From the NCBI GenBank assembly GCA_017634275.1, contig JAGBNQ010000035.1, positions 1 to 38,774 on the forward strand: 38,774 nucleotides of DNA, read 5' to 3'. This stretch comes from Ruminococcus sp. Its GTDB lineage: Bacteria; Bacillota; Clostridia; Oscillospirales; Ruminococcaceae. Below are positions 1 to 38,774 of this stretch, one piece after another. The notes below the pieces were generated by a model, which saw nothing but the letters and a program-made list of their open reading frames with translations, did not search any database and was not told the DNA's origin. Position 1 is the first letter of the stretch. Each line of letters opens with the position of its first letter. The translations under genes and the position numbers were made by a program.

Positions 1-84
1 GGAGCGCTATTGTCGGGGGGCTTTGCGGTCGCACCCCGTACCCCCTTCGCACGCCCCCCTTAACACTTCTGCAAACTCCAATTT
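1..84. repeat. Modular intergenic repeat, copy A (cut by window start)
   Basis: This is the right part of a MITE-like element. It contains the palindromic GGGGGGCTTTGCGGTCGC core arm and ends in the terminal repeat CAAACTCCAATTT. It matches the right core of copy G (23405-23737) and, at its outer arm, the left arm of copy C (11200-11500) in inverse orientation. It ends 16 bases before the ATG of the P-type ATPase gene. No ORF is supported inside it. Confidence 0.75.
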
Positions 85-100
85 CCAAAGGTGAAAGAAT

Positions 101-1987
101 ATGAACAGAAAACAAAAGAAAGTATTGACGCGCGTTATAATCGCGCTCCTGCTGCTTGTGGCGGTGTCTGTTATAGATGCTGTCTTAAAGCCTGCCTGGT
201 ATGTTCAGCTTGCTATCTACCTGCTGCCGTATTTCGTGATAGGGTATGATATACTTATCAAGGCTGTCAAGGGCATTCTGAACGGGCAGGTGCTTGATGA
301 GAATTTCCTTATGGCGGTGGCGACTGTAGGTGCAATGGCGCTCGGTGAATACCGCGAGGGCTCGGCGGTAATGCTGTTTTATCAGATAGGTGAGCTTTTT
401 CAGAGCATCGCTGTCGGCAAGAGCCGCAAAAATATCGCAGCACTTATGGATATCCGCCCCGACTGCGCCTTTGTAGAAACTGAAAACGGCATAGAGGAAA
501 CAGACCCCGACGATGTAGAGATAGGCAGCATTATTGTTGTTAAGCCCGGTGAAAAGATACCGATCGACGGCGAGATAATCGAGGGTGACACTACCCTTAA
601 CACCTCGGCACTCACGGGCGAAAGTATGCCAGTTGATGCTATCAGGGGTGACAGCGTGCAGAGCGGCAGCATAAACCTTACATCTCTCATAAGAGTGAGG
701 ACTACAAAGCCGTTCGGTGAATCGACTGTTTCCAAGATACTTGAGCTTGTTGAAAGCTCGGGCGAGCGCAAGTCAAGGTCTGAGAATTTCATTACCAAAT
801 TCGCAAGGTATTACACCCCTGCGGTGTGTATTTCTGCCTTGCTGTTAGGTGTAGGCGTGCCGCTTGTGAGAATGCTTTCGGGCAGCAGCGCTATGTTCTC
901 GGAATGGATATCAAGGGCGCTGACATTTCTTGTAATAAGCTGCCCCTGCGCGCTTGTAATAAGCATTCCGCTGAGCTTTTTTGCAGCAATAGGCGGTGCA
1001 GGGAGCGACGGCATACTCATCAAGGGCGGCGAGTTTATAGAAACGCTTTCCAAAACAAAATACGTTGTATTTGACAAAACGGGAACTATGACAAAGGGCG
1101 TTTTTGAGGTGGTAGGCATTCACCACAGCAAAATAGAGGAGGAAAAGCTTTTAGAGCTTGCCGCCCTTGCCGAGCAAAACTCAAACCACCCTATCGCCAA
1201 AAGCATAGTAAAGGCCTGCAAAAGCCTGCCCGACAGCAGCAGGCTCACCAAGGTATCGGAGCTTGCAGGCGAGGGGATATGCGCGGTAATTGACGGCAAG
1301 GAAACGTTTGTAGGAAACGACAAGCTCATGGCGCGCGCAGGTGCGCAGTATAATGACTGCCACAGCGCGGGAACGGTAATTCACATATCAATAGGCGATG
1401 AATATATGGGGCATATAGTTGTAGCGGACGTTCTCAAAAAGGACTCGCCCGAGGCTGTAAGGCAGTTAAAGGCGGCAGGCGTTTTGCAGACGGTAATGCT
1501 CACGGGCGACGGCGAGAAAGCAGCCGAGGCCGCAGCTAAGGAGCTTGACATCGACAAGCTCTACAGCCGCCTAAGCCCTATGGATAAGGTAACAAAGGTA
1601 GAGGAGCTTTTGAGCGAAAAGCAAAGCGGCACAAGCCTTGCCTTTGTGGGCGACGGAATAAACGATGCCCCCGTTTTGACAAGGGCGGATATCGGTATCG
1701 CCATGGGCGCGCTCGGCTCAGATGCGGCTATCGAGGCGGCTGACGTTGTGCTTATGGACGATAATCCGCTTAAGATATCAAAGGCGATAAAGCTCTCAAA
1801 GCGCTGTATGCGCATTGTTTACGAAAATATAGTTTTCGCTATCGGTGTTAAGCTTATCTGCCTGCTGCTCGGCGCGCTCGGTATAGCAAATATGTGGATA
1901 GCCATTTTCGCAGACGTAGGCGTTATGGTGCTTGCAGTGCTAAACGCTATAAGGCTTGTAATTAAGCCAAAAACAGCCGGCCGCTGA
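101..1987 (+). CDS. P1B-type heavy-metal efflux ATPase, Zn/Cd/Pb class (ZntA/CadA family)
   Basis: This is an ATP-driven inner-membrane pump predicted to export Zn2+, Cd2+ or Pb2+. In its 628 residues I see the actuator motif TGES (172-175), the transmembrane metal site CPC (281-283), the phosphorylation motif DKTGT (D325), the HP pair (363-364) and the hinge GDGIND (517-522). A Lys in the penultimate helix (K584) and an Asp in the last helix (D605, within ADVGVMVL) are the P1B-2 (Zn/Cd/Pb) signature and differ from the Cu-pump signature. The N-terminus starts almost directly with membrane helices, so the usual cytosolic HMA domain with CxxC is missing, which makes it shorter than typical ZntA. 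The ATG follows AAAGGTGAAAGAAT. The gene stands alone between repeat A and a bidirectional terminator. No ArsR or MerR-type regulator is next to it. Metal class is inferred from residues only. Confidence 0.93.
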   Translation: MNRKQKKVLTRVIIALLLLVAVSVIDAVLKPAWYVQLAIYLLPYFVIGYDILIKAVKGILNGQVLDENFLMAVATVGAMALGEYREGSAVMLFYQIGELFQSIAVGKSRKNIAALMDIRPDCAFVETENGIEETDPDDVEIGSIIVVKPGEKIPIDGEIIEGDTTLNTSALTGESMPVDAIRGDSVQSGSINLTSLIRVRTTKPFGESTVSKILELVESSGERKSRSENFITKFARYYTPAVCISALLLGVGVPLVRMLSGSSAMFSEWISRALTFLVISCPCALVISIPLSFFAAIGGAGSDGILIKGGEFIETLSKTKYVVFDKTGTMTKGVFEVVGIHHSKIEEEKLLELAALAEQNSNHPIAKSIVKACKSLPDSSRLTKVSELAGEGICAVIDGKETFVGNDKLMARAGAQYNDCHSAGTVIHISIGDEYMGHIVVADVLKKDSPEAVRQLKAAGVLQTVMLTGDGEKAAEAAAKELDIDKLYSRLSPMDKVTKVEELLSEKQSGTSLAFVGDGINDAPVLTRADIGIAMGALGSDAAIEAADVVLMDDNPLKISKAIKLSKRCMRIVYENIVFAIGVKLICLLLGALGIANMWIAIFADVGVMVLAVLNAIRLVIKPKTAGR

Positions 1988-2007
1988 CAACTATAAATAA
2001 AAACTAA

Positions 2008-2053
2008 GGTATCGGCATTTCCTGCTTTGGCAGAAAACGCCGATACCTCTTTT
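2008..2053. terminator. Bidirectional rho-independent terminator
   Basis: The stem GGTATCGGC pairs with GCCGATACC around a short, partly paired loop. It is followed by TCTTTT on the plus strand and by TTAGTTTTTATTT on the minus strand. It separates the convergent P-type ATPase (+) and secreted GH5 (-) genes and can stop transcription from both. Confidence 0.85.
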
Positions 2054-2128
2054 ATTATTTATTCTTTATTCTTTTTTATTTCTTATTTTAGAGGGCGCAT
2101 TTGCGACCTCGCTGTTGCGCCCTCGCTG
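2008..2128. repeat. Convergent-junction repeat, copy 1
   Basis: The terminator hairpin, the following AT-rich tract (2054-2092) and a GAGGGCGC/GCGCCCTC-containing segment recur in inverse orientation at 21322-21500, after tex. Both copies touch a stop codon: here the GH5 stop at 2129, there the tex stop. They look like one intergenic repeat family specialised to gene 3' ends. Confidence 0.7.
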
Positions 2129-4399
2129 TTATTTCCCTGTTCTCTTTCTGTAAAGTGAGCGTATCAGCTTTCCGCTTTCGGTGAGCTGGCTCGTGCCTTT
2201 CTTTATAGCGGAAAGATTTGTGCCGCTCTTGAAGGCCGAGGCTGTTTCTGCCTTGCCGCAGGCGCTCCAGTTGAGATAGCCTATCATGTACTTGTCAAGC
2301 AGGCTAAGCCATGTCTTTGTCTGCGCCGCATTGAATCCGCCGTTGCCCGATGCATCGCAGGTGTCGAATTCCGTTACAAGTATCGGCAAGCCCTTTGAAT
2401 AGCAGCTTGTAACTCTGTTTCTCAGCCAATCCGTATGAGTGTTGGCATAGAAATGCAGCGTATAAACGCAGTTCTTATCGTTTATCTTGTTGCCGAGAAC
2501 CTGATCTATATCCTGGCTCCATGTGCCCGTGCCGCATACGATTATGGCGTTCTTGTCATACTTTCTTATAGCGTTTACTACCGCCTGACAGTAAGGCTTG
2601 ATGTTTCTCGCCCATGTAACGCCGCCGTTAGGCTCGTTGCATATCTCATAGATAACGTTATTGTAGCCCTTGTATTTCTTAGCCATTTCCGTAAAGAAGG
2701 CTACAGCCTCTTTCTGGTGGGTCTGGGGGTTGCCGTCCTTTAGGATATGCCAGTCGATTATTACATACATACCTAAGTCGGTAGCGTTCTTTACACCCGT
2801 GATGACCTTCTGCTTAGCCTGAGCTGCAAAGCCCGAGCCCGTAGTATATCCGCCGTACTCCTCGGTATACATCGCAAGCCTTATGGTATTAACGCCCCAG
2901 TCATCTCTTAGCACCTTAAGTGATGACTTTGTGGTGATATTCGAGAAATCCTCCCACATAAGGCCGTGAGTTGACATACCTATCATCTGGAATTTCTTGC
3001 CCTTTGAGTCAACTATATTAGCGCCGCTTACCTTAAGCCTGCCGTGGTTCGCAACTGGTGTTCCGCTTTCAGCGAGCTTAAGCGTTACCGCCGCCGAGGG
3101 TGTTCCCCAATATACCACGCCGTTTACCTTTTTGTAGGCTCTTACCTTGTATTTATAGGTCTTGCCTGCCTTTAAGCCCTTAAGGCTATAGCTTACTGTC
3201 GCATTTGATGAAAGTGTAGTTATCTTGTCATATTTCTTGGTAGAGGTGTTATAAACATAAAGCCTATAGCCCTTTGCGTTGCCCGTCTTAGTCCAGGTAA
3301 GCTTTGCCGCCGTCTTTGATGTGGCTTTGACCTTTACGCCCGTCACCTTTTTGGGAACTATCTTGAAGGTGCATTTAGCCGTGCCCGTATAGTTGCCCTT
3401 GCCCGTTACTGTAATAGTTGCCGTGCCTATTGCCTTGTTAGCTTTATAGGTGAGGGTGTAGTCTGTTCCCTTTTTAAGCGCCGTGCTGCCGTTTTTGAGC
3501 GTTACATCGGGGGTTATGGCCTTGCCAGTATAGGCATAGCTTGCAGCCGCCGCTGTGGGCTTTAGCGAGGAAAGGCTCTTTTTGGTTATGGTAAAGGTCT
3601 TTGAGGCTGTGCCCTTATAGCTGCCCTTGCCCGTTACTGTCACCTTGCCGGTTCCTGCCTTTGTGTTTGAGGAATATGCCACGCTGTAATCGGTATCCTT
3701 AACAAGCGTTTTGCTGCCGAACTTCACCGTTACCGCAGGCTTAACAGCCGCACCCGTGAAGGCATAGCTCGTTTTGGCAAGGGTGAGGTTTGATGCGGTG
3801 ATATTCCCCTGAGTTATAGAGAATGTCGTCTGCAAATTACCCTCGCAGTTGCCTATGCCGTTAACGGTAACTCTGCCCGTGCCGATGTTTACATTATCCT
3901 GATAGGAAACTGTATAGTCAGTTCCCTGCACAAGCGTCCTTCCGCCCGATACTACCTTTACCGCAGGCTTTATCTCACTGCCCGTAAAGGCAAACTCCGT
4001 CTTGTCAAGGGTAAGCTGCGTATCGGTATAAAAGGGGCGCTTGCCGATGTCAAATTCAATAGTCTTTTCGCCCTGATAAATGCCGAGCCCCGTTATTACC
4101 GCCTTAGCCCTGCCCGCATTCACATTATCAGAAAAGCTGACACTATAGTCAACACCCTTTACAAGCACATAGCCTTTGCTGTAATCGTGCAGGGTAAGCT
4201 CGGGCTCTATCGCCTCGCCCGTATAGAAGATATTTCCTATCCAGTCACTCTGGATATCCGAAATGCTCCTTGTTTCCTGCGCTGACTGAAAAGCGCCTGC
4301 AACTATCCTCTCACCTATGGCCGCCGAGCTGACAGCGCCGACAGACACGCACATCACCAAAGCCGCCGCAGCCGCCATAGCTTTACTTTTAAAGCTCAT
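2129..4399 (-). CDS. Secreted GH5 (GH5_2-like) endoglucanase with Ig-like repeats and FnIII domain
   Basis: Predicted extracellular beta-1,4-glucanase of 756 residues. Domains in order: signal peptide (about 1-26, hydrophobic run then AxA-type site); four Ig-like repeats of about 70 residues (about 50-345), each with YTG/FTG near the start, a GTDY or GVDY turn and a GKG/GIG-x-Y/C-x-G strand; a fibronectin type III domain (about 350-440); then a GH5 catalytic domain (about 455-750). The acid/base is E589 in ICNEPNG and the nucleophile is E677 in VTEFDTCDASGNGG, which resembles GH5_2 cellulases. There is no dockerin, unlike the other secreted proteins here, so the repeats may act in wall or substrate attachment (inference). 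The ATG follows AACGGAGGCGATTAG. A remote promoter and a palindrome lie upstream. Confidence 0.92.
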   Translation of the reverse strand: MSFKSKAMAAAAALVMCVSVGAVSSAAIGERIVAGAFQSAQETRSISDIQSDWIGNIFYTGEAIEPELTLHDYSKGYVLVKGVDYSVSFSDNVNAGRAKAVITGLGIYQGEKTIEFDIGKRPFYTDTQLTLDKTEFAFTGSEIKPAVKVVSGGRTLVQGTDYTVSYQDNVNIGTGRVTVNGIGNCEGNLQTTFSITQGNITASNLTLAKTSYAFTGAAVKPAVTVKFGSKTLVKDTDYSVAYSSNTKAGTGKVTVTGKGSYKGTASKTFTITKKSLSSLKPTAAAASYAYTGKAITPDVTLKNGSTALKKGTDYTLTYKANKAIGTATITVTGKGNYTGTAKCTFKIVPKKVTGVKVKATSKTAAKLTWTKTGNAKGYRLYVYNTSTKKYDKITTLSSNATVSYSLKGLKAGKTYKYKVRAYKKVNGVVYWGTPSAAVTLKLAESGTPVANHGRLKVSGANIVDSKGKKFQMIGMSTHGLMWEDFSNITTKSSLKVLRDDWGVNTIRLAMYTEEYGGYTTGSGFAAQAKQKVITGVKNATDLGMYVIIDWHILKDGNPQTHQKEAVAFFTEMAKKYKGYNNVIYEICNEPNGGVTWARNIKPYCQAVVNAIRKYDKNAIIVCGTGTWSQDIDQVLGNKINDKNCVYTLHFYANTHTDWLRNRVTSCYSKGLPILVTEFDTCDASGNGGFNAAQTKTWLSLLDKYMIGYLNWSACGKAETASAFKSGTNLSAIKKGTSQLTESGKLIRSLYRKRTGK

Positions 4400-4749
4400 C
4401 TAATCGCCTCCGTTTTAGTTAAATGCAGATGACCAAAACACATCATATTGTGTAAAAAATCACCCTCAAAGCACAACATTTGCTCATTGTCAAGCTTGTA
4501 ACAAAGGTTACAAAACGGTACACTTAAAGCCGTTTTTTAGTACGCTTGTTGAAAAGTCAGGCTGTATATCATTGATTTTCGGGGTTTTAGCCCCGAGTTT
4601 TAAACATTTTCAACAGAGTTTTCAACAATTTTTCGCGTGCAGATGTAACAATTTAAAGTCCACTTTTACTCCCCGAAATTTAATTCGACAGTTTCAGGCG
4701 CGCTTATTCTTTGTTCACAAACTTTGGTCTTTATACAAATACCCATTTA
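4400..4749 (-). other. Long 5' leader of the secreted GH5 gene
   Basis: About 350 bases lie between the best promoter (4750-4778) and the GH5 start codon, and I see no credible ORF in them. The leader holds a small hairpin CGGGGTTTTAGCCCCG (about 4579-4594), repeated GTTGAAAA motifs and a 7-bp palindrome at 4496-4513. I could not match it to any riboswitch class. Confidence 0.45.
4488..4513 (-). promoter_or_regulatory. Palindromic operator candidate next to a TTGACA box
   Basis: TTGTAAC-AAAG-GTTACAA (4496-4513) is a perfect 7-bp inverted repeat with a 4-base spacer. Directly downstream on the minus strand is a consensus -35 box TTGACA (4488-4493), but the hexamer 17 bases further (TTTGAG) is a poor -10. 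A palindrome just upstream of a -35 with a weak -10 is the arrangement expected for an activator-dependent promoter of the GH5 gene. The binding protein is unknown. Confidence 0.4.
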
Positions 4750-4778
4750 ATCATACCACATTTGGAAACTCATTTCAA
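4750..4778 (-). promoter_or_regulatory. Sigma-A type promoter upstream of secreted GH5
   Basis: On the minus strand: TTGAAA, 17-base spacer, TATGAT, with an extended -10 TGG before the -10 box. It starts transcription about 340 bases upstream of the GH5 start codon. Confidence 0.6.
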
Positions 4779-4829
4779 TACGCATTTTTAACAAAGATAC
4801 CGCCATCGCTTTGGCATATAAATCCGCAT

Positions 4830-4862
4830 AAAAAAAGCTGCCGCAAAAATGCAGCAGCTTTG
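4830..4862 (-). terminator. Terminator of the rpmG-rplA operon
   Basis: On the minus strand AAAGCTGCTGC-ATTTTT-GCGGCAGC is followed by a run of T. It lies 11 bases beyond the rplA stop codon. Confidence 0.88.
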
Positions 4863-4873
4863 AAAGTGTTAAA

Positions 4874-5569
4874 TTATACGCCGTACTTAGCAGTATTAAC
4901 CTTGATACCAACGCCCATAGTAGATGCAACTACTATGCTCTTGAGGTACTGACCCTTAGCAGCGGCAGGCTTAGCCTTAACGATAGCCTCTACCAAAGTA
5001 TTGAAGTTCTCCTCAAGTTTCTGTGCGCCGAAGGATGCCTTGCCTATCGGGCAGTGAATGATGTTTGTCTTATCAAGTCTGTACTCGATCTTACCTGCCT
5101 TAGCATCTGTTACAGCCTTTGCAACATCGGGGGTAACAGTACCTGCCTTCGGGTTAGGCATAAGTCCGCGGGGACCAAGCACCTTACCAAGACGACCAAC
5201 AACGCCCATCATGTCAGGGGAAGCGATAACAACGTCGAAATCCATCCAGTTTTCCTTCTGGATCTTCTCAACGAGATCCATACCGCCAACATACTCAGCG
5301 CCTGCTGCCTGAGCAGCATCATACTTATCCTCCTTGCAGAAAACAAGTACCTTGATGCTCTTACCTGTTCCGTTAGGAAGAACAACTGCGCCTCTTACCT
5401 GCTGGTCAGCGTGACGGGAGTCAACGCCCAGACGGATATGAGCCTCAATAGTTTCATCAAACTTTGCCTTTGCGCCCTTTGCTGCAAGATCAAGTGCTTC
5501 GGGGGCGTCATATAACTTAGCCTTGTCAACGAGCTTAGCTGCGTCAACATACTTCTTGCCGTGTTTCAT
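4874..5569 (-). CDS. rplA: 50S ribosomal protein L1
   Basis: L1 binds 23S rRNA at the L1 stalk and assists release of E-site tRNA; in many bacteria it also represses its own mRNA. The 231-residue product matches the usual length and carries the family pattern [11 protein letters not shown] and the core signature [19 protein letters not shown] chose the ATG at 5569 because AAAGGAGG lies just before it; an upstream in-frame ATG has no such site. It is the last gene of the operon, 72 bases after rplK, and ends at a strong terminator. In most Firmicutes rplJ-rplL would follow, but here they lie upstream of the operon instead. Confidence 0.97.
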
Positions 5570-5641
5570 TAAAAAATCCTCCTTTAAGTGGTGATAACGG
5601 AAAAATCCTCCCACGCTCCGTTAAAAACGAAGTCTGTTACA

Positions 5642-6067
5642 TTAGTCCTCTACTACAACGCCCATAGATCTGCAGGTACCTGCGATCATGCTCATAGCGC
5701 TCTCAATATTAGCTGCATTGAGGTCGGGCATCTTCTGCTCTGCGATAGCCTTTACCTGATCCTTTGTGATCTTTGCTACCTTTGTCTTGTTCGGAACGCC
5801 CGAACCGCTCTCTATCTTGCAGGCTTTCTTTATAAGGACTGCTGCAGGCGGAGTCTTTGTGATAAATGTGAATGATCTGTCAGCATAAACTGTGATAACA
5901 ACAGGAATGATAAGACCTATATCGTTCTTTGTTCTCTCGTTGAAATCCTTTGTGAATGCCATGATGTTAACGCCGTGCTGTCCGAGTGCAGGACCTACCG
6001 GCGGAGCAGGTGTTGCCTTTCCTGCGGGAATCTGAAGCTTTATATAGCCTACTACCTTCTGTGCCAT
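5642..6067 (-). CDS. rplK: 50S ribosomal protein L11
   Basis: L11 forms the base of the GTPase-associated centre of the large subunit and is needed for RelA-type stringent sensing. The 141-residue product is the canonical length. It opens [18 protein letters not shown] and contains the [17 protein letters not shown] block that contacts rRNA and thiopeptides. The ATG at 6067 follows GGAGGTGCGTAAA; the longer reading frame with five extra residues lacks a site. A GTGGGAG...TTACCAC leader (6088-6126) precedes it and may be the L1 repressor target. Confidence 0.97.
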
Positions 6068-6087
6068 TTTACGCACCTCCATAAATT

Positions 6088-6126
6088 GTGGTAAGGCGAG
6101 CTGTGTGGTAAATACAACTCTCCCAC
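6088..6126 (-). promoter_or_regulatory. Putative L1-binding leader of rplK-rplA
   Basis: On the minus strand GTGGGAG (near 6120-6126) is followed by TTACCAC, present twice (about 6105-6111 and 6088-6094). Pairing GTGG with CCAC around an asymmetric loop mimics the L1 site of 23S rRNA and resembles L1 leaders known upstream of rplK in Firmicutes. A second AT-rich hairpin (GGAAAGTTAAAATTTACTTTCC-like, 6131-6153) lies upstream. Function is inferred from position and motif. Confidence 0.5.
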
Positions 6127-6179
6127 TTTACGGAAAGTAAATTTTAACTTTCCTCTTTGCCTATGTCTTTAAGAAACGC

Positions 6180-6704
6180 TTAATCCTCAGCCTTTATCTG
6201 TGAAAGCGGAAGTGATACGGGTGTTTCTCTGCCGAACATCGAAACTACGACCTCTGCGGTCTGCGCCTCGGTATCGATAGCAGTTACCTTTCCAACAAAG
6301 CCGTCAAACGAGCCGCCTATAACATTGACGGAATCGCCGACCTTAAAGGTCACCTCAACAGCCTTAGTACTCCTGTCAACGCCGAGCGCCGCTACTTCCT
6401 TTTCGGTAAGCGGAACGGGCTTTGACCCGGGGCCTACGAACCCTGTAACGCCCCTGGTATTTCTTACGATATACCAGCTCTCATCTGTCATTACCATTTT
6501 CACAAGCACATAGCTCGGAAAAAGCTTTCTTTCTGCCTGAGTCGTTTTTCCGTCCTTGACCTCGGAAACCATCTCGGTAGGTATCCTTACCTCCTCGATA
6601 AGCTCATGCAGCTTACGGTTCTCAACAACCTTTTCAATATTCTCAGCTACCTTATTCTCATAACCCGAATAGGTGTGTACAACATACCATTTAGCCTGTG
6701 ACAT
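6180..6704 (-). CDS. nusG: Transcription elongation/antitermination factor NusG
   Basis: NusG binds the RNA polymerase clamp and modulates pausing, Rho action and transcription-translation coupling. The 174-residue product has an N-terminal NGN domain (KWYVVHTYSGYENKVAENIE, then LFPSYVLVKMVMTDESWYIV and GVTGFVGP) and a C-terminal KOW domain (GDSVNVIGGSFDGFVGKV, about 120-172). The length is typical, with no species-specific insertion. The ATG follows GAGGAGGC. It lies 68 bases after secE and before rplK, as in most bacteria. Confidence 0.97.
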   Translation of the reverse strand: MSQAKWYVVHTYSGYENKVAENIEKVVENRKLHELIEEVRIPTEMVSEVKDGKTTQAERKLFPSYVLVKMVMTDESWYIVRNTRGVTGFVGPGSKPVPLTEKEVAALGVDRSTKAVEVTFKVGDSVNVIGGSFDGFVGKVTAIDTEAQTAEVVVSMFGRETPVSLPLSQIKAED

Positions 6705-6772
6705 CAGTTTGCCTCCTCATTTAAAATGTCATTAAAAACCGTCATGTCAGCCGCTGCTGACGTTTTGCAGCC

Positions 6773-7015
6773 TTAGCTGCCGATCTTCAGAACGAGGTCA
6801 AGAAGTTGACCCAAACCTAAATCCACGCCTGCGAGGAAAAGCCCCAACGCTGTCATTGTAACAAGTACAACGCCCGTATTGTTGACTACCTGCTTTCTTG
6901 AAGGCCAGACGACCTTTTTCAGCTCGGACTTAAGATCTCTGAAGTACTTAGCGATACCGCCCTTTTTCTTAGGCGCTACCTCTTTACCCTTTTTTGCGTT
7001 AGTGTCCTTAGCCAT
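6773..7015 (-). CDS. secE: Preprotein translocase subunit SecE
   Basis: SecE clamps SecY in the Sec translocon. The 80-residue product has a Lys-rich cytosolic N-terminus, the amphipathic helix KYFRDLKSELKKVVWPSRKQ and one C-terminal transmembrane helix (about 48-75), which is the single-helix form of Gram-positives. The ATG follows GGGAGGGCTTGCA. It lies 17 bases after the rpmG stop and is co-transcribed with nusG. Confidence 0.96.
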   Translation of the reverse strand: MAKDTNAKKGKEVAPKKKGGIAKYFRDLKSELKKVVWPSRKQVVNNTGVVLVTMTALGLFLAGVDLGLGQLLDLVLKIGS

Positions 7016-7032
7016 TGCAAGCCCTCCCGCAA

Positions 7033-7182
7033 TTACTTAGTCTCTTTGTGAAGAGTATGCTTTTTACAGAATTTGCAGTACTTGTTCATCTCGAGTCTGT
7101 CGGGGTCGTTCTTCTTGTTCTTCTTTGTGTTGTAGTTTCTCTGCTTGCACTCTGTGCAGGCGAGTGTGATCTTAACTCTCAT
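7033..7182 (-). CDS. rpmG: 50S ribosomal protein L33
   Basis: This 49-residue ORF is small and easily missed. It reads [20 protein letters not shown] at the start and has two Cys pairs, CTEC (9-12) and CKFC (36-39), so it is the zinc-ribbon (C+) form of L33. The family motif [21 protein letters not shown] is visible. The ATG follows CAGGAGGTGCCGAAA. It is the first gene of the rpmG-secE-nusG-rplK-rplA operon, behind a strong promoter and a 180-base structured leader. The C+ form implies a zinc-replete default paralogue; no C- copy is in the window. Confidence 0.95.
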
Positions 7183-7365
7183 TTTCGGCACCTCCTGACG
7201 AAATTTGCGCGCCTAAAGAACGTACAGGCGCACAGTCTGCCTCCCTCATAATGCGGGGCTGATCATATCCCGCACACCCGCGGAACCCTTCCACGGGATT
7301 TGAGGCCAGATTAACATTTTCTGCCCCGAAAAATCGGCGCAAAAAAATAGACCTCAATAAGAGGT
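7183..7365 (-). promoter_or_regulatory. Structured 5' leader of the rpmG-secE-nusG operon
   Basis: About 180 bases lie between the promoter and the rpmG ATG. On the minus strand I see successive hairpins: ACCTC-TTATT-GAGGT followed by a T-rich tract, CCCGTGGA/TCCGCGGG, TGCGGG/CCCGCA, and GCGCCT-GTACGTTCTT-AGGCGC just before the ribosome binding site. There is no ORF. Several r-protein operons use such leaders for autoregulation, but I cannot assign this one to a known class. Confidence 0.55.
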
Positions 7366-7371
7366 ATAACT

Positions 7372-7400
7372 ATTATACTACATACTTTTTATTTTGTCAA
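7372..7400 (-). promoter_or_regulatory. Consensus sigma-A promoter of rpmG-rplA operon
   Basis: On the minus strand: TTGACA (7395-7400), 17-base spacer, TATAAT (7372-7377). Both hexamers are perfect, as expected for a highly expressed translation operon. Confidence 0.9.
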
Positions 7401-7450
7401 GTGTTTTTATGAATTTTTTGTAAATTTTCACACTCTCTATCTCCGAGAAA

Positions 7451-7806
7451 CAAATTGGAGTTTGTGGGGCTTTGCCGATGCGAAACCGAAGGGGTTCGGG
7501 GGCGAGCGGAAAGCCCCCGAAAAAAAGCGCGCGGCTTGCTTTGACTTTATCTTAGCTCTGAGCGTGAAACAAGCTAAGAAAACTTGTAGCACGAGCAAAG
7601 CTTACTTATAGGTCTACAATTAGTTCGCGCCCTTTTCGGGGGGCTTTCCGGTCGCCCCCCGTACCCCCTTCGGAACAGCGCACCTACAAGCCCGAATGGG
7701 CATCAGTCGGCGCGAGCCGACACAATAATTATTCATTATTCACTATTCATTATTCATTATTCATTATTCATTGCTTGTGGGGCAAAGCCCCACAAATTCC
7801 GATTTG
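7451..7806. repeat. Modular intergenic repeat, copy B
   Basis: A 356-bp element with terminal inverted repeats of about 26 bp (CAAATTGGAGTTTGTGGGGC at the left; the right end is its near-perfect complement). Inside are inverted core arms (GGGGGCGAGCGGAAAGCCCCC and GGGGGGCTTTCCGGTCGCC) around a core shared with copy F. The right arm holds a run of ATTCATT repeats. It lies between the NUDIX terminator and the rpmG promoter. No protein is encoded. Confidence 0.8.
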
Positions 7807-7834
7807 TTTTAAAACACATTTATAAAACCGAGCA

Positions 7835-7868
7835 AAACAAAAGGGGCTTACCATAGCGGCAAGCCCTC
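7835..7868 (-). terminator. Terminator of the NUDIX gene
   Basis: On the minus strand GGGCTTGCC-GCTAT-GGTAAGCCC is followed by CTTTTGTTTT, 11 bases after the NUDIX stop codon. Confidence 0.85.
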
Positions 7869-7878
7869 TTTGATTTGA

Positions 7879-8283
7879 TCAGCGTATGAATTTCTTGGCC
7901 TTGTTGACGATAGAACGGTCATTGTCATAGGCAAGCACACTGCCTGCGCGGTCTATCTCCACCCACTTGATCTCGGCTATCTCGTCCTCCTGCGGAACAT
8001 AGTCGGTATTCTTAGCCTTTGCTATAAAATATACAACTACCTTCTGCGTGTCCTTTTTCGGGGAGTAGCTCACAGTTTCCCTGAACGTGGGGTCAAGATT
8101 GACCTCAATGCCCGTTTCTTCGAGAATTTCGCGCTTTGCAGTTTCCACCTCTGTTTCATCGCCCTCAACATGGCCCTTCGGGAAGGACCAATGGCCGCTG
8201 TTAATATGCTTGATCAATAAAATTTCCGTGTTGCCGTGGTACTTTCTGTACACAATAGCGCCACAGGATTTTTCATGCAGCAT
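7879..8283 (-). CDS. NUDIX hydrolase, Ap4A hydrolase-like
   Basis: A 134-residue cytosolic NUDIX protein, expected to hydrolyse a nucleoside diphosphate linked to another moiety. The NUDIX box is complete: GHVEGDETEVETAKREILEE followed by TG, fitting Gx5Ex7REx2EExG. The N-terminus (SCGAIVYRK...EILLIKH..GHWSFPKGH) and the tyrosine-containing strand SYSPKKDTQKVVVYF resemble diadenosine tetraphosphatases of the MutT/NudF-like group. The start at 8283 (MLHEKSCG) follows AAGGAAAGGAA; the longer frame reading through the promoter is not credible. It has its own promoter and terminator, so it is monocistronic despite lying between ribosomal genes. Substrate is inferred. Confidence 0.88.
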   Translation of the reverse strand: MLHEKSCGAIVYRKYHGNTEILLIKHINSGHWSFPKGHVEGDETEVETAKREILEETGIEVNLDPTFRETVSYSPKKDTQKVVVYFIAKAKNTDYVPQEDEIAEIKWVEIDRAGSVLAYDNDRSIVNKAKKFIR

Positions 8284-8319
8284 ATAAAAATTCCTTTCCT
8301 TATTAGTTACATTGATTAT

Positions 8320-8348
8320 ATTATAGCACATATTTTGTCATTTGTCTA
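8320..8348 (-). promoter_or_regulatory. Sigma-A promoter of NUDIX gene
   Basis: On the minus strand: TAGACA (8343-8348), 17-base spacer, TATAAT (8320-8325), about 35 bases upstream of the start codon. Confidence 0.8.
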
Positions 8349-8391
8349 TAGTCTGAAATAAAATAAGGGGGAATTTGTGCATATTTTACAA

Positions 8392-9810
8392 TTATTTGAG
8401 TGTTACCTTCCAGCCCGCAAGCTTTTGCTGAATGCGGATAACGTCCGCGATGTTCACCTTTCCGTCGCCCGTAACGTCGGAATTTGATTCGTTAATTTTT
8501 ACCTTCCACCCTGCAAGCTTTTGCTGTATGCGGATAACGTCTGCAATGTTTACCTTGCCGTCGTCCGTTGCATCGCCCGGAATGCGCGCGCCCTTGCAGT
8601 CAAAGTCAAGGGTATATATGACATTTCCTTTAAAGCCAATTATCTGTGACAGCGGCCATATTTCTGCCTGCTTGCCATTAAAGTAAACTTTGGTGTCCTC
8701 GGTAAAGGTATAACCTTCAAGCGGTGAAAGCAAAAGTCTTGCATTATATGTCTTGCCCTCTTCAAAGTTTTCGGCAAGTGCATTGTTTTCCGTCCATTGT
8801 ACCAATGTGACCTTTGCCTCGCCCTTTGTGACTGCCGCGGTGTTGTCGGGCTTTTCGCCTGCCTTCGGCTCGGTGAGGGTGACATCTACTCTTTCTATCT
8901 TGTCGGGTGATTTGACAATAAGCTCTCTGCCGTAGATATTGGTGGGTTTCCCCGAATATGTCTCAAAATCTGTGACTTCTTTTTCCACTCCGTCAGCAAT
9001 TAAAGTGTATTTTTCGGGTAAAATGTCCTGCATAAGCTCGGGGGCTGATATATGTACAACATCATCAACGCCGATAAGGGTACAATTATATATCATAACT
9101 TTTGAGGTTTTGTCATTAAACTCCAAACCGGGATATGTGCGTTCGGGGTGGGTGCCGTAAACGTAAAACGTTGCGTCATTTATGATAACATCACCGCTGC
9201 TTTGATGTATCGGGCGATAATACGAGTAAAAAGTACCGCCGTTTATTGTAACAGCTCCGCCGTAGCAATCAATATATTCCTCAACATAGCCTTCTGTCTT
9301 TGTGTTATTTGAGATAAATATCCCGTTTTCAATAACAAGACTTCCTCCGCCCATAACAAGAAAAGTATTCGGATGCATATTGTATGGCTGTATCTTCGTT
9401 TCTATCTTGCCATTGCCGACGCTGTCATATACAGTCAGGCACGAGTTAGATGAGATCATAAACAGATAGCGGCAGTATTCCGATTCTCTGTATAAGGTAT
9501 GTCCTGCAAGGTCAAGGTGATAATTGACAATGCCGACAGAATTTGAATAAAGCTCAAAGTACATCATTGGGTTATTATCTATTTTGCTTATGTCTTTGCT
9601 AAGTCTGATATAAATATCGGTGTCCTTTGTAAATGTATGGCTTTCGGGGTTAAATATACTATTCAGCTCATCAAATGTTGTTACAATATATGGGCTTGCT
9701 TTAGTTCCCGTGCCCGAGATAGCCCATGCCCTTATCGCCCCCTCGGGGAGGATCAACGCAAGAGTAAATATCATCATAAATGCTGTGACTGTGGATATAA
9801 GCCTTTTCAT
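8392..9810 (-). CDS. Secreted dockerin protein with beta-helix-like region
   Basis: A 472-residue exported protein. The signal peptide MKRLISTVTAFMMIFTLALI ends near an AWA site (about residue 30). Residues of about 60-270 are rich in short Asn/Gly-containing strands (GGGSLVIENG, GGAVTINGGTF, GDVIINDATF) that suggest a right-handed beta-helix as in polysaccharide lyases; no catalytic site is recognised. A small Ig-like domain (about 295-385) follows. The C-terminus is a type I dockerin with two near-identical calcium loops, DATDDGKVNIAD and DVTGDGKVNIAD, each followed by VIRIQQKLAGWKV. It should attach to a cohesin scaffold. The ATG at 9810 follows GGAGAGGTGCTAT. It has its own promoter after the rplL terminator. 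Its true substrate is unknown. Confidence 0.85.
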   Translation of the reverse strand: MKRLISTVTAFMMIFTLALILPEGAIRAWAISGTGTKASPYIVTTFDELNSIFNPESHTFTKDTDIYIRLSKDISKIDNNPMMYFELYSNSVGIVNYHLDLAGHTLYRESEYCRYLFMISSNSCLTVYDSVGNGKIETKIQPYNMHPNTFLVMGGGSLVIENGIFISNNTKTEGYVEEYIDCYGGAVTINGGTFYSYYRPIHQSSGDVIINDATFYVYGTHPERTYPGLEFNDKTSKVMIYNCTLIGVDDVVHISAPELMQDILPEKYTLIADGVEKEVTDFETYSGKPTNIYGRELIVKSPDKIERVDVTLTEPKAGEKPDNTAAVTKGEAKVTLVQWTENNALAENFEEGKTYNARLLLSPLEGYTFTEDTKVYFNGKQAEIWPLSQIIGFKGNVIYTLDFDCKGARIPGDATDDGKVNIADVIRIQQKLAGWKVKINESNSDVTGDGKVNIADVIRIQQKLAGWKVTLK

Positions 9811-9845
9811 ATAGCACCTCTCCTTTATTAACAGAACTTTAACTA

Positions 9846-9874
9846 AGTTTATCATAAAAACAAAGATTTGTCAA
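9846..9874 (-). promoter_or_regulatory. Promoter of the first dockerin gene
   Basis: On the minus strand: TTGACA (9869-9874), 17-base spacer with an extended TGA before the -10, then TAAACT (9846-9851). It starts directly after the rplL terminator. Confidence 0.72.
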
Positions 9875-9877
9875 TAC

Positions 9878-9907
9878 AAAAAAAGGCCGCCCTTACGGAC
9901 AGCCTTT
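9878..9907 (-). terminator. Terminator of rplJ-rplL
   Basis: On the minus strand AAAGGCTGTCC-GTAA-GGGCGGCC is followed by seven T, 16 bases after the rplL stop codon. It separates rplL from the dockerin gene, and no rpoB follows. Confidence 0.88.
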
Positions 9908-9922
9908 GAAATAGCTTTTAAA

Positions 9923-10294
9923 TTACTTAAGCTCAACTGTAGCGCCTGCAGCCTCGAGCTTAGCCTTGATATCCTCAGCGTCAGCCTTGGAAACGCCTTC
10001 CTTGATTGCCTTAGGTGCGCCCTCAACAAGCTCCTTAGCCTCCTTAAGGCCGAGACCTGTGATCTCCTTAACAGCCTTGATAACGCCCATCTTAGCGTCG
10101 CCGAAGGATGCGAGAACAACGTCGAACTCAGTCTTCTCAGCCTCGCCGCCTGCTGCACCGCCTGCTGCAGGAGCTGCTGCGATAGCTGCTGTTACGCCGA
10201 ATTCTTCCTGTATTGCGTCTACAAGCTCCTTAAGCTCGAGAACGGACATAGCCTTAACTTCTTCAATGATGTTTGTGATCTTCTCAGATGCCAT
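9923..10294 (-). CDS. rplL: 50S ribosomal protein L7/L12
   Basis: L7/L12 dimers form the stalk that recruits translational GTPases. The 123-residue product has the N-terminal dimerisation helix ([20 protein letters not shown]), an Ala/Gly-rich hinge (about 38-52) and the C-terminal factor-binding domain with KIGVIK-like [20 protein letters not shown]. The ATG follows AAAAGGAG. It lies 75 bases after rplJ and is the end of a two-gene operon; rpoB, which usually follows, is not here. Confidence 0.97.
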
Positions 10295-10369
10295 GATTAA
10301 AAACTCCTTTTCGTTATTATTGTTAGTAGTGTTGTGCGCATTTACGCACTTATGCGGCTAAGCTTGCAA

Positions 10370-10885
10370 TTAAGCAGCCTCGCCCTCCTTCTTGTCTGCA
10401 ACAGCCTGAAGTGTAGCAGCGAGCTTCTGGATAGGACCCTGGAGCGAGCCGACGAGCTGTGCAAGAAGAGTTTCCCTCGAAGGGATCTTGGAAAGAGCCT
10501 GTACGCCGTTTGCGTCATATATCTCCTCACCGATGTAGCCTGCCTTAAGAGCGAAGATCTCACGCTCCTTAACGCTCTCTGCAAACTTGCCGAGAATTCT
10601 TGCGGGAGCTGTCTGATCGTCGTTAGAGACAGCGATAGCTGTTGTACCCTCCAAAACGTCTGTAAGACCGTCAAGACCTGCGTTTTTGAATGCAAAGCGG
10701 AGAATGGAATTCTTCTCTACGAAGTAGGTGATGCCTGCCTCACGAAGTTCCTTACGGAGCTTTGTATCTTCCTCAACAGTGATACCCTTGTAATCAACGA
10801 GTACGCCTGCAGCGGAATTTTTGAGCATTTCGGTAAGCTTATCGACCTTTTCCTTCTTAGCGGCTAAAACCTTTTCACTTGCCAT
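10370..10885 (-). CDS. rplJ: 50S ribosomal protein L10
   Basis: L10 anchors L7/L12 dimers to the ribosome and represses its own mRNA through the leader upstream. The 171-residue product shows the family patterns VDYKGITVEEDTKLRKELRE, NSILRFAF and EGTTAIAVS, then a C-terminal helix that binds L12. The ATG is preceded by GAGGTG at a spacing of about 11 bases. It is the first gene of rplJ-rplL, driven by a consensus promoter and an L10 leader with an attenuator. Confidence 0.96.
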   Translation of the reverse strand: MASEKVLAAKKEKVDKLTEMLKNSAAGVLVDYKGITVEEDTKLRKELREAGITYFVEKNSILRFAFKNAGLDGLTDVLEGTTAIAVSNDDQTAPARILGKFAESVKEREIFALKAGYIGEEIYDANGVQALSKIPSRETLLAQLVGSLQGPIQKLAATLQAVADKKEGEAA

Positions 10886-10927
10886 GTTCTGATTTCACCT
10901 CGTTTGTTTGTAATTTACAAACGCATC

Positions 10928-10962
10928 AAAAAGCCCCTTTTCATCAAAAGACAAAAAGGGAC
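10928..10962 (-). terminator. Attenuator hairpin in the L10 leader
   Basis: On the minus strand GTCCCTTTTTGTC...GAAAAGGGGC is followed by five T, between the L10-binding domain and the rplJ ribosome binding site. It probably stops transcription when L10 is in excess. Confidence 0.75.
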
Positions 10963-11050
10963 GATAAAAGCAATTTATTAGTGCCTTTGTCTCCTCGACA
11001 GGACTTCCGCCCGTTACCCGAGCCGCCTGTTGTCTTTAGATACGAATGCA
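10963..11050 (-). ncRNA. L10 leader (ribosomal protein autoregulatory RNA)
   Basis: On the minus strand the leader contains AAAGACAACAGGCGG, a small loop, then AAGTCCTGTCGAGGAGAC, the hallmark ACAGG...CCTG-C/T-CGAGG arrangement of Firmicute L10 leaders. It begins at the expected transcription start of the promoter at 11057-11085 and is followed by the attenuator. L10(L12)4 binding here is known for the family. Confidence 0.82.
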
Positions 11051-11056
11051 ATAGCT

Positions 11057-11085
11057 ATTATATCAGATTTCCCCGTGATTGTCAA
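11057..11085 (-). promoter_or_regulatory. Consensus sigma-A promoter of rplJ-rplL
   Basis: On the minus strand: TTGACA (11080-11085), 17-base spacer, TATAAT (11057-11062). Both boxes are perfect. Confidence 0.9.
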
Positions 11086-11144
11086 GGGGCAGAGGAGATT
11101 TTTTTAAACTTTGTGCATTTTTAACAACCTTTACAGTATGCCGC

Positions 11145-11172
11145 TTGACCAAATGGGGATATGTGCTATATT
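11145..11172 (+). promoter_or_regulatory. Orphan plus-strand promoter candidate
   Basis: TTGACC, 16-base spacer, TATATT on the plus strand, pointing into repeat copy C. No plus-strand gene follows for thousands of bases, so it is either a chance AT-rich match or a promoter for a short non-coding transcript through the repeat. Confidence 0.3.
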
Positions 11173-11199
11173 TAAAATAGTATATAGTATAGTGGGTAA

Positions 11200-11500
11200 T
11201 AAATTGGAGTTTGGCGAAGTGTTAAGGGGGCGTGCGAAGGGGGTTTGGGGGGCGACCGCAAAGCCCCCCCACCAAGCCGCCCGAGGGGCGGCTTGCTCAC
11301 TCGGAGCGATGAACAAAGCCTTAGTTTAGCGCTCGTCATTTAGGCTTTTTAGCTTGTTTCACGCTCAGAGCTAAGATAAAGTCAAAGCAAGCCGCGCGCT
11401 CTTTTTCGGGGGGCTTTCCCTGCTCACGAAGTAAGCAAGTGCCCCCCGTACCCCCTTCGGGGTGTCGCCCCTCTACAACGGAGCGCCAACTTCCAATTTA
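11200..11500. repeat. Modular intergenic repeat, copy C (chimeric core)
   Basis: A 301-bp element with termini TAAATTGGAGTTTGGCG and CGCCAACTTCCAATTTA. The left arm matches copy A (inverse) and the right arm matches copy F. The left half of the core resembles copy G (AAGCCGCC...GGCGGCTT, then GGAGCGAT) and the right half is the inverse of the B/F core. It lies upstream of the rplJ promoter. Confidence 0.8.
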
Positions 11501-11530
11501 TATTGCTAACAGCACATGAGTAAAAGCTTT

Positions 11531-13489
11531 TTATTTTAGTTCTACCTTCCAGCCTGCAAGGTGCTGCTGAATGCGGATAACGTCGGCAATGTTTATCTTG
11601 CCGTCTTTATTAACATCGGCATTGTATGAGTCTATTGTCACCTTCCACCCTGCAAGATTTTGCTGCAAGCGAATAACGTCAGCGATATTTACCTTGCCGT
11701 CGCTGTTCACATCGCCCGAAAGCACGTTAAAGGGGGTGCCCGGCATTGCGGTAGCGTTGTAGATGTAGCCCGACTGCGGTATGATATCGGTGTTCTTGTC
11801 AGCCGCCGCCCTTGCCTCGCTCTCGGTGAGGGTCATCATATCATAGTATTTCTTATCAAGCGCGCCTGCATCGTAAATGGCCTTTATGGCAGAAAAATAT
11901 GTGCCGCTTTTAAAGGCGCTGCTGTCGGGCGTCCACAGCTCGAGCGTTGAATCATAGCGGAAAAGCACGTTTTTCTTGCTTTCTGTCACCTTTACATCGG
12001 TGTACTCATAAGTGCGCGTATCGTAGTTATATTTGCGCTGATAGGTCACATCGGGGAATGTGAAGTTTCTCATTATGATGCTGCTTGTCGGGTGGTCATC
12101 AAACTTAGCCCCGGGAACATAGCACTCATATTTATCGACATATCTTCCGTCTACCCATGTGTCGGAGGCGTAGCCTAAGTTTCCGCTCCAGTATATCTCA
12201 GCACCGTTGCTGCCTGCCGAGTCGGTATAGAAATAGCTGCCGTCACCCTTTTGGTAGAGGTAGGAATATGCGCCCGACTGTCCGCCGAAAACGCTTGTTA
12301 TTCCCGTAAGCCTTACCCACGCGCCGTCACCTACTCTGTCCCAAATGCTCTTCCAGGTCAGCCTGTCCTCCTCGGGAACATCATCGGGAATGCTCAGCTT
12401 TGCGTAATCGGTAAGCAGAGCCTTTGCTTTTGTAAGGTCATACGAAAGGTCATTTTTATCAAAGGTAAAGGTGTGCAGGATATCATCTTTGGTGACAGCC
12501 TGTCCCTTTCCGTTGCCCTGACCGCCGTAGGCCTTTGTTTCCCCGTTATAGGTAACATTTACGGTATAGTGGTTAGAGCTGCTCCACTCGACTGTCGCCT
12601 CGCTTGAAAGCTTTTTGGCAACTGATGACATCATGCTCGGGAAACCGAGGGAATCATATCTGTAGGGGTAAAGCGCTGTAGCAAAAAGCGACTCGTTATC
12701 CTTTCTTGAATAGGGGCTCTGAATATAGAAGGTCTGGTCAACGTGGGGCGAGGTAGACATACTCCAGTATTTGCCCGATTTATAAAGCTCGCCCCTTATA
12801 AACGAGCCGCTGTAAAGGCAGACAGACGAAAAGCCCGACTGCACGGCATTCATATTGTCAAAAAAGCTATCCTTAACTGCGTAGGTATCAACAAGGTAAT
12901 CAAGGCCGCTGCTAAGCTTTGGCAGCTTGACCTTAACGCCCGTATCCTCCCACTTATAGTAGCCGTCGATATAGTAGGTCTTTGAGCCGACATTTCCGCT
13001 GCTTGATGAGCTTGTGGTCTTTGTTATCTCACCGATATTTGCGCTCTCGCCTGCCTGCTTAAGCTGCGAATATTCGGAATAGGTGATAGTCTTTTTATAC
13101 TGAAGTGTCACATCTCCGCCGTCGGTATTGCTGCCCGTGAAGATATAGCCGCCGTTCACTCTGCCCGTGCTTTCGTCCTCATAATCAACATCGGCATAGA
13201 TGACCATTTCCTCGTCCCACGAGTCATAGTTTATATTAAGTGATCCGCAAGCGCCGTTCTCACCGTAAACGGTGGTTTTATCGACAAACCGAAACGACAT
13301 CGGGTCGGGGTTAGCCGTCTTTACAAAGAAATACTGGTTAAACGGCGAGAGCAGAGGTGTTATTGTATAGCTGTAATCCGCAGCCGTTTTATCCGCCGCT
13401 AAAGCCTTATTGCTTTGCGCACCAAGCCCCATAGACGTAAATGCCATTGCCGCCGCCAAAAAAGCAGCCGCCTGCCTTTTGATTTTCAT
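11531..13489 (-). CDS. Large secreted dockerin protein of unknown function
   Basis: A 652-residue exported protein. The signal peptide MKIKRQAAAFLAAAMAFTSM ends near an ALAA site (about 33). The body (about 40-585) is rich in Tyr, Ser, Asp and Gly and matches no catalytic family I recognise; it could be a structural or binding protein rather than an enzyme. The C-terminus is a type I dockerin with loops DVNSDGKVNIAD and DVNKDGKINIAD, each followed by a QQNLAGWKV/QQHLAGWKV helix, close to the dockerin of the gene at 8392-9810, so both probably bind the same cohesin type. The start is not certain: ATG at 13489 or GTG nine bases upstream, neither with a strong ribosome binding site. Repeat copy D lies directly upstream. 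Confidence 0.82.
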   Translation of the reverse strand: MKIKRQAAAFLAAAMAFTSMGLGAQSNKALAADKTAADYSYTITPLLSPFNQYFFVKTANPDPMSFRFVDKTTVYGENGACGSLNINYDSWDEEMVIYADVDYEDESTGRVNGGYIFTGSNTDGGDVTLQYKKTITYSEYSQLKQAGESANIGEITKTTSSSSSGNVGSKTYYIDGYYKWEDTGVKVKLPKLSSGLDYLVDTYAVKDSFFDNMNAVQSGFSSVCLYSGSFIRGELYKSGKYWSMSTSPHVDQTFYIQSPYSRKDNESLFATALYPYRYDSLGFPSMMSSVAKKLSSEATVEWSSSNHYTVNVTYNGETKAYGGQGNGKGQAVTKDDILHTFTFDKNDLSYDLTKAKALLTDYAKLSIPDDVPEEDRLTWKSIWDRVGDGAWVRLTGITSVFGGQSGAYSYLYQKGDGSYFYTDSAGSNGAEIYWSGNLGYASDTWVDGRYVDKYECYVPGAKFDDHPTSSIIMRNFTFPDVTYQRKYNYDTRTYEYTDVKVTESKKNVLFRYDSTLELWTPDSSAFKSGTYFSAIKAIYDAGALDKKYYDMMTLTESEARAAADKNTDIIPQSGYIYNATAMPGTPFNVLSGDVNSDGKVNIADVIRLQQNLAGWKVTIDSYNADVNKDGKINIADVIRIQQHLAGWKVELK

Positions 13490-13548
13490 AATGCTCACTC
13501 ACTTTCTGTATATTTTACAGTAATTTTTCTTTTGTGATTGCGATAAGA

Positions 13549-13754
13549 CAAACCGGAGATTGGCGAGCTTTGCTCGCAGTTAACAGTTAACAGGTAATAG
13601 TTAACAGTTATGGAGTCCGCCAATGGTGAACGGATGCTCATTCGGGCTTGTAAAGACGCAGCGGCAAAGGGGTTCGGGGGCGACCGCAAAGCCCCCCGTA
13701 CCCCCTTCGGGTTGCCCCCCTCACTCTAAAAACGCATCGCCAAACTCCGATTTA
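13549..13754. repeat. Modular intergenic repeat, copy D (short form)
   Basis: A 206-bp element with termini CAAACCGGAGATTGGCGA and TCGCCAAACTCCGATTTA. The left arm carries GTTAACAGTTAACAGGTAA and a CCGCC/GGTGG-type hairpin. The long core of copies B, C, F and G is missing. It is almost the exact reverse complement of copy E (15526-15730), and the pair brackets the channel and SDR genes. Confidence 0.85.
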
Positions 13755-13760
13755 TCTTAG

Positions 13761-13782
13761 GAAACCCTTTTGAAAAAGGGGA
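13761..13782 (-). terminator. Probable terminator of SDR-channel operon
   Basis: On the minus strand CCCTTTT-TC-AAAAGGG is followed by TTTCC. The stem is short and the T-run weak, so termination may be partial. Confidence 0.5.
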
Positions 13783-13788
13783 TATATT

Positions 13789-14748
13789 TTACCATTTTTT
13801 CAGCTTATCGGAATGAAGGATAAGGATATCCCCATTCTTTACCTTAAGCTCTGCCCTTGCGATTATCATTTCCTCATCACGCAAAAGCATATATATCCTC
13901 GCGCCGTGGTCGCGCTCGATGTCGCTTATGAGCATACCTGCAAGGCCGCTTTTGTCATCTACAAGCACCTCGCCCATTTCCTTTATATCGATAAAGCGCT
14001 TTTCCTTGTTTTGCTCTCTTGTATAGCGCTCGACAAAGCCTGCACTGATTATGCCCGTAGGTATGGCTACAACCCCCACACCGAGCAGTGCTATCACCAT
14101 TCCCATTATCCTGCCGACAGCCGTTATCGGGTAGATATCGCCGTAGCCGACAGTCAGAAGTGCCGAAATGCTCCACCACATTCCCGAGAATGCGTTGTTG
14201 AACGCCTCGGGCTGCGCCTCATGCTCAGCGCCGTAAATGCCGAGCGATGATGCTATCATCAAAACTATTATTATAAAGATAGATGAAAATATCTGATTTT
14301 TCTTTTCAATTATAACGCTTACTATGACCGCAAAGGAATCACTGCCCGTGTTGATGCGAAACAGGTGAAATATCCTCGCCACACGCAGTATCCTGAAAAC
14401 GATAAAGCCCGAGAGATACACAAACGGCAGTATCGTCAAAAGGTCTATCACCCCGTCAAAGGAAACTAAAAACCTAAGCCTTGCTTTAAGCGGAGATAGC
14501 TTTCTGTAGAGAATATCCGCCGTCCATATCCGCAGGATATACTCAAGCGTAAATATAGCTACCGTCACCCACTCAACAGCCTTCAGCACCGATGTGTATT
14601 CCCTGAACCCCTCAAACGTTTCAAGCAGCATAGCACCGATGTTTGCAAAGATAGTAAGGGCAATAAATATATCAAAGGCCTTGCTTGCAAAGTCGCCGCG
14701 CTGACCTATTGAGATTATCTGAAAGGTTCGTTTTTTTATATGTTCCAA
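13789..14748 (-). CDS. Voltage-gated-like potassium channel with RCK-C (TrkA-C) domain
   Basis: A 319-residue inner-membrane protein predicted to conduct K+. It has six transmembrane segments: S1-S3 (about 24-110), an S4 with spaced arginines (R119, R122, R125, R131 in FRILRVARIFHLFR), and a pore with selectivity filter TVGYGD (199-204) before S6 (about 211-237). The cytosolic C-terminus (about 265-319, ending with GDILILHSD) resembles a TrkA-C/RCK-C ligand-binding domain. The start codon is TTG at 14748, after GGAGGAGTTTTAA; there is no nearby ATG. It is the second gene of a two-gene unit, 24 bases after the SDR gene, and the unit sits between inverted repeat copies D and E. Confidence 0.9.
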   Translation of the reverse strand: MEHIKKRTFQIISIGQRGDFASKAFDIFIALTIFANIGAMLLETFEGFREYTSVLKAVEWVTVAIFTLEYILRIWTADILYRKLSPLKARLRFLVSFDGVIDLLTILPFVYLSGFIVFRILRVARIFHLFRINTGSDSFAVIVSVIIEKKNQIFSSIFIIIVLMIASSLGIYGAEHEAQPEAFNNAFSGMWWSISALLTVGYGDIYPITAVGRIMGMVIALLGVGVVAIPTGIISAGFVERYTREQNKEKRFIDIKEMGEVLVDDKSGLAGMLISDIERDHGARIYMLLRDEEMIIARAELKVKNGDILILHSDKLKKW

Positions 14749-14772
14749 TTAAAACTCCTCCGCCAAATCAGT

Positions 14773-15498
14773 TCATAGTCCGCCGTTTACGCTTATGTTC
14801 TGTGCGGTGATGTATGACGCATCGTCCGACACCAAAAATGCCGCGGCCGCCGCGACCTCATCGGCTGTTCCCGCGCGCTCCATAGGCACGTCCGAAATAA
14901 AAGCGTTTCTCTCCTCCTCGGAAAGCGATGCGTTCATTTTCGTTTCGATAAACCCGGGGGAAATGCAGTTTACTCTTACTCCGCTCGGCGCTAATTCTTT
15001 TCCGAGGGCTTTGGTAAAGCCTATCACGCCTGCCTTTGCCGCGGAGTAGACCGCCTCACAGCTCGCCCCCTGCTCGCCCCATATCGACGAGATGAAGATG
15101 ATATTTCCGCTGTGCCTGCTGACCATTGGCGCAACAAAGGCGCGCGCTGTCAAGACCGCCCCCGTAAGGTCGGTGTCGATAAGTCTTTTTATATTGCCGA
15201 CAGACTGCTCTGAAAAGAGCGAAATATCCGCCGTTCCTGCCGAGCAGACAAGCACCTCGGGCGCTGAGAGCTGATTTTCTATCACCCGCCTTGCCGAGGA
15301 GATAGAGTCGGGGTCGGTAACATCACATTTAACGCTCATTGCCGTTCCGCCGCGCTGTCTTATAAGCTCGGTAACGATATCGGCGGTAGTTTTATTCCTA
15401 TTATACCCGACAGCCACAGCAAAGCCCTGCATAGCGAGCCGCAGGCAGACAGCCTTACCTATCCCACCCGAGCCGCCGGTAACAAATGCGCTCTTCAT
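14773..15498 (-). CDS. Short-chain dehydrogenase/reductase (FabG-like)
   Basis: A 241-residue NAD(P)-dependent oxidoreductase, most like 3-oxoacyl-ACP reductase. Visible motifs: TGGSGGIG cofactor loop at residues 7-14, CSAGTAD in place of NNAG, catalytic Ser in ISSIWG, and the YSAAK (Tyr-x3-Lys) pair, ending with a GG-containing C-terminus (NISVNGGL). The ATG at 15498 follows GGAAGGAGATATTT; the longer reading frame that starts upstream is only the translation of repeat copy E. The promoter at 15746-15774 lies on the other side of that repeat. It is probably co-transcribed with the K+ channel, although no biochemical link is obvious. A fatty-acid role is not certain because no other fab genes are near. 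Confidence 0.88.
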   Translation of the reverse strand: MKSAFVTGGSGGIGKAVCLRLAMQGFAVAVGYNRNKTTADIVTELIRQRGGTAMSVKCDVTDPDSISSARRVIENQLSAPEVLVCSAGTADISLFSEQSVGNIKRLIDTDLTGAVLTARAFVAPMVSRHSGNIIFISSIWGEQGASCEAVYSAAKAGVIGFTKALGKELAPSGVRVNCISPGFIETKMNASLSEEERNAFISDVPMERAGTADEVAAAAAFLVSDDASYITAQNISVNGGL

Positions 15499-15525
15499 AA
15501 ATATCTCCTTCCGAAAATATGATGA

Positions 15526-15730
15526 CAAATCGGAGTTTGGCGATGCGTTTTTAGAGTGAGGGGGCAACCCGAATGGGGTACGGGGGGCGACCGGAAAGCC
15601 CCCGAACCCCTTCGCCGCTGCGTCTTTACAAGCCCGAATGAGCATCCGTCCACCATTGGCGGACTCCATAACTGTTAACTATTACCTGTTAACTGTTAAC
15701 TGCGAGCAAAGCTCGCCAATCTCCGGTTTG
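15526..15730. repeat. Modular intergenic repeat, copy E (short form, inverted relative to D)
   Basis: A 205-bp element with termini CAAATCGGAGTTTGGCGA and TCGCCAATCTCCGGTTTG. Read in reverse it matches copy D along almost its whole length, except for the loop of the GGGGGC/GCCCCC palindrome, which is flipped. It lies in the 5' leader of the SDR-channel unit, between promoter and ribosome binding site. Confidence 0.85.
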
Positions 15731-15745
15731 TATTACTTCGCCTAT

Positions 15746-15774
15746 ATTATATCACACTTTTCCATAGATTACAA
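15746..15774 (-). promoter_or_regulatory. Promoter of the SDR-channel unit
   Basis: On the minus strand: TTGTAA (15769-15774), 17-base spacer, TATAAT (15746-15751) with an extended TGA. Transcription would start just before repeat copy E and run through it. Confidence 0.78.
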
Positions 15775-15781
15775 GTTATTC

Positions 15782-16810
15782 TCACTCTGTAAGAGCCGTG
15801 GCTATCAGCGGCATTCTTACCTCGCATTTTTCTCTGTCAAATATGCAGAAATCGCCGCACTCCCACCAAAAGCACTTAACACCGATAGAGCGCATGGCAC
15901 TTACAAATTCCTTTGCGTGCAAGGCGCGCGCCTGCTCATTTTGCTTGTCCTGCGAGCCGAACTCGCCCACTATCGCAGGAACGCCCCACTCTGTTTTGAA
16001 CTCATCGAGCCGCTTTGCAAAGGCGGCTATCTGCTCGTAGTCCTCCTTGCTGCCCCAGCTATCGCGCACGACTGTCCAGGGGGCTTTATGCCAGCAAAAG
16101 CCCTCGGGGTCATAGTTATGCACCTCCAAGATAAGATGCCCCTTTGCCGTGTCATCAGGCATTTTAAAGGTATCAAGCCTGCCCTTTGTTCCCGAGCCTG
16201 CATATGGCATAACTATAAGGTTTCTCTGCGGATTATTGCCGCCGCCTGCTCTTACGGTATCAACAAATTTCTGATTGAAAAGCATCGTTCCCTCTACCGA
16301 GTCGGGGTCATTAGCCTCCCACTCGCGCGCCTCGTTTATCGGCTCGTTTACCGCCTCAAAAAGCAGCCTTTCGCCGCAGTTTTCAAACCTCTTTGCGATC
16401 TGCTCCCACAAAAGCCCGAAAAGCTCGCCGCTTTGCTCATAGCCCTTTTTAGATGAAACTATCCACGAGCCCTCGCCGCCGTCGTGGTGGATATTCAGTA
16501 TGCAGTAAAGCCCGAGGGAGAGTATCTTATCTACCCACGATGCCACATATTCAAGCCAACCTGCATCTATTTTACCGTTTTCATTAAAGTGGTGTTTCCA
16601 CGTCACGGGCAGGCGTATCGCATTAAAGCCTGCCGCCTTTTCGGCCTCAAAAAGCTCTTCTTTGAGCGGCGGCTCGCCCCATTGCAGCTCATACTGCTTT
16701 ATATCCTCGCCCGTATATCGGCCGTTTGCCTCTAAGGAGTTGCCCGTGTTTATTCCTGCTGTGATGTTGCGGACCGCCTGCTCTGCGGTCTCAAAGATAA
16801 GTGTGTCCAT
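15782..16810 (-). CDS. Cytoplasmic GH5 glycoside hydrolase (GH5_4-like)
   Basis: A 342-residue GH5 enzyme without a signal peptide, dockerin or CBM, so it probably acts inside the cell on imported beta-glucan or xyloglucan oligosaccharides (inference). The fold markers are GINTGNSLE (19-27), the substrate-site RLPVTW, NIHHD (106-110), acid/base E156 in EAVNEP, HNYDP (231-235) and nucleophile E283 in VGEFGS. The ATG at 16810 follows TAGGGAGGCTTAAT. It lies 75 bases after the EAL gene, separated by a terminator, so it may depend on read-through or on a weak promoter (TTGCCG...TAAATT). The GH5_4 assignment is tentative. Confidence 0.88.
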   Translation of the reverse strand: MDTLIFETAEQAVRNITAGINTGNSLEANGRYTGEDIKQYELQWGEPPLKEELFEAEKAAGFNAIRLPVTWKHHFNENGKIDAGWLEYVASWVDKILSLGLYCILNIHHDGGEGSWIVSSKKGYEQSGELFGLLWEQIAKRFENCGERLLFEAVNEPINEAREWEANDPDSVEGTMLFNQKFVDTVRAGGGNNPQRNLIVMPYAGSGTKGRLDTFKMPDDTAKGHLILEVHNYDPEGFCWHKAPWTVVRDSWGSKEDYEQIAAFAKRLDEFKTEWGVPAIVGEFGSQDKQNEQARALHAKEFVSAMRSIGVKCFWWECGDFCIFDREKCEVRMPLIATALTE

Positions 16811-16844
16811 ATTAAGCCTCCCTATAATTTATGTTTTTATCAGC

Positions 16845-16883
16845 AAAAACGGCAAGAACCTAAGCTATTGCGAGTCCTTGCCG
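16845..16883 (-). terminator. Terminator of the GGDEF/EAL gene
   Basis: On the minus strand CGGCAAGGACTCGC...GGTTCTTGCCG is followed by TTTTTGC, directly after the EAL-gene stop codon. Confidence 0.75.
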
Positions 16884-16885
16884 AT

Positions 16886-18544
16886 TTATATACTGTACTG
16901 CGAAGCTATCCTCTGCTCAAACTGTTCTTTAGGCAAAGGCTTGTCAAAGTAAAAGCCCTGCGCCAGGAAACAATTTATATCCTTAAGCAGCTTGACCTGG
17001 TCTATCGTTTCCACGCCCTCGATTATACACTCAAGCCCCAGCCCCTGCGCCATTGATACAACGTGCCTGAGCATAATGGATTTTTGCTCATCATTAGCAC
17101 TTCCGTCAGGCAGAAAGCTCTTATCTATCTTCAGCACGTCCCACGGCAGCTCCTTGATAAGCGTAAGCGATGAATAGCCGATACCGAAATCATCTACCGA
17201 TGCGCTTATACCGCTTTGGTGCAGGCCGTTGACTATACTTCTAAGCTCCCCGAAATCAACATCTGTGGTGGTTTCGGTAAGCTCTATCTCAATAAGGTTA
17301 TGCGGAACGCCGCGCTTGTCTATTATGCCTATTACCTTTTCAAGCAGCTTGTCATCGCCTAAGTGCATTCTTGAAAGGTTTACGGATACCTTTACGACCT
17401 CCCTGCCCTCGCTTATCCAGCCGCTTATATCTCTGCACACTCTGTCAAGCATATAAAAATCAAGCATACAGATAGCATTTGACTGCTCAAGTATCGGTAT
17501 AAAGGATATCGGCGGAACCACCTTGCCGTCCTTTATCCAGCGGCAGAGCGCCTCAGCGCCTATTATTCTGCCCGTAGCAATATCTACCTTCGGCTGATAG
17601 AATGCCGCAAATTCCTCATTCTCTATCGCCTTTGAAAACTGCGATTCTATCATCTTGCGATGCTCTATACGCTGCCTTGCCTCCTCGTTATATACAAAGC
17701 AGTTATCCTTGCTTACCGACTTTGCCATAACAATGGCAGTGCTTATCTTATCCATTACCATATCGTGGTTGGTTTCCTCGCCCGTACAAAGGTAAAAGCC
17801 TGCATTCGCCATTATATTCACATCGGGAGTGCCCTGCACCTCGACATTTATTTTCGTTCCTGCAAGGTGGTTTTTTATTATCTCAAAATCCTCCTTTTCA
17901 AAGATAGCCGTAAAGTTATCTCCGCCAACTCTGTAAACGCCGCCGTCCTTAAGCTTTGCCGCAAGGCTTTTTACAAAGCGTTTCATTATCTTTGTTCCGT
18001 TATCGCGCCCGAAGGATCTGTTTACTACCGAAAAGCGCTTAAGGTTAAAGTAGCAGGCACCGTACTGCGCGATATGGTCATTCTCGATTATCTCGCTTAT
18101 CTTGCGGAAAAATGCCTTAAGGTTGCCTATCTCCATAACTGGATCAAAGTACGTCAGCCTTTCGACCATCGACATTATCCTCAGCCTGCCGTGGTGGATA
18201 AACACAGTCTTTATAAAGCCTGATATAAGTCCCTTATCGTCCTCGTCCCACTCGGGGGCGCTCGGACTTCTATAGAGGGTATATTCGGCAGTCGCGCCGT
18301 TTTTAGCCGTTTCAAGCTGAGAAACGCTCTGCCCGTCAGCCTTTGCATATTTACCGTAAATAACACCATGCGCAGGCTCTGCGTCCACATCGATATACTG
18401 AACATCTATCCTGCTAACTCCGAGGACATCACATATAGGCTTATACACGTTATCATTATCGGGATGAAAAACGCTCGGCATATTATCCATAAGCGCATTA
18501 AAATCATTAAGTGCATAAATATAATCTACAGGCTTTACAGTCAT
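16886..18544 (-). CDS. Degenerate-GGDEF/EAL protein, probable c-di-GMP phosphodiesterase
   Basis: A 552-residue cytosolic protein with no membrane segment. The N-terminal part (about 1-120) is a possible GAF-like sensor. The GGDEF domain (about 130-290) has the active loop altered to RVGGDNF (207-211), so cyclase activity is doubtful and it may serve as a regulatory GTP site. The EAL domain (about 300-545) has all catalytic residues I can check: EAL (331-333), VNLSR (388-392), ELTET, DDFGIGYSS (451-459), K472, EGVE (509-512) and the final Gln (529). It should therefore degrade cyclic di-GMP. The ATG follows AAGGAGGTGAGGAC. It has its own promoter (18590-18618) and a terminator. Confidence 0.9.
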   Translation of the reverse strand: MTVKPVDYIYALNDFNALMDNMPSVFHPDNDNVYKPICDVLGVSRIDVQYIDVDAEPAHGVIYGKYAKADGQSVSQLETAKNGATAEYTLYRSPSAPEWDEDDKGLISGFIKTVFIHHGRLRIMSMVERLTYFDPVMEIGNLKAFFRKISEIIENDHIAQYGACYFNLKRFSVVNRSFGRDNGTKIMKRFVKSLAAKLKDGGVYRVGGDNFTAIFEKEDFEIIKNHLAGTKINVEVQGTPDVNIMANAGFYLCTGEETNHDMVMDKISTAIVMAKSVSKDNCFVYNEEARQRIEHRKMIESQFSKAIENEEFAAFYQPKVDIATGRIIGAEALCRWIKDGKVVPPISFIPILEQSNAICMLDFYMLDRVCRDISGWISEGREVVKVSVNLSRMHLGDDKLLEKVIGIIDKRGVPHNLIEIELTETTTDVDFGELRSIVNGLHQSGISASVDDFGIGYSSLTLIKELPWDVLKIDKSFLPDGSANDEQKSIMLRHVVSMAQGLGLECIIEGVETIDQVKLLKDINCFLAQGFYFDKPLPKEQFEQRIASQYSI

Positions 18545-18589
18545 GTCCTCACCTCCTTATGTGGGTTAATTTGCTAATTATCCAATGAT

Positions 18590-18618
18590 ATTATACCACA
18601 AATATAGTAAAAATGCAA
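18590..18618 (-). promoter_or_regulatory. Promoter of the GGDEF/EAL gene
   Basis: On the minus strand: TTGCAT (18613-18618), 17-base spacer, TATAAT (18590-18595) with an extended TGG. Confidence 0.75.
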
Positions 18619-18771
18619 TAAATATTTACCGATTTCCACCATTTCATAAATATTTTACAAGCTGTCACAAGTATTAACACACTATTCAAATATAAAACGT
18701 TTTTGGCTATAGCAACAACTGTCAAAAGGATTTACATATTAAAAGTAAGCCGCATCAGCACCGCCGCACGC

Positions 18772-18800
18772 TTGCAATCGGGGGGAAAATATGGTATAAT
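18772..18800 (+). promoter_or_regulatory. Promoter of tex
   Basis: TTGCAA (18772-18777), 17-base spacer, TATAAT (18795-18800) with an extended TGG. The transcript would start just before repeat copy F and carry the whole 344-bp repeat as a 5' leader of tex. Confidence 0.72.
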
Positions 18801-18811
18801 TAACAGAAAGA

Positions 18812-19155
18812 TAAATTGGAGTTTGGCGAGCTTTGCTCGCAGTTAACAGTTAACAGGTAATAGTTAACAGTTATGGAGTCCGCCAATGGTGGACGGATGC
18901 CCATTCGGGCTTGTAAGGGCGCTGCGGCGAAGGGGTTCGGGGGCGACCGCAAAGCCTCCGAAAAAAGGCGCGCGGCTTGCTTTGACCCTATCTTAGCTTT
19001 GAGCGTGAAACAAGCTAAGAAAACTTGCGGCACGAACAAAGCTTACTTATAAGGCTACAATTAGTTCGCGCCCTTTTTCGGGGGGCTTTCCGGTCGCCCC
19101 CCGTACCCCCTTCGGGGTGTCGCCCCTCTACAACGGAGCGCCAAACTCCAATTTG
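18812..19155. repeat. Modular intergenic repeat, copy F
   Basis: A 344-bp element with termini TAAATTGGAGTTTGGCGA and GCGCCAAACTCCAATTTG. The left arm matches D (GTTAACAGTTAACAGGTAA), the core matches B, and the right arm matches C. It ends 15 bases before the tex ATG. The segment after its end (AAAAGGAGAAAGAATATG) resembles that after copy A (CAAAGGTGAAAGAATATG). Confidence 0.85.
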
Positions 19156-19170
19156 AAAAGGAGAAAGAAT

Positions 19171-21321
19171 ATGGAAATAAACAAGATAATCGCAAAAGAA
19201 TTAAGCCTCAGGCAGGAGCAGGTGGATAATGCTGTTTCGCTTATTGATGAGGGAATGACTATCCCCTTTATCGCGCGTTACCGTAAGGAGCTTACAGGCT
19301 CGCTTGATGATACGGCGCTGAGAGAGCTTTCCGACAGGCTGACATATTTAAGAAACCTGCAAAAGCGCAAGGAGGAAATAATAAACTCCATTACCGAGCA
19401 GGGTAAAATGACCGATGAGATAATGGCGGCGATCGACAAGGCTATGACGCTCGTTGAGGTCGAGGATATCTACCTGCCGTATAAACAGAAACGTAAAACA
19501 AGAGCATCTGTCGCAAGGGAAAAGGGGCTTGAGCCGCTTGCAGAGCTTATGCTCGCACAGTCAGACGATACCGATATCGAAAAGCTCGCTATAGGCTTTA
19601 TCGACGAGGAAAAGGAGCTTGCCGATAAAGATGCCTGCTTACAAGGGGCTATGGATATCATAGCGGAGGATATATCCGATAATGCAGAGCTTAGAAAATA
19701 TCTCCGTGCGCTGTTTAACGATATGGGCAAGCTCGTTTCAGCCGCAAGCGATGAAACGCAAAAAAGCGTTTATGAAAATTACTACGAATTTTCCGAGGGC
19801 GTTTCAAAGATAGCAGGCCACCGTATTCTTGCTATAGACCGCGGCGAGAAGGAGGGCTTTCTGAAAGTCTCGGTATCTCTGCCCGAGGGTGTGGCGGAGC
19901 GTGCGGTAGTAAGCCGCTTTGTCATCGCTAAGAATAAATGCTCGGAGTATGTTGAAACAGCCGCACTTGACAGCTATAAGCGCCTTATCTTCCCCTCAGT
20001 CGAGCGCGAGATAAGAAACGAGCTTTCCGAGCGCGCGCAGGAGGGCGCTATAAAGGTATTCTCCTCAAATCTTCGTCAGCTGCTCATGCAGCCGCCAATA
20101 AAGGGCAAGGTAACGCTCGGGCTTGACCCCGGGTATGCTCACGGCTGCAAATGCGCGGTAGTCGATGACACGGGCAAGGTGCTTGACACGGCGATAATCT
20201 ACATAACCCCACCACGCAAGGACTTAGCAAGGGCAGAGCGCGTTATAACTACAATGATACAAAAGCACGGCGTTACGGCTATAGCTATAGGCAACGGCAC
20301 GGCATCAAGGGAAACAGAGCAGTTTACCGCCTCGCTGCTCGGCAAGATAGGCGGCGGTGTTTCGTACATGGTCGTTTCCGAGGCAGGCGCGTCTGTTTAC
20401 TCGGCATCAAAGCTTGCAGCGGAGGAATTTCCCGAATATGACGTATCCCTGCGCTCGGCGGTATCTATCGCAAGAAGGCTGCAAGACCCTCTTGCCGAGC
20501 TTGTAAAGATAGACCCGAAAGCAATAGGTGTCGGCCAGTATCAGCACGATATGCCAAAGGCAAGAATGGACGAGGCGCTCTCGGGCGTTGTTGAGGACTG
20601 CGTAAACTCGGTAGGTGTTGATCTTAACACCGCATCATACTCGCTGCTTTCATACATTGCAGGCATAAGCAAGGCAGTAGCCAAAAACATAGTTGCCTAC
20701 AGAGAAGAAAACGGCTCGTTTACCGACAGAAAGCAGCTGCTTAAGGTATCAAAGTTAGGGCCAAAGGCTTACGAACAGTGCGCAGGCTTTTTAAGAGTAA
20801 GGGACGGCAAAAATCCGCTTGACAACACGGGCGTTCACCCCGAGAGCTACGATGCCGCAAAGAGCCTGCTTGAAAGCTGCGGCTACACGCTCACAAATAT
20901 CGGCGGCCTTTCCGAGCTGCCGAAAAAGGCAAAGAAGATAGGGCTCAAAGCGCTTTCCGAGAAAACGGGCGCAGGCATTCCCACTCTTGAGGACATAATC
21001 AGCGAGCTTGTAAAGCCCGGGCGCGACCCGAGAGATGAGCTGCCCCCTCCGCTTATGAGAAGTGCCGATGTTATGGAGCTTAAGGACTTAAAGGAGGGCA
21101 TGGAGCTTGTCGGCACGGTAAGAAATGTTATCGACTTCGGCGCGTTTGTCGATATCGGCGTTCACGAGGACGGGCTTGTTCACATTTCGCAGCTTGCCGA
21201 CAAATATGTCAAGCACCCCTTAGACGTAGTCAAGGTAGGGCAGATAGTAAAGGTAAAGGTACTATCCGTCGATCTGCAAAAGGGCAGAGTTTCGCTTACA
21301 ATGAAAGGCGTTCCGCAGTAA
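19171..21321 (+). CDS. tex: Tex-family S1 RNA-binding transcription accessory protein
   Basis: A 716-residue cytosolic nucleic-acid-binding protein of the Tex/Spt6 family, which acts on transcription complexes. Order: helical N-terminal region (about 1-310; FIARYRKELTGSLDD is the Tex signature), YqgF-like RNase H domain (about 320-445; LGLDPGYAHGCKCAVVD), HhH region (about 485-560; GVDLNTASYSLLSYIAGIS) and a C-terminal S1 domain (about 645-714; FGAFVDIGVHEDGLVHIS). The ATG at 19171 follows AAAAGGAG; the 18 additional upstream residues of the open frame come from repeat copy F and are rejected. It is monocistronic and converges on recQ across a repeat. Confidence 0.95.
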   Translation: MEINKIIAKELSLRQEQVDNAVSLIDEGMTIPFIARYRKELTGSLDDTALRELSDRLTYLRNLQKRKEEIINSITEQGKMTDEIMAAIDKAMTLVEVEDIYLPYKQKRKTRASVAREKGLEPLAELMLAQSDDTDIEKLAIGFIDEEKELADKDACLQGAMDIIAEDISDNAELRKYLRALFNDMGKLVSAASDETQKSVYENYYEFSEGVSKIAGHRILAIDRGEKEGFLKVSVSLPEGVAERAVVSRFVIAKNKCSEYVETAALDSYKRLIFPSVEREIRNELSERAQEGAIKVFSSNLRQLLMQPPIKGKVTLGLDPGYAHGCKCAVVDDTGKVLDTAIIYITPPRKDLARAERVITTMIQKHGVTAIAIGNGTASRETEQFTASLLGKIGGGVSYMVVSEAGASVYSASKLAAEEFPEYDVSLRSAVSIARRLQDPLAELVKIDPKAIGVGQYQHDMPKARMDEALSGVVEDCVNSVGVDLNTASYSLLSYIAGISKAVAKNIVAYREENGSFTDRKQLLKVSKLGPKAYEQCAGFLRVRDGKNPLDNTGVHPESYDAAKSLLESCGYTLTNIGGLSELPKKAKKIGLKALSEKTGAGIPTLEDIISELVKPGRDPRDELPPPLMRSADVMELKDLKEGMELVGTVRNVIDFGAFVDIGVHEDGLVHISQLADKYVKHPLDVVKVGQIVKVKVLSVDLQKGRVSLTMKGVPQ

Positions 21322-21500
21322 GCGAGGGCACAACAGCGAGGGCACGCCCTCTAAAATAAGAAATAAAAAAGAATAAAGAATAAATACTAAAAAAGGTATC
21401 GGCATTATCTGCCATAGGCAGAAAACGCGAAAGTTTTGCTTTGCAAAACATTTCCTGCGGCGATGATTAAAATCTATCGCGCAGCGATACCTCAATTATT
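21322..21500. repeat. Convergent-junction repeat, copy 2, with terminator hairpin
   Basis: The inverse of the repeat at 2008-2128: GCGAGGGC...GCCCTC segment, the same AT-rich tract (AAATAAGAAATAAAAAAGAA), then a longer version of the GGTATCG/CGATACC hairpin with an internal insertion. It begins directly after the tex stop codon and probably terminates both tex and recQ. Confidence 0.7.
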
Positions 21501-21512
21501 AATTATTAATTG

Positions 21513-23369
21513 TTATTCGGCCGCTGTTTTGAGGTATTCGATTATCTCGCCTGTGAAATCGGCGGCGTATTTTTTGCATTTAGCCTCGCCGACACCCGAA
21601 ACGGCAAGAAATTCCTCGGCAGTTTTAGGCAGCTTTTCGCACATATCGCGAAGGCTTGAATCGTTGAAGATTATATACGCAGGCAGGTTTTCCTCCTGCG
21701 CTTTTTTGTTTCTTAAAGATCTCAGCCGCCAGAAAAGCTCGGGGCGAGAGGTGCTGCCTGCGGCCGCCTTTGATGCCTTTGAGGCTTTCATAGGTCTGCT
21801 GCCTGCACCCTTCGGAACTTTCATAGTAACGGGCTGTCTGTCGATAAGCACCGCCCTTGCGCGCGATGAGAGCTGCAATGAGTTAAACTCGTTTTTTGAA
21901 AGGCAGCCCTCGTCCTCCATAAAGCGGATAATGCGCTTGATATCGACAAGGGGGCTTTCCTTCATAATGCCGTAGGTGGAGAGCGTGGAAAGGTCAAAGC
22001 GCTTTGTCTTATCATCGCTTTTGCCCTTTAGAATGTTCGCAACGACTGTTTCCCCGAAGGAAAGCCGCCGCTGCGCCAAGCGGTAAACACAGGAAAGCAC
22101 CTTTTGCGCATCGATAGTTACATCGCGCGTTTCAAACTCGCCGTCGCAGTTTGAGCAGCCCCTTATATCGCCGCAGCCGCACTTTACGGGCTTTTTTTCA
22201 CCGAAATAGCTTAGAATATATCCGCGCAGGCAGTCGGTGGTGGTGCAGTAGCGTTTCATTTTGTCAAGGCGGTCAAGCTGGCCGCGGCGGACAGTCACAA
22301 GCTCCTCCTCGTCAAGGTCATTTCCCTCGTCATCGTGCTCTATCATAAATCTGCACACTCTTACGTCCTGCGGGCTGTAGAGAAGTATACACTCCCCCTC
22401 CGAGCCGTCACGGCCGCATCTGCCTGCCTCCTGATAATAGCTTTCGATATCCTTCGGCATATTGTAGTGGATAACAAAGGAAACGTTTGCCTTATCAATA
22501 CCCATACCGAATGCGTTGGTAGCGACCATTATCCGCTTTCTGTCAAAGAGGAAATCGTCCTGATTGCGCCGCCTTTCATCATCGCTTAGCCCTGCGTGGT
22601 AGCGTGTAGCACTGTAGCCTGCGGCTGTGAGTTTTGCGCACACCTCCTCGACATTTTTGCGCGAGGTAGCGTAGATTATTCCGCTTTTATCCTTATTCTT
22701 TTCAAGTATCTCACAAAGGCGGATATACTTATCCGCAGGGCGCTCGACTGCAAAATAGAGGTTTTTTCTGTCAAAGCTCGTAATGACAAGCTCGGGCGAA
22801 ACAAGGCCTAACATATTTATGATATCGTCCTTGACCCTGCTTGTGGCGGTAGCGGTAAAGGCTGAAACGATAGGCCTTTTTGAAAGCTGAGCGATAAACT
22901 CGGGAATACGCAGATATGACGGTCTGAAATCCTGACCCCACTGTGAAACGCAGTGTGCCTCATCGACCGTCACCATAGCAATATCGGCATTTTTAGCAAA
23001 GTTTAAAAAGGACGGAGTAAGCAGCCGCTCGGGCGCGCAGTAGATGATAGAGAACGCCCCCTGCCTTGCAAGGTCAAGCGCTCGGCTATATTGCTCGGTA
23101 GTAAGCGAGCTGTTAAGATATGCCGCCCTTACGCCGCACCCTATAAGTGCATTCACCTGATCCTTCATTAGTGAGATAAGCGGTGACACTACGATAGTTA
23201 TACCGCGCATCATTAATGCAGGCACCTGATAGCAGATACTTTTGCCTGCGCCCGTCGGCATTATCCCGAGAGCATCGCGCCCCGAGAGGACAGCATCTAC
23301 AAGCACTTCCTGCCCCTCACGAAAGGAGGAGTGCCCGAAATATCCACTAAGTACCGATAGCTTATCCAT
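21513..23369 (-). CDS. recQ: ATP-dependent DNA helicase RecQ
   Basis: A 618-residue 3'-5' DNA helicase for recombination and fork repair. SF2 motifs: FREGQ (motif 0, about 16-20), Walker A TGAGKS (39-44), DEAH (136-139) with the RecQ loop CVSQWGQDFRPSY, then helicase C with YHAGLS and YYQEAGRCGRDG. The RQC zinc site is present (C-x-C-x-C-x-C around CLRGYILSYFG...CGCGDIRGCSNC). A C-terminal HRDC domain (about 535-610; FLAVSGVGEAKCKKY) completes the full-length architecture. The start at 23369 (MDKLSVLS) follows AAGGAAG; the longer frame runs towards repeat G. A terminator and repeat G lie directly upstream and no clear promoter was found between them and the gene. Confidence 0.95.
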   Translation of the reverse strand: MDKLSVLSGYFGHSSFREGQEVLVDAVLSGRDALGIMPTGAGKSICYQVPALMMRGITIVVSPLISLMKDQVNALIGCGVRAAYLNSSLTTEQYSRALDLARQGAFSIIYCAPERLLTPSFLNFAKNADIAMVTVDEAHCVSQWGQDFRPSYLRIPEFIAQLSKRPIVSAFTATATSRVKDDIINMLGLVSPELVITSFDRKNLYFAVERPADKYIRLCEILEKNKDKSGIIYATSRKNVEEVCAKLTAAGYSATRYHAGLSDDERRRNQDDFLFDRKRIMVATNAFGMGIDKANVSFVIHYNMPKDIESYYQEAGRCGRDGSEGECILLYSPQDVRVCRFMIEHDDEGNDLDEEELVTVRRGQLDRLDKMKRYCTTTDCLRGYILSYFGEKKPVKCGCGDIRGCSNCDGEFETRDVTIDAQKVLSCVYRLAQRRLSFGETVVANILKGKSDDKTKRFDLSTLSTYGIMKESPLVDIKRIIRFMEDEGCLSKNEFNSLQLSSRARAVLIDRQPVTMKVPKGAGSRPMKASKASKAAAGSTSRPELFWRLRSLRNKKAQEENLPAYIIFNDSSLRDMCEKLPKTAEEFLAVSGVGEAKCKKYAADFTGEIIEYLKTAAE

Positions 23370-23404
23370 TTTTATCTTCCTTTGCTGTTTGAATTTTTGC
23401 ATGA

Positions 23405-23737
23405 CAAATCGGAGGTTGGCACTGCGTTTTTAGAGTGAGGGGGGCAACCCGAAGGGGTTTGGGGGCGACCGGAAAGCCCCCAATAAGCCGCCGCAGGCGG
23501 CTTAAATCCCCCGGGAGCGATAACCAAAGCCTTAGTTCATCGCTCGGGATAGGCTACAATAGCGCTCCTGACGGAGCGCTATTGTCGGGGGGCTTTGCGG
23601 GCGCCCCCCGTACCCCCTTCGCCGCTGCGCCCTTACAAGCCCGAATGAGCATCCGTCCGCCAAAAGCGGACACCATAACTGTTAACTGTTATCTGTTAAC
23701 TGTTAACTGCGAGCAAAGCTCGCCAAACTCCGATTTG
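23405..23737. repeat. Modular intergenic repeat, copy G
   Basis: A 333-bp element with palindromic ends ATGACAAATCGGAG / CTCCGATTTGTCAT (the outer four bases lie just outside the core element). The left arm matches E, the right arm matches D (GTTAACTGTT repeats) and the core matches A (GGAGCGCTATTGTC). It lies between the fumarase beta terminator and recQ, upstream of recQ. Confidence 0.85.
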
Positions 23738-23747
23738 TCATTGCAAA

Positions 23748-23780
23748 CAAAAAAGCGCTCCCCCGTTTTCGGAGAGCGCT
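23748..23780 (-). terminator. Terminator after the fumarase beta gene
   Basis: On the minus strand AGCGCTCTCC-GAAAAC-GGGGGAGCGCT is followed by a T-run, directly after the stop codon. Confidence 0.88.
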
Positions 23781-23784
23781 GATC

Positions 23785-24339
23785 TTATTTCTTGTATTTT
23801 GCCCTGCCCTCGGAGAAAATATCTCCCCCAAAGCAGTCATCGGCTACTACGAGCGGAAAGCGCTCAACATAAAGCCGCTTTACACTCTCGCACCCGAGGT
23901 CGTCAAATGCTATGACCTCGCAGGATCTTATGCAGTTGCAGGCAAGTGCGCCCGCGCCGCCGACAGCGCACAGATAAAGCGCCTTGTTGCGAACTATCGC
24001 ATCTCTTACCTCCTGCGACCTCTCGCCCTTGCCGACCATAGCGCCGAGCCCTAAGTCGAGCAGCCTTGATGCGAACCTGTCCATTCTTCCCGAGGTGGTA
24101 GGGCCGCACGAGCCTATCGGTCTGCCCTCGGGCGCAGGGGTAGGGCCTGCGTAATATATAACTGCATCTCTAAGCTCAAAGGGCAGCTCTTTGCCCTCAT
24201 CAAGAAGCGCCATAAATCGCTTATGCGCCGCATCTCTTGCCGTAAATACAGTTCCCGTTAAAAGGAGCTTATCGCCTGCGCGAAACTGCGCGCATTTTTC
24301 TTTAAGCTCCTCTGCTTTTATTTCAGGTATATCATTCAT
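23785..24339 (-). CDS. Class I fumarate hydratase / tartrate dehydratase, beta subunit
   Basis: A 184-residue protein matching the beta (C-terminal) half of two-subunit class I Fe-S fumarases. Visible patterns: LLTGTVFTARDAAHKRF, YYAGPTPAPEGRPIGSCGPTTSGRMD, and the late VADDCFGGDIF. In family enzymes the alpha subunit holds the [4Fe-4S] cluster that does the hydration, so this subunit alone should not be active. No alpha gene is in the window. It starts 13 bases after the divIVA-like stop codon with only a weak ribosome binding site (AAGG), which suggests translational coupling. L-tartrate dehydratase beta is an alternative. Confidence 0.88.
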   Translation of the reverse strand: MNDIPEIKAEELKEKCAQFRAGDKLLLTGTVFTARDAAHKRFMALLDEGKELPFELRDAVIYYAGPTPAPEGRPIGSCGPTTSGRMDRFASRLLDLGLGAMVGKGERSQEVRDAIVRNKALYLCAVGGAGALACNCIRSCEVIAFDDLGCESVKRLYVERFPLVVADDCFGGDIFSEGRAKYKK

Positions 24340-24352
24340 TTCAAGTCAGCCT

Positions 24353-25369
24353 TTATACGTTTCCTATCGCCTCATTTGCCATATTGGCAAGCTGTGCAAG
24401 AAGTTCCTCATCTGAACCTGCCGCTGCGGTATCGGAGCTTACATCACTTCCTTCCTCGTCAGTATTAAAATCCGATTTACCTTCAACAAGCTCAAGACCC
24501 TCGTCGATAAGATCTCTTGCATGGTTAACCGAGCCGATGCTCGAACCGTAAAGATCATTAAGTGTAGTGATGAGCTGCTGAACATTCTCGCTGAGCTTTG
24601 AATACTCCTCATGAACGCTCTGTCTGAGACCTGAGGACTTTTCTCTGATGACAGCCGCCTCATTTGTAGCATCGCTTATCATTCTTTCAGCCTTCACCTT
24701 AGCCTCGCCGACTGTTCTGTCAGCCTCGCTCTTTGCAGTTGCTATCATAGCGTCAGATGAACTCTTTGCAGTTTCAAGTGTTGTTTCAGCCTCAGCCTGC
24801 GCATCTGCAACAGTCTTTTCAGCCTGTGCGTTAGCATCGTCAACTATCTGAGCTGCAAGTGCCTGAGCCTCGTCCTCGGACTGCTTAGCTACCTTCTTAG
24901 CCTCTGCAACGATCTTATTAGCCGTATTCTGCGCCTCGATAAATACCGAGCCGAGGTCAAACTGCGGTGCAGCTGTAGCTGTATTATTAGCAGCGTTCTG
25001 CTCAGCCTGCTCAAGCTTTTCCTGAAGCTCCTCAGCCTCGCCCCTCATTCTCTCTATCTCAGCCTCTTTTTCCTGTATCTGCTGCTCATAGTCAGCTATC
25101 TGAAGTTTCATTGTATCAGCAGAGGACTGCAGCTCAGCTATCTTTGACTTGCTCTCCTCTATCTTTCTTTCATACTCTGCCTTTTCCTCAAACTCAGCGT
25201 GAGCGGCGCCGCCTGCCTCAGCCTCAAGCCTTTCATTTGATTCCGTAAGGTCTTTTACCTGACCCTCGAGTTTATAGATCTTTGAATTGAGCTCATCAAC
25301 ATAAGCAAGAACGTCCTGCTTATCGAAACCGCCCATTCTGACAGTTTTTAAATAACCGTTGCTTGACAT
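24353..25369 (-). CDS. DivIVA-domain coiled-coil protein
   Basis: A 338-residue cytosolic protein. The N-terminus (about 6-45, VRMGGFDKQDVLAYVDELNS then a Leu heptad) resembles the DivIVA membrane-curvature-sensing domain. Residues of about 30-125 are a Glu/Lys-rich coiled coil. Residues of about 150-270 form a long Ala-rich helix with Ala/Glu heptads (EAKKVAKQSEDEAQALAAQI), and the tail is acidic (about 290-338). By family it should mark the division site or poles and recruit partners. It follows ftsZ from its own promoter and is followed closely by the fumarase beta gene. Which partner it recruits cannot be told from the sequence. Confidence 0.8.
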   Translation of the reverse strand: MSSNGYLKTVRMGGFDKQDVLAYVDELNSKIYKLEGQVKDLTESNERLEAEAGGAAHAEFEEKAEYERKIEESKSKIAELQSSADTMKLQIADYEQQIQEKEAEIERMRGEAEELQEKLEQAEQNAANNTATAAPQFDLGSVFIEAQNTANKIVAEAKKVAKQSEDEAQALAAQIVDDANAQAEKTVADAQAEAETTLETAKSSSDAMIATAKSEADRTVGEAKVKAERMISDATNEAAVIREKSSGLRQSVHEEYSKLSENVQQLITTLNDLYGSSIGSVNHARDLIDEGLELVEGKSDFNTDEEGSDVSSDTAAAGSDEELLAQLANMANEAIGNV

Positions 25370-25404
25370 TAGCTTATCCTCCCTTGAATTTATATATCTA
25401 TAAT

Positions 25405-25433
25405 ATTATACTATATTTATCAAAAATTTTCAA
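25405..25433 (-). promoter_or_regulatory. Promoter of the divIVA-like gene
   Basis: On the minus strand: TTGAAA (25428-25433), 17-base spacer, TATAAT (25405-25410). The remaining 120 bases up to the ftsZ stop show only weak hairpins. Confidence 0.78.
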
Positions 25434-25557
25434 GTGCTTTTATTTTCGGCATAGATATTTAGCCGATTTGACAAAAGCCGACACGATTCTTTATACACAT
25501 TGCCTATATATTTGCATAATCGGACGAAACCGCAAAGCCCCGCCCGAATATGTAAGC

Positions 25558-26703
25558 TTATTTATTCTTGAAAATATTGAATATATCGTTATAATAATCG
25601 GTATTGTCAGCCGCCTTGACGCCTGCCTTGAAACGTGCGTCAGCATCAGCCTTTACGTCCTTAGCGCTCTGCTTGAAGTTTGAAGAAAAGCTCGCTCTCT
25701 TTACAGCCTCGGGAGCCTTTGCGACAGTTTCAGCCCTTCTCTGAGCAGCGCCGTCAAAATCAGCAGCGATAACTGTAACGAATATCTCGTCCTTAGCGTC
25801 AGCGTCATAGCCGTTGCCGAAGATTATCTCAGCGTTCTCGTCAGCCGCCTTTGTGAGTGCATCTGTAAGCTCGTCTATCTCATCTGTTACGATATCCTCG
25901 CTCATTGTGATGTTAACGAGAAGTCTCTTAGCGCCTGCAATAGATGTTTCAAGCAGCTCGCTTGAAAGAACCTGCGAAACAGCCTCCTGCACCTTATCCT
26001 TGCCTGCGCCGTGGCCGATAGCCATATGAGCATAGCCTGCATTTTTGATGATAGTGGTAACGTCTGCAAAGTCAACATTTATCTCATCATGTCTTGTGAT
26101 TATTTCAGCTATGGAGATAACGTCAGTCTTAAGCACGTTATCAGCAAGTGCGTAGGATTCTCTCATAGTGAGCTTCTGCGCGCCTGTAAGAAGGTTCTGG
26201 TTAGGGATAACGATAAGAGCATCAACGTGCTCTAAAAGGTTAGCGATACCCTGCTCTGCCTTTTCCATCTTCTTGGGGCCCTCGAACTTGAAGGGCTTTG
26301 TAACTACAGCGACTGTGAGCTTTCCGAGCTCCTGAGAGATCTGTGCAACAACAGGTGCCGCACCTGTACCCGTACCGCCGCCCATGCCTGCGGTGATGAA
26401 TACCATATCAGCGTCCTCGATGACCTTGGATATCTCTTCCTTGCTCTCCTGAGCGGAGGCCTCGCCTACCTCGGGCTTAGCGCCTGCGCCAAGGCCGTGT
26501 GTGAGTTTCTGGCCGATAGCTATTTTCTCTGTAGCCTTAGATGCCTTCAGTGCCTGAACATCGGTATTGATAGCTATGTACTCAACATTTCCCACAATAC
26601 CCTCACCGGCGATACAGTTAAGGGCGTTTCCGCCGCCGCCGCCGACACCTATTACCTTGATCCTTGCTCCTTCTACGGGTGCCTCAACATACTCGTATGA
26701 CAT
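25558..26703 (-). CDS. ftsZ: Cell division GTPase FtsZ
   Basis: Tubulin-like GTPase that forms the Z-ring. The 381-residue product has the GTP loop GVGGGGGNALN (about 19-29), the tubulin signature GGGTGTGAA (108-116) and the T7 catalytic loop NVDFADV (about 207-213). The start is the ATG at 26703, nine bases after GGAGG; the ATG nine bases upstream directly abuts that site and is rejected. The C-terminal peptide is DIFNIFKNK and lacks the central Pro of the usual DIPxFLR-type tail that binds FtsA, SepF and other partners. No ftsA or sepF is in the window. It follows ftsQ with its own promoter. Confidence 0.96.
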   Translation of the reverse strand: MSYEYVEAPVEGARIKVIGVGGGGGNALNCIAGEGIVGNVEYIAINTDVQALKASKATEKIAIGQKLTHGLGAGAKPEVGEASAQESKEEISKVIEDADMVFITAGMGGGTGTGAAPVVAQISQELGKLTVAVVTKPFKFEGPKKMEKAEQGIANLLEHVDALIVIPNQNLLTGAQKLTMRESYALADNVLKTDVISIAEIITRHDEINVDFADVTTIIKNAGYAHMAIGHGAGKDKVQEAVSQVLSSELLETSIAGAKRLLVNITMSEDIVTDEIDELTDALTKAADENAEIIFGNGYDADAKDEIFVTVIAADFDGAAQRRAETVAKAPEAVKRASFSSNFKQSAKDVKADADARFKAGVKAADNTDYYNDIFNIFKNK

Positions 26704-26784
26704 ATTATACATCCTCCGTTTCAGCCGTTTTTACAAAAGCGAAAGAACGGCTTATTTAACTTTTACATAAAATGATACATTATT

Positions 26785-26813
26785 ATATTAACACAAAATC
26801 TCCAAAGTTTCAA
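26785..26813 (-). promoter_or_regulatory. Promoter candidate for ftsZ
   Basis: On the minus strand: TTGAAA (26808-26813), 17-base spacer, TAATAT (26785-26790), with an overlapping TATAAT at 20-base spacing. The region up to ftsQ is AT-rich and holds a palindrome AAAATTGT/ACAATTTT near 26878-26901. Confidence 0.55.
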
Positions 26814-26931
26814 GTGCTTTTATTACACTGTTATAAATTTTTAGTGAATTAACAATTAACTATCCCTATTTTCGTACAAAATTGTGTATTATAACAATTT
26901 TTAGCCCTCTTACCTCTAATCTGACCTCTGA

Positions 26932-28038
26932 CTACCAGCCTGCCCAGGTAGTGGTCTCGGGTGGAGGCGGCTCGGTTTCTATCGGTGCTGTAGTAACAGC
27001 AGGCTCCTCGGTCACAGCCGCAGGCTCGGCATTATCGGAATAATCCTGATAGCCCTCCTGATAAGCCGCATCATCGGTGTAGCCCTCCTGCCCCTGCTCG
27101 GGTGTTCCCTCGGTCTGCTCGGGCGGTGTTTCGGCCGTCTGCTCTGTTTTCTTTTCCTGATTTTCGGTCTTTTTGGCGTTCTTTTTAGCCTTAGCCTCAG
27201 CCCTTGCGTTAGCCGAGCTTTCGGGGATAGCGGATATGCCGCTGTCAGTTCCGTTATATCTGAGCATTCCCTTAAAGGAATCGTTTATGCCCTTATCTAT
27301 TACCGCCTTTATCTCCTCAAGCTTATATTCCATATCATATGACGAGCCGATATAGATATCTATCCTGTTATCATAGCGCAGTATTATGTTCGTTCTGTCG
27401 GTTATATCGATCTCGCTCACCTTTGTCATTTCAAGCTCATCAAGTGATTTTAACAGCGTTTTGATTATCTTCGCCTTAAGGTTATCCTTTGATCTAAGCT
27501 CTGTTCCGGGGGTGATGTTATCCTCGGGTTCAAACCCCTTTATTACCGGCAGACCTGCCACTGCGCTCTTTCTGTCAGTTTCAAGCACTATACCCTTTGT
27601 GGAAACTATCATATATCTTCCGTCATCATCAAGGCAGGCCTTCTGCTCGGCCTCGGTAAGCGTGATATCCAAGGAATCGGGGAAATGCTTGCTCACCTTA
27701 GCCTCCTCGATATACGGCAAGCCCTCGACAAGGCGCTTTTCCACAACATCGGTGTTCATTCTCAAAAGGTTGGTGCTGTCTGACACGCCGCTCATAACAA
27801 GCACCTGATCGTAGCTGTAAAGCTCGCAGCCCTTTATATCCGCCTGCCTGACGTTGAAAAACAGCGTAAATGACATTATCACAACGATAACTATCGCAGC
27901 CGTTATGCCAAAAGCGTATACCATTCGCGGCGGTATGCGGCTAAGGTCTACCAGCCGTTTTTTCTTTTTGCGCGGTTTACTGCCACGGCGTTCTGCCACA
28001 GCGCTTTCCGTGCGCCGTTTTAAATTCTTACTGCTCAT
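26932..28038 (-). CDS. ftsQ: Cell division protein FtsQ/DivIB
   Basis: Bitopic membrane protein of the divisome, bridging FtsL/FtsB and the septal synthase. Of 368 residues, 1-36 are a very basic cytosolic tail (KPRKKKKRL), about 40-62 a transmembrane helix, about 66-135 a POTRA domain (VRQADIKGCELYSYDQVLVM) and about 136-262 the beta domain with VSKHFPDSLDITLTE. The last 100 residues are an unusual acidic, Gln/Glu/Pro/Thr-rich tail ending in WAGW, which is longer than the typical family C-terminus. The ATG follows AGAGGAAG. It is 11 bases after murA. Confidence 0.93.
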   Translation of the reverse strand: MSSKNLKRRTESAVAERRGSKPRKKKKRLVDLSRIPPRMVYAFGITAAIVIVVIMSFTLFFNVRQADIKGCELYSYDQVLVMSGVSDSTNLLRMNTDVVEKRLVEGLPYIEEAKVSKHFPDSLDITLTEAEQKACLDDDGRYMIVSTKGIVLETDRKSAVAGLPVIKGFEPEDNITPGTELRSKDNLKAKIIKTLLKSLDELEMTKVSEIDITDRTNIILRYDNRIDIYIGSSYDMEYKLEEIKAVIDKGINDSFKGMLRYNGTDSGISAIPESSANARAEAKAKKNAKKTENQEKKTEQTAETPPEQTEGTPEQGQEGYTDDAAYQEGYQDYSDNAEPAAVTEEPAVTTAPIETEPPPPETTTWAGW

Positions 28039-28049
28039 TCATTCTTCCT

Positions 28050-29309
28050 CTATATTTTTGTTCTCTTTATTTTTACACCTATTTCAGACAGCGAGCGTTC
28101 AAGATGCTCATAGCCCCTGTCAATGAATTCTATATTTCCAAGCTCTGTTATCCCCTGCGCCGAGGCTGCCGCGGCTGCAAGTGCTGCGCCTGCTCTCAGG
28201 TCTGATGCCATGACGCGCGCGCCGTAAAGGGTATCGGTACCCTCTATAACGGCTATCCTGCCCTCGGTCTTTATATCCGCGCCCATTCTCACAAGCTCGG
28301 GGTTCAAACGAAAGCGGTTTTCAAAGATATTCTCCACCACAACGCTGACACCCTTTGCCCTTGACAGCACCGCCGTCACAAGCGGCTGCGCATCAGTCGG
28401 AAAGCCCGGGTAGGGCATCGTTCTTACCGTGCTTACCGCCTTAAGGGGGCGGTTTCGGCTGATATAGATACGCCCGTCATAATCATATATATCACACCCT
28501 GCCTCACAGAGGAGGTCTATCACGGGTCTTAATTCGTTTGCTCTTGTATTCTTTACCATAAGTCCGCCGCCTGCGAGCGCCGCCGTGCAAAGGTATGTAG
28601 CGGCAACTATCCTGTCGGGCATTATCTCATATTCGCAGGGATAAAGCTCGCTCACCCCGCATATCCTTATAACAGACGTTCCCTCGCCCGATATCTGCGC
28701 GCCGCACCTTTTAAGGAAACCTGCAAGGTCTGCTATCTCGGGCTCACGCGCGCTGTTGTAGATGACCGTTTCGCCCTTAGCGAGAGCCGCGGCAAGCATT
28801 ATATTCTCCGTAGCCCCTACCGATGGGAAGGACAGGCTTATCTGCGCCCCGTGAAGTCCCGAAGGGGCAGAGCATTCAAGCACGCCATGCTCTTCCTTTA
28901 TTTCAGCGCCCATTTTTTCAAGGGCTGTTATGTGCAGATCAATAGGCCTTGCGCCAAGCTCGCACCCACCCGGGTATGAAAGGGTACACCGCCCCATTCT
29001 GCCAAGGCAAGCCCCGAGGTAAAGCGAAGACGAGCGCATAAGCCGCATAAGCTTATCGGGGATATGGTCGCGGCTTATCTCCTTGCAGTTTACTGTAAGA
29101 GTATCGCCGCTCCTTGTGCATTTACAGCCGAGGCAGGAGAGTATCCTTGCCGAGGAATAAATGTCGCTAAGCTCGGGGCAGCCGCGGAGTATCACCTCGC
29201 CGCTTACAAGCAGACAGCCTGCTATTATCGGCAGCGCCGCATTTTTTGAGCCCGAAACTGATATCTCGCCGCCTACGCGGTTTGAGCCTTCAATAATAAA
29301 ACCCTGCAT
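28050..29309 (-). CDS. murA: UDP-N-acetylglucosamine 1-carboxyvinyltransferase
   Basis: First committed step of peptidoglycan synthesis: transfer of enolpyruvate from PEP to UDP-GlcNAc in the cytosol. The 419-residue product has the N-terminal GSKNAALPIIAG block, and the active-site Cys is present in PGGCELGARPIDLHI, so it should be fosfomycin-sensitive. The start at 29309 (MQGFIIEGSN) follows AAGAAGGA; an ATG seven residues upstream is rejected. It lies 74 bases after the unknown bitopic protein gene and 11 bases before ftsQ. In many Firmicutes murA or murB sits at this place. Confidence 0.95.
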   Translation of the reverse strand: MQGFIIEGSNRVGGEISVSGSKNAALPIIAGCLLVSGEVILRGCPELSDIYSSARILSCLGCKCTRSGDTLTVNCKEISRDHIPDKLMRLMRSSSLYLGACLGRMGRCTLSYPGGCELGARPIDLHITALEKMGAEIKEEHGVLECSAPSGLHGAQISLSFPSVGATENIMLAAALAKGETVIYNSAREPEIADLAGFLKRCGAQISGEGTSVIRICGVSELYPCEYEIMPDRIVAATYLCTAALAGGGLMVKNTRANELRPVIDLLCEAGCDIYDYDGRIYISRNRPLKAVSTVRTMPYPGFPTDAQPLVTAVLSRAKGVSVVVENIFENRFRLNPELVRMGADIKTEGRIAVIEGTDTLYGARVMASDLRAGAALAAAAASAQGITELGNIEFIDRGYEHLERSLSEIGVKIKRTKI

Positions 29310-29383
29310 ATTATGTCCTTCTTTCCGCAAATGCTGTGGTACGAAGTCATAATATGCGCAAAGGTGCTATTTTGTGAAAACGC

Positions 29384-30286
29384 TTATTTATCTAAGGAAA
29401 GCGTAACATCATCGGAAACGAAGATGATAGCAGGGATACTCGGGCAGAATGTCGATTTAGTCACCTTTCTGTCCATATCCACCGACTTGAACACAAGCCC
29501 TCTGACTATCTTGTTAAACTCTGTATTATCCATATTCTCGACGTTTATAAGCACTCTTACAGTTGCCTCCCCCTTAGAAAAGGGCTGTATCTCGGTATGT
29601 TTGTTGTCATTACCGACATAAACTATCCTGTCGGGACTTGTTGACTGGCTCGCCATAAGCTCAAACTGCGGTATCCTTGTCGCAAAGACCGACATATTTA
29701 CAACGTGGAACTTTATCTCTACCACTCTGTAATTCTCTGCCTTTTCCGACTTGAGCGCCTGATTATCCTCCATAGAGTACTTGTCCGCATACTCTACCCT
29801 GAGTTCGTTTATGCCCTTATAAGCGAAAATGTTCTCGTCCGTAACTCTTGAATCAACAACGTCTGTCACAAACACGGGCGGCACGAACAGCGCAAAGGAA
29901 ACAAGCACTGCAAGCACCACCGCGCAGGTTATAACAAGCCTTTTTACGGAAATGAATTTTCCGCCAATCTTGACCTTAGCGCCCGGCTCGTTGTCTATGG
30001 TTCTTTTTGTCACCATAGGCTTTTTGGCGATGCTCTTCATAAAGTCCTGCTCTTCCTCACGCTTTGCACGCGCACGGGTCTTTGAGAGGTTCTCAACCTT
30101 TTCTATGCCGTCATATTTTGAAGATGCATTGGCAAAGTTACTGCTTGCAAGCATATTTACCTGGTTTGACATCTGCCCCGAGCTTTTGCCAAAGCTTTCT
30201 CCTATTATCTGCTTGCCGAGTTCCTGGTTTACGTCCATTTCCTCAGGCAATTCAAGTCCGCCCATCGAAGGGTTTCTTTTAGCCAT
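29384..30286 (-). CDS. Unknown bitopic membrane protein in the dcw cluster
   Basis: A 300-residue protein I do not recognise. Residues 1-115 are cytosolic, polar and partly Lys/Arg-rich (KTRARAKREEEQDF); one transmembrane helix lies at about 117-139 (RLVITCAVVLAVLVSFALFV); the rest (140-300) is a predicted extracytoplasmic beta-rich domain. This topology is that of divisome proteins such as FtsQ. The ATG follows AAGGAGAATAACAT, and that site overlaps the murG stop, so the two are translationally coupled. The position between murG and murA suggests a role in wall synthesis or division (inference by context only). Confidence 0.8.
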   Translation of the reverse strand: MAKRNPSMGGLELPEEMDVNQELGKQIIGESFGKSSGQMSNQVNMLASSNFANASSKYDGIEKVENLSKTRARAKREEEQDFMKSIAKKPMVTKRTIDNEPGAKVKIGGKFISVKRLVITCAVVLAVLVSFALFVPPVFVTDVVDSRVTDENIFAYKGINELRVEYADKYSMEDNQALKSEKAENYRVVEIKFHVVNMSVFATRIPQFELMASQSTSPDRIVYVGNDNKHTEIQPFSKGEATVRVLINVENMDNTEFNKIVRGLVFKSVDMDRKVTKSTFCPSIPAIIFVSDDVTLSLDK

Positions 30287-30298
30287 ATGTTATTCTCC

Positions 30299-31432
30299 TT
30301 AGTTTTTTATAAGTTTCTCCAGCACGCCCCATATTCTGTCGTTTGTATCTTTTATGTAGAGGTCAGCGCTTCTTTCGCCAAGCTCTGAAAGCTTAGCCTT
30401 ATCCTTTATCAGCGAGGAAACTGTGTTTATAAACAGCTCGTCCGTCAGGTCTTTTTCTTCTATTACCTTGCCTGCCCCTGCCCTTTCAAGCACCATTCCG
30501 TTATGGTACTGGTGGTTTTCCGCAACGTGCGGCGAGGGTATCAAGACCGCCCCCCTGCCGATACTTTCAAGCTCGATGAGCGTTGATGCGCCGCACCTTG
30601 TTATAACAAGGTCTGCCGCCGCCATGCAAACGGGCATATTGATATAATCGCTTATAAGCCTTCTCTTGTCGTTTTCAAAGTCAATACCGAGCGCCTTTAC
30701 CCTCTCAGGAAAATCCTTATAGCCCTTATATGTACCGTAGGAGTGGATATGGCTTACCACTATTCCGTTATCCTGATACCATTTAAGGAGCTTTAATACA
30801 TTTTCATTTATCGTTTCCGAGCCAAGACTTCCTCCGCAGGAAAGCACGCACACCTCGTCCTGCGCAAAGCCGAGCTTTGCCTTAGCCTCCGCCCTTGACA
30901 TAGCCTCAAAAGCCTTTCTTACGGGCAGCCCCGTAACTGTCACCTTGCTCATCACCTTAGGGTCAAGGTTTTTGGTTTCCTTGACGGTGAGCATTATAGC
31001 GTCAGCCTTTTTTGAGAGTAGCTTTGTTGTAACGCCTGCAAAGGCGTTAGCCTCATGTATCGCGGTGGGAATGCCCATTTGCTGCGCCTTTCTCAGCACA
31101 GGCCCCGAAACATAGCCGCCCGTTCCTATGGCAAGGTCGGGCTTAAAGCTCTTTATTATCTCCTTAGAGCGCGCGCCCGTTCTCATAAGGCAGCCTACCG
31201 CGTGGATATTTTTCTTTATATTCTCGGGGGAAAAGCTGCGCTGTATCCCCTCTACCTTTATCCCCTCAAAGCGGTAGCCCGCCTTCGGGATAATAGTCGC
31301 CTCAAGTTTTTGCGGATTGCCGGCAAACAAAAACTCAGCATCGGGGCGATGCTCCTTTATAATTTCAGCTATAGCAAGCGCAGGATTGATATGACCTGCC
31401 GTTCCGCCGCCTGCAAGCAGTACCTTAAGCAT
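30299..31432 (-). CDS. murG: Lipid II synthase MurG
   Basis: Peripheral membrane glycosyltransferase that adds GlcNAc to lipid I, making lipid II. The 377-residue product has the N-terminal loop GGGTAGHINPALAIAE, the GGYVSGP motif and the C-terminal UDP-GlcNAc site (TRCGASTLIELESIGRGAVL, PSPHVAENHQYHN). The ATG follows AAGAGGTG. It follows ftsW by 88 bases and overlaps the ribosome binding site of the next gene. Confidence 0.96.
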   Translation of the reverse strand: MLKVLLAGGGTAGHINPALAIAEIIKEHRPDAEFLFAGNPQKLEATIIPKAGYRFEGIKVEGIQRSFSPENIKKNIHAVGCLMRTGARSKEIIKSFKPDLAIGTGGYVSGPVLRKAQQMGIPTAIHEANAFAGVTTKLLSKKADAIMLTVKETKNLDPKVMSKVTVTGLPVRKAFEAMSRAEAKAKLGFAQDEVCVLSCGGSLGSETINENVLKLLKWYQDNGIVVSHIHSYGTYKGYKDFPERVKALGIDFENDKRRLISDYINMPVCMAAADLVITRCGASTLIELESIGRGAVLIPSPHVAENHQYHNGMVLERAGAGKVIEEKDLTDELFINTVSSLIKDKAKLSELGERSADLYIKDTNDRIWGVLEKLIKN

Positions 31433-31464
31433 AAAAACACCTCTTAGTCAATGCACAATTATCG

Positions 31465-31520
31465 TTTATTAAGATCCGTCCGCGCAGCGGACACCTTAAT
31501 TATTCATTATTCATTATTTA
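31465..31520. repeat. Fragment of a modular intergenic repeat between ftsW and murG
   Basis: The segment ATCCGTCCGCGCAGCGGACACC followed by ATTATTCATTATTCATT resembles the right arms of copies B and G but has no terminal repeat. It ends at the ftsW stop codon. Confidence 0.45.
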
Positions 31521-32786
31521 TTATTTTCTCTTCTTGACCCTTGCCTGACGGGAAACGTTTAGCAAAATGCCTATCTCGCCCAAGGTGATGATGAGCGCCG
31601 TTCCGCCGTAGCTGAAAAACGGCAGCGAGATACCCGTGTTCGGGAAGGCGTTGCAGGCGACCATCATATTTAGCAGCGCCTGAGAGCCTATCTGAATAGT
31701 AATGCCTGCGGCAAGGAGCATTCCGAACCTGTCCTTAGCGCGCGAGGCTATATAAAAGCCGTGAACTATCAAAAGCGAGAAAAGCAGTATAACGACTATC
31801 GCGCCGATAAGGCCGAATTCCTCGCAGACTATTGCGAATACAAAGTCATTCTGTGATTCGGAGAGGTAGAGGTATTTCTGCCTCGATTCACCAAAGCCGA
31901 GCCCGAAGATGCCGCCCGAGCCTATAGCCAAAAGCGCATTATAGGTCTGGTGGGTCTTGCCCTGAATGTCTGACATGGGGTCTTTCCATGCCGTAAATCT
32001 GTCCTCGATATAGGCAAAGCTGCCCTTTGCAAAATACAGCACCAGCGCCGCGACAGATGCAAGCGCCACAAGAATGACTATAAACTTAACAAACGTCTTT
32101 AACGGCACACCGCTTACAAACATAAGCGAAAGCCCTAAAATGGATATAAGCATTACCGCCGAGATATGCCTTTGCAGCGCCAAAAGCCCTGCCGCAATGC
32201 CGAGGTAGGCGGCATATGGAATGGTAGAATATTTCCAGCTTGCATATTTAGGGAAGTTTACAGCGCCCGTATACGCAAAAACTATTATCAGCGAAATTTT
32301 AAGCAGCTCCGACGGCTGAAAGCGGAATGACCCTATTACTATCCACCTTGATGCGTCCGCCGTTGCCGTACCTGCTATCGCCGTATAAAGCGTCAGACCG
32401 CACATCAGGAAGAAAAAGCCGAAGGCTATCTTAGTGTTTAAGTAGTTATGGTAGTCAACTATCGATGCGAACCACATGACCCCCAGCCCTATAGCCGCAA
32501 AGAGCGCCTGCTTTTTTATGTAGAAATAGCCGTCGCCCTCCTCTAAGCCCCATGCATAGCTTGCAGAGAACATCATTATAAGCCCAAACCCCAGCAAGAC
32601 AAGCACAAGTATCAGAAACGGCCTATCGACCTTTGAAAACACGGGTTTGATCGAGAAAACGTTTCTCTCCGTCGCAATATCGCGCGACGAGCCCAGCTCT
32701 ATCTCAGTATGCTTTTTGACGCTAAAGCCCTTTCTCTCATAGACAAGGCCTCCGTCACGCATACGTTTTATCATCTTTGGCGCCAA
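31521..32786 (-). CDS. ftsW: SEDS peptidoglycan glycosyltransferase FtsW
   Basis: Polytopic SEDS-family polymerase that extends glycan strands from lipid II together with a class B PBP. About ten membrane segments are visible. Family patterns: GLIMMFSASYAWG in the first helix, SRWIVIGSFRFQPSELLKIS, GSGGIFGLGFGESRQKYLYL, SQNDFVFAIVCEEFGLIGA and the final GISLPFFSYGGTALI. The start is uncertain: TTG at 32786 lies eight bases after AAAGGTGGTG, a near-consensus site, while ATGs at 32774 and 32762 have none. It follows the MraY-like gene where murD is usually found between the two. Confidence 0.92.
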   Translation of the reverse strand: MAPKMIKRMRDGGLVYERKGFSVKKHTEIELGSSRDIATERNVFSIKPVFSKVDRPFLILVLVLLGFGLIMMFSASYAWGLEEGDGYFYIKKQALFAAIGLGVMWFASIVDYHNYLNTKIAFGFFFLMCGLTLYTAIAGTATADASRWIVIGSFRFQPSELLKISLIIVFAYTGAVNFPKYASWKYSTIPYAAYLGIAAGLLALQRHISAVMLISILGLSLMFVSGVPLKTFVKFIVILVALASVAALVLYFAKGSFAYIEDRFTAWKDPMSDIQGKTHQTYNALLAIGSGGIFGLGFGESRQKYLYLSESQNDFVFAIVCEEFGLIGAIVVILLFSLLIVHGFYIASRAKDRFGMLLAAGITIQIGSQALLNMMVACNAFPNTGISLPFFSYGGTALIITLGEIGILLNVSRQARVKKRK

Positions 32787-32805
32787 ACAAAGCACACCAC
32801 CTTTC

Positions 32806-32862
32806 CAATGCACAATTCACAATGCACAATGCACAATTAGTAATTCACAATTTGGGATATAT
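32806..32862. repeat. Short direct repeats (TGCACAATTCACAA type)
   Basis: Five imperfect copies of TGCACAAT/TTCACAAT stand in tandem between the MraY-like gene and ftsW, with a single related TGCACAAT near 31455. The function is unknown; they may be slippage products. Confidence 0.5.
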
Positions 32863-32877
32863 TTACGATCAGCATTA

Positions 32878-32906
32878 TTTATATTTGTTGCATATCCGCT
32901 CTCCAA
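32878..32906 (-). promoter_or_regulatory. Promoter candidate for ftsW-murG
   Basis: On the minus strand: TTGGAG (32901-32906), 17-base spacer, TATAAA (32878-32883). It would start an internal transcript upstream of ftsW. Confidence 0.4.
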
Positions 32907-32959
32907 AAATTTGTGGCTTTTGCGGATTGCTTTATTATCGTTTTGATGTTACCCTTAAG

Positions 32960-33994
32960 TTAAGAAAGGATATTCTCGCTGTATATCCAGAATGCCGCGG
33001 CGGCTGCTATGCCTGCGAGCGTTATCGGCAGCGACCAGAGGATCACCTTAACATCGCTTACACCCTTTTGCTTAAGGTGGGCGTGAAGGCTGCCGCCGAG
33101 GAGCAGCACGCGCTTTGTCCTTTTATAATGGACAAAACGGATAAATGCGGCTAATATATCTATTATAGCAGAAGTAGGAAGAAATATCAATAGCAAATCT
33201 TTTCCCGATATTATACACATTGCACAAATAAGCGCGCCGCAAAGCAGCTGGCCGCTCTCACCGAAATAGACTTTTGCAGGGTAAAAGCTCCAGATAAGCA
33301 GCCCTGCCGCCGAGCCTGCGGTGATATAGCCGAGAAGTGAGCATTCCCCCGAGCCGACTGCGGCAAAAAAGAGGGAAATGAGCATTACGCTTACCCCCAT
33401 AAGTCCCTCGCAGCAGTATTTTTCCTCGCCGCCGAAGGTATCATGAACGCGGAAGGCGTAGATGCAAAGTGTCATCAAAAGCCCGAAAACGGGGTAGTAG
33501 AAAGCCCCAAAGCTTATAAAGCCGAGCCTGAAGGGGAGCAGCACCTCGCCCGTTAAGCCGCTTATAAGCCTTAAGCTTACAAGAAAGCAGACGCAAAGCC
33601 CCCAGAGAAACAGAAACAAAAGCGACCCCTTAATCCCTGCAGGGCGGTTGAGCTTTTGCTTGATATAGTCCTGCAAAAAGCCTGCCAAAAAGGCTAAAAA
33701 CGCGAAAATGAGCGCCGAGGTCAGCCTTTTTACATCGTCATTGCCGAATGAGCTTTTAGCGCAAAGCAAAGCTATGCTGCCCACACCGCCTGCGGCAATG
33801 CCTATCATCATCACAGCGCCGCCAAAGCGCGGCGAGGAATCGTCATTTCTGAACCTGTCGCCGATATGCGGCTCATAAATTCCCGTTTCGTAAAAGCGGA
33901 ATATCGGAATAAGCGCTATCGCCGCCGTCAGGCCAAGCACAAAGCAAAGCCCCATCAAAGCGCCGCCGTAGGGGGTAAGCTCGTTATAGCGCAT
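32960..33994 (-). CDS. MraY-like membrane protein with altered catalytic motifs
   Basis: A polytopic protein of 344 residues in the place of mraY, the enzyme that makes lipid I from UDP-MurNAc-pentapeptide. Sequence order matches MraY/WecA: a loop with SSPRFGGA (53-60), then AGFLQDYIKQK where MraY has GxxDDxxK (Q108-D109), EGLMG (196-200) where it has NxxDGLDG, FGESGQL (244-250) where it has GDxGSL, and LHAHLKQ (303-309) where it has the HHHxE motif. Three essential Asp/His positions are therefore changed. It may be a pseudoenzyme or a diverged transferase. The ATG at 33994 overlaps murF by 11 bases; TTG at 34009 is also possible. Strong hydrophobic segments fit about ten helices. Confidence 0.8.
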   Translation of the reverse strand: MRYNELTPYGGALMGLCFVLGLTAAIALIPIFRFYETGIYEPHIGDRFRNDDSSPRFGGAVMMIGIAAGGVGSIALLCAKSSFGNDDVKRLTSALIFAFLAFLAGFLQDYIKQKLNRPAGIKGSLLFLFLWGLCVCFLVSLRLISGLTGEVLLPFRLGFISFGAFYYPVFGLLMTLCIYAFRVHDTFGGEEKYCCEGLMGVSVMLISLFFAAVGSGECSLLGYITAGSAAGLLIWSFYPAKVYFGESGQLLCGALICAMCIISGKDLLLIFLPTSAIIDILAAFIRFVHYKRTKRVLLLGGSLHAHLKQKGVSDVKVILWSLPITLAGIAAAAAFWIYSENILS

Positions 33995-35345
33995 CGACAA
34001 CACTTTCAAGTTTCATTCCGCGGCTGCCCTTGAACCACACCGCGTCGCCCTCTTTTACCTCCGCCTTAAGAGCAGCGCTTAGCTCCTCTCTCGTATCAAA
34101 GTGAAATGCCTTAGCCTTATCAAAGCCCTTTTTGACTGCGCCCTCTATATAGAACTTTGCGTTCTCGCCGTAGCAGTAGATAAGGTCAACAGTCGATGAG
34201 CCGAGCGCCTCGCCTACGTTTTTATGCAGCTTTGGTGCCATTTTGCCCATTTCAAGCATATCGGCAACAACGGCTATCCTTCTGCCGCCCTCGCCCACCT
34301 CGACCTGCGAGAGAACGGAAATACCTGCCTTCATCGAATCAGGTGCCGCATTATAGCAATCTATTATCAATGTTATGCCGTCACGCTTTTGAATATTCTG
34401 CCTCATGCCGTCAGGCTTGAAAGCGGCTATGCCCTTTGCGATATCCTCGGGCGCCATTCCAAGCTCTAAGCCGACTGCGAATGCCGCGAGCGCGTTTTTG
34501 ATATTATGCTCGCCGTAGCAGTTTACAGTCACGGGCGTTTTGCCTGCCCTGCTGTTTATGTCAAGAGTAATAACTCCCCCGTTTGTCTTTATATTTGATG
34601 CATAAACATCACAGCTTTTCTTTGAAAGAGAATAGCTTATAACTCTTCTTCCGCCGCGCGGAGTAACGTTTGCAAGCAGCTTGTCATCGCCGTTTATCAC
34701 AAGCGGTGCCTCGTAGGAGCAGCCGTCAAGGATCTCCATTTTAGCCTTTAATATACCCTCCTGCGTGCCTAAGTTCTCGATATGCGAAAAGCCTATATTG
34801 GTTATCACCGCGATAGTCGGGCAGGCGCAGAGGGAAAGCCTTGATATCTCCCCGAAATGGTTCATTCCCATTTCTATTACCGCTGCCTGAGTGGTTTCGT
34901 CCATTCCGAAAAGGGTAAGGGGCAGGCCTATCTCGTTATTGTGGTTGCCCTCGGTCTTAAGCGTTTTAAAGCCCTGCGAAAGCACGCTCGCTATCATTTC
35001 CTTAGTCGATGTCTTGCCGACACTTCCCGTAACGCCCACAAGCGGAATTTTAAACTTGTTTCTGTAGTAGCTTGCAAGGTTTAAAAGCGCGCGCCTTGTT
35101 GAGTCAACGACTATGCACTTTGCGTTTTCTATCGGGCGCTCGGTTATAACAGCCTCAGCCCCCAGCTCGGTAGCCTTCGCCGCGAAATCGTGCCCGTCAA
35201 AGTTCTCGCCCTTAAGCGCTATGAAAACGCAGCCTGCCTTTATAGCCCTTGTATCCGTACAAACGCTTGAAACCTCGATATCCGACGGAAAACCAAAGCT
35301 GCCGTCCACTACCTCTACTATTTCCTTTAATGTCATATTAACCAT
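33984..35345 (-). CDS. murF: UDP-MurNAc-tripeptide:D-Ala-D-Ala ligase
   Basis: Adds D-Ala-D-Ala to the UDP-MurNAc tripeptide in the cytosol. The 453-residue product has the Mur-ligase N domain (VCTDTRAIKAGCVFIALKGENFDGHDF), the ATP loop GVTGSVGKTSTKEM, the central EMGMNHFGEISRL motif and the C domain starting with KPDGMRQN. The ATG at 35345 follows GAAGGACGG at a rather long spacing; ATG three codons later is an alternative. It overlaps the MraY-like gene and lies 103 bases after murE. Confidence 0.95.
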   Translation of the reverse strand: MVNMTLKEIVEVVDGSFGFPSDIEVSSVCTDTRAIKAGCVFIALKGENFDGHDFAAKATELGAEAVITERPIENAKCIVVDSTRRALLNLASYYRNKFKIPLVGVTGSVGKTSTKEMIASVLSQGFKTLKTEGNHNNEIGLPLTLFGMDETTQAAVIEMGMNHFGEISRLSLCACPTIAVITNIGFSHIENLGTQEGILKAKMEILDGCSYEAPLVINGDDKLLANVTPRGGRRVISYSLSKKSCDVYASNIKTNGGVITLDINSRAGKTPVTVNCYGEHNIKNALAAFAVGLELGMAPEDIAKGIAAFKPDGMRQNIQKRDGITLIIDCYNAAPDSMKAGISVLSQVEVGEGGRRIAVVADMLEMGKMAPKLHKNVGEALGSSTVDLIYCYGENAKFYIEGAVKKGFDKAKAFHFDTREELSAALKAEVKEGDAVWFKGSRGMKLESVVDAL

Positions 35346-35448
35346 TTGGTTTTTCCGTCCTTCCCGTTTAGATGTAAGAGGGGGAGGTAAGAAATAAGAG
35401 CCTCCGCCGCATTATTTTTATAAGTCGCCAAAGCCGACACAATAATTA

Positions 35449-36888
35449 TTAATTATTAATTTCTTTGAGCGCCTCGGCCACTACCTCGCGCTCGTCAAAG
35501 TGGATCTTCTTCATGCCTTTAAGTATCTGATAATCCTCATGCCCTTTTCCTGCAAGCACGATGATATCGCCGCTTTTTGCGTTCTTTACCGCCCAGTGTA
35601 TCGCCTCGCGCCTGTCGGTAATGGTGATGTAGGGCTTATCCGTTCCCTCAAGCCCGGGGAGAATGTCTTTGATTATAGCCTCGGGGTCTTCGTTTCGGGG
35701 GTTGTCGGAGGTGACTATCAGGAAATCCGCGTACTCTGCCGCAGCCTTTGCCATGAGCGGACGTTTTTTGGCATCTCTGTTTCCGCCGCAGCCGAAAAGG
35801 CACTTAAGCGTTCCGTCCGAACATTCCTTGATAGAGGACAGCACGTTCACAAGTGCATCGGGTGTGTGCGCGTAGTCGCAGATGACCGTGAAATCTCTGC
35901 CCGTAGGCACTACCTCAACTCTGCCCCTTACGCCCTCTATCTCGCCTATGAGCGAAACCGTTTGCTTGACATCAAAGCCGAGTGACTCCAATATCGCAAT
36001 GACCGTCAGCGAATTTGATGCGTTGAACATTCCCGGCATTGCAAACTTTACGGGCAATATCTGCGCCCCGTCATTAAAATCATATTCAAGGCCGTGGGCT
36101 GTGAGCCTTATATTCTCGGCATTAAAATCGCCCTTGCCCTTGACGGAAAGCGTTTTCTTCGGGATCGTTATCTCATCAAAATACCTTCTGCCGTAGTCAT
36201 CGTCTATATTTATTATAGCCTTATCCGACAGCGAAAAGAGTATCTTTTTGGCGTTATAGTAATTCTCCATTGTGCCGTGAACATCAAGATGATCCTGCGT
36301 AAGGTTAGTAAACGCGCCTATCTTGAAATGGCACCCTTCAAGCCTTCTCTGCTCCAGACCCTGCGAGGACACCTCCATAACGCAGTATTCGCACCCCGCA
36401 CTCACCATTTGCGCGAAAAGCTCAAAAAGGTCATACGGCTCGGGGGTGGTGCGCTCGGTGTGGATAACTCTGTCATTTATCTCGTTTGAAACGGTTCCGA
36501 TAAGGCCTGCTTTAATGCCGAGCTTGTCAAAAATGCGCTTTGTGACTGTTGTTATGGTAGTCTTGCCGTTTGTTCCCGTAACGCCTATGAGGGTAAGCTT
36601 ATTCTGCGGATTTGAGAAGAAATTCGCACAAAGTCTCGGGTAAGCCGCCCTTGTGTTTTCAACTATCACCTGATTATCAAGTCCCAGATCTCGCTCGCAG
36701 ATTATCACGCCCCCGCCGCGCTTTATCATTTCCTCTGCGCTGTCGTGCCCGTCAAAGGTGTTGCCCTTTATGCAGACAAATGCAAAGCCCGGGCGCATTT
36801 CCTTTCTGGTGTCACTTGTTATATCCGTGATGTCGATATCGGGAAGGGAAGACTCGGCTACCCCTTCCAAAAGCTGTGAAAGTTTCAT
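35449..36888 (-). CDS. murE: UDP-MurNAc-L-Ala-D-Glu:meso-DAP ligase
   Basis: Adds the third residue to the peptidoglycan stem peptide. The 479-residue product has the Mur-ligase N domain (SDTRKEMRPGFAFVCIKG), ATP loop GVTGTNGKTTITTV, the EVSSQGLEQRRL block and the DNPR motif (SDNPRNEDPEAII). DNPR is the marker of meso-DAP specificity, while Lys-type enzymes differ here; the organism therefore has a DAP-type wall. The ATG follows TAAGGAGAAATTGAT. It lies 12 bases after the DUF2262-like gene and is co-transcribed with it. Confidence 0.96.
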   Translation of the reverse strand: MKLSQLLEGVAESSLPDIDITDITSDTRKEMRPGFAFVCIKGNTFDGHDSAEEMIKRGGGVIICERDLGLDNQVIVENTRAAYPRLCANFFSNPQNKLTLIGVTGTNGKTTITTVTKRIFDKLGIKAGLIGTVSNEINDRVIHTERTTPEPYDLFELFAQMVSAGCEYCVMEVSSQGLEQRRLEGCHFKIGAFTNLTQDHLDVHGTMENYYNAKKILFSLSDKAIINIDDDYGRRYFDEITIPKKTLSVKGKGDFNAENIRLTAHGLEYDFNDGAQILPVKFAMPGMFNASNSLTVIAILESLGFDVKQTVSLIGEIEGVRGRVEVVPTGRDFTVICDYAHTPDALVNVLSSIKECSDGTLKCLFGCGGNRDAKKRPLMAKAAAEYADFLIVTSDNPRNEDPEAIIKDILPGLEGTDKPYITITDRREAIHWAVKNAKSGDIIVLAGKGHEDYQILKGMKKIHFDEREVVAEALKEINN

Positions 36889-36900
36889 ATCAATTTCTCC

Positions 36901-37464
36901 TTACCCTTCTGTATACCTAAATTTTACGCTGCCGTCTGCCTTAAATGTCACATACACATCTCCTTCTATCGCAAGGGAGGCATACTGCTCCAATGAAAAA
37001 ACAGTGTCGCCGTTTCTGTATATGCTTATATATCTTAGCTCAAAGCCGTCAGCAAGCTCTGCCGCATCATTTGGCCTTTTGTCAAAAAACAAATCGCTGC
37101 GCTCGTTTAGAAAATGCTCTGCTGCCGCCTGCTTGACCTTTCTTTCAAAGCCCCTCTTGTCAGCAGCATACTCTTCAAGCTTTCTGTAGCAAAGGTCAGC
37201 CTCATATGAATCTACAGTATCTCTGTCGATATAAACGCCGAGCAGTCTTTCATACGGGTCATCGCTGTCAGGCATATCGAACCACTCGATCTCGCCCTCA
37301 TAGCCAAACTCGGGCGGATCGCAGGTCGCACAGTCAACAAAGGTGAATTCCCCGAGCGGAAAGCTCTTTTTTCTCGTACTCGGTTTTTCCTCTGCCGTCA
37401 GCATTTCTTCTTCGATCGGCTTTTGCTTTTTTTCATTTCCAAAAAGCGCGCTTAAAAGACCCAT
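36901..37464 (-). CDS. DUF2262-like protein between a PBP gene and murE
   Basis: A 187-residue soluble protein of unknown function. The first 35 residues are a polar linker (KKQKPIEEEMLTAEEKPS); the rest shows the pattern LGEFTFVD...FGYEGEIEW then alternating helix and strands, with RYISIYRNGDTVFSLE near the end, like DUF2262 proteins. I am not certain of the match. The ATG follows GTAAGGAGAAAAGCAA, the same spacing and site as the next gene murE. Twelve bases separate it from each neighbour, so it is a fixed part of the operon. No signal peptide or membrane helix is seen. Confidence 0.7.
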   Translation of the reverse strand: MGLLSALFGNEKKQKPIEEEMLTAEEKPSTRKKSFPLGEFTFVDCATCDPPEFGYEGEIEWFDMPDSDDPYERLLGVYIDRDTVDSYEADLCYRKLEEYAADKRGFERKVKQAAAEHFLNERSDLFFDKRPNDAAELADGFELRYISIYRNGDTVFSLEQYASLAIEGDVYVTFKADGSVKFRYTEG

Positions 37465-37476
37465 TTGCTTTTCTCC

Positions 37477-38774
37477 TTACTCGTGAAGTGCGTCAACCGC
37501 CGTGATAGTTACCGAGATTATCGTTCCCTCGGGAACGCTCTCGCCTGCGGCAATGCTCTGGTCAGCCTGCGCGGTCGCCTTTTCCTCATCGGAATCGTTG
37601 CCCTTTACGCAGATATTAAGGCCGCTCATTTCAACAGCATCAACAGCGTTATCTCTTGAAAGCCCCGTAAGTGAGGGAACCGTTTTCATCTCCTCCGCAG
37701 TATCGTCGGTATAGAGGATAACTGTTCCGCTCTTTACCATAGTTCCGCCCGCGGGTGACTGCTTTACAACGGAATCGCCGTTTCCTACCACCTTGACCTG
37801 AACGCCGAGCGCCTCAAGGGTGCTTTGCGCGTCCTTAAGCGGCTGGAACTGCTGGTTGGGGATAGATACCTGTAATTTCCCAAGCTCCTCCTCGCTGTAT
37901 TCGGGGAAGAACCCTAAGTACGGGAGAACCTGCTCGAGCGACTCAACGCAAACGGGGAGCGCAACCTGTGCGCCATAATACCTCTCGCCCTGCGGCTCGT
38001 CTACCATTACAAGAATTATTACCTCGGGGTCATCGGCAGGTGCAAACGCGCAGTATGAGCCGACGTGTATCTGGCCGCCCGGGTCAACGTCAAGCTTTTG
38101 CGATGTACCCGATTTTCCGCCTATCTTATAGCCCTGGATATAGCAGTTGCCCGAGTGGGTGGAGGATACGTTATATTCAAGCGTATCGCGCATATCCTTG
38201 CTTACTTCCTCGGAAATGACCTGACGCTTGATAACGGGGTCTATCTCCTTGACGATATTGCCGTTTGAGTCAACTATCTTGTCAACTATCTGCGGTGTTA
38301 CGAGGTAGCCGCCGTTTATGCAGGCGGAGTATGCTGTTATCATCTGGATAGGTGTTATTTTATTTGCCTGACCAAAGCTTGATACCGCAAGGTCAAGCTC
38401 TGACATAGTATCGGCCGTATAGTAGGAGCTTTCGCTCTCGTTGGGCAGGTCGATGCCCGTCTTTTCGGCAAGGCCATAGGCCTTGAAATAGTCACAGAAC
38501 TTATTAACGCCCAAGTCCATTCCTATCTCCATAAATGCAGGGTTGCAGGAGTTGATTATAGCCTGAGCAAAGCTCTGCGAGCCGTGGCCGCCCTGATCCC
38601 AGCAATGAACGGTAGTTCCGAGGATATTAAGGCTGCCCGAGCAGTTAAAGGGGCCGTCGAGCGTTATCACCTTTTCCTCCAGCGCGGAAGAGCCTGTTAT
38701 CACCTTAAATACCGAGCCGGGGTAATAAAGCTCGGATATCGCCTTATTCGTCCACTGCTTTGTAAGGTAGCCTA
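37477..38774 (-). CDS. Class B penicillin-binding protein with two PASTA domains (5' end outside the window)
   Basis: The reading frame is open to the window end, so only the C-terminal 432 residues are seen. The transpeptidase domain shows SVFK (SxxK, 38704-38715), SCN (SxN) and KSGT (KTG-type) motifs, so all three active-site elements are present. Two PASTA modules follow (about QVSIPNQQFQPLKDAQSTLE and then KTVPSLTGLSRDNAVDAVEM), which bind muropeptides or beta-lactams. It is of the PbpB/SpoVD type that acts with FtsW in division or spore cortex synthesis. An internal GTG at 38703 is not the start: coding continues upstream as ELYYPGSVFKV. It is the most upstream visible gene of the dcw operon. 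Confidence 0.94.
   Translation of the reverse strand, partial: GYLTKQWTNKAISELYYPGSVFKVITGSSALEEKVITLDGPFNCSGSLNILGTTVHCWDQGGHGSQSFAQAIINSCNPAFMEIGMDLGVNKFCDYFKAYGLAEKTGIDLPNESESSYYTADTMSELDLAVSSFGQANKITPIQMITAYSACINGGYLVTPQIVDKIVDSNGNIVKEIDPVIKRQVISEEVSKDMRDTLEYNVSSTHSGNCYIQGYKIGGKSGTSQKLDVDPGGQIHVGSYCAFAPADDPEVIILVMVDEPQGERYYGAQVALPVCVESLEQVLPYLGFFPEYSEEELGKLQVSIPNQQFQPLKDAQSTLEALGVQVKVVGNGDSVVKQSPAGGTMVKSGTVILYTDDTAEEMKTVPSLTGLSRDNAVDAVEMSGLNICVKGNDSDEEKATAQADQSIAAGESVPEGTIISVTITAVDALHE

Follow-up and report, generated by a model that had tools for sequence, protein, structure and literature searches.

A retained MraY homologue with altered catalytic motifs between murF and ftsW in a Ruminococcus genome, probably displaced as catalyst by a second MraY-like enzyme

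MraY, an antibiotic target, is usually regarded as essential, nearly invariant and present as a single enzyme. Residues D117, D118 and D265 (numbering here and throughout is that of Aa MraY) are described as critical (PMC6606608, PMC5039524), T75 and H325 are inhibitor contacts (PMC6606608), and MraY dimers form in a manner coupled to C55-P binding at their interface (PMC9046198). Planctopirus limnophila is reported to have two mraY genes, and single deletion of either mraY1 or mraY2 is viable (PMC10632474). The genome analyzed here likewise has two MraY-like genes, a likeness in gene number; the accessible part of the P. limnophila report makes no mention of lost catalytic motifs (PMC10632474). 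A literature search that left most subscription papers outside its reach turned up neither a pseudo-MraY nor a case of MraY being displaced. The protein described below would be a pseudoenzyme derived from MraY, an enzyme for which no such case was found in print.

The present study analyzes a window, meaning the whole stretch of 38,774 nucleotides of contig JAGBNQ010000035.1 from a Ruminococcus sp. assembly (GCA_017634275.1), in which the gene order is murE-murF-X-ftsW-murG and X is the gene of interest. An intact MraY-like gene overlapping murF had been described at this place in an earlier note, and both its coordinates and an overlap of 11 bases were confirmed (Table 1). An alternative TTG start at 34009 is unlikely, as there are in-frame stops directly before the ATG at 33994 in four of six genus relatives. 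The murF genes of relatives matched the family model TIGR01143; the downstream neighbor we take to be FtsW-like from its position. Two further observations concern the surroundings. A tandem ATTGTGCATTGTG-like repeat, with three overlapping matches against 0.07 expected, lies at 32811-32837, between the MraY homologue and the ftsW-like gene or at the start of the latter, and a 300-residue gene without a Pfam match over cut-off lies at 29384-30286, between murG and murA, a location where other genomes have homologues of it.

Table 1. Coordinates of the features discussed (positions in the window unless another contig is named).
Feature	Position	Strand	Basis
pseudo-mraY, 344-residue MraY homologue with altered catalytic motifs	32960..33994	-	ORF and family matches
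11 bases shared by the end of murF and the start of pseudo-mraY (ATG at 33994)	33984..33994	-	overlapping ATG common to six genus relatives
murF, upstream neighbor	33984..35345	-	ORF; MurF reference for gene order
FtsW-like gene, downstream neighbor, start codon provisional	31521..32813	-	ORF, gene order
TPTMGG loop, here SPRFGG	33818..33835	-	T75 position Arg in 7/7
LQDYIK: D117 to Gln; D118 and Lys retained	33659..33676	-	alignment
DGLDG loop rewritten, VHDTFGGEEKYCCEGLMG, with insert	33395..33448	-	alignment
GESGQ: Mg-binding D265 to Glu (Gln in G004); Ser to Gln	33248..33262	-	alignment
LHAH: middle His, H325, to Ala	33077..33088	-	alignment
MraY2, 318 residues	G000:C31:8120-9073 (L001, L034, L153)		PF00953 search

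The window protein belongs to Pfam PF00953 (Glycos_transf_4; 35.3 bits, cut-off 27) and scores far below the cut-off of the NCBIfam mraY model (TIGR00445, EC 2.7.8.13; 64 bits, cut-off 192.05). All solved relatives that it matched were MraY structures, representing five distinct sequences, the best being 5jnq (E 1e-13). With the solved enzymes (5jnq, 4j72 and related entries, 8g01/8g02) it shares homology over the C-terminal two thirds, length, the place between murF and ftsW (hereafter the slot), several structural Gly and Pro residues and the D118, Lys121, H324 and H326 positions; unlike them, it is changed at six positions (D117, N187, N190, D265, S268 and H325) and in the DGLDG loop. Proteins of the WecA/TagO type belong to the same Pfam family, and 12 of these, found with a query of the second enzyme described below and named by their motifs, retain DD, NxxNxxDGLDG and the HxHHxL loop, unlike the window protein, whose profile matches them at E 9e-8 vs 3e-37 for MraY. 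The latter match and the conserved slot support orthology to the canonical MraY of sister genera. An AlphaFold model built from a two-row alignment reached a mean pLDDT of 38, too low for use.

The motifs were read from alignments by MAFFT and by HMMER against the solved enzyme 5jnq. The earlier note had read DDxxK as QDYIK, GDxGS as GESGQ and HHH as HAH, and these readings stand; its reading of DGLDG as EGLMG was in the wrong register, since in both alignments E196 pairs with the second Asp of the motif (D196) and the changed loop lies before it, although the motif is lost either way. The insert in this loop occurs at the same place in slot proteins of three other genera, g60, g90 and g96. 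Relatives were then compared, as the earlier note had suggested, in a genus sample of seven genomes, three of them at least 90% complete, and the gene was intact in all seven, the other six copies being 51–80% identical to that of the window. The positions of D117, N187, N190, D265, S268 and H325 were changed in every one. The three catalytic aspartates (D117, D118, D265) read Gln, Asp and either Glu (six) or Gln (one), S268 was Gln in 7/7, and the middle histidine of loop E was Ala in five and Ser in two, giving HAH or HSH for HHH. Retained in 7/7 were D118, Lys121, H324 and H326, with QDYxK in all and GESGQ in six. Sequencing error was rejected on the ground that the same positions are changed in all seven genomes. 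Stops reported inside the slot genes of G001, G003, G005 and G006 fall within the stretch overlapping murF, ahead of the true ATG; stops were likewise reported for G012, G051 and G056, and the overlap explanation covers the four genus members. The window protein is thus a homologue without needed catalytic residues, where the residue roles are those given in PMC6606608 and PMC5039524, and because the positions of D117 and of the Mg-ligand D265 are changed it would not be expected to make lipid I.

The earlier note had proposed looking for a second mraY. In the window's genome, which is 58.65% complete, searching with PF00953 returned two proteins, the window protein and one other, of 318 residues on contig C31, which we label MraY2. 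The latter retains DD, NVTNCSDGIDG and GDAGS and has HDH for HHH; its score with the mraY model is 88.4 bits, below the cut-off of 192.05. In its loop E, TPIHDHMRKNQGWED, it is closer to MraY (SPIHHHFEMCGWSE) than to the TagO/WecA-type DRxHLHHRLIDM, and the MraY2 profile matches the MraY set at E 8e-26 and the TagO/WecA-type set at E 2e-17. Across the family, the DDD aspartates and DGxDG were retained in 54/54 aligned MraY2 proteins (the carrier G278 was left out of the alignment), with HDH in 53 and HDQ in one. These 54 and nine from two other families formed one clade apart from canonical MraY and TagO/WecA-type proteins (support 100), in a tree made by a quick method, used for its topology, for which the tool warned that long branches meet. 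MraY2 was found in six of the seven genus genomes, the miss being G002, which is 72% complete. The T75 position is Arg in 50/54 family MraY2 proteins and the H325 position Asp in 54/54, and insensitivity to inhibitors of MraY would be a guess from these two altered contact positions. The copy in the window's genome has the same two residues, Arg and Asp, and lies divergent to a VanY-type carboxypeptidase gene; its neighbors there (this gene, an LPG-synthase-like membrane protein and a CDP-alcohol transferase) gave no clear functional lead.

Several patterns may be identified from the distribution of the two enzymes. There were 53 of 297 family genomes, in 17 of 126 genera, with MraY2 (E <=1e-30), in addition to G001 and G003 of the window's genus, and in a class sample 15/391 genomes (E <=1e-25), of which 12 lay outside the family, ten in f66/g208 and two in f51. 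The mraY model was over cut-off in 237/297 family genomes, comprising 228 of 244 without MraY2 vs 9 of 53 with it (Fisher p 4e-30 over the 297 genomes, kinship ignored). The slot was read in 56 genomes (55 MraY2 carriers and G002) searched with the mraY model, yielding 47 slot proteins, eight slots without a gene and one off the contig. Ten of the 47 proteins were canonical or nearly so (g19, g67 and g94) and 37, from 12 genera, were degenerate, so that among MraY2 carriers the slot is canonical in three genera, degenerate in 12 and deleted in two; the slot protein of G286 was cut by a contig end and showed only its later motifs. The D265 position was changed in 37/37 degenerate proteins, to Glu, Gln, Ser, Arg, Lys, Asn, Ala, His or Phe with none common to all, and D117 and D118 both survive in some (all of g60, g106 and g150); in g134 and g150, whose copies have diverged furthest, it is uncertain which residues pair at individual sites. 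As controls, slot proteins from MraY2-less genomes retained the DDD aspartates and DGxDG in 23/23 cases, these being the best-scoring 23 of 51 matched genomes outside the genus, and so did 21 family controls, eight of them not in the first set, with the third His replaced by Ser in a few proteins of both sets.

Some carriers, in g19 and g67 (slot loci L138-L145), keep both enzymes in apparently intact form. In g19 the slot copy changes faster than MraY2, with 63% vs 79% identity between G024 and G233 and 71% vs 88% between G024 and G286, the 71% coming from a partial gene, while in g67 it does not (81% vs 79% and 82% vs 80%). One g67 genome, G072, has a near-canonical slot gene (L142, 3078-4100) beside an intact MraY2, with GNLGS for GDxGS and changes only at D265 and N187 among 13 tabulated sites; this is possibly a first step of decay, or else a sequence difference.

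At the other extreme, in all eight genomes of g88 and g99 (96–99% complete) there was nothing between murF and ftsW, and MraY2 was the only PF00953 match over cut-off, with three weak sub-threshold matches in three genomes. The same was seen in f66/g208, which belongs to another family of the same class: ten genomes carried MraY2, the slot was empty in 8/8 loci, and MraY2 was the only match to the mraY model at E 0.1 in 10/10 genomes. Because homologues of MurE, MurF, FtsW and MurG remain in all 16 loci with an empty slot, MraY2 is the likely lipid I synthase, a candidate by elimination that probably makes lipid I in the window's genome as well. An opposite explanation could be that the window protein is a working MraY whose changes are tolerated and that MraY2 is a WecA/TagO-like enzyme serving another polymer. 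The window gene does occupy the normal place of mraY, and MraY2 lacks HHH, falls below the mraY cut-off and has a profile that matches both enzyme sets; but this would not account for the eight near-complete mraY-less genomes with murE, murF, ftsW and murG in which MraY2 is the sole member over cut-off, for the ten f66/g208 genomes, or for a loop E nearer to that of MraY, and we regard it as very improbable.

In f51, G457 showed MraY2 only and G520 has both. Subtraction leaves 16 genomes of the family with neither MraY2 nor MraY over cut-off (G007, G013, G069, G095, G100, G106, G125, G128, G133, G149, G150, G175, G197, G229, G238 and G276). Completeness is given for seven of these, six at 64–87% and G095, of genus g90, at 99%. 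In G095, which had neither MraY2 at E 1e-30 nor MraY over cut-off, 651 kb of about 2.3 Mb held no MraY, MraY2, murE, murF, ftsW or murG, with positive controls that worked. The three other sampled g90 members all carry MraY2, and G095 fits none of the slot and MraY2 states described above.

The window gene is not dead: it is under purifying selection, free of stops, and better conserved in its former active-site loops than elsewhere. In four close genus pairs (dS 0.75–1.06) dN/dS of the slot gene was 0.174, 0.126, 0.118 and 0.156, compared with 0.037–0.059 for MurF in the same pairs, i.e. 2.6–3.9 times the MurF value; in the three of these pairs with MraY2, that gene gave 0.055–0.123. Other degenerate-slot pairs with estimable dS gave 0.11–0.44, and in one g106 pair dN/dS of MurF and FtsW was also high (0.40 and 0.48). 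These values come from Biopython YN00 with fall-back to NG86, the method being unreported per pair and several pairs having no dS. In a neutral simulation run to 0.75 changes per site, 0/500 copies were free of stops and identity fell to 25%, vs 80% observed for the pair G000-G002 at dS 0.75. In the former active-site loops 57% of 79 positions were invariant in the genus vs 29% of 265 others, and 0/343 circular shifts were as strong; the limits of the loops were set after the genus sequences had been seen, and the count covers genus slot proteins, not canonical MraY.

Two alternatives bear on these patterns. First, the slot gene could be a functionless relict in slow decay, spared for a time by its position among essential genes that it overlaps and by translational coupling to murF. 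Several observations are consistent with this, namely the missing slot gene in g88, g99 and f66/g208, a dN/dS above that of MurF and, where comparable, of MraY2, the very divergent copies in g134 and g150, and G072, which looks like a gene caught early; but all 37 degenerate copies are single open frames of 300–360 residues, dN/dS in the close genus pairs is 0.12–0.17, and the loops are more conserved than the remainder, so that we consider decay unlikely. Secondly, the earlier note had offered a transferase with changed chemistry, i.e. a protein that would go on loading a polyprenyl phosphate with a phospho-sugar or some other group, using a different substrate or metal site. The strong conservation of loop residues in the genus would suit such an enzyme, as would the retention of D118, Lys121, H324 and H326 and of QDYxK and GESGQ; the Mg-binding Asp position is, however, changed in 37/37 degenerate copies without a common replacement, which makes this alternative improbable.

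It is of interest how often catalysis was lost. On a murE/F/ftsW/murG tree (85 rows, quick method, with G457 and G520 excluded for too little sequence) the degenerate genera were scattered among MraY2-less sisters, and loss of slot catalysis took at least seven changes (84 rows, G241 left out), in a count that entered G002 as an MraY2 genome though MraY2 was unfound there and entered 21 MraY2-less rows as canonical, a state then checked in the family controls above. Among seven independent pairs on well-supported branches, loss went with MraY2 in a mean of 5.7, contrary to it in 0, and there was no difference in 1.3 (sign test, median p 0.03, range 0.016–0.125). The tree of the slot proteins themselves (67 rows, G286 left out) placed all 37 degenerate rows on one side of a branch with support 98, which, read plainly, would mean one origin of degeneracy, not seven. 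We read the grouping as long-branch attraction: when degenerate groups were added singly to the canonical rows, five of seven (g106, g104, g29, g134 and g96) took positions next to or close to their organismal sisters and two (g142 and g31) did not. These were quick trees, rooted on G016 for reading, in which the branch lengths for g104 and g134 hit 10 and so are not true estimates. The g142 group was tried without G278, and two of the four g96 proteins, not the window's genus, stood for the window's clade. The count of seven losses thus depends on both the murE/F/ftsW/murG tree and the long-branch reading of the slot tree.

Taken with these patterns, the window gene likely encodes a pseudo-MraY that is retained without catalysis after displacement by MraY2. 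In this view it is the lineage's original mur-cluster mraY, whose catalytic task would have passed to the distantly related MraY2, while the gene itself persisted for a pseudoenzyme made alongside MurF and FtsW. The window protein may still adopt a membrane fold and bind a ligand or partner on its cytoplasmic face, possibly undecaprenyl phosphate, lipid I, a nucleotide, MraY2, MurG, MurF or FtsW, and so could scaffold or regulate the synthesis of lipid-linked precursors. Because dimerisation of MraY is coupled with C55-P binding (PMC9046198), a catalytically empty MraY could, by analogy, retain its grip on the lipid carrier or on a partner. Of the earlier note's proposal, the alternative put first, a pseudoenzyme taking part in lipid I synthesis, is the favored one, given the second MraY-like gene and purifying selection; the regulatory or scaffold part is inferred, and a binding or scaffold role is a tentative assignment, falling somewhat short of an even call. 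Against the displaced, retained pseudo-MraY, the slot gene is absent in g88, g99 and f66/g208, so MraY2 does not need it there, and the higher dN/dS than MurF and the barely recognizable g134 and g150 copies suit slow decay too. The case of G095, the degenerate copies in which D117 and D118 both survive, and the slot tree read plainly weigh on the same side. It is possible to go further and imagine two-part lipid I synthesis, with catalytic MraY2 paired with non-catalytic MraY as a heterodimer or with that MraY as a lipid-carrier-binding platform for MurF, MurG and FtsW, such that the old enzyme would have become a regulator of its own replacement, while MraY2 may have spread as a target poorly hit by nucleoside antibiotics; the two ideas held jointly are a long shot.

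The finding has several implications for this group of bacteria from gut and rumen. The catalytic role of MraY has seemingly passed to another enzyme across many genera of one family and in one genus of a second, with the old copy often retained in a non-catalytic form. Inferring lipid I synthesis from the mur-cluster gene would name the wrong protein in these bacteria. Finally, slots in which both enzymes look intact, one site is broken, the active site is rebuilt or the gene is deleted make up a natural series that may serve for probing roles of MraY besides catalysis.
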